Shown piece after piece: positions 1 to 57,033 of a DNA stretch of 57,033 nucleotides. The stretch covers positions 1 through 57,033 of the forward strand of contig CACOWI010000008.1 in assembly GCA_902630885.1 (NCBI GenBank). Reading direction: 5' to 3'. Each line of letters starts with the position of its first letter. Position 1 is the first letter of the stretch. Origin of the DNA: an uncultured SAR86 cluster bacterium (lineage in GTDB: Bacteria; Pseudomonadota; Gammaproteobacteria; Magnimaribacterales; D2472). Under the pieces are notes generated by a model. It had not been told where the DNA came from and searched no databases. It saw only the letters and a list, made by a program, of their open reading frames with translations. The position numbers were made by a program, and so were the translations under genes.

Positions 1-1016
1 GGTTGATTGAAGGTTACTGGGTAAAAACCTCCTACATCAAATTCAACAGTTATGTCTGTGCCAGTTCCCAAAGCAATACCTTTTGCAACTTGTTCAATTT
101 CTGAATATATTTCTTTTCTTAACTCTGGATCGAATGTTCTAATTGTTCCCATGATCTCTGCATCTTCGGGAATAATATTATTTCTCGTACCAGCTTTTAC
201 TATTCCAACCGATATAACAGCTGGATTATTAATAATGTTTATTCGTCTGCTGACAATCGTATTTAAGGATTCTATTAGCTCTGCTGTTGCCATTATTGGG
301 TCTATTCCAGCCCATGGAGTGGAGCCGTGAGATTGAACACCTTTAATCTTTATTCTATATGCAGAGGCTGCTGCCAGTGCTGGACCAGATTTAACAGATA
401 AAACTCCATTTGGAATATTTGTCACATGAAGTCCAAAAATAACCTCTGGGTTATATTTATCAAATATACCTTCCTCTAACATCATCTTTGCTCCACCGCC
501 CTCATCTTCTGGTGGTCCTTCTTCAGCTGGCTGGAAAATAAACATTATAGTGCCCTGAATATTTGATTTATTTTTAGCTAAATATTCAGCAACTCCCATC
601 AATATAGCAACATGAGCATCATGTCCGCATGCGTGCATGACTCCTACATCATTTCCAAGATATGTAGTTCTAACTTTTGAGGCAAATGGAAGACCAGTTT
701 TTTCTTCAACTGGCAGAGCGTCCATATCTGCTCGTAGAGCAATTGTTGGTCCAGGTAAGCCTCCTTCAAGAATTCCTACTAATCCTGTATATGCGATCTT
801 TGTTTCTACTTTAATGTCCAGAGATCTAAGGTGATCTTCAATTTTTTTTGAAGTTCTAAATTCCCTGTTGCCCAGCTCTGGATATTGATGGATATCATGT
901 CTCCACTCAATAACTTTTTCCATCAAAGGTTCTAAATCTTTACTGATATTAGATGTTAAGTCAGCTGGCAAATTAACAGATGAAAACAAGAAAGCACAAA
1001 ATAATATCTTTTTCAT
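1..1016 (-). CDS. M20-family amidohydrolase (metal-dependent amidase/carboxypeptidase), C-terminus outside window
   Basis: The minus-strand reading frame opens with ATG at 1016 and stays open through the window edge, giving about 338 residues without a stop. The N-terminus MKKILFCAFLFSSVNLPA looks like a signal peptide, so the enzyme is probably exported. Family motifs follow in order: RHDIHQYPELG near residue 39, ALRADMDALP near 93, the metal-binding HACGHDAH near 128, and QPAEEGP near 156. These define the M20D group (hippurate, IAA-amino acid and N-acyl-amino acid hydrolases), which release an amino acid from an N-acyl conjugate. The substrate cannot be told from sequence. ORFs on the opposite strand here are shadows. 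Confidence 0.9.
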   Translation of the reverse strand, partial: MKKILFCAFLFSSVNLPADLTSNISKDLEPLMEKVIEWRHDIHQYPELGNREFRTSKKIEDHLRSLDIKVETKIAYTGLVGILEGGLPGPTIALRADMDALPVEEKTGLPFASKVRTTYLGNDVGVMHACGHDAHVAILMGVAEYLAKNKSNIQGTIMFIFQPAEEGPPEDEGGGAKMMLEEGIFDKYNPEVIFGLHVTNIPNGVLSVKSGPALAAASAYRIKIKGVQSHGSTPWAGIDPIMATAELIESLNTIVSRRINIINNPAVISVGIVKAGTRNNIIPEDAEIMGTIRTFDPELRKEIYSEIEQVAKGIALGTGTDITVEFDVGGFYPVTFNQ

Positions 1017-1061
1017 ATTGAGATTATAAATATAAATTTCTTTTTATAATACACATATATA

Positions 1062-1574
1062 TTATGAATGCTCTTTAATGAAATATGCTACTGCATGATC
1101 ATTAAATGCGAACTCACCAACTTTACAGAAGCCTAGATTCTCATGAAAGTCTATTGAAATTTGATTTAATGGTTGGGTATTTACCTCGCAACATAGAGGA
1201 ATTTCTTTATCTATCGCTATAGAACCTATTAAAGCATAAAGACTTCTACCAATTCCATTTCTCCTATAATCAGATTTAACAGCTATTCGATCTATATATA
1301 AAAATTTAGCTTTGTTTTGAGTAAAAAATTTGTAATTTTTTGATTTATATTCTGATCCCTCTCTAAAACAAATCATAAATCCAATAATATTATTTTCAAA
1401 TGAAATATAAAAATTGTTTGAGCTAAGTTTTATTAGCTCCTTAAGATATGCTATAGAAGATAAACTGCCGACCTCTGGAGTATGCTCTTGGTTAAGATTG
1501 TATATTTCTTTAAGAAATCCTTTTGACATATGTGATGGGAATTCAGAAACCTTGAATTTCGGATCTAGGATCAT
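1062..1574 (-). CDS. GNAT-family N-acetyltransferase
   Basis: A 170-residue protein with the acetyl-CoA-binding GNAT core. The stretch IDRIAVKSDYRRNGIGRSLY (about residues 94-113) holds the R/Q-x-x-G-x-G pyrophosphate loop on strand beta4/helix alpha3, and HENLGFCKVGEF near the C-terminus matches motif B. The family moves an acetyl group from acetyl-CoA to an amine; the acceptor is unknown. It sits 9 nt from the crotonase gene in the same direction, so the two may be cotranscribed. Confidence 0.8.
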   Translation of the reverse strand: MILDPKFKVSEFPSHMSKGFLKEIYNLNQEHTPEVGSLSSIAYLKELIKLSSNNFYISFENNIIGFMICFREGSEYKSKNYKFFTQNKAKFLYIDRIAVKSDYRRNGIGRSLYALIGSIAIDKEIPLCCEVNTQPLNQISIDFHENLGFCKVGEFAFNDHAVAYFIKEHS

Positions 1575-1583
1575 TTAATATAA

Positions 1584-2276
1584 TTATTGCTTAGTGTTTA
1601 ACCCATCTATAGCTTCATTAATCTTCTTAAGAGGATCAGCAATAAATAATTCTTTTGTCATTGAGTAACTTGGATGTCCCATAGTAGCTAAATCTTTAGC
1701 TTTTTCATTTGCAGTATTTATTAAGTTCTCTGCTGAAACAATCTCATCCATCAGTCCCGCCTCTACAGCTTTGTCAAGACTATACATTTCAGCACCAAGA
1801 ACAGCTCTATATTTATGAGATTGAGATACTCTGAATTTAATTAATTCTAATATAGGATCGGGTATTACCATATTTGTTCTCATCTCATTAGCTCCTACCA
1901 TGAAGTCTCCTTTAACACCAATTCTGTAGTCACAGCAACATAGTAAAAAAGTTCCTAAAGCAATTCCGTGTCCAGAGCAAGCAGCTATCACAGGCCTAGG
2001 GAAAGAAAAAATTCTTGCTAAAAGTTTAAAAGCATTGAGAGACATGTCTTGAATTAATTCGATGTCACCACTTTGAATAGTTTTTAAATCTAATCCAGCT
2101 GAAAACATTCCTTCCCTGCCAGTTATTATTAAACAGCCTTCCTCAGTTGGTACTTCATCTAAGCATTCATTAACAGCTCGTGACATTTGTACAGAAAACA
2201 CATTTGCTTTTCCATCATCAAGTGTAATTGTTGATATATTTCCGTCTTTCTTAAGGGTTGCTAATTTTTCTGACAT
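1584..2276 (-). CDS. enoyl-CoA hydratase/isomerase (crotonase) family protein
   Basis: A 230-residue crotonase-fold protein. The two oxyanion-hole segments are visible: GMFSAGLDL (near residue 56) and ACSGHGIALGTFLL (near 99). The region around GANEMRTNM carries a Glu at the usual catalytic position, but the typical PE..G..PG block is changed, so hydratase, isomerase or another acyl-CoA activity cannot be distinguished. It is shorter than the usual 255-260 residues mainly because of a short C-terminal helix. The start at 2276 lies only 33 nt from the likely ATG of the divergent DUF885 gene, leaving a very short shared promoter region. Confidence 0.85.
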   Translation of the reverse strand: MSEKLATLKKDGNISTITLDDGKANVFSVQMSRAVNECLDEVPTEEGCLIITGREGMFSAGLDLKTIQSGDIELIQDMSLNAFKLLARIFSFPRPVIAACSGHGIALGTFLLCCCDYRIGVKGDFMVGANEMRTNMVIPDPILELIKFRVSQSHKYRAVLGAEMYSLDKAVEAGLMDEIVSAENLINTANEKAKDLATMGHPSYSMTKELFIADPLKKINEAIDGLNTKQ

Positions 2277-2309
2277 AATATGTTTATTATTTTAAATAGA
2301 AATTCTAAC

Positions 2310-4136
2310 ATGATTAAAAAAATTCTTAAGTACACCGGAAGGCTAATTGCATTGACTGTAGCCATAGCATCTTTATATTTAATAAATCTATTTTTCATGA
2401 AGCCTATCTCGATCGATCATTATTTAGGCAAGGAGCTGATTTTAGATTTAACTGGATCTCCAGAAGAGCTTACATATGTTGGTGTTCTTGATAGGTTTAA
2501 TTGGATAACCAATCATAATTCTAAATTATCAATACCGCAGGAGAATGACATTGAAATTGGGGTCAAGCAGACAGAAAAGATAATCAAGACTCTTTATAAA
2601 TACGATGATTCAAGGCTTTCAAATATTCAAAAAAACACAAAAAAAATTGCGATCTTTGATTACGAAAATCAATTAAAGGAGCTCAAGGATTTCCCTTATT
2701 TGGATTATCCTCTAAATCAAATTGGTGGAATTCATCTTAATACAATTGAATTTATGAATAGTGTACATCCAATAAGATCAGAGTCGGAGGCTAAGGCTTT
2801 TATAAAACGAACAGACTTAATAAAAGAGGTTTATGGGGGAGTTTTAAATCACTTAGAAAAACAAGCTAGTAATGGAGTTTTCCCACCGGAATTTGTCTAT
2901 GTTCATGTAATAAACCAACTTGACGAATTTATAAATATTCCAAATATTGAACATCCTCTATATAAACAATTCATGCTGAAGGTTGGAGAATTAGATTTGA
3001 ATAAAGATAAGGTTGATTATCTGGAAGAAGAAATAAGGAGATCTATAGATGAAAGTGTCACGCCTGGTTTTAAGCTTCTAAGAGACTTTATGGCTAGTTC
3101 TCAAAAGAATGCTAACAAAAATCATGGAATATGGTCTCAACCAGGCGGAGATGAATACTATAAATTAAAAATAAGAACTTTTACTACCACAGATTATTCA
3201 CCAGAAAAAATACATCAGATGGGCTTAAATGAAGTAAAAAGAATTTCTTCTAGAATGAGAGAGATTCTTACATCACTTGATTATGACGAAAATAAAAGCG
3301 TTGGCGAATTGATGAATGAATTAAATGAAGACCCCGACTTTCTTTATGCAGATACTCCGGATAGAAAAGAAATTGTGCTAAATGACTATACAGACATGGT
3401 GAATGAAGCTATTGAGGTTATGACTGACTATTTTCATACAATGCCTAAATCTGAAGTGGTTGTTAAAGCTGTTCCAGAATATTCAGAACAAAATGCAGCT
3501 GGAGGATATTATCAATCACCTGCTCTTGATGGAAGCAGACCCGGTGTATTTTATGCAAATTTATATGATATAAAACAAACTCCTACTTATAGCATGAGAA
3601 CATTGGCATATCATGAGGCAACACCAGGCCATCATCATCAAATAGCACATTCGTTAGAAAACGAAGAGTTAACTTTATACAGAAGATTTGGTTATTACAC
3701 ATCGGCCTTTGCGGAAGGATGGGCTTTGTATTCTGAAATACTTGCTCTCGAAGCTGGTTTGGCTGAAAACCCATATGATGAGCTTGGAATACTTCAAAGT
3801 GAGTTATTTAGAGCTGTTAGATTGGTTGTTGATACTGGCATGCACTATAAAAGATGGACTCGTGAAGAAGCGATGAAGTACATGAAATCAAAAACAGGAA
3901 TGTCAGATACAGAAGTAAGAGTTGAGATAGAAAGATATATTGTATGGCCAGGGCAGGCTCTAAGTTATAAAGTAGGTATGATCAAAATTCTTGAGCTTAG
4001 AGAAAAAGCCAAGAATGAACTTGGCGATAAATTTAATATCAAGGACTTCCACTCAGCCGTTTTAGATCACGGAAATCCACCTCTATTTATAGTGGAAGAA
4101 ATGGTTAATGATATGATCAATCAGGCCTTGAACTAG
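2310..4136 (+). CDS. DUF885 family protein (putative metallo-carboxypeptidase-like)
   Basis: About 608 residues from ATG 2310. An in-frame ATG at 2280 would add ten residues but nearly abuts the divergent crotonase start, so 2310 is preferred. The N-terminus has one hydrophobic segment (residues about 8-26), indicating membrane anchoring or export. The C-terminal half holds YHEATPGHHHQIAHS (near residue 438) and a downstream FAEGWALYSE. Together these form the HExxPGHH...E zinc-site signature of DUF885, a family distantly related to M32-type gluzincin peptidases. Its stop overlaps the stop of the convergent acyltransferase (shared CTAG). Confidence 0.85.
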   Translation: MIKKILKYTGRLIALTVAIASLYLINLFFMKPISIDHYLGKELILDLTGSPEELTYVGVLDRFNWITNHNSKLSIPQENDIEIGVKQTEKIIKTLYKYDDSRLSNIQKNTKKIAIFDYENQLKELKDFPYLDYPLNQIGGIHLNTIEFMNSVHPIRSESEAKAFIKRTDLIKEVYGGVLNHLEKQASNGVFPPEFVYVHVINQLDEFINIPNIEHPLYKQFMLKVGELDLNKDKVDYLEEEIRRSIDESVTPGFKLLRDFMASSQKNANKNHGIWSQPGGDEYYKLKIRTFTTTDYSPEKIHQMGLNEVKRISSRMREILTSLDYDENKSVGELMNELNEDPDFLYADTPDRKEIVLNDYTDMVNEAIEVMTDYFHTMPKSEVVVKAVPEYSEQNAAGGYYQSPALDGSRPGVFYANLYDIKQTPTYSMRTLAYHEATPGHHHQIAHSLENEELTLYRRFGYYTSAFAEGWALYSEILALEAGLAENPYDELGILQSELFRAVRLVVDTGMHYKRWTREEAMKYMKSKTGMSDTEVRVEIERYIVWPGQALSYKVGMIKILELREKAKNELGDKFNIKDFHSAVLDHGNPPLFIVEEMVNDMINQALN

Positions 4137-4735
4137 TATTTTTCAGGGTGTTTTGCAGTAAAGACACTATAGTAATCTTTTAGATCTTTGATATCTTTAT
4201 TATTATCTCCTGACGGTGTGAAAGCTTTACCTAAAATTATTTCTTTTTTTGCAAAATCTAAAGATGCAGGAATTATTTTTGTGTTTAATTCTTTAGCAAT
4301 TCTTAAAAAGCCCGTTTTCCATTCATTTACTTTTGAGCGGGTTCCTTCTGGAGACATTCCAATTAGAGAGCTATTTATACCTTTGATCTGGTTTATAGCA
4401 TCCTGAATTATTCCACCAGGTTTATTTCTATCAACCGGTATCCCGCCCATGTATCTTAAAAAAGCTCCTAAGCCATACCTAAATGCGGTATGTTTCCCAA
4501 TAAATGTAATCCTTGCATCTAAACCAGCTATTGCTGCAACTCCCAAAATTCCGTCCCAGTTAGAGGTGTGAGGGGCAACAATTACAACGAGCTTCTTTTC
4601 ATTGAACTCATCCGATATCTTTCCATGAACTTTCCATCCTAAGGATGATAAAACAAATCTACCTAGCCACTGAAGTGCTTTTGGTCTATAAGCTCGGAAA
4701 CTTTTTGGAATTTGTGAACTTGAAACACTTTTCAT
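4133..4735 (-). CDS. 1-acyl-sn-glycerol-3-phosphate acyltransferase-like (PlsC family)
   Basis: A 200-residue acyltransferase with the four PlsC blocks: APHTSNWDG (the HX4D catalytic motif, near residue 53), KHTAFRYG, GGIPVDRNK and SPEGTRSKVNEW (near residue 130). The family transfers acyl chains from acyl-CoA or acyl-ACP to lysophospholipid at the inner membrane. The short length and the HTSNWDG form resemble the subgroup often annotated lysophospholipid acyltransferase rather than housekeeping PlsC; another member lies at 55216-55920. It is 2 nt from the TIGR02206 gene upstream, so an operon is likely. Confidence 0.85.
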   Translation of the reverse strand: MKSVSSSQIPKSFRAYRPKALQWLGRFVLSSLGWKVHGKISDEFNEKKLVVIVAPHTSNWDGILGVAAIAGLDARITFIGKHTAFRYGLGAFLRYMGGIPVDRNKPGGIIQDAINQIKGINSSLIGMSPEGTRSKVNEWKTGFLRIAKELNTKIIPASLDFAKKEIILGKAFTPSGDNNKDIKDLKDYYSVFTAKHPEKY

Positions 4736-4737
4736 TC

Positions 4738-5433
4738 TTATACAGTAGTCTTATTAGATTTATCTTTTAGAAGATATGGTAAATATATTAAATAGCAAAC
4801 TATTACAGCAAGAATATAAATATCAATCATATGATATGGCTCATCTCTCATAAAACCTGTTACATTTAAACCAGGTGGTTTTTCCATAACATACCAATAG
4901 TTTGCTGGCGGTCCTAATAAATAATTAATTGGATACATCAAAATTAAAAACAAAGTTAACACTAATAGAACTCTGTGAACATCTTTAAAATAAGGTCTTT
5001 GATTATCAACTACCATGGCATAACTTACGCCTAATAAGATCATTGAGTGACCAATCATATGACGGACATAGTCAATATGTGGGAATGAATATAAAACATC
5101 AGGAGTTAATATAGCCATTCCTGCTCCTGAAATACCAGCAAAAAAAGCAAATAAAAAAAACTCTCTTCTTTGAGTTATAAAATAAAGCATGATAGATGCA
5201 CAAGAAAAATCACATAAGTGAAGTGGCAATCCTAGCTTTATTTGTTGAGTGTACCCCTCCCTGTAAAAATCCAAGCCTTGGTTTATTAAGATAAAAATGA
5301 ATATTGCAACTATTACAAGTTTTTTCCACATATCACTCTTATTCAAAACAAATTTCGGTAAATAAATAATCATAGCAATACAAGCTATGGCAAAAATGAT
5401 ATGAGAGGTGTCTGATAAGCTGAATTCTGTCAT
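4738..5433 (-). CDS. TIGR02206-type integral membrane protein (YwaF/TMEM164 family)
   Basis: A 231-residue polytopic membrane protein with about seven hydrophobic segments. The conserved motif LGLPLHLCDFS (near residue 67), with His and Cys/Asp in a membrane helix, marks the YwaF/TMEM164 family. Bacterial members have no firm biochemical role; animal TMEM164 acts as a phospholipid acyltransferase through its Cys, and the neighbouring PlsC-type gene makes a lipid role plausible here, though this is inference. Start ATG 5433 is 8 nt downstream of the previous gene's stop. Confidence 0.75.
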   Translation of the reverse strand: MTEFSLSDTSHIIFAIACIAMIIYLPKFVLNKSDMWKKLVIVAIFIFILINQGLDFYREGYTQQIKLGLPLHLCDFSCASIMLYFITQRREFFLFAFFAGISGAGMAILTPDVLYSFPHIDYVRHMIGHSMILLGVSYAMVVDNQRPYFKDVHRVLLVLTLFLILMYPINYLLGPPANYWYVMEKPPGLNVTGFMRDEPYHMIDIYILAVIVCYLIYLPYLLKDKSNKTTV

Positions 5434-5441
5434 TATAAATA

Positions 5442-6449
5442 TTAGGCGTAAACTTTGCCGAAATCATTATCTAGAAAATCTTGCCAAGATAAAGATTCTT
5501 GTTTTACAAATCCATTTCCTTTCATTTTTCCATCAAGATGCATTTTTAGAACACTACAAACTCCCGAAGCTGTAGTTAATTGGATTGCACTCAATTTATC
5601 ATTCCCATAAATTTTTCTTAAATAAGTTTTTTCCTGTAATACTCCATCAATAATACCTATAACCTTCACAAAAAATATAATCACATCATTCTTTGTTCTT
5701 GGTACTTCTTTATCAAAAAGCTTTTCAAGAATCTCTTTATTTTTTTTGAGGTGTAAATCATTAAATAAAAACTTCATGTGGTTTACATGACCTGGATATC
5801 TAATTGTCTTGTAACTAAGATTTTCAACCTGATTTTCATAGGTCTCGCACATGGTGGCACATCCGCCACTTGTATTGAATGCCTCAAAACTTTCACCTTC
5901 TATTACAATTTTTTCTATGCCCTCCAAAGGCATAAGTTTTACAGCTTTACCCTCATAAATTGCATCTGCTTCATTGCAGTATTCATTTATAAGTCCATTA
6001 GTTGACCAACTCAAATAATAACTCATCTCATTAGTCGTAAATCTTGGTAGTGCGCCTACTCTCATTAGAACCTCATTTACGCTATCAAATTCTTTCATCA
6101 TAGATGCAGCACAAATATTTATAGCTCCCGGAGCAAGTCCACACTGAGGCATTAATATATTTTTTGAGTCTAGAGTTTTAATAAAATCTGTTGTTTCAAC
6201 ATCTTCTGTTAAATCGAAATATGCTACGCCTTGCTCAGCTGCAATTTTTGCAACATTTTTATTAACTTTAAAAGGCCCAGCAGAAATAACAGCATCATTT
6301 CCTTTTAAGAAATCTTTTACCTGAGAGATATCTAATGCATCAAATCCATCCTCTATATCTCCCTGATTAATCACAAAATCTTTTTTAAGAAGCTGCTTCA
6401 GTGCCCAGCCAATATTGCCACTTCCAACGATTGCAATTTTAGTTTTCAT
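5442..6449 (-). CDS. saccharopine dehydrogenase-like / lysine 6-dehydrogenase family oxidoreductase
   Basis: About 335 residues from ATG 6449; a TTG nine bases farther upstream is the alternative. The N-terminus has a Rossmann fold, KIAIVGSGNIGWALKQLL, followed by DVETTDF and MPQCGLAPGAINICAA, which are typical of the saccharopine dehydrogenase/LysDH family. Its ATG overlaps the stop of the aldehyde dehydrogenase by 11 nt, so translation is coupled. In bacteria this pairing is the known LYSDH-AASADH lysine-degradation operon: lysine is oxidised to aminoadipate semialdehyde (cyclising to piperideine-6-carboxylate) and the aldehyde dehydrogenase forms 2-aminoadipate. No lysine-ketoglutarate reductase domain is present, which favours a direct lysine dehydrogenase. 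Confidence 0.8.
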   Translation of the reverse strand: MKTKIAIVGSGNIGWALKQLLKKDFVINQGDIEDGFDALDISQVKDFLKGNDAVISAGPFKVNKNVAKIAAEQGVAYFDLTEDVETTDFIKTLDSKNILMPQCGLAPGAINICAASMMKEFDSVNEVLMRVGALPRFTTNEMSYYLSWSTNGLINEYCNEADAIYEGKAVKLMPLEGIEKIVIEGESFEAFNTSGGCATMCETYENQVENLSYKTIRYPGHVNHMKFLFNDLHLKKNKEILEKLFDKEVPRTKNDVIIFFVKVIGIIDGVLQEKTYLRKIYGNDKLSAIQLTTASGVCSVLKMHLDGKMKGNGFVKQESLSWQDFLDNDFGKVYA

Positions 6450-7812
6450 CAAATTCAACTCCCTGAGCTAGTGGGAGCTCTTCACCATAATTGATTGTGG
6501 CAGTAACTCTTCTCATATAATTTTTCCAGGCATCTGATCCAGATTCTCTTCCACCACCAGTATCTTTCTCTCCTCCGAAAGCACCACCAATTTCAGCTCC
6601 ACTTGTACCTATGTTAACGTTAGCTATTCCACAGTCACTACCCGATTCACTGAGAAATAGTTCAGACTCTCTTATATCATTTGTAAAAATTGAACTACTC
6701 AGTCCTTGTTTAACATCATTTTGCATATGAATTGCGTCTTTAATATCTTCATAATCTTTTACATAAAGAATTGGTGCAAAGGTCTCTTGCATCATTTCAT
6801 CCTCGATCTTCTCAACCATCACTAATGCAGGTTTGACATAATATTCATGTGGATCCTCAATTTCTAATCTTTCACCTCCTATAACTGCAACACCTTTATC
6901 TCTTAGAGATTTCAATATTTCTTGCATCGAGTCATAGCTTTCTTTTGATATAAGAGGTCCAATCTGCGATTTTTCTTTTGCTGGACATCCAATTATCAAA
7001 TCGTCAAAACATTTTTCCAAACGTTGAACACAATCTTTATAAATGTCTTTATGAACAAATAGTCTTCTCAAAGAAGTGCACCTTTGACCGGTCGTACCAC
7101 ATGCTGAGAATGCAATTCCTTTAATTGTTAAATCTAGATCTGCTGATGGACAAACAATTGCTGCATTATTGCCGCCTAATTCTAGAAGAATTTTTCCAAG
7201 TCTGGCAGAAACAATTGGTGCAATTTCTTTACCCATTTGAGTACTTCCTGTGGCTGATACTAGATTAATTCTATTATCTTCACAAATAGCAACCGCCTCT
7301 TTTTTTCCTCCCTCTAATATTTGGACTAAGTCAGCATGATCTCCGCTTACTGAATCCCATGCTTTTTTTATGCCCATCGCACATCCGTTTGAATGGGGGC
7401 TTGGTTTCCAAATAATGCTATTTCCACATACTGCTGCTAAACAAAAATTCCAAGCAAAAACAGCCATAGGAAAATTAAAAGCAGTGATACATCCAACAAC
7501 TCCAATTGGATGCCATAATTCTTGAAGTCTGTGATTTGGCCTTTCACTTGGCATTGTTAGTCCATATAGTTGTCTACTTAAACCAACTGCAAAATCACAC
7601 ATATCAATTGCTTCTTGAACCTCTCCAAGTGATTCTGTTTTAATTTTTCTTGCCTCTTTTGTTATTAGTTCGGCAAGGTTTTCTTTTTCTTTTCTAAGCT
7701 CTTCTCCAAAGAGACGAATATATTCACCTCGTTGAGGAGCTGGTAATTTCATCCATTCTGAAGAAACTGTTTGTGATTTTTTGACTACGTTATTATAGAT
7801 ATCTTTGTTCAT
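6439..7812 (-). CDS. aldehyde dehydrogenase, ALDH7/antiquitin type (probable L-aminoadipate-semialdehyde dehydrogenase)
   Basis: About 457 residues from ATG 7812; a TTG at 7827 would add five. Catalytic features are LLELGGNNAAI with the general-base Glu (near residue 245) and FSACGTTGQRCTSLRR with the nucleophilic Cys (near 283). The GTTGQRCTSLRRLF block and the ending KNYMRRVTATINY are characteristic of ALDH7A1-like enzymes, which oxidise 2-aminoadipate-6-semialdehyde with NAD+. It is somewhat shorter than the usual 500 residues, mainly at the N-terminus. It is first in the pair with the LysDH-like gene. Confidence 0.88.
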   Translation of the reverse strand: MNKDIYNNVVKKSQTVSSEWMKLPAPQRGEYIRLFGEELRKEKENLAELITKEARKIKTESLGEVQEAIDMCDFAVGLSRQLYGLTMPSERPNHRLQELWHPIGVVGCITAFNFPMAVFAWNFCLAAVCGNSIIWKPSPHSNGCAMGIKKAWDSVSGDHADLVQILEGGKKEAVAICEDNRINLVSATGSTQMGKEIAPIVSARLGKILLELGGNNAAIVCPSADLDLTIKGIAFSACGTTGQRCTSLRRLFVHKDIYKDCVQRLEKCFDDLIIGCPAKEKSQIGPLISKESYDSMQEILKSLRDKGVAVIGGERLEIEDPHEYYVKPALVMVEKIEDEMMQETFAPILYVKDYEDIKDAIHMQNDVKQGLSSSIFTNDIRESELFLSESGSDCGIANVNIGTSGAEIGGAFGGEKDTGGGRESGSDAWKNYMRRVTATINYGEELPLAQGVEFDEN

Positions 7813-7902
7813 AAGAAAATATAGCAACCAAAATTTGCTCTCCCGATAATGCTAATTTTACTATAGTCTGGGTGCTAAAAGTAAAAAGATGATTTTCTAT
7901 TA

Positions 7903-8214
7903 CTAAAGGATCTTATGCTTGCCTTGAAGTATTTCCATGTACATCTTGTAATCACCGATAAAACTATAAAAAGGATATGAAAATGTTGCAGGCTTATTTT
8001 TTTCTATAAAAAAATGTCCTACCCATGCAAAACCATAACCTGATAACAGTGCATACAATATGAATAGAAAGTTAAAAGATAATAAAAATTTAATTAAAAA
8101 ATATATGCTCAAACTTGTGCCAATAAAATGCATTAATTTTGTATGTTTATTATCGTGCTCCTCAATATAGTAAGGATAAAATTCACTAAAACTTTTATAT
8201 TTTTTCTCTTCCAT
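7903..8214 (-). CDS. Mpo1/DUF962-family membrane protein
   Basis: A 103-residue protein with YYIEEHDNKHTKLMHFIGT near residue 15 (an H-x3-H-x4-H arrangement) and GYGFAWVGHFFIEKNKPATF in the second half, both typical of DUF962. The yeast member Mpo1 is an ER dioxygenase for 2-hydroxy fatty acids using Fe2+, so a fatty-acid alpha-oxidation role is possible here, but bacterial members are largely untested. Three hydrophobic helices are predicted. It lies 3 nt from the secreted protein gene upstream. Confidence 0.8.
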   Translation of the reverse strand: MEEKKYKSFSEFYPYYIEEHDNKHTKLMHFIGTSLSIYFLIKFLLSFNFLFILYALLSGYGFAWVGHFFIEKNKPATFSYPFYSFIGDYKMYMEILQGKHKIL

Positions 8215-8217
8215 AAT

Positions 8218-8844
8218 TTATTTAGGGGCTGCCTCAGGTTGAAACATGTAATAGCCCTCAAATGGAATCATTAAATGCGCATATGGAGTTCCTTTAAACA
8301 TTTGATAGGGTTCTCCAGTTGTAAAATCAGTAGTAAAGTTTTCAATAGTTTTTGTATCTTTTGGCATTAGCATTAAATGCGGTCCTGATTCAATAAAATG
8401 ATTCATTTTGATGGCATTCTCTTTATTTCCACCATATAGTGACGAAACTCTATTATCCTCTCCAACATCTCCATGCAACATCCAAATATATGCATCTCGC
8501 TTCATGTTTGGTTGTGTTCCGTTTACATAAGCCTCTACCCACTTAAACCCTTCGATGTCAGCACATGATGCATTTGTATCTTGGGCATCTTTATATCCTT
8601 CTTTTGGCATTGGTCTTCCTGGAGAGCAAGTCCAACCATTAGTACCTTCTTTTATAACCTTGCCATCATATGTTGCAACTGATGCAAAATCTCCAATAAA
8701 CGAAGGAGCAGCAGTTGATAAGGTTTTTATTAACCATTCTTTTGATTTACCATCTTTTGCATGGTGATCTCCATGCTCATGATGACCAGCTGAAACATTT
8801 ATAACAAATAGAAAAGCTATTAAGCTTACAAACTTAAAATTCAT
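8218..8844 (-). CDS. secreted protein of unknown function, His-rich N-terminus
   Basis: A 208-residue protein with a clear signal peptide (MNFKFVSLIAFLFVINVSA) followed by a His/Asp-rich stretch HHEHGDHH that could bind metal. The mature part has the motif KEGTNGWTCSPG (near residue 67), with a second Cys about 20 residues later, and a His-containing ESGPHLMLMP near residue 155. I recognise a recurring EGTNGWTC-type motif from uncharacterised marine secreted proteins but no named domain. A strong ribosome-binding site (AGGGGAA) stands just before ATG 8844. Confidence 0.75.
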   Translation of the reverse strand: MNFKFVSLIAFLFVINVSAGHHEHGDHHAKDGKSKEWLIKTLSTAAPSFIGDFASVATYDGKVIKEGTNGWTCSPGRPMPKEGYKDAQDTNASCADIEGFKWVEAYVNGTQPNMKRDAYIWMLHGDVGEDNRVSSLYGGNKENAIKMNHFIESGPHLMLMPKDTKTIENFTTDFTTGEPYQMFKGTPYAHLMIPFEGYYMFQPEAAPK

Positions 8845-8907
8845 ATATTTTCCCCTATATATAATTATTATTTATTCTAAAAAAGAAATTGATTGAATTC
8901 AAATAAA

Positions 8908-10113
8908 TTAATTAACAGTGCTCTCAATATGTTTAGAAATACTTCTAAACATAGCAACATGTGCTGCTTTTGAGTACTCCCTCTCTGACCTAAATCTATG
9001 ATTTGAAGAAGTCTTTGCTATAACAACATTTGAAACTGGATTAACATAAATAAACTGGTTAAAAATGCCGTGAGCAGTGAAATCAGTTATTGGATCTCCG
9101 GGAACCCACCATTGATAACCATAACCCCATTCATTTGAGGAAAGTTCTCCTGCATTTGGCATTAAATGAGGAGCATCTGGAGTATGAGATTCTGAAATCC
9201 AGTCTCTAGGAACAATTTGTTCGCCCTCCCAAGCGCCCTCGTTTAAATATAATTGCCCAAACTTAGCAAAATCACGCAGGGTTGCATTTAAGCCACCAAG
9301 CGCCATATCAGTACCAGTATTATCAGCAATGTAGTAAGCATCACTTTCTGTTCCTAATTTGCTCCATATTCTCTTATATAAATATTCTCTTAATGGCATA
9401 TTAGTAACTGATTCAAGAATCATGCCTAAAACCTGAGTATCAATACTTACATAATGATTGTATGTTCCCTGTTCTTTTCCATTTTTCAGTGTCTTAGCAA
9501 AATCCCTAAATGATGACCCTCTAGCGGTTGCTCTAGCAAATCTATTTATATCTGAATTTGGATCAGCATAATCCTCATTAAATTCTATTCCTGATGACAT
9601 TTGAAGAAGGTTTTTAATCTTTACATCTTCATAGCCAGTTCCATCAAAATCATCAAGATATTTTGAAACTTTATCGTCAATACTATCTATCAGGCCCTCA
9701 TCAACAGCTATGCCAAAAAGAGCTGATAAGTATGATTTAGAAACTGAAAAAGCAATATGTTTACTGTCTTTAGTGTTGCCATTCCAGTAATTTTCAAAAA
9801 GCATTTTACCGTTATGTAAAATTATAAGGCCGTCTGTATGAAAGTGATCTAATCCATCTAATAAATTTAATTCATCACCTTCAAAGACATAAGATTCGGG
9901 TAAATCATATTCTTTTTTTTCAAAAATATAAGGCTTTTCTGATGCGGGTATTGGTGAAGATGTTTCAAAAATTTCATCAATACTGATAAAGTTTTTAGCT
10001 ATTGATTTTTCATTATATAAGTTTGCTAACTTATAGAGCCTAACAATATTAGGGCTATAGATTGCCAAGCTCAGAATCAATAATGCTAATATTGCTACAA
10101 AAAATTTACTCAT
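8908..10113 (-). CDS. serine hydrolase, class C beta-lactamase-like (EstB/D,D-peptidase family)
   Basis: A 401-residue protein with an N-terminal membrane anchor or signal segment (residues about 4-20). The catalytic SxxK tetrad is FSVSKSYL (Ser123, Lys126). YNHYVSIDTQ near residue 218 is at the Tyr-x-Ser/Asn position, and TAHGIFNQF near 347 is at the KTG/HTG position. The family includes penicillin-binding proteins, esterases and 6-aminohexanoate-dimer hydrolases; the YVS/HG variants suggest an esterase or amidase rather than a true beta-lactamase. It ends 17 nt from the cupin gene upstream. Confidence 0.85.
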   Translation of the reverse strand: MSKFFVAILALLILSLAIYSPNIVRLYKLANLYNEKSIAKNFISIDEIFETSSPIPASEKPYIFEKKEYDLPESYVFEGDELNLLDGLDHFHTDGLIILHNGKMLFENYWNGNTKDSKHIAFSVSKSYLSALFGIAVDEGLIDSIDDKVSKYLDDFDGTGYEDVKIKNLLQMSSGIEFNEDYADPNSDINRFARATARGSSFRDFAKTLKNGKEQGTYNHYVSIDTQVLGMILESVTNMPLREYLYKRIWSKLGTESDAYYIADNTGTDMALGGLNATLRDFAKFGQLYLNEGAWEGEQIVPRDWISESHTPDAPHLMPNAGELSSNEWGYGYQWWVPGDPITDFTAHGIFNQFIYVNPVSNVVIAKTSSNHRFRSEREYSKAAHVAMFRSISKHIESTVN

Positions 10114-10130
10114 AGGTTTATCTCCCTAAA

Positions 10131-10490
10131 CTATATCCATTGATCATTTGGAGCAGTCAATTCGTCAATCTCATCACCAGTGTTAACTATTCCTCTTGGC
10201 TCTACTAACATTATACTTGCTTCATCATTTGCATAGGGTCTATGCTTTATTCCTTTAGGTACAACTATCATTTCACCCTTTTCAAGTTTAATTGTTTCAG
10301 TCTCAAACTCAATAAACATTTCACCATCCATGACAATAAATACTTCATCTGTGCCATCATGCTTGTGCCAAATGAAATCATTTTGAATTTTGACTAATTT
10401 AAATTGGTAATCGTTAAGCTCAGCTATAACTTTAGGTGACCATTGATCCGTGAACTTTTGAAATTTATTTTTAAAATTAATTTTTTTCAT
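10131..10490 (-). CDS. cupin-domain protein
   Basis: A 119-residue single-domain cupin. Cupin motif 1 is FIWHKHDGTDEVFIVMDGEM (residues about 39-58), with two His and a Glu as metal ligands; motif 2 is VPKGIKHRPYANDEA (near 77). Small cupins of this type act as mannose-6-phosphate isomerase-like enzymes or as small-molecule sensors. The ATG shares one base with the stop of the DUF2147 gene (TAATG), so the genes are translationally coupled. Confidence 0.85.
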   Translation of the reverse strand: MKKINFKNKFQKFTDQWSPKVIAELNDYQFKLVKIQNDFIWHKHDGTDEVFIVMDGEMFIEFETETIKLEKGEMIVVPKGIKHRPYANDEASIMLVEPRGIVNTGDEIDELTAPNDQWI

Positions 10491-10981
10491 TAGAGTATTT
10501 CTTTTAGTTCAATCTTCTTTGTTCCATCGTCGCTATATTCGACTGTTATAGGTTTCCATTCTTCATGACCACACATTCTTAGCAAACAGCCTTCTACTTT
10601 TAAATTTCCATTTTGTAATAAATATATGTTTGATTTAAAAACTCTTCCTCTGCCGGGATCATAAATCTTACCGCCTGATAGTTTCTCTGCACCATCAGTA
10701 TATTTAAAGCCGCTTATTAAATTGATACCCACGATACTTCTGTTTCTTAAGGATTTTTCCTTATTATTCTTATCAAGAATTAATTTTTGGTCTACTCCAT
10801 CATCAACAAAAATATGTTCTATAGTTGCGCATAATTCTTTTTCACACTCATTCACCAAAACAATGGATTGAGAAGTCAGCCAATATCCAATCATTGAGTG
10901 ATTACTTTCAGAGTGTAAATTTAAAGATAAAAGTATTGTGAAATAAACAATATAAATTCTATTTAAATTTCTTTTAAGCAT
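10490..10981 (-). CDS. DUF2147-family secreted protein
   Basis: A 163-residue protein. After a hydrophobic leader (about residues 9-24) it shows the DUF2147 pattern: GYWLTSQS at the mature N-terminus, the block SGGKIYDPGRGRVFKSNIYL in the middle, and NLKVEGCLLRMCGHEEWKPI at the end. DUF2147 proteins are small periplasmic beta-barrel or lipocalin-like proteins without an assigned reaction. It overlaps the preceding lipoprotein gene by 8 nt and is coupled to the cupin downstream. Confidence 0.8.
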   Translation of the reverse strand: MLKRNLNRIYIVYFTILLSLNLHSESNHSMIGYWLTSQSIVLVNECEKELCATIEHIFVDDGVDQKLILDKNNKEKSLRNRSIVGINLISGFKYTDGAEKLSGGKIYDPGRGRVFKSNIYLLQNGNLKVEGCLLRMCGHEEWKPITVEYSDDGTKKIELKEIL

Positions 10982-11543
10982 TTGATGCTCTATCCAACAA
11001 ATCTATAATTTTAGCCTCTAATACGTTTTTCGATAAACATATTCTGTATGGATTATCGCTGTATACAGGATTGCCTACTAATAATTCCTTTGGATTATCG
11101 GATTTAAATCTCCATCTAGTTCCTGTTTCTTTTGAATAAAAAATGTATTTGATTTCGTCATTACTGATTTGATACAAATCGTCTTGATTGGTTATTTTAA
11201 AAGCGATTACTGCTTCTAAATACGAACCAAATATTCTATCAATGTATTTGACATAAATTTCATTATTCATAAATCCGCAATCAATGTAATTAGTAATTTC
11301 TTCTCCCTCAAAACGAATTGTATTTTCTGAAAAGATATCTATTTCGGAATTAAATATTTTTGATAGCTCTTCACTAATATTAATAAGAATCTTTTCAGTA
11401 ACAGTGTTTTCAAATATATCCATTCTAGAGTATGTCTCTACTAATGGTGGTTTATAAATATTTTTAGATTCTTCAATCTCACATGAGTATAGAAAAATAA
11501 TTACAGATGCTATAACAAAAATATTACATCGATTTATGGTCAA
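10974..11543 (-). CDS. putative lipoprotein, unknown function
   Basis: I prefer the TTG at 11543, which overlaps the cytochrome stop codon (TTGA), over an ATG at 11564 that overlaps by 25 nt. The resulting 189-residue protein has a hydrophobic leader ending IIFLYSC, a lipobox-like site (Tyr at -2 is unusual). The mature part, about 170 residues, is Glu/Ile/Asp-rich with no recognised domain. Tight overlap with the dihaem cytochrome upstream and the DUF2147 gene downstream puts it in the same operon as the cytochrome and beta-helix proteins. Confidence 0.65.
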   Translation of the reverse strand: MTINRCNIFVIASVIIFLYSCEIEESKNIYKPPLVETYSRMDIFENTVTEKILINISEELSKIFNSEIDIFSENTIRFEGEEITNYIDCGFMNNEIYVKYIDRIFGSYLEAVIAFKITNQDDLYQISNDEIKYIFYSKETGTRWRFKSDNPKELLVGNPVYSDNPYRICLSKNVLEAKIIDLLDRASNA

Positions 11544-12577
11544 TCTTCCATCACCATTATCCACTCTCTCACCATTTCTACTGCTTCAGTATGTGAAAGG
11601 GCTCTTCCAGATTCTGGCATCATTACCCCTGGATCAAGAGATATCATTCTATGTAATAAAATTGATTCATCTGGCTTGCCTGGAACAATTGAATATTTTA
11701 ATCCCCCGCTACCTCTTCCTGTTGCAACAGGTTTTTTATATAAACCCAGATGTATCTTTCTAGTTTCATCAAGATGAAGATAAAGCCCAGTTGAATTAGC
11801 ATTTCCTGTCGGCGAATGACAATGTCCACAATTTACATCTAAATAAGATCGAACTCTATCATTAATGCTCTCATTTTCGTCTGTCCAGTCAACTGGTGAA
11901 ACTAGCTCCATGGGATAATCATCTATTATTTGTCTATTCATCCAATATGTTAGTTGATTAAATTCTCCCTCTTTAAAATCAAACTTTTTGTTTAGGTTTC
12001 TAGCCTTTGGTCCAATAGGAGTAATTTTGTCTTTGGCGGCATGACATTCCTTACACTGATTTACATTTGGCACACGATATCTTACGTCCCTGTCATTACC
12101 CATAAAATCAGTCCATGAAACATTAATAGTTTTCCCAGCAATTTTCTTATATGCCTCATTTTGTTCTTCATTCCATGCATAAGATACTGCCTCCCATCCA
12201 TTCTCTTTCCTGAGCAAAAGTCTTGTCTCTAAAAGATTCATTCCAAGTTCAGGATCTCTTTCATCAACAGGATAATAAAATGTCTTAATTAGAGCAGAGC
12301 CAACAGGAAAATTAAATACCCAATTCTCCTCATATTCAGCGTGTTTGCCACCTGGAACATATACCCATCTCTGTTTATAAGAATAATCAGAAAATAAAGT
12401 TGATATAAGTTCATACGGTATTACATTCTCGTGGGGCACTTGTGCTGAGTCATCAAGAAAAAAACCAAATTCTGATAGTTTTGATGGAAATGAATCTGAA
12501 ATAATAAGATTATCATTAACCGCATTTAGCCTGGTGCACAGAATAAGCACTAGCAAAAACTGAAATTTCTTTTTCAT
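11540..12577 (-). CDS. dihaem c-type cytochrome of the SO_2930/HNE_0200 family
   Basis: A 345-residue exported protein with signal peptide MKKKFQFLLVLILCTRLNA. Two haem-binding motifs are present, CKECH near residue 176 and CGHCH near residue 252, in the context expected of the TIGR03806-type family (SO_2930/HNE_0200), which is regularly encoded next to a parallel beta-helix protein as here. It is presumably a periplasmic electron carrier or cytochrome-linked enzyme; the redox partner is unknown. Start ATG 12577 is 5 nt after the stop of the beta-helix gene. Confidence 0.85.
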   Translation of the reverse strand: MKKKFQFLLVLILCTRLNAVNDNLIISDSFPSKLSEFGFFLDDSAQVPHENVIPYELISTLFSDYSYKQRWVYVPGGKHAEYEENWVFNFPVGSALIKTFYYPVDERDPELGMNLLETRLLLRKENGWEAVSYAWNEEQNEAYKKIAGKTINVSWTDFMGNDRDVRYRVPNVNQCKECHAAKDKITPIGPKARNLNKKFDFKEGEFNQLTYWMNRQIIDDYPMELVSPVDWTDENESINDRVRSYLDVNCGHCHSPTGNANSTGLYLHLDETRKIHLGLYKKPVATGRGSGGLKYSIVPGKPDESILLHRMISLDPGVMMPESGRALSHTEAVEMVREWIMVMED

Positions 12578-12582
12578 TATCC

Positions 12583-13803
12583 CTATATACCGTCTATTAC
12601 AATCGGTTCCAGTGGATTAATGACCCCTTTAAATTCTTTTTTCTCTGTTCGAACAGGATTCGAAAATCCTAACATATACTTTATTGGACTAATTGTTAGA
12701 AAACTAACATCACTATTTTCGTCCACCTTTAACTTGTCTTCGTTTGGTTGCCCAAATATCATCTGAGAGACTGGCACAACACCATCCCAAAAAATATCTG
12801 GCATATTTCCCTCACTAATTTCAAATAATGCTTTTGCTAAATCCCCTGTTTCAACATCTGGATCAAAACCTCCAGGACCATAAGTATTATTATGAATTTG
12901 GATCCTTCTAGGATGAGGGTAATAATTAGGATCATCTGTTTCGTCAGAGTATGAAACAATTGAGAGATTGACTGTTCCATTTCCACTCATAACATTATTA
13001 AAAACTTCAACATCTGAGTTTGCCATAATTATGATGCCTGTTCCTCTTGGCACCTCACCAACGATATTTCCCTCAGGAGCAAAATTATCAGTATCATTAT
13101 CAACTGACTTATTATCAAAAACTCTTATATGATGCCCGCCCTGTTGAGGCAGGTCTGGTAAATCAAATATTAAAATGCCGCCCGTATTGTGCGAAGCTAA
13201 ATTGTTATATACATCGGCGTAATATGAGTTTTCAATCTCAATTCCAGCAACGTTATATTGAGCAATGCTATTTCTAACAATAATATTCTTGGATTGTCCT
13301 ACATAGATTCCAGCATCGGAAGCTCCAATTGCAACACAACCATCAATAAGGACATCTTCAGACTCAACTGGATAAAAACCATATGCGCCGTTTGTACTTT
13401 TTGGGCCACCTGTCCACTCTGTTCTTAGATTAATCATATTGATGCCCTTTGATCCTATTACTTTAAGCGCATCGCCTTTTGCATCTAAAATAGCAAAGTC
13501 CTTCAAGGTTACTCCATTAGATGTTACTAAAAATCCTTGTGCTCCTGATTGTTGGTTCTTAAAATCCAGCACAGTTTCATTCATTCCCTCGCCAATTACC
13601 GTCACATCATCAACATCCAACGACAAACCATCCTCAAATAAATAATAGCCAGACTTAATTAATAGCGTGTCACCTTCTGACATTAAAATAAGTGCTTCTT
13701 GAAGGTCCTCTTGAGCATTCTCACCAGGGCCAATAATTATTTCTTTAGCCTTAAAATGAGCAGAAAATAGCATGAGTGCAAATAGCACGCATAAACTATT
13801 CAA
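12583..13803 (-). CDS. parallel beta-helix repeat protein (SO_2929 family), exported
   Basis: About 406 residues from TTG 13803. Repeated right-handed beta-helix rungs run through residues about 60-290 (for example NIIVRNSIAQYNVAGIEIEN, YNNLASHNTGGILIFD, DVEVFNNVMSGNGTVNLSI). The family is the partner of the dihaem cytochrome downstream (TIGR03805/TIGR03806 pair). The reading frame stays open above the TTG: ten codons upstream, at 13833, an ATT sits 7 nt after an AGGGG ribosome-binding site and would give a leader with two lysines ahead of the hydrophobic core, a better signal peptide. The true start may therefore be non-canonical. Confidence 0.82.
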   Translation of the reverse strand: MNSLCVLFALMLFSAHFKAKEIIIGPGENAQEDLQEALILMSEGDTLLIKSGYYLFEDGLSLDVDDVTVIGEGMNETVLDFKNQQSGAQGFLVTSNGVTLKDFAILDAKGDALKVIGSKGINMINLRTEWTGGPKSTNGAYGFYPVESEDVLIDGCVAIGASDAGIYVGQSKNIIVRNSIAQYNVAGIEIENSYYADVYNNLASHNTGGILIFDLPDLPQQGGHHIRVFDNKSVDNDTDNFAPEGNIVGEVPRGTGIIIMANSDVEVFNNVMSGNGTVNLSIVSYSDETDDPNYYPHPRRIQIHNNTYGPGGFDPDVETGDLAKALFEISEGNMPDIFWDGVVPVSQMIFGQPNEDKLKVDENSDVSFLTISPIKYMLGFSNPVRTEKKEFKGVINPLEPIVIDGI

Positions 13804-13899
13804 GATATTTTTTTTAAAATTATTTAAAAAAATATTTATTCCCCTATATGTAATTTCTATTGTATTAGAAATATTCGATAGAACAAAGAAAAGAGTTAC

Positions 13900-14364
13900 C
13901 TATGGGGCTATTTCAATATTAATTTGTTTAGATACTATTGGTTTGTAATTTTTATCCGATCCGATTTGATTAATTGGTTTGTGCTCGTAATCACCTATAA
14001 CAAGCTGAAGTGAGTATTTGCCAGGTGGTAGAGTTAACTCTGCTTCTTTTTGACCCCCACCAAAATGCAGAATATTGTTATCAAACGGTATAGGTTGATT
14101 TTTATATTTTTCTACATCGTAGGCATTGTTGATAATGAGGTGATGATGTCCACTCACAGAGCAATCAGTAGATTTCTCAATAATTACACCCGCTGGAGAG
14201 ACATTTATGTTTTTACTACCGAATTCAACTTTGAACTTCTGACTTGCTGAAATAAAACCATCTTGTGGTGTTACAAAGAAAAGCTCAACCTGCTCGCAAT
14301 CAGTAGTTGATAGGTCTGAAAATACAACTGGAGAGATAAAAAGAAAAAAAAGTATATTTTTCAT
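13900..14364 (-). CDS. DUF4399-family secreted protein
   Basis: A 154-residue protein with signal peptide MKNILFFLFISPVVFS. It contains VSGHHHLIIN near residue 68, LHFGGGQKEAELTLPPGKYS near 104 and LVIGDYEHKP near 125, the conserved blocks of DUF4399, a single beta-sandwich domain found in periplasmic proteins of marine and soil bacteria. The function is unknown; the HHH cluster could bind metal. It starts 2 nt after the stop of the sterol-desaturase-type gene. Confidence 0.8.
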   Translation of the reverse strand: MKNILFFLFISPVVFSDLSTTDCEQVELFFVTPQDGFISASQKFKVEFGSKNINVSPAGVIIEKSTDCSVSGHHHLIINNAYDVEKYKNQPIPFDNNILHFGGGQKEAELTLPPGKYSLQLVIGDYEHKPINQIGSDKNYKPIVSKQINIEIAP

Positions 14365-14366
14365 AG

Positions 14367-15200
14367 TTAATTCTTAGTTTTTGGTGGGCCAAGAAGAAAA
14401 TATATTGCTTCATTCATGTTAGTAGCATTTTTGATATTTTTAAAAATGTCTGCCCAGCCCATAAAAGTTATTTTTGTTGGATTAAATGTATTAACATTTT
14501 TTACCAAACCAAACTTTACTGGTTCGACTTCTGGCTCAAAAGTACCAAAAATTCTGTCCCATATTATTAATAAATTACCATAGTTTTTATCAATGTATTG
14601 ATTATTAGAGCCATGATGAACTCTATGATGAGATGGAGTGTTAAAAATCCATTCCAATGGACCAAGCTTTCCTATAATCTGAGTATGTCCAACAATACCC
14701 CACAATGTACTTATTACCCCTGCAACTGCTATTAAGGTTGGATCAAACCCAATCAAAGGCAAAATCATAAAAAAAGGTAATTTAGATATTGGTCCAAACC
14801 AAGCTTGCCTAAAAGAAACAGCAAAGTTCATTTCCTCACTTGAGTGATGACTCATATGAATTGCCCATAAGAAATTTACTCTATGAGATATTCTATGATA
14901 AAAATAAAAAACCAAATCTATCATTACAAAAGTTAAAATCCAAAGAGCCCAAATTGGCATTAATGTTGATATATCAAAAAGCTTAAATTGAAATAAATAA
15001 AAATGAAAAGCCAAGGTAATGCCTTTTAATGCAAAGACCATCAAGATATTTCCTGTTAGTAGCCCGATTGTGCATAAAGTGTCATTCTTTTTATAAAGGC
15101 TTTTGTTATAAAAACTAGAAAATAAAACTTCAACAAGTATCAAAAAGAGAACGATTGGAGCTCCAATTGCGTAAACTTCATTTATTGTTAATTCTGTCAT
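14367..15200 (-). CDS. sterol desaturase / fatty acid hydroxylase family membrane protein
   Basis: A 277-residue protein with four or five transmembrane segments and the di-iron histidine clusters of the fatty acid hydroxylase superfamily: FYHRISHRVNFLW (near residue 104), HMSHHSSEEMN (near 118) and HRVHHGSNNQYIDKN (near 191). These enzymes hydroxylate or desaturate membrane lipids or carotenoids. Downstream RIFGTFEPE fits the family. The true lipid substrate cannot be read from sequence. The neighbour upstream is a DUF952 gene 5 nt away. Confidence 0.85.
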   Translation of the reverse strand: MTELTINEVYAIGAPIVLFLILVEVLFSSFYNKSLYKKNDTLCTIGLLTGNILMVFALKGITLAFHFYLFQFKLFDISTLMPIWALWILTFVMIDLVFYFYHRISHRVNFLWAIHMSHHSSEEMNFAVSFRQAWFGPISKLPFFMILPLIGFDPTLIAVAGVISTLWGIVGHTQIIGKLGPLEWIFNTPSHHRVHHGSNNQYIDKNYGNLLIIWDRIFGTFEPEVEPVKFGLVKNVNTFNPTKITFMGWADIFKNIKNATNMNEAIYFLLGPPKTKN

Positions 15201-15205
15201 CTAAA

Positions 15206-15562
15206 CTAATCTTCCGCTTCAAATAAGACTTTTTCAGGTAAATTAAACCCTTTTCTTTCTATATTCCAGTCATTGGATATGTCTGTAGTTAATAATTTAC
15301 CATAAAGATGTGGAAATTTTCCTGATCTTTTGCCTGATATATCCTCTTCGAAAGTCAATTTTGACTTAATATTTTCTGTATTAATTTCGAGCAAAACTAG
15401 ATCATTTAATTCCCTAAAGTACAAATGTAGCGTTAGTGCAAGTTGTTTTGAGGATGAAAGATGGACATAACCATCCTTTTTGTCCAGTTCAGTCTCAATA
15501 TATCCAATTGATTTTGCAATATCCCATTCTTCTTTGTTCAAGACCTTATATAAAAAACTCAT
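15206..15562 (-). CDS. DUF952-family protein
   Basis: A 118-residue protein. Typical DUF952 elements are YKVLNKEEW at the start, DGYVHLSSSKQLALTLHLYF near residue 31, and FPHLYGKL near residue 84. The fold resembles ADP-ribosyl transferases but no activity is established for the bacterial family. It is followed by the desaturase-type gene and preceded, 17 nt away, by the SRPBCC gene in the same direction. Confidence 0.8.
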   Translation of the reverse strand: MSFLYKVLNKEEWDIAKSIGYIETELDKKDGYVHLSSSKQLALTLHLYFRELNDLVLLEINTENIKSKLTFEEDISGKRSGKFPHLYGKLLTTDISNDWNIERKGFNLPEKVLFEAED

Positions 15563-15579
15563 TATGGTTACTCTATTTT

Positions 15580-15972
15580 TTAATTGTTTTCTAAAACTTT
15601 CTTTATTCCTTCTATTGAGATTAACATTCCGTTATGTATAGCATCAGCAAACATCTCAGGGTCTATTTCTGTTCTCCAATTTAATTTACAGCAATTATTT
15701 TCCATAGCTATTACTTCCATTGTGGCGAGGTGATGATTTAACGGCGCTGCAGTTTTAATAGCAGAATATTTTAAAATCATATTTTCATTATCATTTAATA
15801 AAATTTTTTCTTTAATAGTGCCTATTCCATCCATTTGAAATACTCTACAGTCTCCAATCATTTCAATTTCTTCCACAGATGGAACCCAATCACATCTTGT
15901 GACATCTGATAATATCTCCCACAATGAAGGTGCTTCAATGTTGAAAACAATTTCTTCTTTAATAACTTTCAC
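15580..15972 (-). CDS. SRPBCC-family (START/Bet v1-like) protein
   Basis: No ATG opens this frame. The GTG at 15972 gives a 130-residue protein beginning VKVIKEEIVFN, which fits the family start (strand beta1 followed by APSLWEILSDVTRCDWVP); a TTG at 16008 would add 12 residues and run into the promoter of the divergent MAPEG gene. The helix-grip fold binds hydrophobic ligands (polyketide cyclase/dehydrase type). Ligand unknown. It probably heads the minus-strand run down to the desaturase gene. Confidence 0.72.
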   Translation of the reverse strand: MKVIKEEIVFNIEAPSLWEILSDVTRCDWVPSVEEIEMIGDCRVFQMDGIGTIKEKILLNDNENMILKYSAIKTAAPLNHHLATMEVIAMENNCCKLNWRTEIDPEMFADAIHNGMLISIEGIKKVLENN

Positions 15973-16024
15973 GCGTATATTATGTCTATAATTAGTTAGA
16001 CGAAGCAAATTTATAAGGTCGTAT

Positions 16025-16447
16025 ATGTTTGAAGATTATTACAGCTCAATTTTAGGTTTATGGTTAATACTTGCAACAATTATGGTACAGCTAATAGTGG
16101 CCATAAGAGTACACCGAGGACAAAAAGGCGGTTATAGCCCAGGCAAAGTAAAGCCTGAGCTAGGCCAGCTATCCATTGTATTTAGATCTCATAGAACATT
16201 TCATAATTCATTAGAAAATATAATTCCAGTCTTAGGGATGGCTTTTCTAGCAATGTTTTCTGGTTACGGAGCCTTAAAACTATCAATTGTTATTTGGATA
16301 TATGCTATAGCAAGGATCATTCATATGATCTTATATTACAGAATTGCGACTGAAAAAAATCCGAGTCCAAGAAGCATTCCTTATATAGTGGGATTTTTTG
16401 TAACTTTTTATCTTATGGTTGATCTAGGAATACACCTTTTATTATGA
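16025..16447 (+). CDS. MAPEG-family membrane protein
   Basis: A 140-residue protein with four transmembrane helices and the MAPEG signature RSHRTFHNSLENIIP (residues about 58-72; R..H.N..E pattern). MAPEG proteins use glutathione in detoxification or peroxide reduction at the membrane. It overlaps the following GFA gene by 4 nt (ATGA), so the two are coupled; since GFA proteins were first linked to glutathione adducts, a joint thiol-related role is plausible but unproven. Confidence 0.85.
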   Translation: MFEDYYSSILGLWLILATIMVQLIVAIRVHRGQKGGYSPGKVKPELGQLSIVFRSHRTFHNSLENIIPVLGMAFLAMFSGYGALKLSIVIWIYAIARIIHMILYYRIATEKNPSPRSIPYIVGFFVTFYLMVDLGIHLLL

Positions 16448-16902
16448 AAAATGGTTCTAATATTCAGACAGGTAGTTGTCAGTGTGGGGAAATTACATAT
16501 AGTCTTGATAGAGAAAAAGTTATTTCTGCTCATCATTGTCATTGTAAAGATTGCCAACGAACAACGGGCTGTGGCAAAGCAACAATACTATTTATTGCAA
16601 AAAAATATGTGGATCTTAATGGTGAACTGAAGTTTTTTGAAAGCAAAGGCTCGTCTGGCTCTCACGTCAGAAGAGGCTTCTGCCCAAATTGTGGATCAGG
16701 TATTTTGAGTTATGCAAAAGAAATTTCTAGAATTTTTTATGTTAAAGCTGGTACCTTAGACGACTCAAGTTGGGTAACAATCGATTCAAATTTTTTTACA
16801 AAATCAGCACATAATTGGAATATGCCAGACAAATCTATTAAATGTTTTGAAGGTAACCCAAGTGTTATAAGTGGCATTAAAACAATATTAAAATCTTTTT
16901 AA
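16444..16902 (+). CDS. GFA-family zinc-binding protein (CENP-V/GFA fold)
   Basis: A 152-residue protein with GSCQCGEITY (near residue 10), HCHCKDCQRTTGCG (near 32) and GFCPNCGSGIL (near 77), the cysteine clusters that bind two zinc ions in the GFA (glutathione-dependent formaldehyde-activating) family. The enzymatic role of the founding member has been questioned, so the reaction is left open. One of three GFA proteins in the window (also at 21483 and 22302). Its stop is 4 nt from the convergent gene. Confidence 0.85.
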   Translation: MKNGSNIQTGSCQCGEITYSLDREKVISAHHCHCKDCQRTTGCGKATILFIAKKYVDLNGELKFFESKGSSGSHVRRGFCPNCGSGILSYAKEISRIFYVKAGTLDDSSWVTIDSNFFTKSAHNWNMPDKSIKCFEGNPSVISGIKTILKSF

Positions 16903-16906
16903 TTTT

Positions 16907-17977
16907 CTATGAAGTTTCTGAATGCTCCTCTACAATTTTCTCAATTTTATTAATTGAATCAAGGTCCCCTTTTTGATACTTATTTGATAGCTCAAAGAGT
17001 CTCACAAAAAGATTTGCGCCATTAACCTCTTTTTTCAATTTAAATGTCTTTGATTTATTTAATTTTTTGTCCCACTGGCTTCGAACCTCTTCCCAAAAAG
17101 GGTATGTAGTTTCCCAAAATTCTTTTCCTGCACCCCAATCAAAATCATCTACTCTTTGATATCTTGCAAGACCTATTTCTTTAGCTATTACTTTCTTATT
17201 GTCGCCTAAAACTACCTTCTTATTGTTTTGTTCGTGGACCCATCCGTCTGGAGTAATTGTTTGAATATTTCTACCAATCATTACGTCATAGTCATCTCTT
17301 ATTGAAGCCTCTCGTCTTGGTAAAGGCCTCCAAGTTTCGTTTGAAGTCCATGATGAGAAATTATCAGCATGCTCCCATTTTCCATATCCTTGATATCTGG
17401 GAGAGTCATCCACTTGATAGACTGACTGTGACCATGCTCCTTTTTTATCAGCCCACAAAGGTCTCTTTTTTTCCCATGTATTGTTTCCAACATAAGCATT
17501 TATCTCATTGTCCTGATATTTCCAGTCTTGCCTCCAGTGTTTTACAACTATTGGCATAGAAACCTTGCCATCGTCTTGCTCAAAGTACATAACCATGATG
17601 TGTTGCAAGCTTATAAAATCTTTTCTGTCCTCAACGAGAACAACAAACTCTGTTCCCCATGATTGGTATGGTTGCTGAGGAACATAGTCCGGAACAAAAC
17701 CCATAGTCTCCATAAAATCAAAAAATATTCTATATTCTCCCTGCATGGAAAGTATTGCTAGTCTATCTTTTTCAAATTTAGTTAGATTATTATCTTTTAG
17801 CTTTTCCCAATATGGACTTGAATTCTCATCTAGCTTTACATCTGGACCAAGTGTTGTTCCCCCTCTTGGGGCTTTAAGCATTGGATCATCTAGATGACTC
17901 CATCCAAATATATAGCCACCTTCGTCAGATTGAAGAGCTGTATGCGATATTAAAAATAAAATTAAAATTCTTTTCAT
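16907..17977 (-). CDS. DUF6607-family secreted protein
   Basis: A 356-residue protein with signal peptide MKRILILFLISHTALQS. The core reads ILSMQGEYRIFFDFMETMGF (near residue 72), YQSWGTEFVVLVEDRKDFIS (near 102) and VVKHWRQDWKYQ (near 141). This pattern agrees with what I know as DUF6607, found in marine and soil gammaproteobacteria; the function is unknown. Rich in Trp and charged residues. Opposite-strand ORFs here are shadows. Confidence 0.7.
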   Translation of the reverse strand: MKRILILFLISHTALQSDEGGYIFGWSHLDDPMLKAPRGGTTLGPDVKLDENSSPYWEKLKDNNLTKFEKDRLAILSMQGEYRIFFDFMETMGFVPDYVPQQPYQSWGTEFVVLVEDRKDFISLQHIMVMYFEQDDGKVSMPIVVKHWRQDWKYQDNEINAYVGNNTWEKKRPLWADKKGAWSQSVYQVDDSPRYQGYGKWEHADNFSSWTSNETWRPLPRREASIRDDYDVMIGRNIQTITPDGWVHEQNNKKVVLGDNKKVIAKEIGLARYQRVDDFDWGAGKEFWETTYPFWEEVRSQWDKKLNKSKTFKLKKEVNGANLFVRLFELSNKYQKGDLDSINKIEKIVEEHSETS

Positions 17978-17988
17978 ATGCGAATATT

Positions 17989-18381
17989 TTACTTAATCGT
18001 TAAGCCTGCGCATAACTTATTTCCAGTTGGGTCTCTCAGATACGCTAAGTACATTTTAAATTTACCATAATCTCTTATACCAGGAGCATCTTCAATTGAA
18101 ATACCTCCATTTTCAACTCCTGCCTTATGCCATTCATCACCCTGCTCAATACTTTCAATATTAAATCCAACGGTTGCACCATTTGATACTGTGGCAGGAT
18201 TGCCGTCAATTGGCTCAGAAATACAAAAGCTTGTTCCATTGAGATTATAAAAATATCTTTTTTGTCCTGTGAGATTCGGATACATTTTTCCTGGTCCCGC
18301 TCCAAGAACTTCAAAAATTTTGTCATAAAAAATTCGTGACTCTTCAATGTCATTTGTTCCTACCATTACATGACTAAACAT
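17989..18381 (-). CDS. VOC-family (glyoxalase/bleomycin-resistance fold) protein
   Basis: A 130-residue single VOC unit beginning MFSHVMVGTNDIEESRIFYD, with the second beta-alpha-beta-beta-beta module ending YLRDPTGNKLCAG. Likely metal ligands are His4, a mid-protein Glu and the region after RDPTGNK, where the usual Glu is replaced by Leu-Cys. The enzyme could be a glyoxalase-like lyase or dioxygenase; substrate unknown. Confidence 0.8.
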   Translation of the reverse strand: MFSHVMVGTNDIEESRIFYDKIFEVLGAGPGKMYPNLTGQKRYFYNLNGTSFCISEPIDGNPATVSNGATVGFNIESIEQGDEWHKAGVENGGISIEDAPGIRDYGKFKMYLAYLRDPTGNKLCAGLTIK

Positions 18382-18392
18382 AGTTTCTCCAA

Positions 18393-19301
18393 TTAAGTAA
18401 ATAAGTTAATTATTAATAATGAAAAAATCAGCGCAACTAACCACAAGCTTAATGCAAATATAAATGTTTTTGTATTGATTTCTTTCATAGTGTCAAAACT
18501 TATCTGTGTTCCAATGCAAAAGAGAGCTGAGATTAAAAAAATTCTACTAGTTACATCAATTAAATTTATTGTTTCTTGGCTAAGATTTAAAAAAGATCCA
18601 ACGGCGATTGCTGTAATGAATAATGAAATAAAAATCGGAAACTTGGCTCTTGATTTGCTTGGGTAAAAAGTTCCAAGAATTATAATTAAAGGTATTAACC
18701 AAATTGTCCTGCTGAGCTTGAGGGTTGTTGCTGTTTCAAGAGCGCTTCCACCAAAGGCTATTGCGGTTCCAATTACTGAACTCGTGTCGTGAACAGCCAT
18801 TGAGGACCAAGCACCAAAGCTCTCAGAACTCATACCAAGCTTAATTCCTACTAAAGGCAGTATGCCAATTGCAAAAGCGTTAAAGATAAAAATTATCGCT
18901 AATGCAACGAATAAATCTTTAGGCTTTGATTTAATTAATGGAGAGATAGCTACCATAGCTGTTGCGCCACAAATAGCAGTTCCTGAAGCAAGTAAAATGC
19001 CTAGTTTTTTTTCTATCTTAAATAAGTCAGCTAATAATAAGCCCATGAAAAATATTATTAAAACGAAAATAGAAACGTATGGAAAATATTTAAAAGTTAC
19101 CTCTAGTGCAGTTGATGCAGATATTGTGAGACCAATTAGGATTATTCCAGCCTGCAGAAGATTTGTTGCAACCGATCTTTCAATATAGTCATTTGGAAAT
19201 TTAAAAACTATTACTAATAATGAGCCCATCAGTAACGCTATTAGTGGAGATCCGATGAATATCGATAGAAAGGCAAGCAAGAAACCTACTACAAATTTCA
19301 T
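18393..19301 (-). CDS. YeiH-family putative sulfate exporter
   Basis: A 302-residue membrane protein with about ten helices. GTAICGATAMVAISPLIK near residue 109 and AVHDTSSVIGTAIAFG near 168 are hallmarks of the YeiH/UPF0324 family, usually annotated putative sulfate exporter. The substrate has not been shown for most members. It overlaps the upstream VOC gene by one base. Confidence 0.85.
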   Translation of the reverse strand: MKFVVGFLLAFLSIFIGSPLIALLMGSLLVIVFKFPNDYIERSVATNLLQAGIILIGLTISASTALEVTFKYFPYVSIFVLIIFFMGLLLADLFKIEKKLGILLASGTAICGATAMVAISPLIKSKPKDLFVALAIIFIFNAFAIGILPLVGIKLGMSSESFGAWSSMAVHDTSSVIGTAIAFGGSALETATTLKLSRTIWLIPLIIILGTFYPSKSRAKFPIFISLFITAIAVGSFLNLSQETINLIDVTSRIFLISALFCIGTQISFDTMKEINTKTFIFALSLWLVALIFSLLIINLFT

Positions 19302-20140
19302 TAAGTATTTTCTATTAGTAATGTTGGAACGTTATGAGTATGAGACTTTATGGTAGCAACTAGAGTATTTTCTTTTATGCCATCTTTTATTGGAGTGATG
19401 TCGATGCCCTCCTTTGTAAGTCTTTTGTGAGTTTCCTCAATTGATTCTACCTCCCATGCTAATCCCCACAGGCTATCTTGCGAAGTATCTTCGTTTTTTC
19501 TTTCTATGACTTCTATTGTTGTTTTATTAAATCTGAAGAACAACATTCTACTTTTCCAATGCTCTATGACCTTATCTAATGCCAGTCGAATATTAAAAAT
19601 ATCTCTGTAAATATCGATGAAACCATCTGCATCGTTAGTATTTATGACAACATGATCAAGTTTATTGATTGTGTCTTTGGGATATTTATCAAAACTTGGC
19701 AGTGCTCCTTCTGTATGCTCAATGAAGAAAGAAAAAATTCCTCTTGATAGCTCAGGAGATAAAAAAAGATTTTTCCATTTTCTTATCTTTTTAGTTTCAA
19801 CATCTCTTCCTTCGCCCTCAGTTGGCTCTGCAATCAAATAACCTAACTTTTTTAATTTTAAAAATGTTCTTTCTATATTATTTGTGCCAAATACTAATCC
19901 AATAAGACCATCTCCATTCTCTTTAATTGCATTATTAACTAATGCTGCGCCAAGTCCATCACCATTTGCTGACAAGAGCTCACAGTAGGTATTTTTAAAA
20001 TTAAAAATTACATTAGTGGTTCCAAGATCTTTATGCTCTCCTTTCCAAACCGGTTCTTTTCCAAAAATTTTTCTATAATTTTCTTCCGCTTCGTTAATGT
20101 CTTTTACAGCTATTATTAGGTGGTCTATGGAAGATATCAT
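19301..20140 (-). CDS. two-domain VOC-family protein
   Basis: A 279-residue protein with two VOC modules: ISSIDHLIIAVKDINEAEEN at the N-terminus and NKLDHVVINTNDADGFIDIY near residue 153. The tandem arrangement is common in dioxygenase-like or glyoxalase_3-type proteins. Conserved His at each module start fits metal binding, but substrate is unknown. It begins 4 nt after the SDR gene stop and overlaps the YeiH gene downstream by one base. Confidence 0.8.
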   Translation of the reverse strand: MISSIDHLIIAVKDINEAEENYRKIFGKEPVWKGEHKDLGTTNVIFNFKNTYCELLSANGDGLGAALVNNAIKENGDGLIGLVFGTNNIERTFLKLKKLGYLIAEPTEGEGRDVETKKIRKWKNLFLSPELSRGIFSFFIEHTEGALPSFDKYPKDTINKLDHVVINTNDADGFIDIYRDIFNIRLALDKVIEHWKSRMLFFRFNKTTIEVIERKNEDTSQDSLWGLAWEVESIEETHKRLTKEGIDITPIKDGIKENTLVATIKSHTHNVPTLLIENT

Positions 20141-20144
20141 TATG

Positions 20145-21020
20145 TTATGTCTTAGGTTTAAAAAGATTTCGGAAGAATGGAAGAATCCAAATTATCTTTA
20201 AAAAACTTTTTGGAAAAAGTCTGCTCATCAGATCATAAAAATGAGCGTCTATGCCAATTAATATGCGTTTATTTTTCTTTTTAATATTTTTTAAAATTAC
20301 TTTTGCAGCATGTTCTGGTGATGATGGCGCATTTTGCTTAAATTGGATACCTGCTTCCTCTTTTGTATCGGCATTTGCTCCAAATATAGCGGCACCAGCA
20401 TCATCTTTTTCAAAACTTTTAAATCTTGAGGAAGAATAAATATTTGTTCCGATATGACCAGGAAAAACACAATAAGCTTCTACCTTTGACTCAGCCATTT
20501 CTAATTCAAGAGACAATGATTCTGTAAAAGCTTTTACTCCAAATTTACCAACATTGTATATCGACTGTTTTGGGACACTAAAAAGACCAAATATAGATGA
20601 AGTATTGACAATTGCTGCTTCAGGCCTCTTCTCAAGATGAGGTAGAAAAACTGTAGTCATTTGAATTACAGAATTGAGTAAAATATCTAATCCCCAATTC
20701 CAGTCATCTTCGTCTACCTCATTCACGGTTCCAACGATTGACAATCCAGCATTATTAAACACTAGATCTATTTGTTTATGAAATTCGATAACTTCATCAG
20801 GTAAAGCTTGAACTTTTTCTTTATCGCTAATATCAAAAGCATGTGTCGATACCGCAACATTTTTTTTCCTCAAAAGCTGCTTTGTTTCTTCAAGTGATTC
20901 TTTGTTCCAGTCTACAAGTGCGAGATTACATCCCTTATCTGCAAGCTCTATTGACAATGCTCTTCCAATTCCAGAACCTGCCCCAGAAATTAATGCTACT
21001 TTTTGTGAAAAGTCTTTCAA
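20145..21020 (-). CDS. short-chain dehydrogenase/reductase (SDR)
   Basis: A 291-residue classical SDR. Cofactor motif SGAGSGIGRALSIELADKG (residues about 11-29), NNAG near 89, catalytic Ser in NTSSIFG and the YxxxK pair in YNVGKFG are all present. The acidic residue in ALVDW after beta2 points to NAD(H). The start is TTG 21020, the only plausible one, giving KDFSQKVALISGAG at the usual distance. The C-terminal 50 residues are basic and hydrophobic (FLKIIWILPFFRNLF), suggesting membrane association, as in SDRs acting on lipids. Confidence 0.87.
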   Translation of the reverse strand: MKDFSQKVALISGAGSGIGRALSIELADKGCNLALVDWNKESLEETKQLLRKKNVAVSTHAFDISDKEKVQALPDEVIEFHKQIDLVFNNAGLSIVGTVNEVDEDDWNWGLDILLNSVIQMTTVFLPHLEKRPEAAIVNTSSIFGLFSVPKQSIYNVGKFGVKAFTESLSLELEMAESKVEAYCVFPGHIGTNIYSSSRFKSFEKDDAGAAIFGANADTKEEAGIQFKQNAPSSPEHAAKVILKNIKKKNKRILIGIDAHFYDLMSRLFPKSFLKIIWILPFFRNLFKPKT

Positions 21021-21162
21021 AATATACCTCAGCTTTTTAGTTTCATTTGACCAATAAAGTCCAACTTAATAGTTTCATCTCCTCAAGTCCTTAGCATGTC
21101 ATAAAAGATTGTATGTGAAAATAAAAATTTCACTTAAGGGAATGCACGTAGTGCGCTCAATA

Positions 21163-21486
21163 TTAATTTGCCCTATAAATATTAACTATAGTTACGCCTA
21201 CGACTATTAAAAATAATCCAGCTATTGTCTGCCAATTAAGACTTTGTTTGTAAAAAAAATAACTCAATATTGCTACTGTAAATATTCCTGCACCTGACCA
21301 TGAAGCATAGACAATTGAGAGTGGTAGTTTTTGAGAGACGATTGCCAAGAAGTAAAAAGATATAGAGTATGAAATTAATAAAACTATTGTTGGTAAAATT
21401 TTTGTAAAGTTTTGTGATGCTGGCAAGAGCATGGTTCCAAAAACCTCGAAAAATATAGCAGTAAAAAGCATAAAATAGATAGTCAT
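21163..21486 (-). CDS. small multidrug resistance (SMR) transporter, EmrE-like
   Basis: A 107-residue protein with four transmembrane helices. Helix 1 has the essential membrane Glu in AIFFEVFGTML (Glu14), and YASWSGAGIF near residue 60 carries the conserved Trp. These proteins work as antiparallel dimers exchanging protons for cationic compounds or polyamines/guanidinium. It overlaps the GFA gene upstream by 4 nt. The downstream gap 21114-21134 contains a GTGAAA...TTTCAC hairpin. Confidence 0.87.
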   Translation of the reverse strand: MTIYFMLFTAIFFEVFGTMLLPASQNFTKILPTIVLLISYSISFYFLAIVSQKLPLSIVYASWSGAGIFTVAILSYFFYKQSLNWQTIAGLFLIVVGVTIVNIYRAN

Positions 21487-21848
21487 ATTTTTTTTATGCT
21501 ATCTTCAAAATTTTTTCCATCAAAGTAAACAACCTCCTTAATAGCAGGCGGATTAGTTACACATTTATGGTTTATGCTATACATTTCTGGATGTGATCTG
21601 GGCTGATAAAAAGACTTAACGCCACATTTTTTACAAAAGTAATGTTTAGCAGTACCAGTTTCAAAGTTATATTCTGATATTAGTTCTCGTCCAGAAATAA
21701 TTTCAAATAATTCGTGCTTTACAAATAAATGCTGATAACTAATCATGTCGCATATTGAGCAGTTACAATTCCAAACTTCTACAGAATCTTCAGATTTAAA
21801 TTTAAATTTAATTGCTCCACAGTGACAACTTCCAAAATAATCTTTCAT
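21483..21848 (-). CDS. GFA-family zinc-binding protein
   Basis: A 121-residue protein from ATG 21848 (a GTG at 21869 would overlap the upstream gene). Zinc clusters: GSCHCGAIKFKF at the start, NCNCSICDM near residue 26 and YFCKKCGVKSFYQ near 71. Same family as 16444-16902 and 22302-22667 but the cysteine spacing differs, so these are diverged paralogues rather than recent copies. Reaction unknown. Confidence 0.82.
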   Translation of the reverse strand: MKDYFGSCHCGAIKFKFKSEDSVEVWNCNCSICDMISYQHLFVKHELFEIISGRELISEYNFETGTAKHYFCKKCGVKSFYQPRSHPEMYSINHKCVTNPPAIKEVVYFDGKNFEDSIKKI

Positions 21849-21859
21849 TATAAGGTTGG

Positions 21860-22309
21860 TTAGACCCACCGTCTGGTTGAATTTTTATATTCAAGAAATT
21901 CTTCTCTAAATATTTTTTCCATTGCCTTTTCTTCAGGAATAATTTGAAATTTAGTTATATAAATAATAAACATATAAGTAAAAATAATTCCGCCAATTAG
22001 ATTAAATCTTAAGCTCAGCGCAAAAAGAATTAAAACCATTCCTAAATACATTGGGTTTCTTGAATATTTAAAAATGCCTGTTACTACTAAAGAACTAGTC
22101 TTGTGTATGTCAATAGGATTAATTGTAGTTTGTTGTGCTCTAAATGATCTGGCTGCGGATATTAGAATAAGTGGTCCAGCTACAATAAAGAATAAACTTA
22201 GAGCATAAAATATCATATTATTAATCTCTGGAAATATATTTTTTGAAAAATAAATTATCAAGCCAAACAAAAGTGTAACAATGGGCGGTGGTATTTTATT
22301 ATTAAGCAT
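21860..22309 (-). CDS. isoprenylcysteine carboxyl methyltransferase (ICMT/PEMT)-family membrane protein
   Basis: The ATG at 22309 gives 149 residues starting MLNNKIPPPIVTLLFG; it overlaps the stop of the GFA gene by 8 nt, so longer in-frame extensions are unlikely. Four hydrophobic helices and the motif FKYSRNPMYLGMVLILFA (near residue 80), followed by PEEKAMEKIFREEFLEYKNS, are diagnostic of the ICMT/PEMT membrane methyltransferase fold. Bacterial members probably methylate small lipids or thiols with S-adenosylmethionine; target unknown. Confidence 0.8.
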   Translation of the reverse strand: MLNNKIPPPIVTLLFGLIIYFSKNIFPEINNMIFYALSLFFIVAGPLILISAARSFRAQQTTINPIDIHKTSSLVVTGIFKYSRNPMYLGMVLILFALSLRFNLIGGIIFTYMFIIYITKFQIIPEEKAMEKIFREEFLEYKNSTRRWV

Positions 22310-22667
22310 TTTTACTCCTAATCCACGCGAGCATATCTTCATTAAATATGCTTGTTTTTGGTACGTATTGATTGGGTTGGTCAAGGGTACAAATTGTTAT
22401 GTAAGTATTCTTTTGATCCTCGTCTAGTAAGCAAACCAAAGGGGTTCCACAATCACCACAAAAGTATCTTTTTCCGAAAGATGACGATATTAATTCTTTT
22501 GGTTTTCCTTTAGTGTATTCAAAGTCATTATTGGGTATGGCCATCCATGAGACAAACGCTGCTCCAGAGATACGCCTACACATTGAACAGTGACAATCAG
22601 ATGTATAATATTTGCCTCTATTAAAGCTATATCGTATTTCACCACAAAAGCAGCCGCCTTCAACCAT
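22302..22667 (-). CDS. GFA-family zinc-binding protein
   Basis: A 121-residue protein with GGCFCGEIRYSF (near residue 4), CHCSMCRRISGAAFVSW (near 30) and YFCGDCGTPLVC (near 68). Complete GFA zinc clusters. It follows the 15-residue cysteine-rich peptide gene by 28 nt and is coupled to the ICMT-like gene downstream. Confidence 0.85.
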   Translation of the reverse strand: MVEGGCFCGEIRYSFNRGKYYTSDCHCSMCRRISGAAFVSWMAIPNNDFEYTKGKPKELISSSFGKRYFCGDCGTPLVCLLDEDQKNTYITICTLDQPNQYVPKTSIFNEDMLAWIRSKNA

Positions 22668-22695
22668 AGCTATTGGATTAAATTATAAAAAGACT

Positions 22696-22743
22696 TTACT
22701 TGGCGCAGCAAGTGCACTCGCAACAATCACAACAATCACACAT
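22696..22743 (-). CDS. 15-residue cysteine-rich peptide (MCDCCDCCECTCCAK)
   Basis: A 16-codon frame with ATG at 22743 and TAA at 22698-22696 encodes eight Cys in fifteen residues, as CC pairs separated by acidic or polar residues, with a terminal Lys. It lies between the DoxX stop (28 nt before) and the GFA start (28 nt after), on the same strand. An AAGG at about 14 nt upstream could be a weak ribosome-binding site. The pattern suggests a metallothionein-like metal-binding or thiol-sensing peptide. That it is translated is inference; such an extreme cysteine run by chance in an AT-rich gap is unlikely. Confidence 0.55.
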   Translation of the reverse strand: MCDCCDCCECTCCAK

Positions 22744-22771
22744 TTTTAAAGTATACCTTATTTTGAAAATA

Positions 22772-23158
22772 TTAACTTTTGTCTTCAATATAAACAGCCG
22801 CAAGAAGTAAAAGACCCGAAAAAATTCCAAGATTTTTATAGAAATTTTGTAGCTCGTGGGAAGAATTTATGCCTTCATATTCATTCCAAAAATCATGCAA
22901 GTTTAAATTAATTAATAAAGTCATTAGAGCAAATCCCAACGCACAAACTATTACATATTTATTTAAAATTAAGCTAATGCTTCCGATAATTTGAGTAATG
23001 CCAGCAATTGCTAATAAAAAAGGCGCTAAGATTATATTATGGGTTTCCATAAGGACTATCTGACTTTCCCATGAAATAAATTTCCCTATTCCAGGAATTA
23101 AAAAGTACAAAGCTAATAGTATTCGACCGGTATGTATCAAAGTATCTTTAACTGCCAT
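22772..23158 (-). CDS. DoxX-family membrane protein
   Basis: A 128-residue protein with four helices, starting with TGRILLALYFLIPGIGKFIS (near residue 11), the usual DoxX opening, and AITQIIGSISLILN near 73. Bacterial DoxX proteins are linked to quinone or thiosulfate oxidation and oxidative stress, though most are untested. It overlaps the small membrane protein gene upstream by 11 nt. Confidence 0.82.
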   Translation of the reverse strand: MAVKDTLIHTGRILLALYFLIPGIGKFISWESQIVLMETHNIILAPFLLAIAGITQIIGSISLILNKYVIVCALGFALMTLLINLNLHDFWNEYEGINSSHELQNFYKNLGIFSGLLLLAAVYIEDKS

Positions 23159-23411
23159 TGTCTAATTTTTCACCTGCTTTTTTATTTTTGTAATATCCCA
23201 AGAAAGCTATATAAGTCTGTATTAAGTTGGCAATCACGAAAGCAAATAAATCTACGAGTATAAAGATTGCAGCTCCAGAAAATCTTGATACACCCGTAAG
23301 AATATAGCCATTCAATCTAGTTTCGTGCTTTACAGAACTAACTAGATATAGACTCATAATGCTCAATATTAAAATTATCCATTGGCCATATTGTAAGAAA
23401 TTTTCTATCAT
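23148..23411 (-). CDS. small membrane protein, unknown function
   Basis: An 87-residue protein with two or three hydrophobic segments (about residues 10-26 and 45-70) and a charged C-terminus (YYKNKKAGEKLDNGS). No recognised domain. The 11-nt overlap with the DoxX gene argues that it is real and translated in the same operon. Confidence 0.65.
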   Translation of the reverse strand: MIENFLQYGQWIILILSIMSLYLVSSVKHETRLNGYILTGVSRFSGAAIFILVDLFAFVIANLIQTYIAFLGYYKNKKAGEKLDNGS

Positions 23412-23496
23412 AATTTTATGCCTCCTTCTGCTCTAGAGTAACTTAGTAGATTAAACTAACTACTTTTATTAAACTTAATATCTAAACATTATACTT

Positions 23497-24078
23497 ATGA
23501 ATATACCCAAAGTAGTTAAATCCTCTTTAGCAGATTTAGAAAGAGTAAAGGCAGTTCTTACGTTGGGTTTTTCATCTGATGCTTTATTGCGATGGGTCTT
23601 TCCTAACCCATCTTCTTACCTTAAATGCTTCGATGTTTGGATGGAAGAATTTTCAAAAATTGCTTTTGAAAATAATATTGTTTATTCAGAAGAAAATTTT
23701 TTTGGTTCATCCCTTTGGCATCCTCCTGGAGTTGAATTTGATAATTCAGTCCTGGAACCAACTTTTGAATATATTCCAGCAGATCGAATAGAGGTTGTTG
23801 TTAAGTTTTTTGAAGAATTTGAAAAATATCATCCTGATGATGCTTGGTATTTACCATTTATTGCCGTTGATCCTTCACAACAAAGAAAGGGTATAGGTTC
23901 TTTTTTACTTAAAGAGGCTCTTAAAATGATCGATGAAAAGGGAGACAGAGCATATTTAGAGGCATCTAACGAATTAAATAAAGCTTTGTATGAAAGACAT
24001 GGCTTTGTAGAAATTGGAAGGGTGCAATTTGAAGACTCACCACCTGCATTTCCGATGATAAGAGATTCAATTAAATAG
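23497..24078 (+). CDS. GNAT-family N-acetyltransferase
   Basis: A 193-residue protein. LPFIAVDPSQQRKGIGSFLL (residues about 126-145) contains the Q/R-x-x-G-x-G acetyl-CoA loop; YLEASNELNKALYERHGFVE follows as motif B. The first half, with a hydrophobic region and SSLWHPPGVE, resembles the subgroup of uncharacterised GNATs acting on small molecules. The stop faces the convergent YugP-like gene 15 nt away. Confidence 0.82.
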   Translation: MNIPKVVKSSLADLERVKAVLTLGFSSDALLRWVFPNPSSYLKCFDVWMEEFSKIAFENNIVYSEENFFGSSLWHPPGVEFDNSVLEPTFEYIPADRIEVVVKFFEEFEKYHPDDAWYLPFIAVDPSQQRKGIGSFLLKEALKMIDEKGDRAYLEASNELNKALYERHGFVEIGRVQFEDSPPAFPMIRDSIK

Positions 24079-24093
24079 TTAGTTCTGCCTTAT

Positions 24094-24780
24094 TTATCGC
24101 CTTGATAGTATAACGATCCAACGGCCAAGATTTAAAATGTCAGCCAACGCAGCCGAAACATACGTCAGAGATGCTGCCCTTAAAATACGACTAGCAGCTT
24201 TTTCGTTTGACTGCGATATATATTTTCCTTCCCTTAGTATAGGAAGTGCTTTAGAAAAACTTGCATCAAATTCAATAGGCAAAGTTACCGCATGAATCAT
24301 CATGCGAGCGATAAAGCCCGAAAGACCTATAAGAAGTAATAGAGAAAATGGCATTGGATGCCGCGTAATAATACCAATAACTGGCGATAAAGAGATGATG
24401 ATGGCGCTCAAACGGGCCATCTTATTAACTACAGGAATCATCTTTGTTCTTGCGGCTAAACGTTTATCACCTTGTTGATCCTGGATCGCATGACCAACCT
24501 CATGTGCTGCAATAGCTATTGCGGTTAACGATTTAGATTCATAATGCTCTCGCAGAAGCCTGACCTCTTTTTCAATTGGATCATAATGATCTCCTAGCTC
24601 AGTAATTTCGACCTCAACATCTTTTAAAGAAAATCGTTTAATCAAATGCTTTGCGAGCTCTCCTCCAGTGCCTGGCATTTCAGGCCTTTCAGTTGAATAG
24701 CGCCTCATGACAAACTTGACCCACAAAGATGGTCCAAATATTATTACAAACACTAGGAGAACACTTAACGCATAAAACAT
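24094..24780 (-). CDS. YugP-like membrane zinc metallopeptidase
   Basis: A 228-residue protein with an N-terminal helix, the family motif YDPIEKEVRLL (near residue 66), and the zincin motif AIAAHEVGHAIQDQ (HExxH near residue 92). Two hydrophobic segments follow, and the ending is typical of the YugP/DUF1751-like zinc metallopeptidases. Substrate unknown. It marks the far edge of the integration hot spot: the first att-like repeat begins 22 nt upstream of its start. Confidence 0.85.
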   Translation of the reverse strand: MFYALSVLLVFVIIFGPSLWVKFVMRRYSTERPEMPGTGGELAKHLIKRFSLKDVEVEITELGDHYDPIEKEVRLLREHYESKSLTAIAIAAHEVGHAIQDQQGDKRLAARTKMIPVVNKMARLSAIIISLSPVIGIITRHPMPFSLLLLIGLSGFIARMMIHAVTLPIEFDASFSKALPILREGKYISQSNEKAASRILRAASLTYVSAALADILNLGRWIVILSRR

Positions 24781-24802
24781 ATTTTGTCCTAGTTAAAAAT
24801 AG

Positions 24803-24822
24803 TTCTCTTTTTTGTTCTAATC
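24803..24822 (+). repeat. 20-bp repeat at outer edge of cassette region (rep0)
   Basis: TTCTCTTTTTTGTTCTAATC matches 25114-25133 at 18 of 20 positions in the same orientation. The two copies bracket the 85-residue membrane protein gene and mark the outer limit of the repeat-delimited units upstream of the YugP-like gene. Confidence 0.55.
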
Positions 24823-24847
24823 ATTTATAAACTTAATATTTTTAAAA

Positions 24848-25105
24848 TTATAAATCATTCCAAAATCTTGAATTAAAACCTTTTGCTTTATAGAGTTTTG
24901 TAATTGTCGTTGGGATTTTTCTAAATATCCATAAAAAATAAATTAATATAATTATTCCAATTAGTCCATTGCTCAAAAGAATTTCTCCAAGTGAGTAAAC
25001 ATTACTTCTTACATTTGAAGATAAAACAATTCCAAATAAAGTTAAAATGAACAAAAAAGCAATTATTGCATCAAGCACTTTGGTAACAATTTTCAAAAAT
25101 TTCAT
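24848..25105 (-). CDS. cassette gene 1: small two-helix membrane protein
   Basis: An 85-residue protein with two strong hydrophobic stretches (about residues 13-29 and 45-62) and a basic C-terminal tail (KLYKAKGFNSRFWNDL). No recognised family. It is alone in a unit of about 310 bp bounded by two near-identical 20-bp direct repeats (24803 and 25114), in the same orientation as glmS. Confidence 0.6.
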   Translation of the reverse strand: MKFLKIVTKVLDAIIAFLFILTLFGIVLSSNVRSNVYSLGEILLSNGLIGIIILIYFLWIFRKIPTTITKLYKAKGFNSRFWNDL

Positions 25106-25113
25106 AATTGTTA

Positions 25114-25147
25114 TTCTCTGTTTTGTTCTACTCTACAGTCACTAACT
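25114..25147 (+). repeat. att-like repeat A
   Basis: This site combines the 20-bp element shared with 24803-24822 and the string TACTCTACAGTCACTAAC (from 25129), a relative of the CAGTAAC core seen at repeats B, C, D and in the last codons of glmS (there inverted). It separates cassette genes 1 and 2. Confidence 0.5.
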
Positions 25148-25171
25148 TTAACAAAAAAGTGATTAAATTTT

Positions 25172-25378
25172 TTATTCATTGTTTTTTAAAAGTTGATGTC
25201 TGTAGAAAAGAATGCCGAACCAAATCGAAAAGATAAAAACCTCTAGGGTTATCATCAAATTATAATTTTCAACAAAATTAGGAATAATGCCAATTGTGAA
25301 GATACCGAAGAACCCGGTTAGTGTTCCACCGACAAAAGAATCGTTTTTCTTAAGATAATTCTGTAACATTTCTTTCAT
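25172..25378 (-). CDS. cassette gene 2: small two-helix membrane protein
   Basis: A 68-residue protein with hydrophobic segments at about 16-32 and 42-58 and a charged end (YRHQLLKNNE). No family recognised. The last coding bases, with their flank (25174-25191), are nearly repeated at the end of the next small gene (25436-25452), so the conserved unit end reaches into the coding sequence. Lies between repeats A and B. Confidence 0.6.
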   Translation of the reverse strand: MKEMLQNYLKKNDSFVGGTLTGFFGIFTIGIIPNFVENYNLMITLEVFIFSIWFGILFYRHQLLKNNE

Positions 25379-25387
25379 CTTAAATCA

Positions 25388-25420
25388 TTGTTCGAAACTA
25401 CTCGACAGTAACAGAGTGGA
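25388..25420 (+). repeat. att-like repeat B
   Basis: Contains TTGTTC, then ACTACTCGACAGTAACAGAG and TGGA. It aligns with repeat A (TTGTTC, TACTC, ACAGT, AC in order). Its CAGTAACAG...TGGA part matches the glmS 3' end read in glmS orientation (CAGTAACAGTGGAGTAA), though it is inverted on the chromosome relative to glmS. Confidence 0.55.
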
Positions 25421-25421
25421 A

Positions 25422-25589
25422 TTAACCCGACCCTGTTTCATTGTTTTTAAAATAAAGTTTTCCAAAAAAGGCAAACAAAACGTACAGTCCAAATAACCAC
25501 CATTTATAGTCACCTGTTATTAACAAAATAACTGTTAATATTCCTGCTGCCCAGAATGGCGAGTTAATGATTTGTATTAAATTATTCAT
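25422..25589 (-). CDS. cassette gene 3: 55-residue membrane protein
   Basis: ATG 25589, TAA at 25424-25422, 55 residues. The sequence starts MNNLIQIINSPFWAAGIL and has two hydrophobic segments (about 12-25 and 30-42) followed by GKLYFKNNETGSG. The KNNE end is shared with cassette gene 2. Its start codon touches repeat C and its stop lies just beyond repeat B, so almost the whole unit is this gene. No family recognised. Confidence 0.6.
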   Translation of the reverse strand: MNNLIQIINSPFWAAGILTVILLITGDYKWWLFGLYVLFAFFGKLYFKNNETGSG

Positions 25590-25619
25590 TCAACAGTAAC
25601 GAAGTTGAATTGTATGTAC
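25588..25619 (+). repeat. att-like repeat C
   Basis: ATTCAACAGTAACG (25588-25601) recurs exactly at 26044-26057 in the same orientation. The adjoining GAATTGTATGTAC (25607-25619) recurs exactly but inverted at 26030-26042. A 14-bp outer direct repeat plus a 13-bp inner inverted repeat is what attL and attR of a serine-integrase element would leave. Confidence 0.65.
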
Positions 25620-25631
25620 TAGTTTTATTCT

Positions 25632-25988
25632 TCATTTATATTTAATTCTTCCAATACATTGAAAAGACGGAGGTCTTTTTTGATACTCTGTGAGTTCTGG
25701 TGGTTTTGATAGTTTCCCATATGAACCCAATTCCCATTGTCTTTCTAACCAGTTTACTTTTTCACTTAATATTCCTCTAATAAACTCTGTTTCGTGGTCA
25801 TGATCGATTGGGGGAGACTTTTTGTTTAAGTCTAAGAATTTTTGTTTTTCTTGAGAATAAACAAACTTTACTCCACTTAATGGACATTCAAAATTCTGAT
25901 ATTCCATCAATTCTATATATTGTTCAGGAGTTAATCCGTGACGTATTGTTTTTGTAATGTCGTATCCCTTTACAATGATTTTTTTCAT
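25632..25988 (-). CDS. cassette gene 4: HNH endonuclease, recombination endonuclease VII-like
   Basis: A 118-residue protein. The active-site stretch PPIDHDHETEFIRGILSEKV (near residue 59) matches the endonuclease VII pattern (DHDHETG..RGLLC..CN). Only one Cys (FECPLSG) of the usual four zinc cysteines is seen, so the structural zinc site is degenerate. Phage endonuclease VII resolves branched DNA; stand-alone copies occur in phages and mobile elements. The gene is alone between repeats C and D, whose inner arms form a perfect 13-bp inverted repeat. Confidence 0.72.
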   Translation of the reverse strand: MKKIIVKGYDITKTIRHGLTPEQYIELMEYQNFECPLSGVKFVYSQEKQKFLDLNKKSPPIDHDHETEFIRGILSEKVNWLERQWELGSYGKLSKPPELTEYQKRPPSFQCIGRIKYK

Positions 25989-26028
25989 TTAAAATTTCCA
26001 GAATTACTCACAACGTATTGATTTAACC

Positions 26029-26079
26029 GGTACATACAATTCTATTCAACAGTAACGGACTAAGTTTAATCGGTCTTTC
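26029..26079 (+). other. outer attachment junction of the 6-kb element (repeat D)
   Basis: Three parts are joined here: GTACATACAATTC (26030-26042, the arm paired with repeat C), ATTCAACAGTAACG (26044-26057), and the element arm 26057-26079 that ends ATCGGTCTTTC. The last arm is an inverted copy, 21 of 23 positions, of 32073-32095 at the glmS end. It lies a few bases downstream of the integrase stop codon (26085-26087). Confidence 0.7.
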
Positions 26080-26084
26080 ATTCC

Positions 26085-27740
26085 TCACACCATAGTCCTT
26101 ATATTTCGTACGTTATTATCTAAGTTTACCATTTTCTCATATTTTCCTTTTTCAATAACATATCCTTTCTTCTTCTTGGATTTGTCTTTCCATTTAAGAG
26201 TATCTTCAATTATAGGTAATCTTAATTTAAGAACTAATCTATGTTTCCTTGTCTCTGAATCAAATAATACTCTTATCTTCTTAACGTATTTCTTAATAAC
26301 CTCTATTTTTTGTTCATCTGATAGGTTCTTTAATTCGTGGATATTACTTTCATAGTCAGAAATCCAATCTATCCATAAATTGTCTTCCTCTAGGACTACT
26401 TTTTCATTCTCTAGTTCTATTAGGGTCGTTGATAACTTGTTTAATTCGATTTGTAGTTTATCTATGAACATCTGAATCGATTTCGCTTTCTCTCTCGAGG
26501 ATATTTTCTCGATCTCTTTCTGAACAATACTCTCTTCGAGACGACTAATTGATTCTTTGATTGAATCAATCTTCTTGGATAGTCTTGTTAATTCATTCTC
26601 TTTGGAAATCTTTGATCTATTCTTTTGTTTAAGTAAAGACTTTTTGAATATCTCTCTTTCTTGATGAGATAGTTCTAATATATTGACCAGAGTTTCCCAA
26701 ATTCCCTCAATTGTTCTCTCACAATCCATACTGACATTATTTGGACAATGTTTCCCTCTTATCCAATCTCCATCTTTTGACGAAGACTTCCATTTCTTAT
26801 TATGTTTCGAACACCTATAAGAAAGTCTGAATTGATCGTTCTTTAACTTTCGAGATTCTCCCCATATGACACTATCACAATGACCACATGACATTAATTC
26901 TCTAAGGGGATAGTCATGATTCTTTTGTGTTGGTCCTTTAGGTCTAGAAGATTTCTTTAGTCTTTCTTGGACTTTATCCCATATAACTGGTTCCACAATT
27001 CTTGGACATGGAATCTCTTTTTCATAATAAACATATGAACCGTTGGGATGGGTGTTTCTTAAAATACATTCGACACTTCCATAACTCCAAATAGGTTTTC
27101 CTCTATTTGTTAATACATTTCCATCTAACTTGTGTTTAATTCTCTTAGGAGATAATCCTTGTGAATACCATTTGAAGATTCTCTCAACCCAAGGAGATTG
27201 ATCTTTGTCTAGTACAAGTTTCTTATTCTTATTTGTTTTATATCCGAAAGGTGTTGAACCTCCCATCCAATATCCCTGTCTTGCTTTGACTCTTTTCCCA
27301 TGATTTAACCTCTCTTTTCTCAACATATTCTCGTATTGAGAAATCTCTGAAATGATTCCATATAACAAGTTCTGTTCTAATGAATCCAGATTTGTTTCAT
27401 TGGTATTTGTATAGAGAGTACATTTACTCTTTCTAAGAGTTTCTCTAATAATTGTTGATGTCGTTGTATTCCTAGACAATCTATCGATTGAATAGACATA
27501 GATATTCTTAATCTCTCCATCTGATACTCTTGCCAATAGTTCTTTAATTACAGGTCTATTCTCTAAATCCTCTTTTGATGAACTTGCTGATTTCTCGTTA
27601 TGGTGTTCATAGTCCATTCCTAAGGACTTTGCTTTTTCTTTTCCTAACTTTAATTGAGAGTCAAGAGATGTTCCGTCATTCTCTTGATTAACAGTCGATA
27701 CTCTTGTGTAGATATGTAATATTGGTTTGTCCTTACTCAT
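26085..27740 (-). CDS. large serine recombinase (integrase)
   Basis: A 551-residue complete large serine recombinase. The resolvase domain (residues 6-150) has YTRVSTVNQ with catalytic Ser15 and YSIDRLSRN near residue 100. The recombinase domain starts STPFGYK near 160 and includes WVERIFKWYSQGLSPKRIKH. A zinc ribbon follows (MSCGHCDSVIWG near 287, YRCSKH, KHCPNN), then a coiled coil (about 370-470) that in this family controls integration versus excision. It cuts attP and attB with a two-base stagger to insert the element. An AAAGGAGG and a GGGGAAAG lie before ATG 27740. Confidence 0.93.
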   Translation of the reverse strand: MSKDKPILHIYTRVSTVNQENDGTSLDSQLKLGKEKAKSLGMDYEHHNEKSASSSKEDLENRPVIKELLARVSDGEIKNIYVYSIDRLSRNTTTSTIIRETLRKSKCTLYTNTNETNLDSLEQNLLYGIISEISQYENMLRKERLNHGKRVKARQGYWMGGSTPFGYKTNKNKKLVLDKDQSPWVERIFKWYSQGLSPKRIKHKLDGNVLTNRGKPIWSYGSVECILRNTHPNGSYVYYEKEIPCPRIVEPVIWDKVQERLKKSSRPKGPTQKNHDYPLRELMSCGHCDSVIWGESRKLKNDQFRLSYRCSKHNKKWKSSSKDGDWIRGKHCPNNVSMDCERTIEGIWETLVNILELSHQEREIFKKSLLKQKNRSKISKENELTRLSKKIDSIKESISRLEESIVQKEIEKISSREKAKSIQMFIDKLQIELNKLSTTLIELENEKVVLEEDNLWIDWISDYESNIHELKNLSDEQKIEVIKKYVKKIRVLFDSETRKHRLVLKLRLPIIEDTLKWKDKSKKKKGYVIEKGKYEKMVNLDNNVRNIRTMV

Positions 27741-27778
27741 AACCTTACTTTCCCCTCATAACCTCCTTTAGACAACGA

Positions 27779-27967
27779 CTACTCGTCCACAAACTTTTCT
27801 AGTCCTCTTTTCTCTGATTGAGGTTTTTCTTTGGGTCCATAAAGGTATTCCTCTATGTCTTCTATCTTTCGATCTAGTCCTCTTAACCAATGTTGGAGAA
27901 ATTCTATGTCTTTCATTAATTGATAATTACTGTCGACTCTTACTCCTTTAGGATTTCTCTCACTCAT
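27779..27967 (-). CDS. 62-residue charged protein next to the integrase, unknown (possible directionality factor)
   Basis: The ATG at 27967 has AAGGAGG 8 nt upstream and shares a base with the stop of the 263-residue gene (TAATG), so it is preferred over a longer frame from 28021. The protein (MSERNPKGVRVDSNYQLMKD...) is highly charged, with a central helix (FLQHWLRGLDRKIEDIEEYL) able to form a coiled coil. No family recognised. Small charged proteins beside serine integrases are often recombination directionality factors; here that is only a positional guess. Confidence 0.65.
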   Translation of the reverse strand: MSERNPKGVRVDSNYQLMKDIEFLQHWLRGLDRKIEDIEEYLYGPKEKPQSEKRGLEKFVDE

Positions 27968-28758
27968 TATTCGACCTCCTTGAATAAAGGTTTTCTCCCA
28001 TGATTGATATTCCAATCCCAATAACTATCAAGAATTCTGATTGAATCCTTTAATAATGATTCCTTGTAATTGAACGTATTAATGAAGAATGAGTATTGGG
28101 TCTTATCTCCTTTTTTAACTGAATCCTCATACTCAAAATATGTTTCTCGTGTGGTTTTTGGTTTCATAGACTCTGGGTCTGAAGGATCCATCTTTGTAAG
28201 ATATTTTACTGGTTCACTATTCCAATCTTCAGAAGTTACCCACTCATCTACAACGAATACCTTTCTCTCAATCTTCTGTTGATAAAGAGGTGGAAAGAGT
28301 TCATCTTCATAGTTTTCGAGACATTCTCGAGAATCATCAATGTGTGTTAATAACAGTTCAGTAAAATTCTTTACATCTCCTCTTGAGAAATCTTGTTTTC
28401 GACTATAACCACATTCCAATTCAAGGAATTCATCCTCTTTTGGAACCATTTGATAGTACTGTTTTTTCTCTAGACTATGGATATAGACATGAATCCTTTT
28501 ATCCATTAAATACTTTCTAAGAAATCCTTTAATTCCATTAGTTAGATTCATCCGACTAACTGTTTGGAAAGTGAGGTTGTAATATCCATCTGTCATTAAC
28601 TTCCAGACGTTGTTAGAATCCATCTCTATACCTCTTTCATTCATATAAAAACTGAATAAGGAAACTTCTTCCTCTCCGTTATTTACTATTTGATTTAAAC
28701 ACTCAAGATCAGATTCACTAATCTGTGTTTCATTTACTCTTAATAAGACACTATTCAT
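27967..28758 (-). CDS. 263-residue protein, unknown function
   Basis: Starts at ATG 28758 with a GGAGG ribosome-binding site. Soluble, acidic, rich in aromatic residues, no signal peptide or membrane segment. I see no catalytic motif. Features include YYNLTFQTVSRMNLTNGIKG near residue 59 and DSYWDWNINHGRKPLF at the C-terminus. It is the first gene of the operon that runs into the 62-residue protein and the integrase, and its promoter region contains operator copy 1. Confidence 0.7.
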   Translation of the reverse strand: MNSVLLRVNETQISESDLECLNQIVNNGEEEVSLFSFYMNERGIEMDSNNVWKLMTDGYYNLTFQTVSRMNLTNGIKGFLRKYLMDKRIHVYIHSLEKKQYYQMVPKEDEFLELECGYSRKQDFSRGDVKNFTELLLTHIDDSRECLENYEDELFPPLYQQKIERKVFVVDEWVTSEDWNSEPVKYLTKMDPSDPESMKPKTTRETYFEYEDSVKKGDKTQYSFFINTFNYKESLLKDSIRILDSYWDWNINHGRKPLFKEVE

Positions 28759-28832
28759 TTATTTCCTCCATAGAAATTTGGGTTGTTATTAATTTTTTCA
28801 TACTCCTATTATCTTAGATTTGCCATTTAAAC

Positions 28833-28863
28833 TGGATGACATAACTTGATAGAAGTTCTGTCC
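28833..28863. promoter_or_regulatory. dyad operator-like repeat, copy 1
   Basis: TGGATGACATAACTTGATAG followed by AAGTTCTGTCC. The arms GACATAACTT and AAGTTCTGTC are inverted repeats at 9 of 10 positions around a 5-nt spacer. It lies between the divergent 263-residue gene (start 28758) and the 212-residue gene (start 28889), so a bound repressor could control both. Copy 2 at 31740 matches at 28 of 31 positions; copy 3 at 31035 is more diverged. Confidence 0.65.
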
Positions 28864-28888
28864 TAAATGGTTGTGTTATCCTGTTTGT

Positions 28889-29527
28889 ATGAGTGAGAGG
28901 AAGTCATTAAAACAGTTCTATAGATTGTGGTTTGAGTTTCTTAAATTAGGATTAACAAAGACCAAATTTACTAAGAAAGAGAAAGAGTTTTATCTCGATT
29001 GGGGAGATGTTCTTTCATATAAGAACTTTGATGATTGGTGGAAGTCCAAAGGTCATTTATTCGGAGATATTAAAGTCGAAAAAGGATATTCCTTTAGTGA
29101 AGATTCTATTAATTTAAAGATTCCTTTAACTCAACCTTTATCAACTTCTGTCTCTCAAGTTAAGAATATTATTGAAAGTGAGATCGTTGAGAGATATGGA
29201 CATAAATTGTCTCCAAAAGAGATGACTAATAATATGAAATTACCTCACAAAAAATATCCAATTAAAGGACAACCCAAATATCAGACTTTACAAGATACTT
29301 TAGTCATTTATAGGGATGTATACGTCAAGAAAGGTCATTCAAAAGTCGGACAAGAGTTATTAGATGATTGTCGAAAGTTTTTCAAAGGAAGAAAGGTCAA
29401 TAAACGTGTTCCTGAGTTCTTAAGAGAACAAGAAGATAACTTAAATACGTTAAGAAATCTGAGAAGAACTATCCAAAGAGGGAACACAATAATAAAGAAT
29501 GTGAAGTCAGGAGTATTTCCAGACTAA
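28889..29527 (+). CDS. 212-residue protein, unknown function (element gene)
   Basis: Translation from ATG 28889 (an upstream TTG at 28871 overlaps the operator and has no ribosome-binding site). The N-terminal part SLKQFYRLWFEFLKLGL, then FYLDWGDV and FDDWWKSKGHLFG, is a recurring pattern in small proteins of phages and integrated elements that I cannot tie to a named family. The C-terminus is very basic (NLRRTIQRGNTIIKNVKSG), suggesting nucleic-acid binding. Head of the plus-strand operon in the element. Confidence 0.7.
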   Translation: MSERKSLKQFYRLWFEFLKLGLTKTKFTKKEKEFYLDWGDVLSYKNFDDWWKSKGHLFGDIKVEKGYSFSEDSINLKIPLTQPLSTSVSQVKNIIESEIVERYGHKLSPKEMTNNMKLPHKKYPIKGQPKYQTLQDTLVIYRDVYVKKGHSKVGQELLDDCRKFFKGRKVNKRVPEFLREQEDNLNTLRNLRRTIQRGNTIIKNVKSGVFPD

Positions 29528-29585
29528 TCCCGTTGTCCATTTAATAGATTCATAGGAAGGTTTCCTTATAAGTGAGGAAATTATT

Positions 29586-29978
29586 ATGAAACTATTGAAA
29601 GAACTTAATTTAACACCTGTTAAAAAGACTGTTGGAAGGAATCCGATAGTCCAAAGACGTGAAAGTCTTATCAAAGGAATAGATAAACAATTATCTATTT
29701 GTGAATCGTTAATATCAGATAACGAATTTGCCAGAGATCATCATTCTGGACGAAAGATACCTTCCTGGTTCTGGTTAGATGACTCTGGACAATATTACTT
29801 GTCTATCAATTATGGGAAACAACCATTGGAATTATCCAAAGGAAAGTTCTCTATTATTTGTGATTCTATCGAGAGTGTTCAATCGTCTTTAAATCTTGTC
29901 AGAGAATCTGTCCAAATGGGAGATTTCGATAAACAACTCGAAAAGAGAAGTAAGGTCATAAGGTCTAACTTTAAGTGA
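29586..29978 (+). CDS. DUF6641-like protein
   Basis: A 130-residue protein starting MKLLKELNLTPVKKTVGRNP, followed by VQRRESLIKGIDKQLSICES, then WFWLDDSGQYYLSINYGKQP and LELSKGKFSIIC, and a C-terminal helix. The order (basic N-terminus, VxRRxKLIxxLDEQ helix, WWW...G....V.YG...LEL.KGK) agrees with what I know as DUF6641, seen in plasmids and small integrated elements. Function unknown. GAGG lies 9 nt before the ATG, and the stop overlaps the next gene. Confidence 0.7.
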   Translation: MKLLKELNLTPVKKTVGRNPIVQRRESLIKGIDKQLSICESLISDNEFARDHHSGRKIPSWFWLDDSGQYYLSINYGKQPLELSKGKFSIICDSIESVQSSLNLVRESVQMGDFDKQLEKRSKVIRSNFK

Positions 29979-30226
29979 GTAATTTAGTCAATTTGAATGA
30001 TTATAGGTGGAACGTGGATTGGATTATTTCGGACCTTGTGGATGAGTTCTTTGAGACAGGAACTGATGAGATCACAAAATGGTTAATACAAAATAAAGAG
30101 GATGTTGGTCTAAGTGAAAAAGAGATTAAGGAACTCGACGTTGAGGATTTGAAATTAACTTTTGTTAATACTTCTCTAAAAATGTTGGGTATGTCTATTG
30201 TTCATAAGAACAACTTTAGGTGGTGA
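29975..30226 (+). CDS. 83-residue acidic protein, unknown function
   Basis: The GTG start overlaps the stop of the DUF6641-like gene (GTGA), a sign of coupled translation. The protein is acidic and helical (VDWIISDLVDEFFETGTDEI and LSEKEIKELDVEDLKLTFVN), soluble, with no recognised domain. It ends in a GTGA overlap with the next small gene. Confidence 0.65.
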   Translation: MSNLVNLNDYRWNVDWIISDLVDEFFETGTDEITKWLIQNKEDVGLSEKEIKELDVEDLKLTFVNTSLKMLGMSIVHKNNFRW

Positions 30227-30393
30227 TAGTATTTGAATTTCTATCTTCTGGAGGTGTTTGGACTCAATGTGGTTCCACCTCCGACACCAATCCAACCTAT
30301 CTTTCTTATCGATTGAATCAACTCCATAAGGTTTATAAGACCAGAGTGAGAGTCAGATATAGAAATGGAGGAATAATTGATCTTATTGGTTAG
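30223..30393 (+). CDS. 56-residue basic protein, unknown function
   Basis: A GTG at 30223 within the previous gene's TGA (GTGA overlap) opens 56 codons ending TAG at 30391-30393. The C-terminal half is basic: LNQLHKVYKTRVRVRYRNGG. The continued overlap chain and a composition like the neighbours support a real gene. Unknown role, perhaps nucleic-acid binding. It converges on the 67-residue gene, leaving only 2 nt between stops. Confidence 0.6.
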   Translation: MIVFEFLSSGGVWTQCGSTSDTNPTYLSYRLNQLHKVYKTRVRVRYRNGGIIDLIG

Positions 30394-30395
30394 TC

Positions 30396-30599
30396 TTATT
30401 TCTTCTTAATAAGAACAACCGACAATTCATTCTTCCCATTTCCAAAGAATCTATCCAATTCAGATTTAACGAATCCAATATTAGTCTTATCAATAGGTTC
30501 CAATACCTGAATATCGACCTGACCAAGATTATTAATCGATCTAGTCAATTCAGACTTAGTCTTTGGAAGAACAACTTTTGTATCATATTTTCCTAACAC
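30396..30599 (-). CDS. 67-residue protein, unknown function
   Basis: A GTG at 30599 with AGGAG at the correct distance (8 nt) opens a 67-residue frame. The sequence is basic at the ends (VVLPKTKSELTRSINNLGQV ... LSVVLIKKK). No recognised domain. It is downstream of the RHH protein gene on the same strand. Confidence 0.55.
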   Translation of the reverse strand: MLGKYDTKVVLPKTKSELTRSINNLGQVDIQVLEPIDKTNIGFVKSELDRFFGNGKNELSVVLIKKK

Positions 30600-30672
30600 T
30601 CATAAACTCCTTATTAAATACACATTAAAAATTTCCATTGGATAGATTCATCAGATGGATTATTTAAATCCC

Positions 30673-30873
30673 TTAGACACCGACTCTAGGTCTTCTACCT
30701 GTCATTTCATACAAGGTATTCCAGTTCTTAATCTCTTCCTGTTTCTCAATAACATGAGATCTCATTAATTCGATTAAGGTCTGAGTTCTATTCGTATTTT
30801 TAAACCGGCAAGTCTCATCAAAGGTATCAATTACATCATCTGGACATCTAAAGTTAATTAAAGTCTTACTCAT
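30673..30873 (-). CDS. ribbon-helix-helix (CopG/Arc-like) DNA-binding protein
   Basis: A 66-residue protein starting MSKTLINFRCPDDVIDTFDE, with the RHH strand (TLINFRCP) followed by two helices (VIDTFDETCRF and RTQTLIELMRSHV). GAGGAG lies 7 nt before the ATG. RHH proteins repress their own promoters or control copy number or excision in small mobile elements. Operator copy 3 and the hairpin 30917-30940 lie just upstream. Confidence 0.8.
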   Translation of the reverse strand: MSKTLINFRCPDDVIDTFDETCRFKNTNRTQTLIELMRSHVIEKQEEIKNWNTLYEMTGRRPRVGV

Positions 30874-30916
30874 TACTACTCCTCTCTATTACGTTTCATT
30901 AATTAATATATTAGGA

Positions 30917-30940
30917 ATCAAGACAGGATAAAGTCTTGAT
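30917..30940. repeat. perfect 8-bp stem hairpin upstream of the RHH gene
   Basis: ATCAAGAC (30917-30924), an 8-nt loop AGGATAAA, and GTCTTGAT (30933-30940). It lies in the 309-bp stretch (30874-31182) between the RHH gene and the HUH rep gene. Position suits an RHH operator, or a single-strand or double-strand replication origin for the rep protein. Confidence 0.5.
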
Positions 30941-31034
30941 CGATATACCTTATTTAATGGAGATTTATCTTCGACATTAGGTATGTAAAGTATTTGTATA
31001 TATGAGTTATTTATATGACGAAGACTGTTTGAAA

Positions 31035-31063
31035 TGGGACATAACTTAAAAGAAGTTCTGGAC
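31035..31063. promoter_or_regulatory. dyad operator-like repeat, copy 3 (diverged)
   Basis: TGGGACATAACTTAAAAGAA then GTTCTGGAC. It shares GACATAACTT, AGAAGTTCTG and the spacing with copy 1 (28833). About 165 bp upstream of the RHH gene start. The second arm is less symmetric than in copies 1 and 2. Confidence 0.55.
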
Positions 31064-31182
31064 GACTTTTGAACATGAAAATTTTGTGAGGAATTTTTTG
31101 AAAACACACGACATAGAGAAGTGTTTGAAATATCCAAGACAATATTTTTTGAGAAGGTATATATGAAATCGATCAAAATAAC

Positions 31183-31644
31183 CTACCCCACAGGGTAAGG
31201 GATATAGACATTGGACCAATCAACAGAATCCTTAATATCACTCTTGGATGTTAATTTGGTCATATAGTCTATCCAACCTTTGTCATACATTGGTTGAATA
31301 TCAATCATTGGTCTTCCTAATACTGATTTACTCCATGATTCCTTAACTAATCGGATGAATTCCCTGTTTTTCTCTGGATATGGGTTGTCTATAACACAAT
31401 GAATATGTGTTTGAATGTGATTTGTTCCCTCCCTAATAGGTATAACAGTCAATTTTTGGTTATACCTTCTATAAGAATTCTTTAGATAAGATTGGTTAAG
31501 TCTATTCATGAAATGTTTAAAGTTCTGTGAATGACTTATCTTTGTATTTGAAAAGGTCGTTAGAGTAATGGCGAAAGGATTAGACAGTTCTATATCCTTA
31601 ATCCAATCTCTTATCTCCTGTTGATATTCCAAATCATTAACCAC
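31183..31644 (-). CDS. HUH-type replication initiator (rolling-circle Rep-like), compact
   Basis: A 153-residue protein from GTG 31644 with AGAGGTG 8 nt upstream. Motif 1 FAITLTTF (residues 24-31), motif 2 HIQTHIHCVID with the metal-binding His80-Ile-His82, and motif 3 GWIDYMTKLTSK with candidate nucleophile Tyr127 and Lys130 follow Rep order and spacing. IS200-type transposases have a similar size but different Tyr context. It would nick one strand to start rolling-circle replication of an excised circle. No helicase domain is present. Confidence 0.75.
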   Translation of the reverse strand: MVNDLEYQQEIRDWIKDIELSNPFAITLTTFSNTKISHSQNFKHFMNRLNQSYLKNSYRRYNQKLTVIPIREGTNHIQTHIHCVIDNPYPEKNREFIRLVKESWSKSVLGRPMIDIQPMYDKGWIDYMTKLTSKSDIKDSVDWSNVYIPYPVG

Positions 31645-31739
31645 TTCTATACACCTCTACTTCCTATTTTTTGGGATATTTTTAATAGTTTTTAGTTATC
31701 TTTACCATATATTTATCTTATTAGAATTGAGGTTTAACT

Positions 31740-31770
31740 TGGATGACATTACTTGATAGAAGTATTGTCC
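31740..31770. promoter_or_regulatory. dyad operator-like repeat, copy 2
   Basis: TGGATGACATTACTTGATAG then AAGTATTGTCC. It differs from copy 1 at three positions and keeps the dyad (9 of 10 paired). It overlaps the stop codon of the HTH-like gene (31749) and lies about 100 bp upstream of the rep start. The sequences before it (TTATCTTA..., ...TTTAAC) also resemble the region before copy 1, so a whole promoter segment may be duplicated. Confidence 0.65.
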
Positions 31771-32003
31771 AAATAGATCTCAATATTATTTTCTCGTTCT
31801 GTCTTCTTTAAATATTTCTTATACATCCTTTCAACTAATTGAGGAGATAACTCCTTATCACGAGTAGATCGATAACCTTTAGATATAAGATGAGTCGATA
31901 TATCTTTGTATGTCCATGAATACTCCCTCAACTCCTTAATAACCTCTATTAAGTTCTCTTGATACCTTGATAATCCTCCTAGAAAGGAAAGTTTAATATC
32001 CAC
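31749..32003 (-). CDS. HTH-like small protein, putative regulator
   Basis: An 84-residue protein from GTG 32003. The segment WTYKDISTHLISKGYRSTRD followed by LSPQLVERMYKKYLKK resembles the winged or three-helix HTH found in small proteins of mobile elements and in recombinase C-terminal parts. It could bind the dyad operators or the 11-bp repeats beside it; this is inference. It is the gene nearest the glmS junction. Confidence 0.6.
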   Translation of the reverse strand: MDIKLSFLGGLSRYQENLIEVIKELREYSWTYKDISTHLISKGYRSTRDKELSPQLVERMYKKYLKKTERENNIEIYLDNTSIK

Positions 32004-32037
32004 CGAAATTTCAACGGAAATATTTTTTGGTTTATGG

Positions 32038-32070
32038 GAACTTATAGAGAACTTATGGAGAATTAATAAG
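32038..32070 (+). repeat. three 11-bp tandem repeats at the element end
   Basis: GAACTTATAGA, GAACTTATGGA and GAATTAATAAG lie head to tail (32038-32048, 32049-32059, 32060-32070) between the HTH-like gene and the attachment arm. Copies 1 and 2 differ at one position, the third is diverged. Iteron-like arrays at integrated-element ends can bind an excision factor or a regulator. Confidence 0.5.
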
Positions 32071-32072
32071 GG

Positions 32073-32106
32073 GAAAGACCGACTAAACTTACTCCACTGT
32101 TACTGA
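32073..32106 (-). other. inner attachment junction overlapping the glmS stop codon
   Basis: The arm 32073-32095 starts GAAAGACCGACTAAACTTAC on the plus strand and repeats 26057-26079 inverted. Next to it GTTACTG (32099-32105) lies within the last glmS codons (SVTVE). The glmS C-terminus is intact. In direct orientation the two junctions share only TTAGTC, so the exact crossover dinucleotide cannot be fixed from this sequence. Confidence 0.7.
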
Positions 32107-33915
32107 TTTAGCCAAATTCCTTGGCTGGTCAATATCGGTTCCTCTTAAAAGAGCAACCTCATAAGAGAGAATTTGAAGAGGTATCGTATAAATAATTGGT
32201 GTTAAAAGAAAGTCGCATTTTGGCATGTTAATAAGTCTGCCGGATTTTAAGTCCATTGATATTGATGGATCAGAAAATACATACAAAGTTCCGCCCCTAG
32301 CTTTTACTTCCTCAAGATTGGAGACTAGTTTTTCAGCTATCTCACTTTCTGGTGCTAGAGCAATTACTGGCATCTCCTCATCTATCAAGGCGAGCGGACC
32401 GTGTTTTAATTCACCAGCAGGATATGCTTCAGCATGGATATAAGAAATTTCTTTAAGTTTAAGTGCTCCCTCTTTTGCAATTGGATAGAAAATACCTCTT
32501 CCTAAAAATAGTGCATTATCTTTATTTGCTATTTCAGGAGCGATTTCTAAAATTGTATCTTTTAATTTTAAAGTTTCTTCTACTGTTTCTGATAAAGATC
32601 TAAGGGCCGTTATTACTCTAGTTCTTAAGTTTGGATTTCTTTCTCTACTTTTTGCTAAAGATAATGCTAATAACATCAAGGCTGCAAGCTGAGTAGTGAA
32701 AGCTTTTGTTGAAGCAACTCCAATTTCAGGACCAGCATTTGTAAATATTGAATAATCAGATTCTCTTGCAAGAGAACTTGTTGGAACATTGCATATACAT
32801 AGCGTGGATAAGTAATCTTTTTCTTTTGCATATCTTAGTGCTGCAAGAGTGTCAGCAGTTTCTCCAGATTGTGAAATTGTGACCAAAAGAGAATCATCAT
32901 CTACATGAGGATTTCTGTATCTATACTCGGATGCATAATCTATTTGAGTTGGAAGCTCTGAAATTGCTGAGAACCAGTTAGCTGCAACTCGGCCAGCATG
33001 TAAACTTGTTCCACAAGCTACGATTTGTATTCTTTTAACTTTTTCAAACATTTCAGACGAGCCAAGACCAAATATATTATCTAAAACATCATCTCCACCA
33101 ACTCGCCCGTCAATAGTTTTAAGGATTGCCTCAGGCTGCTCGTATATTTCTTTTTCCATAAAATGACGATATTCGCCTTTCGAGGTTGATTGACTTGAAA
33201 TATCTATTTTAGAAATTTCTCTATCAACTTGCTTCTTAGATTTATCAAAAATGGTATAGCTCTCAGATGATAATTCTGCAACATCACCATCTTCTAAAAA
33301 AACAAACTCGTTGGTTAGTTGACCAATAGCCAGTGGATCAGAGGCAGCCAAGAATTCATCCATGCCTATTCCAATTAATAATGGTGATTTACTTCTCGCA
33401 ATAATAATATTTTTATCGTCTTGTTTGTCTATGGCTGCTATTGCATAAGCGCCCTCGAGCTTCTCTTTTGTTTGATACATAGCATCGAGCATGTCTTTTC
33501 CTTTGCTGAGAAAATATTCGAGAAGATGAGCAATTAATTCAGAGTCTGTTTGAGATGAAAAAGCATATCCTTCTTTTTTTAAAAACTTTTTAAGGTCTAG
33601 GTAATTTTCAATTATGCCGTTATGAACAATATAAACCCTTTCATTTGATTTATGTGGATGCGCATTTTCTTCTGAAGGCTCTCCATGGGTAGCCCATCTA
33701 GTATGTGCAATTCCAAGCTTGCTTTTAGGCTTTTCTGAAATCATTTTTTCTTCAAGTAATTTTACTTTGCCTAATGTTCTTAAATGAGTGATTTGGTCAG
33801 TCTGATGAAGTGCAATTCCTGCAGAATCGTAACCGCGGTATTCCATCTTATGAAGACCTTGAACAAGCAATTTTCCAACGTTGCGATTAGAAGCGGCAGC
33901 TATAATTCCACACAT
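32089..33915 (-). CDS. glmS: glutamine-fructose-6-phosphate aminotransferase (isomerizing)
   Basis: A 608-residue full-length GlmS. After the initiator Met comes the amidotransferase nucleophile Cys2 (MCGIIAAASN), then a type II glutamine amidotransferase domain (to about 220) and two SIS domains (SQSGETADTLAAL and SYIHAEAYPAGELKHGP are typical). It makes glucosamine-6-phosphate for peptidoglycan and lipid A. The C-terminus LAKSVTVE is canonical. Five nt separate it from glmU, so it ends the atp-glmU-glmS transcript. Its last codons double as the attachment site. Confidence 0.97.
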   Translation of the reverse strand: MCGIIAAASNRNVGKLLVQGLHKMEYRGYDSAGIALHQTDQITHLRTLGKVKLLEEKMISEKPKSKLGIAHTRWATHGEPSEENAHPHKSNERVYIVHNGIIENYLDLKKFLKKEGYAFSSQTDSELIAHLLEYFLSKGKDMLDAMYQTKEKLEGAYAIAAIDKQDDKNIIIARSKSPLLIGIGMDEFLAASDPLAIGQLTNEFVFLEDGDVAELSSESYTIFDKSKKQVDREISKIDISSQSTSKGEYRHFMEKEIYEQPEAILKTIDGRVGGDDVLDNIFGLGSSEMFEKVKRIQIVACGTSLHAGRVAANWFSAISELPTQIDYASEYRYRNPHVDDDSLLVTISQSGETADTLAALRYAKEKDYLSTLCICNVPTSSLARESDYSIFTNAGPEIGVASTKAFTTQLAALMLLALSLAKSRERNPNLRTRVITALRSLSETVEETLKLKDTILEIAPEIANKDNALFLGRGIFYPIAKEGALKLKEISYIHAEAYPAGELKHGPLALIDEEMPVIALAPESEIAEKLVSNLEEVKARGGTLYVFSDPSISMDLKSGRLINMPKCDFLLTPIIYTIPLQILSYEVALLRGTDIDQPRNLAKSVTVE

Positions 33916-33920
33916 AAGTA

Positions 33921-35276
33921 TTAGTCCTTTTTCTTAGACCAGTTTTCTTTATTATCTTGTTTTGCTCTTCCTACGCCAAGAGCATTATCAGGAACATCCT
34001 TAGTAATCACTGATCCGGCGGCAACGTATGCATTTGAACCAATCGTAACTGGAGCAACCAAAGATGAGTTTGTACCAATAAAGCTATTATCTCCTATCTT
34101 AGTTTTATGCTTACCCTTTCCATCATAGTTGCAAGTTATTGTTCCAGCTCCAATATTGGAATCGTCACCAATTTCTGCATCTCCCAAATATGCAAAATGG
34201 TTAGCTTTAGAATCTTTGCCAACTTTTGTTTTTTTTGTTTCTACAAAATTGCCAATTTTTGCTGAATCATCGATATGACTTCCCTCTCTTAGTCTTGCGT
34301 ATGGTCCAATAGAACAATTTTTCCCTACTTTTGATGAAACTAAATGCGAAAAAGCTTCTATATTAGAGTTATCACCTATCTCGACATCTTTTAAAATTGT
34401 ATTCGGGCCTATAGAAACGTTGTTGCCCAGTGATACGTTTCCCTCCAAAATCACATTTACATCGATATAACAGTCTGAGCCAGCTGAAACCTCTCCTCTG
34501 ACATCAACCCTTGATGGGTCTGGAACCGTTATACCCATATCTAAGAGATCATTTGCTTTCATTTTTCTATATATTTCCTCTAACTCTGATAGCTCTCTTT
34601 TAGTATTAGCACCCTTTACTTCATCATTAGGAACAATACATGTACTGATTTTAAACCCTTTTTTATTAATTATAGAAACAATATCTGTTAAATAGAATTC
34701 GGAAGCGGCATTATCGTTGCTAACTTCTCCAATTGCTTCTTCTAACAGCGATTTATTACAACAAAGTATCCCGGTAAAAATTTCTTGTATTTTTTTTTCA
34801 TATTCTGATGCATCTTTTTCTTCTATTATTGAAATTGCAGCCCCACTTTCATTTTTTTTAACTCTTCCATACCCAGTTGGATTTTTTAGTTCCGTGCTCA
34901 ATATTGTGAGGCTCTCATCAGTCATTGAAATTAAATTATTAAGAGTCTCCCTTTTAATTAGAGGCACATCTCCGTATAAAACCAAAACTTTTGAGTCTGC
35001 GTTTATTGAATCTAAAGCAGATTTAACAGCGTCAGCTGTACCAATTGGTTTTTTTTGCTCACAAATATGATTTATTCCAGGAAAGTTTTTCACTTCAGTT
35101 ATAACGGAATCTTTTTCATATCCAACAACAAAGGATGTTTCTTCGGTTAAACTTGAAACTGTATTATGAATACGTTTTAGCATTGACTGTCCGCCAACAA
35201 TTTGAAGAGATTTTGCTTGTTTTGAGTGCATTCTAGAGCCCTCTCCAGCAGCTAGAATTACAGTATGAATTTTCAC
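33921..35276 (-). CDS. glmU: bifunctional UDP-N-acetylglucosamine pyrophosphorylase / glucosamine-1-phosphate acetyltransferase
   Basis: A 451-residue protein from GTG 35276. The N-terminal uridyltransferase domain starts TVILAAGEGSRMHSKQAKSL; the C-terminal half is a left-handed beta-helix of hexapeptide repeats (from about 250), with RLREGSHIDDSAKIGNFVE and ANHFAYLGDAEIG in the acetyltransferase site. It converts glucosamine-1-phosphate to UDP-GlcNAc. Close to GlmS in one pathway and transcript, 22 nt from atpC. Confidence 0.97.
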   Translation of the reverse strand: MKIHTVILAAGEGSRMHSKQAKSLQIVGGQSMLKRIHNTVSSLTEETSFVVGYEKDSVITEVKNFPGINHICEQKKPIGTADAVKSALDSINADSKVLVLYGDVPLIKRETLNNLISMTDESLTILSTELKNPTGYGRVKKNESGAAISIIEEKDASEYEKKIQEIFTGILCCNKSLLEEAIGEVSNDNAASEFYLTDIVSIINKKGFKISTCIVPNDEVKGANTKRELSELEEIYRKMKANDLLDMGITVPDPSRVDVRGEVSAGSDCYIDVNVILEGNVSLGNNVSIGPNTILKDVEIGDNSNIEAFSHLVSSKVGKNCSIGPYARLREGSHIDDSAKIGNFVETKKTKVGKDSKANHFAYLGDAEIGDDSNIGAGTITCNYDGKGKHKTKIGDNSFIGTNSSLVAPVTIGSNAYVAAGSVITKDVPDNALGVGRAKQDNKENWSKKKD

Positions 35277-35298
35277 AATATAAGGCTAAATAGATACC

Positions 35299-35712
35299 TT
35301 ACTGTTTTTTTCGCAATTTTTGAATAGTCTTAAGTCTTGCAACAGCTTCTGCAAGCTGAGCTGAAGCTTTGGCATAATCAATTGAGGTATCTTTATTTGC
35401 AAGTTCCTGCTCAGCAACCTCTTTTGCTTTAATCGCTTCTGATTCATCTAAGCTTTCTGCCCTTTCTGCTGTATCAGATAAGACAGTAACCAAATCTGGC
35501 TGTACTTCTAAAAAACCACCTGAGCAAAAGAATGTTTCTTCATCTGATCCGTTTTGAACCCTTACAGGTCCAGCTGCTAGCCCAGTTAAAAGAGGAGTGT
35601 GCCCAGGTGCTATTCCAAGTTCGCCTAAAGTTCCAGTAGCGAATACCATGGTCGCTTCACCGGAATAAATTTCCTCACTGGATGAAACAATATTAATTTT
35701 AATAGTACTCAT
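35299..35712 (-). CDS. atpC: F-type ATP synthase epsilon subunit
   Basis: A 137-residue epsilon subunit: N-terminal beta-sandwich with GELGIAPGHTPLLTGLAAGP (near residue 30) and FFCSGGFLEVQPDLVTVLSD, then two C-terminal helices. It is part of the central stalk and inhibits ATP hydrolysis. One nt from atpD. Confidence 0.96.
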   Translation of the reverse strand: MSTIKINIVSSSEEIYSGEATMVFATGTLGELGIAPGHTPLLTGLAAGPVRVQNGSDEETFFCSGGFLEVQPDLVTVLSDTAERAESLDESEAIKAKEVAEQELANKDTSIDYAKASAQLAEAVARLKTIQKLRKKQ

Positions 35713-35713
35713 G

Positions 35714-37985
<2,272 letters not shown>

Positions 37986-37996
37986 TTTTTTATCAA

Positions 37997-39541
37997 CTAA
38001 AAAGTTTGAGTTTTTTTGAAATCTTCAACCAAAGCAGTAAATTGTGCTTCGATGTCATCGTTCCAGTCACCAGTTGAGTTAATTTGTTCTTCAAGATCGC
38101 CTTTTTCAGAAGTTAAATATCCATGTAAAGCCTCTTCAAAATCAAGAATCTTTTCAACCTCAACATCTGCCATATATCCTCTGTCCGCTGCAAATAAACT
38201 CAATGCTTGTTGAGCTACACTCATTGGAGCATACTGCTTTTGTTTAAGAAGTTCGGTAAAAGCTTTACCATTTGCGAGTTGTTGTTTTGTAGCATCATCT
38301 AAATCAGATGCAAACTGAGAGAAAGCTGCTAGTTCACGATATTGAGCCAATGCGGTTCTAACTCCCCCTGCTAATTTTTTCATTATCTTTGTCTGTGCTG
38401 ATCCACCAACCCTGGACACAGATAAACCTGGATTAATTGCAGGCCTTACGCCAGAATTAAATAGTTCTGTTTCTAGATATATTTGGCCATCTGTAATTGA
38501 AATTACATTTGTTGGAACAAAAGCTGAAACATCTCCAGCCAAAGTTTCAATAATTGGAAGAGCTGTTAACGATCCGGTTTTGCCCTTAACTTTTCCATCA
38601 GTAACTTGCTCAACGTAATCAGCACTTACCCTTGCTGCCCTTTCGAGTAATCTTGAATGGAGATAGAATACATCGCCTGGGTAAGCCTCTCTTCCCGGAG
38701 GCCTTTTGAGAAGTAACGATACTTGTCTATAAGCAACAGCTTGTTTTGAAAGATCGTCATAAACTATTAAAGCGTCTTCACCTCTATCTCTAAAGTATTC
38801 CCCCATGGTACATCCAGCATAAGCTGACAAATATTGCATAGGTGCCGGATCAGCTGCGGTAGCAGAAACAACAATGGTATGTTCCATTGCTCCGTATTCT
38901 TCAAGCTTTCTTACAACATTAGCAACTGTCGATTGCTTTTGACCAATAGCAACGTAAATACATTTTATTCCTGTGCCTTTTTGGTTGATGATTGCATCAA
39001 TCGCAACAGCGGTTTTGCCGGTCTGTCTATCGCCGATAATTAATTCCCTTTGACCTCTTCCAATTGGAACCATTGCATCAACAGCCTTCAAACCAATTTG
39101 AACAGGCTGATCAACTGATTGACGAGCAATTACTCCTGGTGCAACAACCTCAACTGGTGAGGAGTGTTCAGCATTAATTTCACCTTTACCGTCTATTGGC
39201 GCTCCCAGAGTATTTACAACTCTTCCAAGCATAGCTTCGCCAACAGGAACCTCTAACACCTTGCCTGTACATACGGCTTTTTGTCCTTCAATAATTTCAA
39301 GGTAATCTCCAAGAACAACGGCACCAACAGAATCTTGCTCCAAATTAAGGGCCATACCTTTTGTACCATTTTCAAATTCAATTACCTCCCCGTACATGAC
39401 ATCACCCATGCCATGAATTCTTACAATACCGTCAGATACGCTGACGACAATGCCTTCATTTTTTCTTTCTGCAGAAAGATCAAGACCAGCAATTTTTTCT
39501 TTTAAAACGCTGGAAATTTCTGATGGATTTAGTTGGCTCAT
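37997..39541 (-). CDS. atpA: F-type ATP synthase alpha subunit
   Basis: A 514-residue subunit. Starts with the conserved [16 protein letters not shown] segment (residues 4-19). Non-catalytic nucleotide site: [16 protein letters not shown] (Walker A near residue 170). The [16 protein letters not shown] block near residue 375 carries the arginine finger. Part of the alpha3-beta3 hexamer of F1. Confidence 0.97.
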
Positions 39542-39550
39542 ATTTTCACC

Positions 39551-40087
39551 TTAAAAATTTAATTGGTTTACAAGTTTTTTGACCTTTCCTTTAATTGAAA
39601 GGTCTAGTGTCTCATCACCTATCTTGATTGATAGGCCGCCCATCATTGATGGGTCTTTAGAAAAATAAATATTGGCATCTTTGCCATAAGTCGATTTTAA
39701 TTTTTGTTCAATGTTTTGCTTGGCTTCTTTTCCTGGATCAACCGCTACAAATACCTCAACAGATTTTTGTTCTTTATATTCTTCTAGAAGCTCTTGATAA
39801 ATAACGAAAATTGTTTCGATAAGTTTTAATCGTTTATTTTCAGCTAATATTTCTAAAAGTTTTTTTGATGTTTCGGAAATACTTTCTTCGAATAAATTAA
39901 CCAAAACATTTACTACATCTTGTCTGGATAAGGCCGGATTTTCAATTGTGTTAATTACGCCATCGGTTTTCGATGCTAGCGCCATGGTTTTTAACTCAGA
40001 TGCCATCTCATCAATTTTTTTAGACTCTAATGCAGATGAAAATAATGCTTTTGCATAAGGTCTGGCTAATGGCGTTAACTCAATCAT
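39551..40087 (-). CDS. atpH: F-type ATP synthase delta subunit
   Basis: A 178-residue delta subunit. LARPYAKALFSSALES at the N-terminus and GGLSIKIGDETLDLSIKGKV at the C-terminus are typical. It links F1 to the peripheral stalk (b subunits). Three nt from atpF. Confidence 0.95.
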   Translation of the reverse strand: MIELTPLARPYAKALFSSALESKKIDEMASELKTMALASKTDGVINTIENPALSRQDVVNVLVNLFEESISETSKKLLEILAENKRLKLIETIFVIYQELLEEYKEQKSVEVFVAVDPGKEAKQNIEQKLKSTYGKDANIYFSKDPSMMGGLSIKIGDETLDLSIKGKVKKLVNQLNF

Positions 40088-40090
40088 TAC

Positions 40091-40561
40091 TTATAGTTCC
40101 TCAGCAGCTTTTTTAAGAATTTCTTCATGTTTTTCTTTGGAGATCTCATCACCAAGAATTTTTTGAGTAGTGTCAATTATTATGTCTGACATTTGTTGTC
40201 TCAATTCTTCTTTAGCTTTATTGGTTTCATTTTCGATAGTTGTTGATGCTGAGGTTAGGATCTTTTCAGCTTCTGCCTCTGCTTTTGATGAAGCATCACT
40301 AACTATTTGAGATGCTCTTGCATTTGCTTTATCAAGAATTTCTGCTGCCTCGGCTTTTGCCTGAATAAGTTCCTTATCAAAAGCAAGTTTGGCCTCTTCC
40401 AGGGAATCGTCGGCTTTTTTCGCAGCCTCTAGACCATCAGTTATCCTCTTTTCTCTTTCTTTCATAACAGAGAGAATGGGTGGGTAGATATATCTCCAGC
40501 AGATTGCTACAAATACAATCATTACAACTGCTTGGGCAATTAAGGTTGCGTTTATATTCAT
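40091..40561 (-). CDS. atpF: F-type ATP synthase b subunit
   Basis: A 156-residue protein: one N-terminal transmembrane helix (residues about 5-24, LIAQAVVMIVFVAICWRYIYPPI) followed by a long Ala/Glu/Lys-rich helix forming the peripheral stalk dimer. Length and layout equal the E. coli protein. Confidence 0.95.
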   Translation of the reverse strand: MNINATLIAQAVVMIVFVAICWRYIYPPILSVMKEREKRITDGLEAAKKADDSLEEAKLAFDKELIQAKAEAAEILDKANARASQIVSDASSKAEAEAEKILTSASTTIENETNKAKEELRQQMSDIIIDTTQKILGDEISKEKHEEILKKAAEEL

Positions 40562-40579
40562 TTTTTAACTTTTATATTT

Positions 40580-40810
<231 letters not shown>

Positions 40811-40824
40811 CTATAAGTTGAGGA

Positions 40825-42047
<1,223 letters not shown>

Positions 42048-42088
42048 ATTTGAGCTTTGGCGTAAATTTATTTATTTTTCTGGCGGGA

Positions 42089-42117
42089 ATTATAAAAATA
42101 TAATCATCTATAAACAA
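42089..42117 (-). promoter_or_regulatory. candidate sigma70 promoter of the atp operon
   Basis: On the minus strand, TTGTTT (42112-42117) is followed after exactly 17 nt by a perfect TATAAT (42089-42094). Transcription would start about 42082, 35 nt before the atpI start. It lies between the parB stop (42130) and atpI. Confidence 0.55.
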
Positions 42118-42129
42118 GTTGTTTATTGC

Positions 42130-42969
42130 TTATTTTTTGATCTTAGCAATGATGTTATCAAGCTCATCTAGGCTTTTATAAAAAATAGATACTTTTCCAG
42201 ATTTTTTATTCTTAGTCTCTAGTTCTATTTTATGACCAAAAGCCTCAGACATTTCTTGTTCAATATTTAAAATGTCAGTATCTTTTGATTTTGATTTGGG
42301 CTGATTTTTTGGTTTGTTTTTTAATGAAATATTGGTTAAGTCTTTTACAGTTAGGCCTTCTTTGGTTATTTGTTTAGCTATTTTTTCTGCATCGGAGGAA
42401 GACATTGAAGCCAGAAGCTTTGCGTGACCTTTCTCAATTTTTCCTTCTGAAAGCAAGTCAAGAACTGATGGGGGCAAAGATAATATTCTTAGCGAGTTAG
42501 CAATTGTGCTCCTGGCCTTGCCTGTTGATGCAGCAACTTCGTCTTGCGTAAGACCGAACTCTCTCTTTAATCTGTCTAGGCCCCTTGCTTCTTCAACAGG
42601 GTTAAGGTCTTCTCTTTGAAGATTTTCTATAAGTGCTGATACAAGAGCGTCTTGGTCTTTTTTTTGGTCTACCAAACATGGGATTGTTTCTAATCCAGCC
42701 ATCTTTGATGACCTTAGCCTTCTCTCTCCTGCAATAACCTCATACTCGTTGAGGCCAAGCTCTCTGACTAGGATGGGTGAAAGCACGCCTTGTTTTCTAA
42801 TTGATTCTGTCAATTCGTTTAATTTTTCTTTGTCAAAATTTGATCTTGGTTGAAATCTTCCTGGTTTTATTTTTGAAATATCTATTTCTTTTATAGACCT
42901 CTGGTTGGTATTAGATTGACCTAAAAGAGCATCCAAACCCTTGTTAAGTGTTTTGTTTTCTTCAGACAT
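42130..42969 (-). CDS. parB: chromosome-partitioning protein ParB
   Basis: About 279 residues from ATG 42969 (MSEENKTLNKGLDALLGQ), overlapping the parA stop by 8 nt; the longer frame from 43023 has an N-terminus unlike ParB. The CTP-binding and parS-sliding region has GRFQPRSNFDKEKLNELTES and VIAGERRLRSSKMAGL; the HTH part holds REFGLTQDEVAASTGKARST. It binds parS (a site lies in recF at 53270) and drives origin segregation. Confidence 0.95.
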   Translation of the reverse strand: MSEENKTLNKGLDALLGQSNTNQRSIKEIDISKIKPGRFQPRSNFDKEKLNELTESIRKQGVLSPILVRELGLNEYEVIAGERRLRSSKMAGLETIPCLVDQKKDQDALVSALIENLQREDLNPVEEARGLDRLKREFGLTQDEVAASTGKARSTIANSLRILSLPPSVLDLLSEGKIEKGHAKLLASMSSSDAEKIAKQITKEGLTVKDLTNISLKNKPKNQPKSKSKDTDILNIEQEMSEAFGHKIELETKNKKSGKVSIFYKSLDELDNIIAKIKK

Positions 42970-43723
42970 ACTCCACCTTTCTAATAAGCTCTCCCGCCAA
43001 AGCCAAATATGCTTTTGCGCCATATGAGTCTGGTTTATATTTTATACCAGATATTCCATGGCTTGGGGCTTCTGCAAGCTTTACATTTCTTGGAATGAGT
43101 GTATTGAACACAAGATTTTGGAAATGTTTTTCAAGCTCATCAGAAACCTCTTTGGCAAGGTTGTTTCTCATATCAACCATAGTTCTTACTATTCCAAGAA
43201 TCCTGTTTGAGGACATGTTTTTGTCTGATATGGTTTGTATTGTATTCATCAGTCCTGTTACGCCTTCTAAAGAATAATATTCGCATTGCAGTGGAATTAA
43301 TGTTCCTGAAGCACAAAATAATCCTTCGATTGTGAGTTGGTTTAGGGTTGGTGGGGTGTCTATAATGGTGTAATCATAGTTATTGGATATTGGTTCCATG
43401 TTTTTTGATAAGAATCCCTGTTTATTGTCATTTCTAATTGCTATTTCAAGAGCTATAAGTTCCTCACCCCCGGGTATTATTTTATAACCCTCTCTGCTTT
43501 CATAAATACAATCTGTAATTGGGCTATTCTCAAAGTAGTGATTGTAAAGATTGGTGGGGCTTTTTTCTTCAATGCCCGCGGCGGTTGTGGCGTTTCCTTG
43601 GGGGTCAAGATCAATCAATAATACTCTTCTGTTGGTTGCTGCGAGGCTTGCAGCGAGGTTAACTGCTGTGGTTGTTTTGCCAACACCCCCTTTCTGGTTG
43701 GCAATTGCAATTACTTTATTCAT
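42962..43723 (-). CDS. parA: chromosome-partitioning ATPase ParA
   Basis: A 253-residue ParA/Soj ATPase. The deviant Walker A is IANQKGGVGKTTTAVNLAAS (residues about 7-26), Walker A' LLIDLDPQGNATTAAG, and Walker B-like YTIIDTPPTLN. It forms dynamic gradients that move ParB-bound origins. Overlaps rsmG by 8 nt. Confidence 0.96.
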   Translation of the reverse strand: MNKVIAIANQKGGVGKTTTAVNLAASLAATNRRVLLIDLDPQGNATTAAGIEEKSPTNLYNHYFENSPITDCIYESREGYKIIPGGEELIALEIAIRNDNKQGFLSKNMEPISNNYDYTIIDTPPTLNQLTIEGLFCASGTLIPLQCEYYSLEGVTGLMNTIQTISDKNMSSNRILGIVRTMVDMRNNLAKEVSDELEKHFQNLVFNTLIPRNVKLAEAPSHGISGIKYKPDSYGAKAYLALAGELIRKVEYV

Positions 43724-44306
43724 TGTTTTTTAACAAAACTATATTCCTTTCTTTTAATCCAGCCTCTTGTTTGATTATTTCATATCTGAACTTGTTTTTG
43801 TCGATATCTTTTAACTCCTTTTTTATGACTGATTCTTTTCCTTTAAGCAAAAGATATTTTGTACTTTTATGGGTGTTTGTTTTTGTAAGGTTTATTGTTT
43901 TCTCAATGGTTGCAAAGGCTCTTGAGACGATAATATCAAAACTTCCAAGTTGGTTGTTCTCATATATTGTCTTGTTTATAACGGTTGTGTTTTTAAGGTT
44001 TAGTTCGTGAGATATTTTTCTTAAGAAATAACATTTTTTGTTGTTGCTCTCAAGCAGGCTGATGTTGTTAGATGGGTTTGTTATGGATAAAAGTATCCCT
44101 GGAAAACCCCCGCCAGAACCAAGGTCTAGTATGTTTTTGTTTCCGTCTATATGATTATCTAGGGGTTTGCAATCTAAAATGTCGTTTTCATACACCTCTT
44201 TGTAAGACGTTCTTGAAAAAATGTTGTGGGTTTTGTTAAATTCTAGGGCTAAATTTATAAATGCTTTTATTTTTCTCTCTTGCTCGCCTGTAAAGACTTT
44301 AGACAT
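43716..44306 (-). CDS. rsmG: 16S rRNA (guanine527-N7)-methyltransferase
   Basis: A 196-residue methyltransferase; the S-adenosylmethionine site is ILDLGSGGGFPGILLSI (near residue 60) with downstream VSRAFATIEKTINLT. It methylates G527 of 16S rRNA. Overlaps both mnmG and parA, the usual gid cluster order. Confidence 0.95.
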   Translation of the reverse strand: MSKVFTGEQERKIKAFINLALEFNKTHNIFSRTSYKEVYENDILDCKPLDNHIDGNKNILDLGSGGGFPGILLSITNPSNNISLLESNNKKCYFLRKISHELNLKNTTVINKTIYENNQLGSFDIIVSRAFATIEKTINLTKTNTHKSTKYLLLKGKESVIKKELKDIDKNKFRYEIIKQEAGLKERNIVLLKNNE

Positions 44307-46143
44307 GCTCTTGTAGGAGTTCTTTTTTCTTAATTTGTATCAATATAAGGTTTACAGCCGCTGGTGTTACACCCTCAATTTTTGAAGCGTGACCTATGGT
44401 TTGTGGTTTGTGCTTTATGAGTTTTTCTTTAACTTCGTTAGAAAGTCCGGGAATGTTTTTGTAACCAATATTCTGTGGGATTATTTTGTTGTTCTGTTTT
44501 TGAGCCTTTTTAATCTCTCTTTTTTGTTTGTCAACATAGCCCTTATACTTTGCCTCTGTTGTGGCTCTTCTATATAGGTTTTTGTCTTTTTGGTTAGGCT
44601 TAAAAAGTTTTGATGTATCAATGTCTGTTCTTTTTAAAAGATCAAAAATGCTTTTTTTCTCAACAAGGTTTATTTGTTTATTTTTTTTGTTGGCAATCTT
44701 TTTGGTTTTCGTTTCTTTAAGTATGTTTATAAATTTTTTATATTCGTTTTCTCTACTTAGGTAATCTTTTTTTCTTGTTGTATCTACCAAGCCGGTTTTA
44801 AAGGCCTTAATCAAAAGTCTTTGTTCTGCGTTGTTTTGGGACAGCATTAGCCTGTGTTCTGCTCTGCTTGTGAACATTCTGTAGGGCTCTGTTATTCCGT
44901 GTGTCGTTAAGTCATCAATTAAAACACCTATATATGCTTCGCTTCTTTCTAAAACTAGGGGTTGTTTTTTTTGGATTGATCTAGCCGCGTTGGTTCCGGC
45001 TATTAGCCCTTGAGCAGCAGCTTCTTCATAGCCGGTTGTGCCGTTGATTTGTCCTGCTAGATAAAAGTTGTTAAAAAACTTGGTTTCTAGTGATATTTTT
45101 AGGCTTCTTGGGTCTACAAAATCATACTCTACTGCGTAGCCGAATTCAGTTATTGATGCTTTTTCAAATCCCTTGATTGAGTGTATAAATTCTTCTTGTG
45201 CTTTTTTGGGAAGACTTGTTGATATTCCATTGGGGTATATCAAGTCTTTTTTAATTCCTTCTGGTTCAACAAAAATTTGGTGGCTATCTTTGTCGCTAAA
45301 TCTATTAACTTTGTCTTCAATTGATGGGCAATACCTTGGGCCTATTCCTACAATTTCTCCAGAATACATTGCAGAAAGGTGGGTATTTTTTTTAATAATT
45401 TCGTGTGTCTTTTTGTTGGTTCTTGTAATAAAACATGACAATTGTTTTTGGTGTCTTTTTGGTTTGTTATATAGCGACATCCATGGTGTTGGCTTTTCTC
45501 CAGGTTGTTCTTCCATCTCTGAGGTTGAAATAGTTGAAAGCTTGATTCTTGCTGGGGTTCCTGTTTTTAGTCTTCCCATGGGTAATTTTAGTGAATAGAG
45601 TTTTTCTGATAAGGGTATGGCACTACCGTCACCCATCCTGCCTCCTTTTGTAACCTCTTTACCTACATACATTTTTCCGTTTAAGAATGTTCCTGTGGTT
45701 AAAACAGTTCTTTTGGCCAAAATATTTTGGTTGTTTGTTATAACTCCTATAACTGTATTTTTTTTGATTAGAAGATCTCTAACCTCTTCCTCATAAATGT
45801 CTATATCCGTTTTGTTTAATATTTTTTGAACTGCTTCTTTGTATAAATCTCTGTCGCACTGAACCCTAAGAGCTTGGACGGCATCCCCTTTTCTTGTATT
45901 AAGTGTTCTATATTGAATACCTGACATGTCAGTAGCAATTGGCATTAAGCCTCCCATAGCATCGATCTCTCTGACTATATGAGATTTGCCCAATCCCCCA
46001 ATCGCAGGATTGCAAGACATCTGACCTATAGCTTTTTTACTAAATGTAACAAGAGCACAGGACAAACCCATCCTGTGAACAGCAAACGCTGCTTCAACCC
46101 CAGCATGGCCGCCTCCCACAACAATTACATCATATTTATTCAT
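44299..46143 (-). CDS. mnmG: tRNA uridine-5-carboxymethylaminomethyl modification enzyme MnmG
   Basis: A 614-residue FAD protein. The N-terminal DVIVVGGGHAGVEAAFAVHR motif binds FAD; MSCNPAIGGLGKSHIVREID, GLKTGTPARIK-like (MGRLKTGTPARIK) and FYLAGQINGTTGYEEAAAQG are signature segments. With MnmE it modifies U34 of several tRNAs. Confidence 0.97.
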   Translation of the reverse strand: MNKYDVIVVGGGHAGVEAAFAVHRMGLSCALVTFSKKAIGQMSCNPAIGGLGKSHIVREIDAMGGLMPIATDMSGIQYRTLNTRKGDAVQALRVQCDRDLYKEAVQKILNKTDIDIYEEEVRDLLIKKNTVIGVITNNQNILAKRTVLTTGTFLNGKMYVGKEVTKGGRMGDGSAIPLSEKLYSLKLPMGRLKTGTPARIKLSTISTSEMEEQPGEKPTPWMSLYNKPKRHQKQLSCFITRTNKKTHEIIKKNTHLSAMYSGEIVGIGPRYCPSIEDKVNRFSDKDSHQIFVEPEGIKKDLIYPNGISTSLPKKAQEEFIHSIKGFEKASITEFGYAVEYDFVDPRSLKISLETKFFNNFYLAGQINGTTGYEEAAAQGLIAGTNAARSIQKKQPLVLERSEAYIGVLIDDLTTHGITEPYRMFTSRAEHRLMLSQNNAEQRLLIKAFKTGLVDTTRKKDYLSRENEYKKFINILKETKTKKIANKKNKQINLVEKKSIFDLLKRTDIDTSKLFKPNQKDKNLYRRATTEAKYKGYVDKQKREIKKAQKQNNKIIPQNIGYKNIPGLSNEVKEKLIKHKPQTIGHASKIEGVTPAAVNLILIQIKKKELLQEHV

Positions 46144-46354
46144 AAATAATTAAATAATAATATCTATATTATATACTTTTTGTTACTACTATTATGTTGA
46201 CTTTTTTCTGTTGAAAACTCATTCATAGCAAGGTATTTACTGGAGTTTATAACTTTATAAAACCAACCAAGCTCTGTTAAAAAACAGATAAAAAATACTT
46301 AACAAACTGTTATTAAAAAAATCGGTACAAAATTGTTAACAAATAAATAACAAC
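46144..46354. other. 211-bp AT-rich gap between mnmE and mnmG, possible origin region
   Basis: No gene. It is very AT-rich and includes the palindromes CTGTTAAAAAACAG (46274-46287) and TTGTTAACAA (46333-46342). In enteric bacteria oriC sits beside mnmG, but I find no perfect TTATCCACA DnaA box here; that box is at 49738. It also carries the mnmG promoter. Role is open. Confidence 0.45.
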
Positions 46355-47668
46355 CTATTTACCAATACAATAACTATTAAATATATCCCCCAACAAAGAA
46401 TCTGAAAATTTTTCACCAACAAGCTCATCAAAGCACGATCTTGCCAATCTAAGATCTTCGGCTACCAAATCCAAGGAAAGGTTCTCTTTTAGACCTGTTT
46501 TAGCTGAATTTAAACTCTCAATAACACTTGTGAATATTTTATTATGCCTGTCCCTTACTAAAAATTTATAATCATCTTTTTTAATGTCTTTTTTAAAAGA
46601 GGACAGTATTAGTTTTTTTAATTCATCAAACCCCTCACCAGTTTTAGCAGAAACACAACAATCAAAAAGCTTATTATCTTTTTCATTAACATCAATTTTA
46701 TTTTGAATAGATATAAAACATTTTTTATGTGACAAATCTTTAAAATTTTTAATTAAATACTTATCAACCTCATCAAAAACCCCAACCACCAAATCTACGC
46801 TCTTGATTTCAGACAAAGACAGACCAATGCCAACCTCTTCAATTTTATCGTCAGTCTTTCTAATGCCTGCAGAGTCTTGAATAGAAAAAACACTTGATTC
46901 AAAGAAAAGTTCACTGCTTATGATGTCTCTTGTAGTGCCAGGAAGGTCGGAAACAATAGCCCTTTCAAAGCCTAACAGCCTATTAAAAACCGAAGACTTA
47001 CCAGAGTTCACAGGCCCCACCAAAAGAATATTATTTTTTTGAGAAAAACGATTTTTGTTAACACAACCAGAAACAAAAGACTCAAACCTATTTTTAAGAT
47101 TACCCAAATCATTAACAATATTTTTGTCCATATATTCATTTCCCTCGTCAGAGAAGTCTATTTCAGCTTCTACACGAACCCTAATCTGATCAACCTCATC
47201 AGCAAAAACAGATATTTGTGATGACATCTCTCCAAACAATGAATTTCCTGACAAAACAACCCCCCTATCATCAGTGGTATCGATAAGGTCTGCTAGAGCC
47301 TCTGCCTCGTTCAAACTTATTTTATTGTTTAGGAAAGCGCGTTTGGTAAACTCACCCCCAACCGCCTCATCAAAACCAACCCCCTTAAATAAAGCAGCAA
47401 ATGAAGACATAACAGCAAGGCTTCCATGTGCATAGACCTCAAAAGAATCTTCACCTGTATAACTATTAGGACCTTTGAAAACCACCAAACCAGCCTTATC
47501 CACTAATTGTTTTTTGTTGTAAAACTCTTTGATGTGGAAACGCCCAACCTCAAAACTATCATTGTTAATAATTTTTGAGAGCCCTTTGTGACAACCATCA
47601 CCAGAAACCCTAAATATACATATGGCTGACTTAGCAGGGGGTGTCGCTAGCGCAAAAACAGGATGCAT
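46355..47668 (-). CDS. mnmE: tRNA modification GTPase MnmE
   Basis: A 437-residue protein: N-terminal tetrahydrofolate-binding domain, helical domain, and GTPase domain with LVGPVNSGKSSVFNRLLG (P-loop), DLPGTTRDI (G2) and DSAGIR (G3). It ends with SYCIGK, the conserved C-x-G-K end with the modifying Cys. Slightly shorter than the usual 454 residues. One of the few proteins for which the exact end fixes identity. Confidence 0.97.
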   Translation of the reverse strand: MHPVFALATPPAKSAICIFRVSGDGCHKGLSKIINNDSFEVGRFHIKEFYNKKQLVDKAGLVVFKGPNSYTGEDSFEVYAHGSLAVMSSFAALFKGVGFDEAVGGEFTKRAFLNNKISLNEAEALADLIDTTDDRGVVLSGNSLFGEMSSQISVFADEVDQIRVRVEAEIDFSDEGNEYMDKNIVNDLGNLKNRFESFVSGCVNKNRFSQKNNILLVGPVNSGKSSVFNRLLGFERAIVSDLPGTTRDIISSELFFESSVFSIQDSAGIRKTDDKIEEVGIGLSLSEIKSVDLVVGVFDEVDKYLIKNFKDLSHKKCFISIQNKIDVNEKDNKLFDCCVSAKTGEGFDELKKLILSSFKKDIKKDDYKFLVRDRHNKIFTSVIESLNSAKTGLKENLSLDLVAEDLRLARSCFDELVGEKFSDSLLGDIFNSYCIGK

Positions 47669-47670
47669 GA

Positions 47671-49197
47671 TCAGTTTGTGTTAAGAGCGCCTTGTTGTTT
47701 GTAGAGGTAGCTTTGTTGCCCAAGCTGAACTGCTGTATTAACAACAGTATATAAACAAAGCGCGGCTGGAAAAAATAAAAAGAAAACCGAAAACATAACA
47801 GGCATGTATTTCATAACCTGAGCTTGTGTTGGGTCCATTCCAGCTGGCTGTGGGTTAAGTCTTTGGGTTAATAACATCAACACTCCAAAAGCTGCGGGTA
47901 AAACAAAAAAGGGATCGGGTGCCGAAAGATCCGCCCAAAAACCCAAAGAGCTATATCTCAACTCAACCATTTCTCTTAGCGCAAAAAAGAAACCAATAAA
48001 AAAAGGCATTTGTATAAACAAAGGTAAACAACCACCAAGAGGGTTGGCTCCGTGTTTTTTCATCACCTTCATTGTTTCTGTGCTTGCGGCCTGACGATCG
48101 TTTTTATATCTTTCCTTAATTTCATTTAGCTCGGGTGTTATTTTTCTTAACGCAGCCATTGACTTAAAACTCTTGGCTGTAACAGGCCAAAAAGCCAATT
48201 TAATTAGTATGGTAAATATAATTATTGTTAATCCCCAACTGTTTACATAACTATTAATAAAATCCATCACAAAAACCATAGGCTGAGCCAAAAACCAAAA
48301 CCAACCCATGTCAATGGCAAGCTCTAAGTTGTCGGCCCTGGTCATAAGGTCTTTTCTAATTTTTGGACCAACAAACAATCTGTGTTCATGACCGTAAACC
48401 AAATTGCTTGTTGAAGAGCCTTCCACTGTATAACCCATTCTGAAGAATCCAGACTCTTTAGGTAGAACATAATAGTTATAAATATATTCGTCCGATCCAA
48501 TAATGGCTGCAAAAAAATATTTTTGAATAAAAGCTATCCAACCAGATTTAGACAGAACCTCAAGAGGCTCATCGACCGACCTTAGTCTAGATGTTGAATA
48601 TGGATCAAGCTCGGTGCTAATTGCAACACCTTCATACGAGCTGTTATTCATCATTCCACCCTCAAGAGCACCCCTTTTTAAATCAAGAGCCCTTCCCTCA
48701 GACCGATACAGCCCAGCAAAAGACTTTCCTTTAATGCCATTTGCCGCAGAGTCATAAATACTCACCTCATAACTAACATCAGAAAAAGAAACAGTTTTTG
48801 ATATATTCAGCTCTGGATCAAACAAAACCACAAAATCCTCACCACGCTCTGAAACTCGATAGTTTGGAGACAACCCAGTAAAACCACTTTTAAAATAATA
48901 TTGAAATGAGGAGGATTCAGACGACCCAAAAACTCTAAAACCCTGAGAACCATCCACGTTTTCAACAGGATACTCTTTCAGCCTTGCTTCAACGATTGAA
49001 CCATTAGATACAGATATAACCAATGAAAGCTCATTATTTTCAATTGAAACAAACCCATCATCATTCTCAAAAAAAGACGAACCAACAGAATCAAGATGGT
49101 TTTTTATTGATTTTGATTTTTGTTCTGAATTCCATTCATACAACAACGCCAATGAAAGAAAAACAATTAGAGCCAAATACAAACTTCTTATATTCAT
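47671..49197 (-). CDS. yidC: membrane protein insertase YidC
   Basis: A 508-residue insertase: N-terminal anchor helix, a large periplasmic beta-sandwich domain (residues about 50-300), then five helices with SWGLTIIIFTILIKLAFWPV and GGCLPLFIQMPFFIGFFFAL, where the conserved groove Arg is in KYKNDRQ-like basic stretches. It inserts proteins such as AtpE. Its ATG shares one base with the rnpA stop (TAATG). Confidence 0.96.
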   Translation of the reverse strand: MNIRSLYLALIVFLSLALLYEWNSEQKSKSIKNHLDSVGSSFFENDDGFVSIENNELSLVISVSNGSIVEARLKEYPVENVDGSQGFRVFGSSESSSFQYYFKSGFTGLSPNYRVSERGEDFVVLFDPELNISKTVSFSDVSYEVSIYDSAANGIKGKSFAGLYRSEGRALDLKRGALEGGMMNNSSYEGVAISTELDPYSTSRLRSVDEPLEVLSKSGWIAFIQKYFFAAIIGSDEYIYNYYVLPKESGFFRMGYTVEGSSTSNLVYGHEHRLFVGPKIRKDLMTRADNLELAIDMGWFWFLAQPMVFVMDFINSYVNSWGLTIIIFTILIKLAFWPVTAKSFKSMAALRKITPELNEIKERYKNDRQAASTETMKVMKKHGANPLGGCLPLFIQMPFFIGFFFALREMVELRYSSLGFWADLSAPDPFFVLPAAFGVLMLLTQRLNPQPAGMDPTQAQVMKYMPVMFSVFFLFFPAALCLYTVVNTAVQLGQQSYLYKQQGALNTN

Positions 49198-49508
49198 TAT
49201 TTATCCAAGTTATCTGTAATAGATTTAATTGCTGTTGAGATCTCTATTACTGCTTCTTTATATGATAACTCTCCAAAAGGCTGAAATACAGAAAAAACAA
49301 TAGTGCCATTAAGTGTTGTCGGTGACAGTTCTCTAAAAATTTCTTTTATTCTTCTTTTGATTTTATTTCTTTCCACAGCAAGCTTAAAAAATTTTTTAGA
49401 GATTGAGATTTCAATATTTTCTTTGTTTGGGTGTTTGTAAAAAATTCTAAAAAATTTGCAAGAATACATACACTCAAGAGAGCTGAATTTTTGATTATAG
49501 TTAGACAA
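49197..49508 (-). CDS. rnpA: ribonuclease P protein component
   Basis: I place the start at TTG 49508, one base after the rpmH stop, giving 103 residues. The RNA-binding RNR motif LAVERNKIKRRIKEIFR is present, preceded by IEISISKKFFK. A frame from 49598 would overlap rpmH. RnpA assists the RNase P RNA in 5' maturation of tRNAs. No yidD gene lies between it and yidC. N-terminus uncertain. Confidence 0.88.
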   Translation of the reverse strand: MSNYNQKFSSLECMYSCKFFRIFYKHPNKENIEISISKKFFKLAVERNKIKRRIKEIFRELSPTTLNGTIVFSVFQPFGELSYKEAVIEISTAIKSITDNLDK

Positions 49509-49509
49509 A

Positions 49510-49644
49510 TTAAGCGCTGAGGACCTTTCTACCCTTTTTTCTTCTGTTGGATAAAACAGCTCTTCCTGCCTTGGTTGACATTCGTGCACGAAAACCATGG
49601 GTTCTTTTTCTTTTGAGGTTGCTTGGCTGAAAAGTTCTCTTCAT
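49510..49644 (-). CDS. rpmH: 50S ribosomal protein L34
   Basis: A 44-residue protein found by eye, too short for a simple ORF cut-off. ATG 49644; the sequence reads [20 protein letters not shown] and ends GRKVLSA, the canonical L34. It precedes rnpA and its promoter (perfect TATAAT at 49671-49676, minus strand) lies 27 nt upstream. Confidence 0.97.
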
Positions 49645-49670
49645 AATATCTATCGCAAAAAGTGTTGAGA

Positions 49671-49701
49671 ATTATAGCGCAATAAGTTTTTAAAGCCACA
49701 A
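49671..49701 (-). promoter_or_regulatory. candidate rpmH-rnpA-yidC promoter
   Basis: Minus-strand TATAAT at 49671-49676 is a perfect -10; TTGTGG at 49696-49701 is a weak -35 with 19-nt spacing. The distance to the rpmH ATG fits a short leader. It lies next to the DnaA box of the dnaA region. Confidence 0.5.
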
Positions 49702-49737
49702 AAATAGCCTTAAAACTTAAAGTTTTTTATATACAAG

Positions 49738-49746
49738 TTATCCACA
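49738..49746 (+). promoter_or_regulatory. perfect DnaA box in the dnaA upstream region
   Basis: TTATCCACA matches the consensus exactly. A weaker relative, TGTGGATTT, lies near 49779-49787 on the other strand. Boxes in front of dnaA serve autoregulation and, in many bacteria, mark the origin. Only one clear box is seen, so an origin cannot be firmly placed. Confidence 0.7.
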
Positions 49747-49820
49747 ACAAATTCCTATATTTATTCTGTAGATATCTTGTGGATTTTTTAATAGACTATC
49801 AGTCAAATAGGAGATAATAA

Positions 49821-51113
49821 TTGGAACTGTGGAATAAGTGTTCTGAAAAGCTTGAAAATACACTTTCTCAAGAAGATTTCAACACCTGGATCAGGCCATT
49901 AAAGGCCAAAATTGATAAAAACACTCTGGAGCTTGTCGCACCAAACGACTTTATTTTAGATTACATAGAAAAAAACTATTCCAAAGAAATTAAAAAAATA
50001 GTTAAAACTCAGTCTAAATCAAACATCAACCTTGTTTTTAAAACTCATACAAAAGAGACATTTATTGATAAATATAAAAACAATCAAAATACTGAAATTA
50101 AATTAGTTGAAGGCTATACATTTGATAGTTTTGTTGAGGGAAAATCAAACCACCTGGCTTTGGCGGCGGCAAGACAGGTTGCTGCAAACCCAAAGGGTGA
50201 TTACAACCCCCTTTTTATTTACGGTGGTGTTGGTCTAGGAAAAACACACCTAATGCATGCTGTTGGAAATCAAATTCTTAAAAATGAACCAAAAAAAAGA
50301 ATTGTTTATGTTCACTCAGAGAAGTTTGTTTCTGATATGGTAAAGGCTCTGCAACTCGGCGCAATGAATGAGTTCAAATCTTTCTATAGAAATGCTGATG
50401 CTTTATTGATTGACGACATTCAGTTTTTTGCTGGAAAGGAACAATCTCAAGAAGAGTTTTTTCATACATTTAATGCTTTGTTAGATCGAAACAATCAAAT
50501 GATATTAACCTGTGATAAGTACCCAAAAGAAATTGATGGTTTGGAAGAAAGATTGAAATCGAGACTCGGCTGGGGACTGCCTGTTGTTATAGACCCACCA
50601 GAGTTAGAAACAAGAGCTGCAGTTTTGCTTAGCAAAGCATCTTCAATGGGCATCTCTCTTCCAAATGACTGTGCAATATATATAGCCCAAAGAATAAGAT
50701 CAAATATTAGGGAGCTTGAGGGCGCTCTGAAAAGGGTTGTTGCTAATGCCAGGTTCACAAACCAGGATGTTGATCTTGCGCTTGTAAAAGATGCATTAAA
50801 AGATCTTTTTGTTATTTCCGCGAAAATGATTAGCGTAGAGAATATCCAAAAAACTGTAGCAGAATATTACAATATTAAATTATCAGACCTGCTTTCAAAA
50901 AGAAGAAGTAGGTCCATAACCAGACCAAGACAAATGGCAATGGCGCTAACAAAAGAACTTACAAACCATAGCCTTCCAGAAATTGGAGAAGCATATAATG
51001 GCAGAGACCATACAACCGTTCTTCACGCATGTAAAAAAATTAAAGAATTAAGAAAAGAAAGCCCCTCTCACGAGGAGGATTATAGAAATCTAAATAGAGC
51101 TTTAACAAACTAA
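49821..51113 (+). CDS. dnaA: chromosomal replication initiator DnaA
   Basis: A 430-residue DnaA from TTG 49821 with AGGAG 8 nt before it. Domain I starts [19 protein letters not shown]; domain III has [16 protein letters not shown] (Walker A) and [14 protein letters not shown] (Walker B); domain IV ends with [14 protein letters not shown], the DnaA signature. Shorter than the E. coli protein because the domain II linker is short. Overlaps dnaN by one base. Confidence 0.97.
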
Positions 51114-52216
51114 TGGATTTTTACATAACCAAAGAAGAGGTTGCTAAATCACTAAACCAAACTCTTGGTGTGGTTGAAAAGAGACAAACGTTGCCTATTT
51201 TATCTAATGTTTTATTTGAGGTCGACGAATCCTCTCTGAAGCTTACTGCTACTGACTTGGAGAGCGAAATATCAACAACTTCAATAATATCTAATTTTAA
51301 AAGCGGTGGAAAAACAACAGCGCCTGCCAGAAAATTAAATGATTTATGCAGACTAATGCCAGATTCAGCTGAAATACATTTTTTTCTTGATGGAGATAAT
51401 TTAAGGATTGAAACCGAATCAGGTAAATATAATCTATCAACTTTACCAAGCGAAGACTTTCCAGTTTTTGAAACCGAAGAAACTCAATCACAAATTAATA
51501 TTTCATCTCAAAATCTTAAAAATTTAATTTCGAAGACATCCTTTGCAATGGGAAATCAAGATTGGCGGCATTACCTAAATGGGCTATACATGTTGATAGA
51601 TGACAAGACAATCACAACAGTTGCAACTGACGCTCACAGACTTGCGATGGCAACTTCATCATTGAACGAGGCAGCCTCGGAATCCACAAGTGGAATTGTT
51701 CCAAGAAAATCTATCAATGAAATTGGAAAGCTTGTTGGAGATGAGTCCGAGAATGTTGTGCTTCAGCTAGGACATACCTCAATTGCAGCCAATGTCTCCG
51801 GAACTACATTTGTTAGCAAATTGATCGAGGGAAAATTTCCTGATTATGAGCAAGTGATTCCTTCAGGAGAAAGTTCACTTCTTGAGGTAGATAGAAAAAA
51901 TTTTTCAGAGAGTCTCAGCAGAGTTAGTGTTTTGTCTAGCGAAAAATATAAAGGGGTCAGGATCATTACAAAAAAAGATTCTTTAAATATTTCAGCTAAT
52001 AATCCAGAAAAGGAACAGGGTGAAGAAAATCTTTCATGTTCGTACCAAGGCGATGAAATTGACATAGCCTTCAATGTTAATTATTTGCAAGAAATTTTAT
52101 CAACCATTGATTCCGAAAAAATAGAAATCAATTTTTTTGGCTCAGAAAAAAGTTGCCTTATAACAGATCCAAACTCTAAAAATCTTAAATATGTCGTGAT
52201 GCCACTTCTTATCTAA
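51113..52216 (+). CDS. dnaN: DNA polymerase III beta sliding clamp
   Basis: A 367-residue clamp with three repeated domains. KRQTLPILSNVLFEVDESSL near residue 23 starts domain 1, ATDAHRLAMAT near 175 lies in domain 2, and the end VMPLLI is the canonical C-terminus. It forms a dimeric ring that tethers polymerase III to DNA. Confidence 0.97.
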   Translation: MDFYITKEEVAKSLNQTLGVVEKRQTLPILSNVLFEVDESSLKLTATDLESEISTTSIISNFKSGGKTTAPARKLNDLCRLMPDSAEIHFFLDGDNLRIETESGKYNLSTLPSEDFPVFETEETQSQINISSQNLKNLISKTSFAMGNQDWRHYLNGLYMLIDDKTITTVATDAHRLAMATSSLNEAASESTSGIVPRKSINEIGKLVGDESENVVLQLGHTSIAANVSGTTFVSKLIEGKFPDYEQVIPSGESSLLEVDRKNFSESLSRVSVLSSEKYKGVRIITKKDSLNISANNPEKEQGEENLSCSYQGDEIDIAFNVNYLQEILSTIDSEKIEINFFGSEKSCLITDPNSKNLKYVVMPLLI

Positions 52217-52218
52217 AA

Positions 52219-55920
<3,702 letters not shown>

Positions 55921-55922
55921 TA

Positions 55923-57033
55923 CTAATTATTTATTAATTCTGTTAAATAGCTACTTAGATCATCGATGCTAATTCTTTTTTGATCCATTGAATCTCTATC
56001 TCTTATAGTTACAGTTTTGTCATTAAGTGTTTCGAAATCAACTGTAATACATACTGGGGTACCTATTTCATCATGTTTTCGATAGCTTTTGCCTATATTT
56101 CCAGTATTTTCTAATATTACTCTTCCTAAACCAAGTTTTTGTAAGTTTTTTTTAATTTGTTTAGCAGAATCAACTAATTCTGAACTATTTTTTTTCAGCG
56201 GTATTACAGCAGCTTTTACAGGAGACAGGTGTGGCTTAAGTTTTAAAACAACCCGTGTCTTGCCTTCCTCAAGCTCTTCATGCAAATAAGCTTCATTCAA
56301 TATTGCTAAAAAACCTCTTTCTACACCCGCAGATGGCTCAATAACATAAGGCACAATCCATTCTCCTGAAGAGTCTTGAATTGCCATTTTGCTGTTTGAA
56401 TGCTTGTTTTCTTTTACATTCGAATTAATTGCTAATTCTTTTTGCTTTTTTGAGTGTGAACCAAGATCGAAATCAGTTCTGTTTGCAATACCTTCAAGTT
56501 CTTCTAGTCCGTGTGGGAACTTATACATTAGATCAACTGTCTTTTTAGAATAATGAGCTAATTCTTCAGTGGGTACATCATAAATCTCAATACTTTCCAT
56601 GGGTACACCTTGATTTTTCCACCATTCAAGTCTTTTTTGTACCCATGAATCATGAAATTCTTCATCATTACCTGGCATAACAAAATATTCTAATTCCATT
56701 TGCTCAAACTCTCTAACCCTAAATATAAAATTTCTTGGTGTTATTTCATTTCTAAATGCCTTACCAATTTGGGCTATGCCAAAAGGAATAGGTTTAGAGG
56801 TAGAATCTAATACGTTTTTAAAGTTAGTAAAAATTTGTTGAGCTGTTTCGGGCCTTAAGTATGCATAACTAGATCCATCCTCAATGGGGCCTACATTAGT
56901 TTTAAACATCAAATTAAATTGTCTTGGTTCTGTAAGATCTTCAACTTTACATTCTTTTGGAACCTGATCTGCTCTAAACCTTTTTCCACATGACTTACAG
57001 TCAACCATAGGATCTGAAAACGTATCTTCATGT
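55923..57033 (-). CDS. glycyl-tRNA synthetase, alpha2 dimeric type, N-terminus outside window
   Basis: The frame continues past ATG 57008 to the window edge (upstream codons read HEDTFSDP before [11 protein letters not shown]), so 57008 is internal. Class II motifs: [20 protein letters not shown] (motif 2), [11 protein letters not shown], and [13 protein letters not shown] (motif 3); an anticodon-binding domain follows ([13 protein letters not shown]). This is the homodimeric GlyRS of Gram-positives, Thermus and eukaryotes, not the alpha2beta2 GlyQ/GlyS typical of gammaproteobacteria. It attaches glycine to tRNA-Gly. The end is 2 nt from the PlsC-like gene. Confidence 0.93.

Follow-up and report, generated by a model that had tools for sequence, protein, structure and literature searches.

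An endonuclease VII-like gene unit as a putative member of a gene-cassette array at the 3′ end of glmS in SAR86

A 118-residue endonuclease VII-like protein is encoded on the minus strand (25632–25988) of the 57,033-nucleotide stretch of SAR86 DNA analysed here (the window). The repeats enclosing its gene raise the question of what kind of unit this is, and how a unit without a recombinase could move. The first-pass annotation had described a perfect 14-bp direct repeat outside the gene and a perfect 13-bp inverted repeat inside it, and both were confirmed. The window contains exactly two copies of ATTCAACAGTAACG, at 25588–25601 and 26044–26057, and GAATTGTATGTAC at 25607–25619 is matched by its reverse complement at 26030–26042. 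When the 1101-bp region was simulated with a first-order Markov model, 25 of 2000 sequences had a direct repeat of at least 14 bp with copies more than 100 bp apart; a 13-bp inverted repeat linking the 40 bp at one end of a 442-bp piece to the 40 bp at the other arose in 1 of 20,000. The protein has a weak endonuclease VII match in Pfam at 7.4e-5 (23.0 bits, just below the cut-off of 23.6) and matches the PHROG endonuclease VII at 8e-7. Its PDB matches, residues 16–33 to TAL repeats and one weak match (0.15), were set aside as spurious.

Read on the minus strand the direct repeat is C-GTT-ACT-GTT-GAA-T, the codons of the C-terminal Val-Thr-Val-Glu (VTVE) of GlmS and the first base of a stop codon. 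The glmS gene itself (32089–33915, minus strand) lies 6 kb from the endonuclease unit; its ORF ends AKSVTVE and its last 15 nt (32089–32103, GTA ACA GTG GAG TAA) are the native target end. The core motif of the glmS end can be written TCN-GTN-ACN-GTN-GAR-TAR. From glmS to about 25.1 kb there is a row of four tandem units, all on the minus strand, each of which begins with a glmS end. A 6-kb element (26057–32088) sits between the native end and the first displaced copy, GTTACTGTTGAATAG (26042–26056, located by pattern match), which forms the upstream border of the endonuclease unit (25601–26041, with a period of 456 bp from core to core). The downstream border of that unit is the displaced end GTTACTGTTGAATGA (25586–25600). 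It is followed by a unit with a period of 188 bp (25413–25585), whose 55-aa ORF (25422–25589) starts inside the core and which has an 87% identical relative in locus L037, and then by the synonymous copy GTTACTGTCGAGTAG (25398–25412, pattern match). The next unit has a period of 270 bp (25143–25397), contains a 68-aa ORF (25172–25378) and is 89% identical to cassette 1 of locus L014. GTGACTGTAGAGTAG (25128–25142) is the last copy recognised; the distal border of the 85-aa ORF beyond it (24848–25105) is undefined. The pattern GTNACNGTNGARTAR has five matches in the whole genome, four in the array (native end included) and a fifth at window position 6624; its reversed control has two. The copy at 25586 ends in TGA and thus falls outside this count. 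The unit had been called minimal, which holds for its single gene and its length of about 456 bp, but it does not stand alone; it is a member of a cassette array.

The arm on the 5′ side of the endonuclease gene (26030–26042, minus strand) overlaps the core by one base and has an arm score of 13 with its centre on AC; the arm on the 3′ side (25607–25619, minus strand) was located by exact repeat search. The 6-kb element shares this topology, as had been proposed: its inverted arms (26057–26079 and 32073–32095) are 91% complementary, with an arm score of 16 and a centre between the A and C of the core. The arms of this element (16 and 23 nt) recur unchanged in a recombinase-free unit of 1329 bp in another genome (L020 cassette 1), and three further units, in L019, L025 and L048, have similar ones. 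The last gene of the element (26085–27740, minus strand) encodes a 551-aa protein with Pfam Resolvase (6e-24) and Recombinase (1e-11) domains, matching a PHROG integrase (3e-78) and, in the PDB, YokA and TP901-1 integrase; both domains in one long protein meet the criterion for a large serine recombinase. A 153-aa replication-initiator-like protein (31183–31644, minus strand; Pfam REP_ORF2-G2P, 1.6e-6) suggests a plasmid- or phage-like past of the element. Its first gene (31749–32003, minus strand) encodes a small 84-aa HTH-like protein without a Pfam match, 27–32% identical to small proteins of L166 and L053.

Extra glmS ends are widespread in the order. Our sample comprised 83 loci (window included) from 154 order genomes with a glmS match; G015, whose contig ends in glmS, was omitted. 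Counting was restricted to the 81 loci with at least 500 bp past glmS, which excluded L018 and L085. Extra copies were found behind glmS in 70 of the 81 regions, across all 17 genera sampled, with 176 copies forward and one reverse over 793 kb, and the variation among them falls at codon wobble positions. Eleven regions are without an extra copy, two of which are short (529 and 503 bp). The control loci from other Gammaproteobacteria carry the native end only, in 37 of 37 (40 regions from 181 class genomes with a match, less two 10-base placeholders and one redundant piece). The repeats could in principle reflect chance, a promoter-like motif or an assembly artefact: about ten chance matches to the motif occur per window at up to three mismatches, and in some units a copy lies near or over the start codon. 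The strand bias, the absence of extra copies from the controls and the confinement of variation to wobble positions all oppose this, and arrays are present at five of the six loci from single-contig genomes (L032, L069, L074, L077 and L078; none at L056), which speaks against misassembly. We attach practically no weight to this explanation.

From the arrays 179 units (63 + 116) were excised. They have a median length of 625 bp, with quartiles at 442 and 1244. An ORF of at least 60 aa is present in 166 units and is the only one in 114; the largest ORF is co-directional with glmS in 154 and opposite in 12, and 13 units have no ORF of this length. The 258 cassette proteins fall into 176 families, 147 of them singletons. 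A Pfam and PADLOC survey was made of 142 proteins chosen among the 176 family representatives. HNH is the commonest Pfam family, with five members, and the further content includes DNA methylases, restriction genes of type I and other kinds and a scatter of other genes, as judged from the best 25 of the 91 matched families; PADLOC gave mainly restriction-modification models (best 25 of 323). Nuclease and restriction genes are a visible part of the array content. We note that different genes are preceded by a conserved 5′ leader, about 200 bp long and containing a GC-rich hairpin (22 matches in 21 cassettes, with the query, L025 cassette 1, counted); Rfam gave no match in the five sources scanned. 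A 3′ module of about 100 bp, starting ATGGAAGAnAAATA, is likewise common to cassettes with different genes (L007_c3, L033_c0, L041_c1 and L051_c1) and also occurs in units of L095, L100 and L107, including records of other groups.

Inverted arms were sought in 177 of these cassettes, two short ones having been dropped. Of the 177, 89 scored at least 9, a score reached by 9.4% of 3468 mismatched pairs; the centre lies between the A and C of the ACN codon in 85 of the 89 cassettes. Mismatched pairs that reached this score are mostly centred on the same point (232) because different cassettes share arm families. The remaining 88 cassettes have no arms at this threshold.

Comparison of genomes bears on whether the units move. 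Cassettes of different genomes were called shared when at least 80% of their length aligned with an identity of 75% or more. There are 67 shared pairs, drawn from 49 of the 179 cassettes and hence not independent. The left neighbour is identical in only eight of the 67 (in four of these both stand at glmS), and the right neighbour in four of the 16 for which both are known. L019 and L026 have the same two cassettes, adjacent in one locus and separated in the other by a single 442-bp cassette; the breakpoints lie exactly in the repeated core. Judged by such comparisons the behaviour of the units is that of mobile cassettes; neither a circular form nor a recombination event has been observed. 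The description of the endonuclease unit as a complete one-gene unit with att-like ends, which lacks a recombinase and would need to borrow one, fits these data. The exact unit was not found in the other 106 genomes of its family, where a single weak protein match (in G088) was found, and its own presence/absence breakpoints are therefore not visible.

The wobble bases of the core allow the exchange to be placed. Where cassettes have the same 5′ arm and different upstream neighbours, the first wobble is concordant in 22 of 85 (permuted mean 24.6) and the last two in 82 and 78 of 85 (permuted 44.3 and 42.2). Where the 3′ end is the same and the downstream neighbour differs, the first wobble is concordant in 74 of 99 (permuted 28.9), with 45 and 52 of 99 for the last two (permuted 51.3 and 49.3). 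The partner therefore switches within the core. Agreement of the two middle wobbles with the cassette on the right is limited to 43 and 46 of 85, and a clean 2-bp exchange at AC predicts less mixing than this; later mutation of glmS codons, mismatch repair or a wider exchange zone could be the cause. Mixed middle wobbles, suiting an overlap wider than 2 bp, would be compatible with host XerC/XerD tyrosine recombinases moving the cassettes, as with the dif modules of Acinetobacter. PF00589 is found in 197 of 203 order genomes, mostly twice in each, which is the number expected for XerC plus XerD, and serine recombinases are rare. The genome's own dif-like site, however, is on another contig (G000:C3:103388–103411): a 24-bp sequence without mismatch to what we take to be the consensus, and the only one in the genome at up to three mismatches. 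The cassette arms are diverse and do not resemble this site, and the A|C arm centre does not match the mixing zone, seen on one side only. We regard movement by XerC/XerD as very doubtful.

The proposal that large serine recombinases move the cassettes has to be set against the distribution of these enzymes. PF00239 was matched in six of 203 order genomes, five above the cut-off. Among the order serine recombinases whose place was examined, that of the window alone is at glmS (G107, G124 and G150 are outside this count). For those of G027 and G088 no glmS-end copy was seen within the 16 and 12 kb read, and the RGIEPRT-type C-terminal ends at both sites are presumably tRNA-derived. At 1e-6, tblastn with the window recombinase gave no match in the other 82 order loci. 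A search of the class gave 13 of 369 genomes at 1e-15, the window's included, of which G367 and G205 were read besides its own. G367 belongs to another family. Behind its glmS are a small HTH-like protein, nuclease-like ORFs, a 183-aa resolvase-like ORF, an insertion element and broken recombinase pieces related to the window enzyme (51% identity over 67 aa and 31% over 116 aa); the last piece stops about 30 bp ahead of a displaced copy encoding Ser-Ile-Thr-Val-Glu-stop. In G205 the recombinase fragments are on a contig other than that of its glmS, with no core copy in the stretches read. Viral contigs contained no relative of the recombinase protein, of three cassette-end patterns or of a 138-aa cassette protein, and phage and plasmid records gave only recombinases below 60% identity, with the best places among the matches listed below 30%. 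The scarcity of recombinases in the order leads us to infer that mobilisation is in trans, by passing elements.

For the endonuclease unit the first-pass annotation had suggested looking for the 13-bp arm beside integrase genes, and this search was unsuccessful. The arm-plus-core pattern has no match in viral contigs, and the seven cassettes with related arms (among 179 examined) are all in genomes in which PF00239 was not matched. For the arm type of the endonuclease unit itself no recombinase was identified.

The small HTH-like protein recurs in larger units: L020 cassette 6, L053 cassette 1, L069, L031, L037, L166:1700–2062, L110 and the window (31749–32003). In one case it matches the recombinase DNA-binding domain PF07508 (4e-8); against viral contigs it gave three weak matches, of which the one read lies inside an ordinary large serine recombinase. 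It is possibly a directionality factor or a regulator. Its recurrence in several larger units, together with the larger recombinase-bearing elements at the site (the window and G367), would also be expected if the arrays were tandem relics of ordinary serine-recombinase islands, decayed to single genes and not themselves mobile. Yet the same small cassette with its ends is found at 91–99% identity in many pairs with different neighbours, and the ORFs of the units are single and intact, with arms placed at the unit ends. Such decay is in our judgement unlikely.

Supported by exchange inside the core, A|C-centred arms, strand-biased copies, shuffled neighbours, cassettes outside the group (below), the arms that the 6-kb element has in common with a recombinase-free cassette and the broken related recombinase of G367, our interpretation is that the endonuclease unit is probably a gene cassette in an accretion array at the glmS 3′ end, moved in trans by serine recombinases. 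Recombination and catalysis are inferred and no assay was made. That the glmS end is repeated at every unit border and marks the gain and loss of units is apparent from the comparisons. In the inferred step, a circular cassette with two inverted arms flanking the same core would recombine with the glmS end at or near the AC dinucleotide, such that the cassette would provide the new last codons of glmS and the old end would be displaced downstream. The large serine recombinase would come in trans from elements like the 6-kb neighbour, the cassettes carrying none. Repeated insertion would lead to a row of small co-oriented genes, many for nucleases and restriction-modification, beside an essential gene. 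Against this interpretation we count the mixed middle wobbles, the 88 cassettes without arms at the threshold, the A|C centre of matching mismatched pairs, the rarity of the enzymes, the lack of a known enzyme for most arm types, the want of an observed circular form or recombination event and the eleven regions without an extra copy.

Several known systems resemble the arrays in part. Tn7-like elements occupy the same neighbourhood behind glmS (attTn7). Insertion of Tn7 takes place beyond the stop codon and duplicates a short target sequence, whereas in the SAR86 array the coding end of glmS is itself repeated; no Tns-like match is present among the Pfam matches of ten window proteins. The main text of a paper on Tn7-like cargo does not mention glmS (PMC8649781). 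Staphylococcal and enterococcal cassette chromosome elements (SCC and ECC), which have CcrAB large serine recombinases, insert in the 3′ end of a conserved housekeeping gene and have border direct repeats and inverted repeats with dyad symmetry (PMC6222049). The glmS cassettes share 3′-end insertion and both kinds of repeat, and so meet this criterion, but the target is glmS in SAR86 and rlmH in SCC. Nor is the ccr criterion met: the window recombinase scores 80.8 bits against an NCBIfam cut-off of 900 for CcrB, 60.3 against 700 for CcrA and 45.2 against 900 for CcrC. The glmS units are typically recombinase-free, with one gene in a few hundred bp, whereas SCC/ECC are islands of tens of kb; ECC::cat is given as 32 kb (PMC6222049). 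The dif (pdif) modules are also small, with inverted recombination sites at their borders and no recombinase of their own; these sites are dif-like and 28 bp long with an 11-6-11 organisation (PMC6449649). The borders of the glmS array are instead glmS codons with diverse arms, and the only dif-like match in the genome lies away from the array. The glmS array thus fails the defining SCC tests (no Ccr, another gene) and the dif-module test.

The likeness to integrons is one of form. Tandem, short, co-oriented single-gene cassettes of diverse content with a recombinase in trans are features of integrons and CALINs (PMC9668308). With no resident recombinase, the glmS array could accordingly be an integron without integrase, its arms being unusual attC sites served by IntI in trans. 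In the glmS array, however, the entry site is the end of a coding gene, the border consists of glmS codons and not of attC as described in PMC9668308, and the enzyme encoded in the window is a serine recombinase. What is repeated as the core is the glmS coding end with codon-wobble variation, the dyad sits on the core, and about two PF00589 proteins per genome leave little room for IntI (neither attC nor IntI-specific models were applied). We consider this alternative very unlikely. By analogy, the best reading is of trans-mobilised cassettes that would be SCC-like in chemistry and integron-like in form. We are evenly divided on the broader proposal that the arrays are an additional kind of gene-cassette platform, distinct from integrons and dif modules, in which transient large serine recombinases would insert single-gene cassettes with diverse arms, rewriting wobble bases of an essential gene, and the cassettes would circulate between ocean phyla. 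No description of cassette arrays at glmS was found among the matches listed for open PubMed Central text.

SAR86 are abundant ocean bacteria with small genomes. A cassette array at glmS would account for the point of entry of part of their variable gene pool and for the exchange of restriction, nuclease and membrane genes, possibly across phyla as well. On the broader proposal entry would be at the conserved glmS coding end, and every bacterium that has this end could be a recipient without a dedicated locus. A direct prediction is AC-centred recombination at the GlmS VTVE codons, and compact natural cassette/attB pairs suggest themselves for gene insertion.

Cassettes directly behind glmS were found outside the order, in records labelled Halieaceae (L095 and L098), Proteobacteria (L107), Gemmatimonadetes (L106) and Nitrospina (L110). 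The 186-bp Gemmatimonadetes-labelled cassette is 80% identical over 179 aligned bases to a cassette of L076 from the SAR86 order. A Marinimicrobia-labelled contig has cassette-like sequence and the end motif, with no recognised glmS end in the stretch read. As these are mostly metagenome or single-cell records, a wrong label is possible for any single one. That the order is SAR86 is inferred from the cassette-end motif, which was found in 21 named records, 12 of them labelled SAR86, of which ten are not independent of the order genomes used. Within the order, different genera share a unit of two genes (249 and 232 aa) at 99% identity (L031, L038, L039, L046 and L067); it is usually the last recognised unit of its array, and in L047 it is part of a larger unit.
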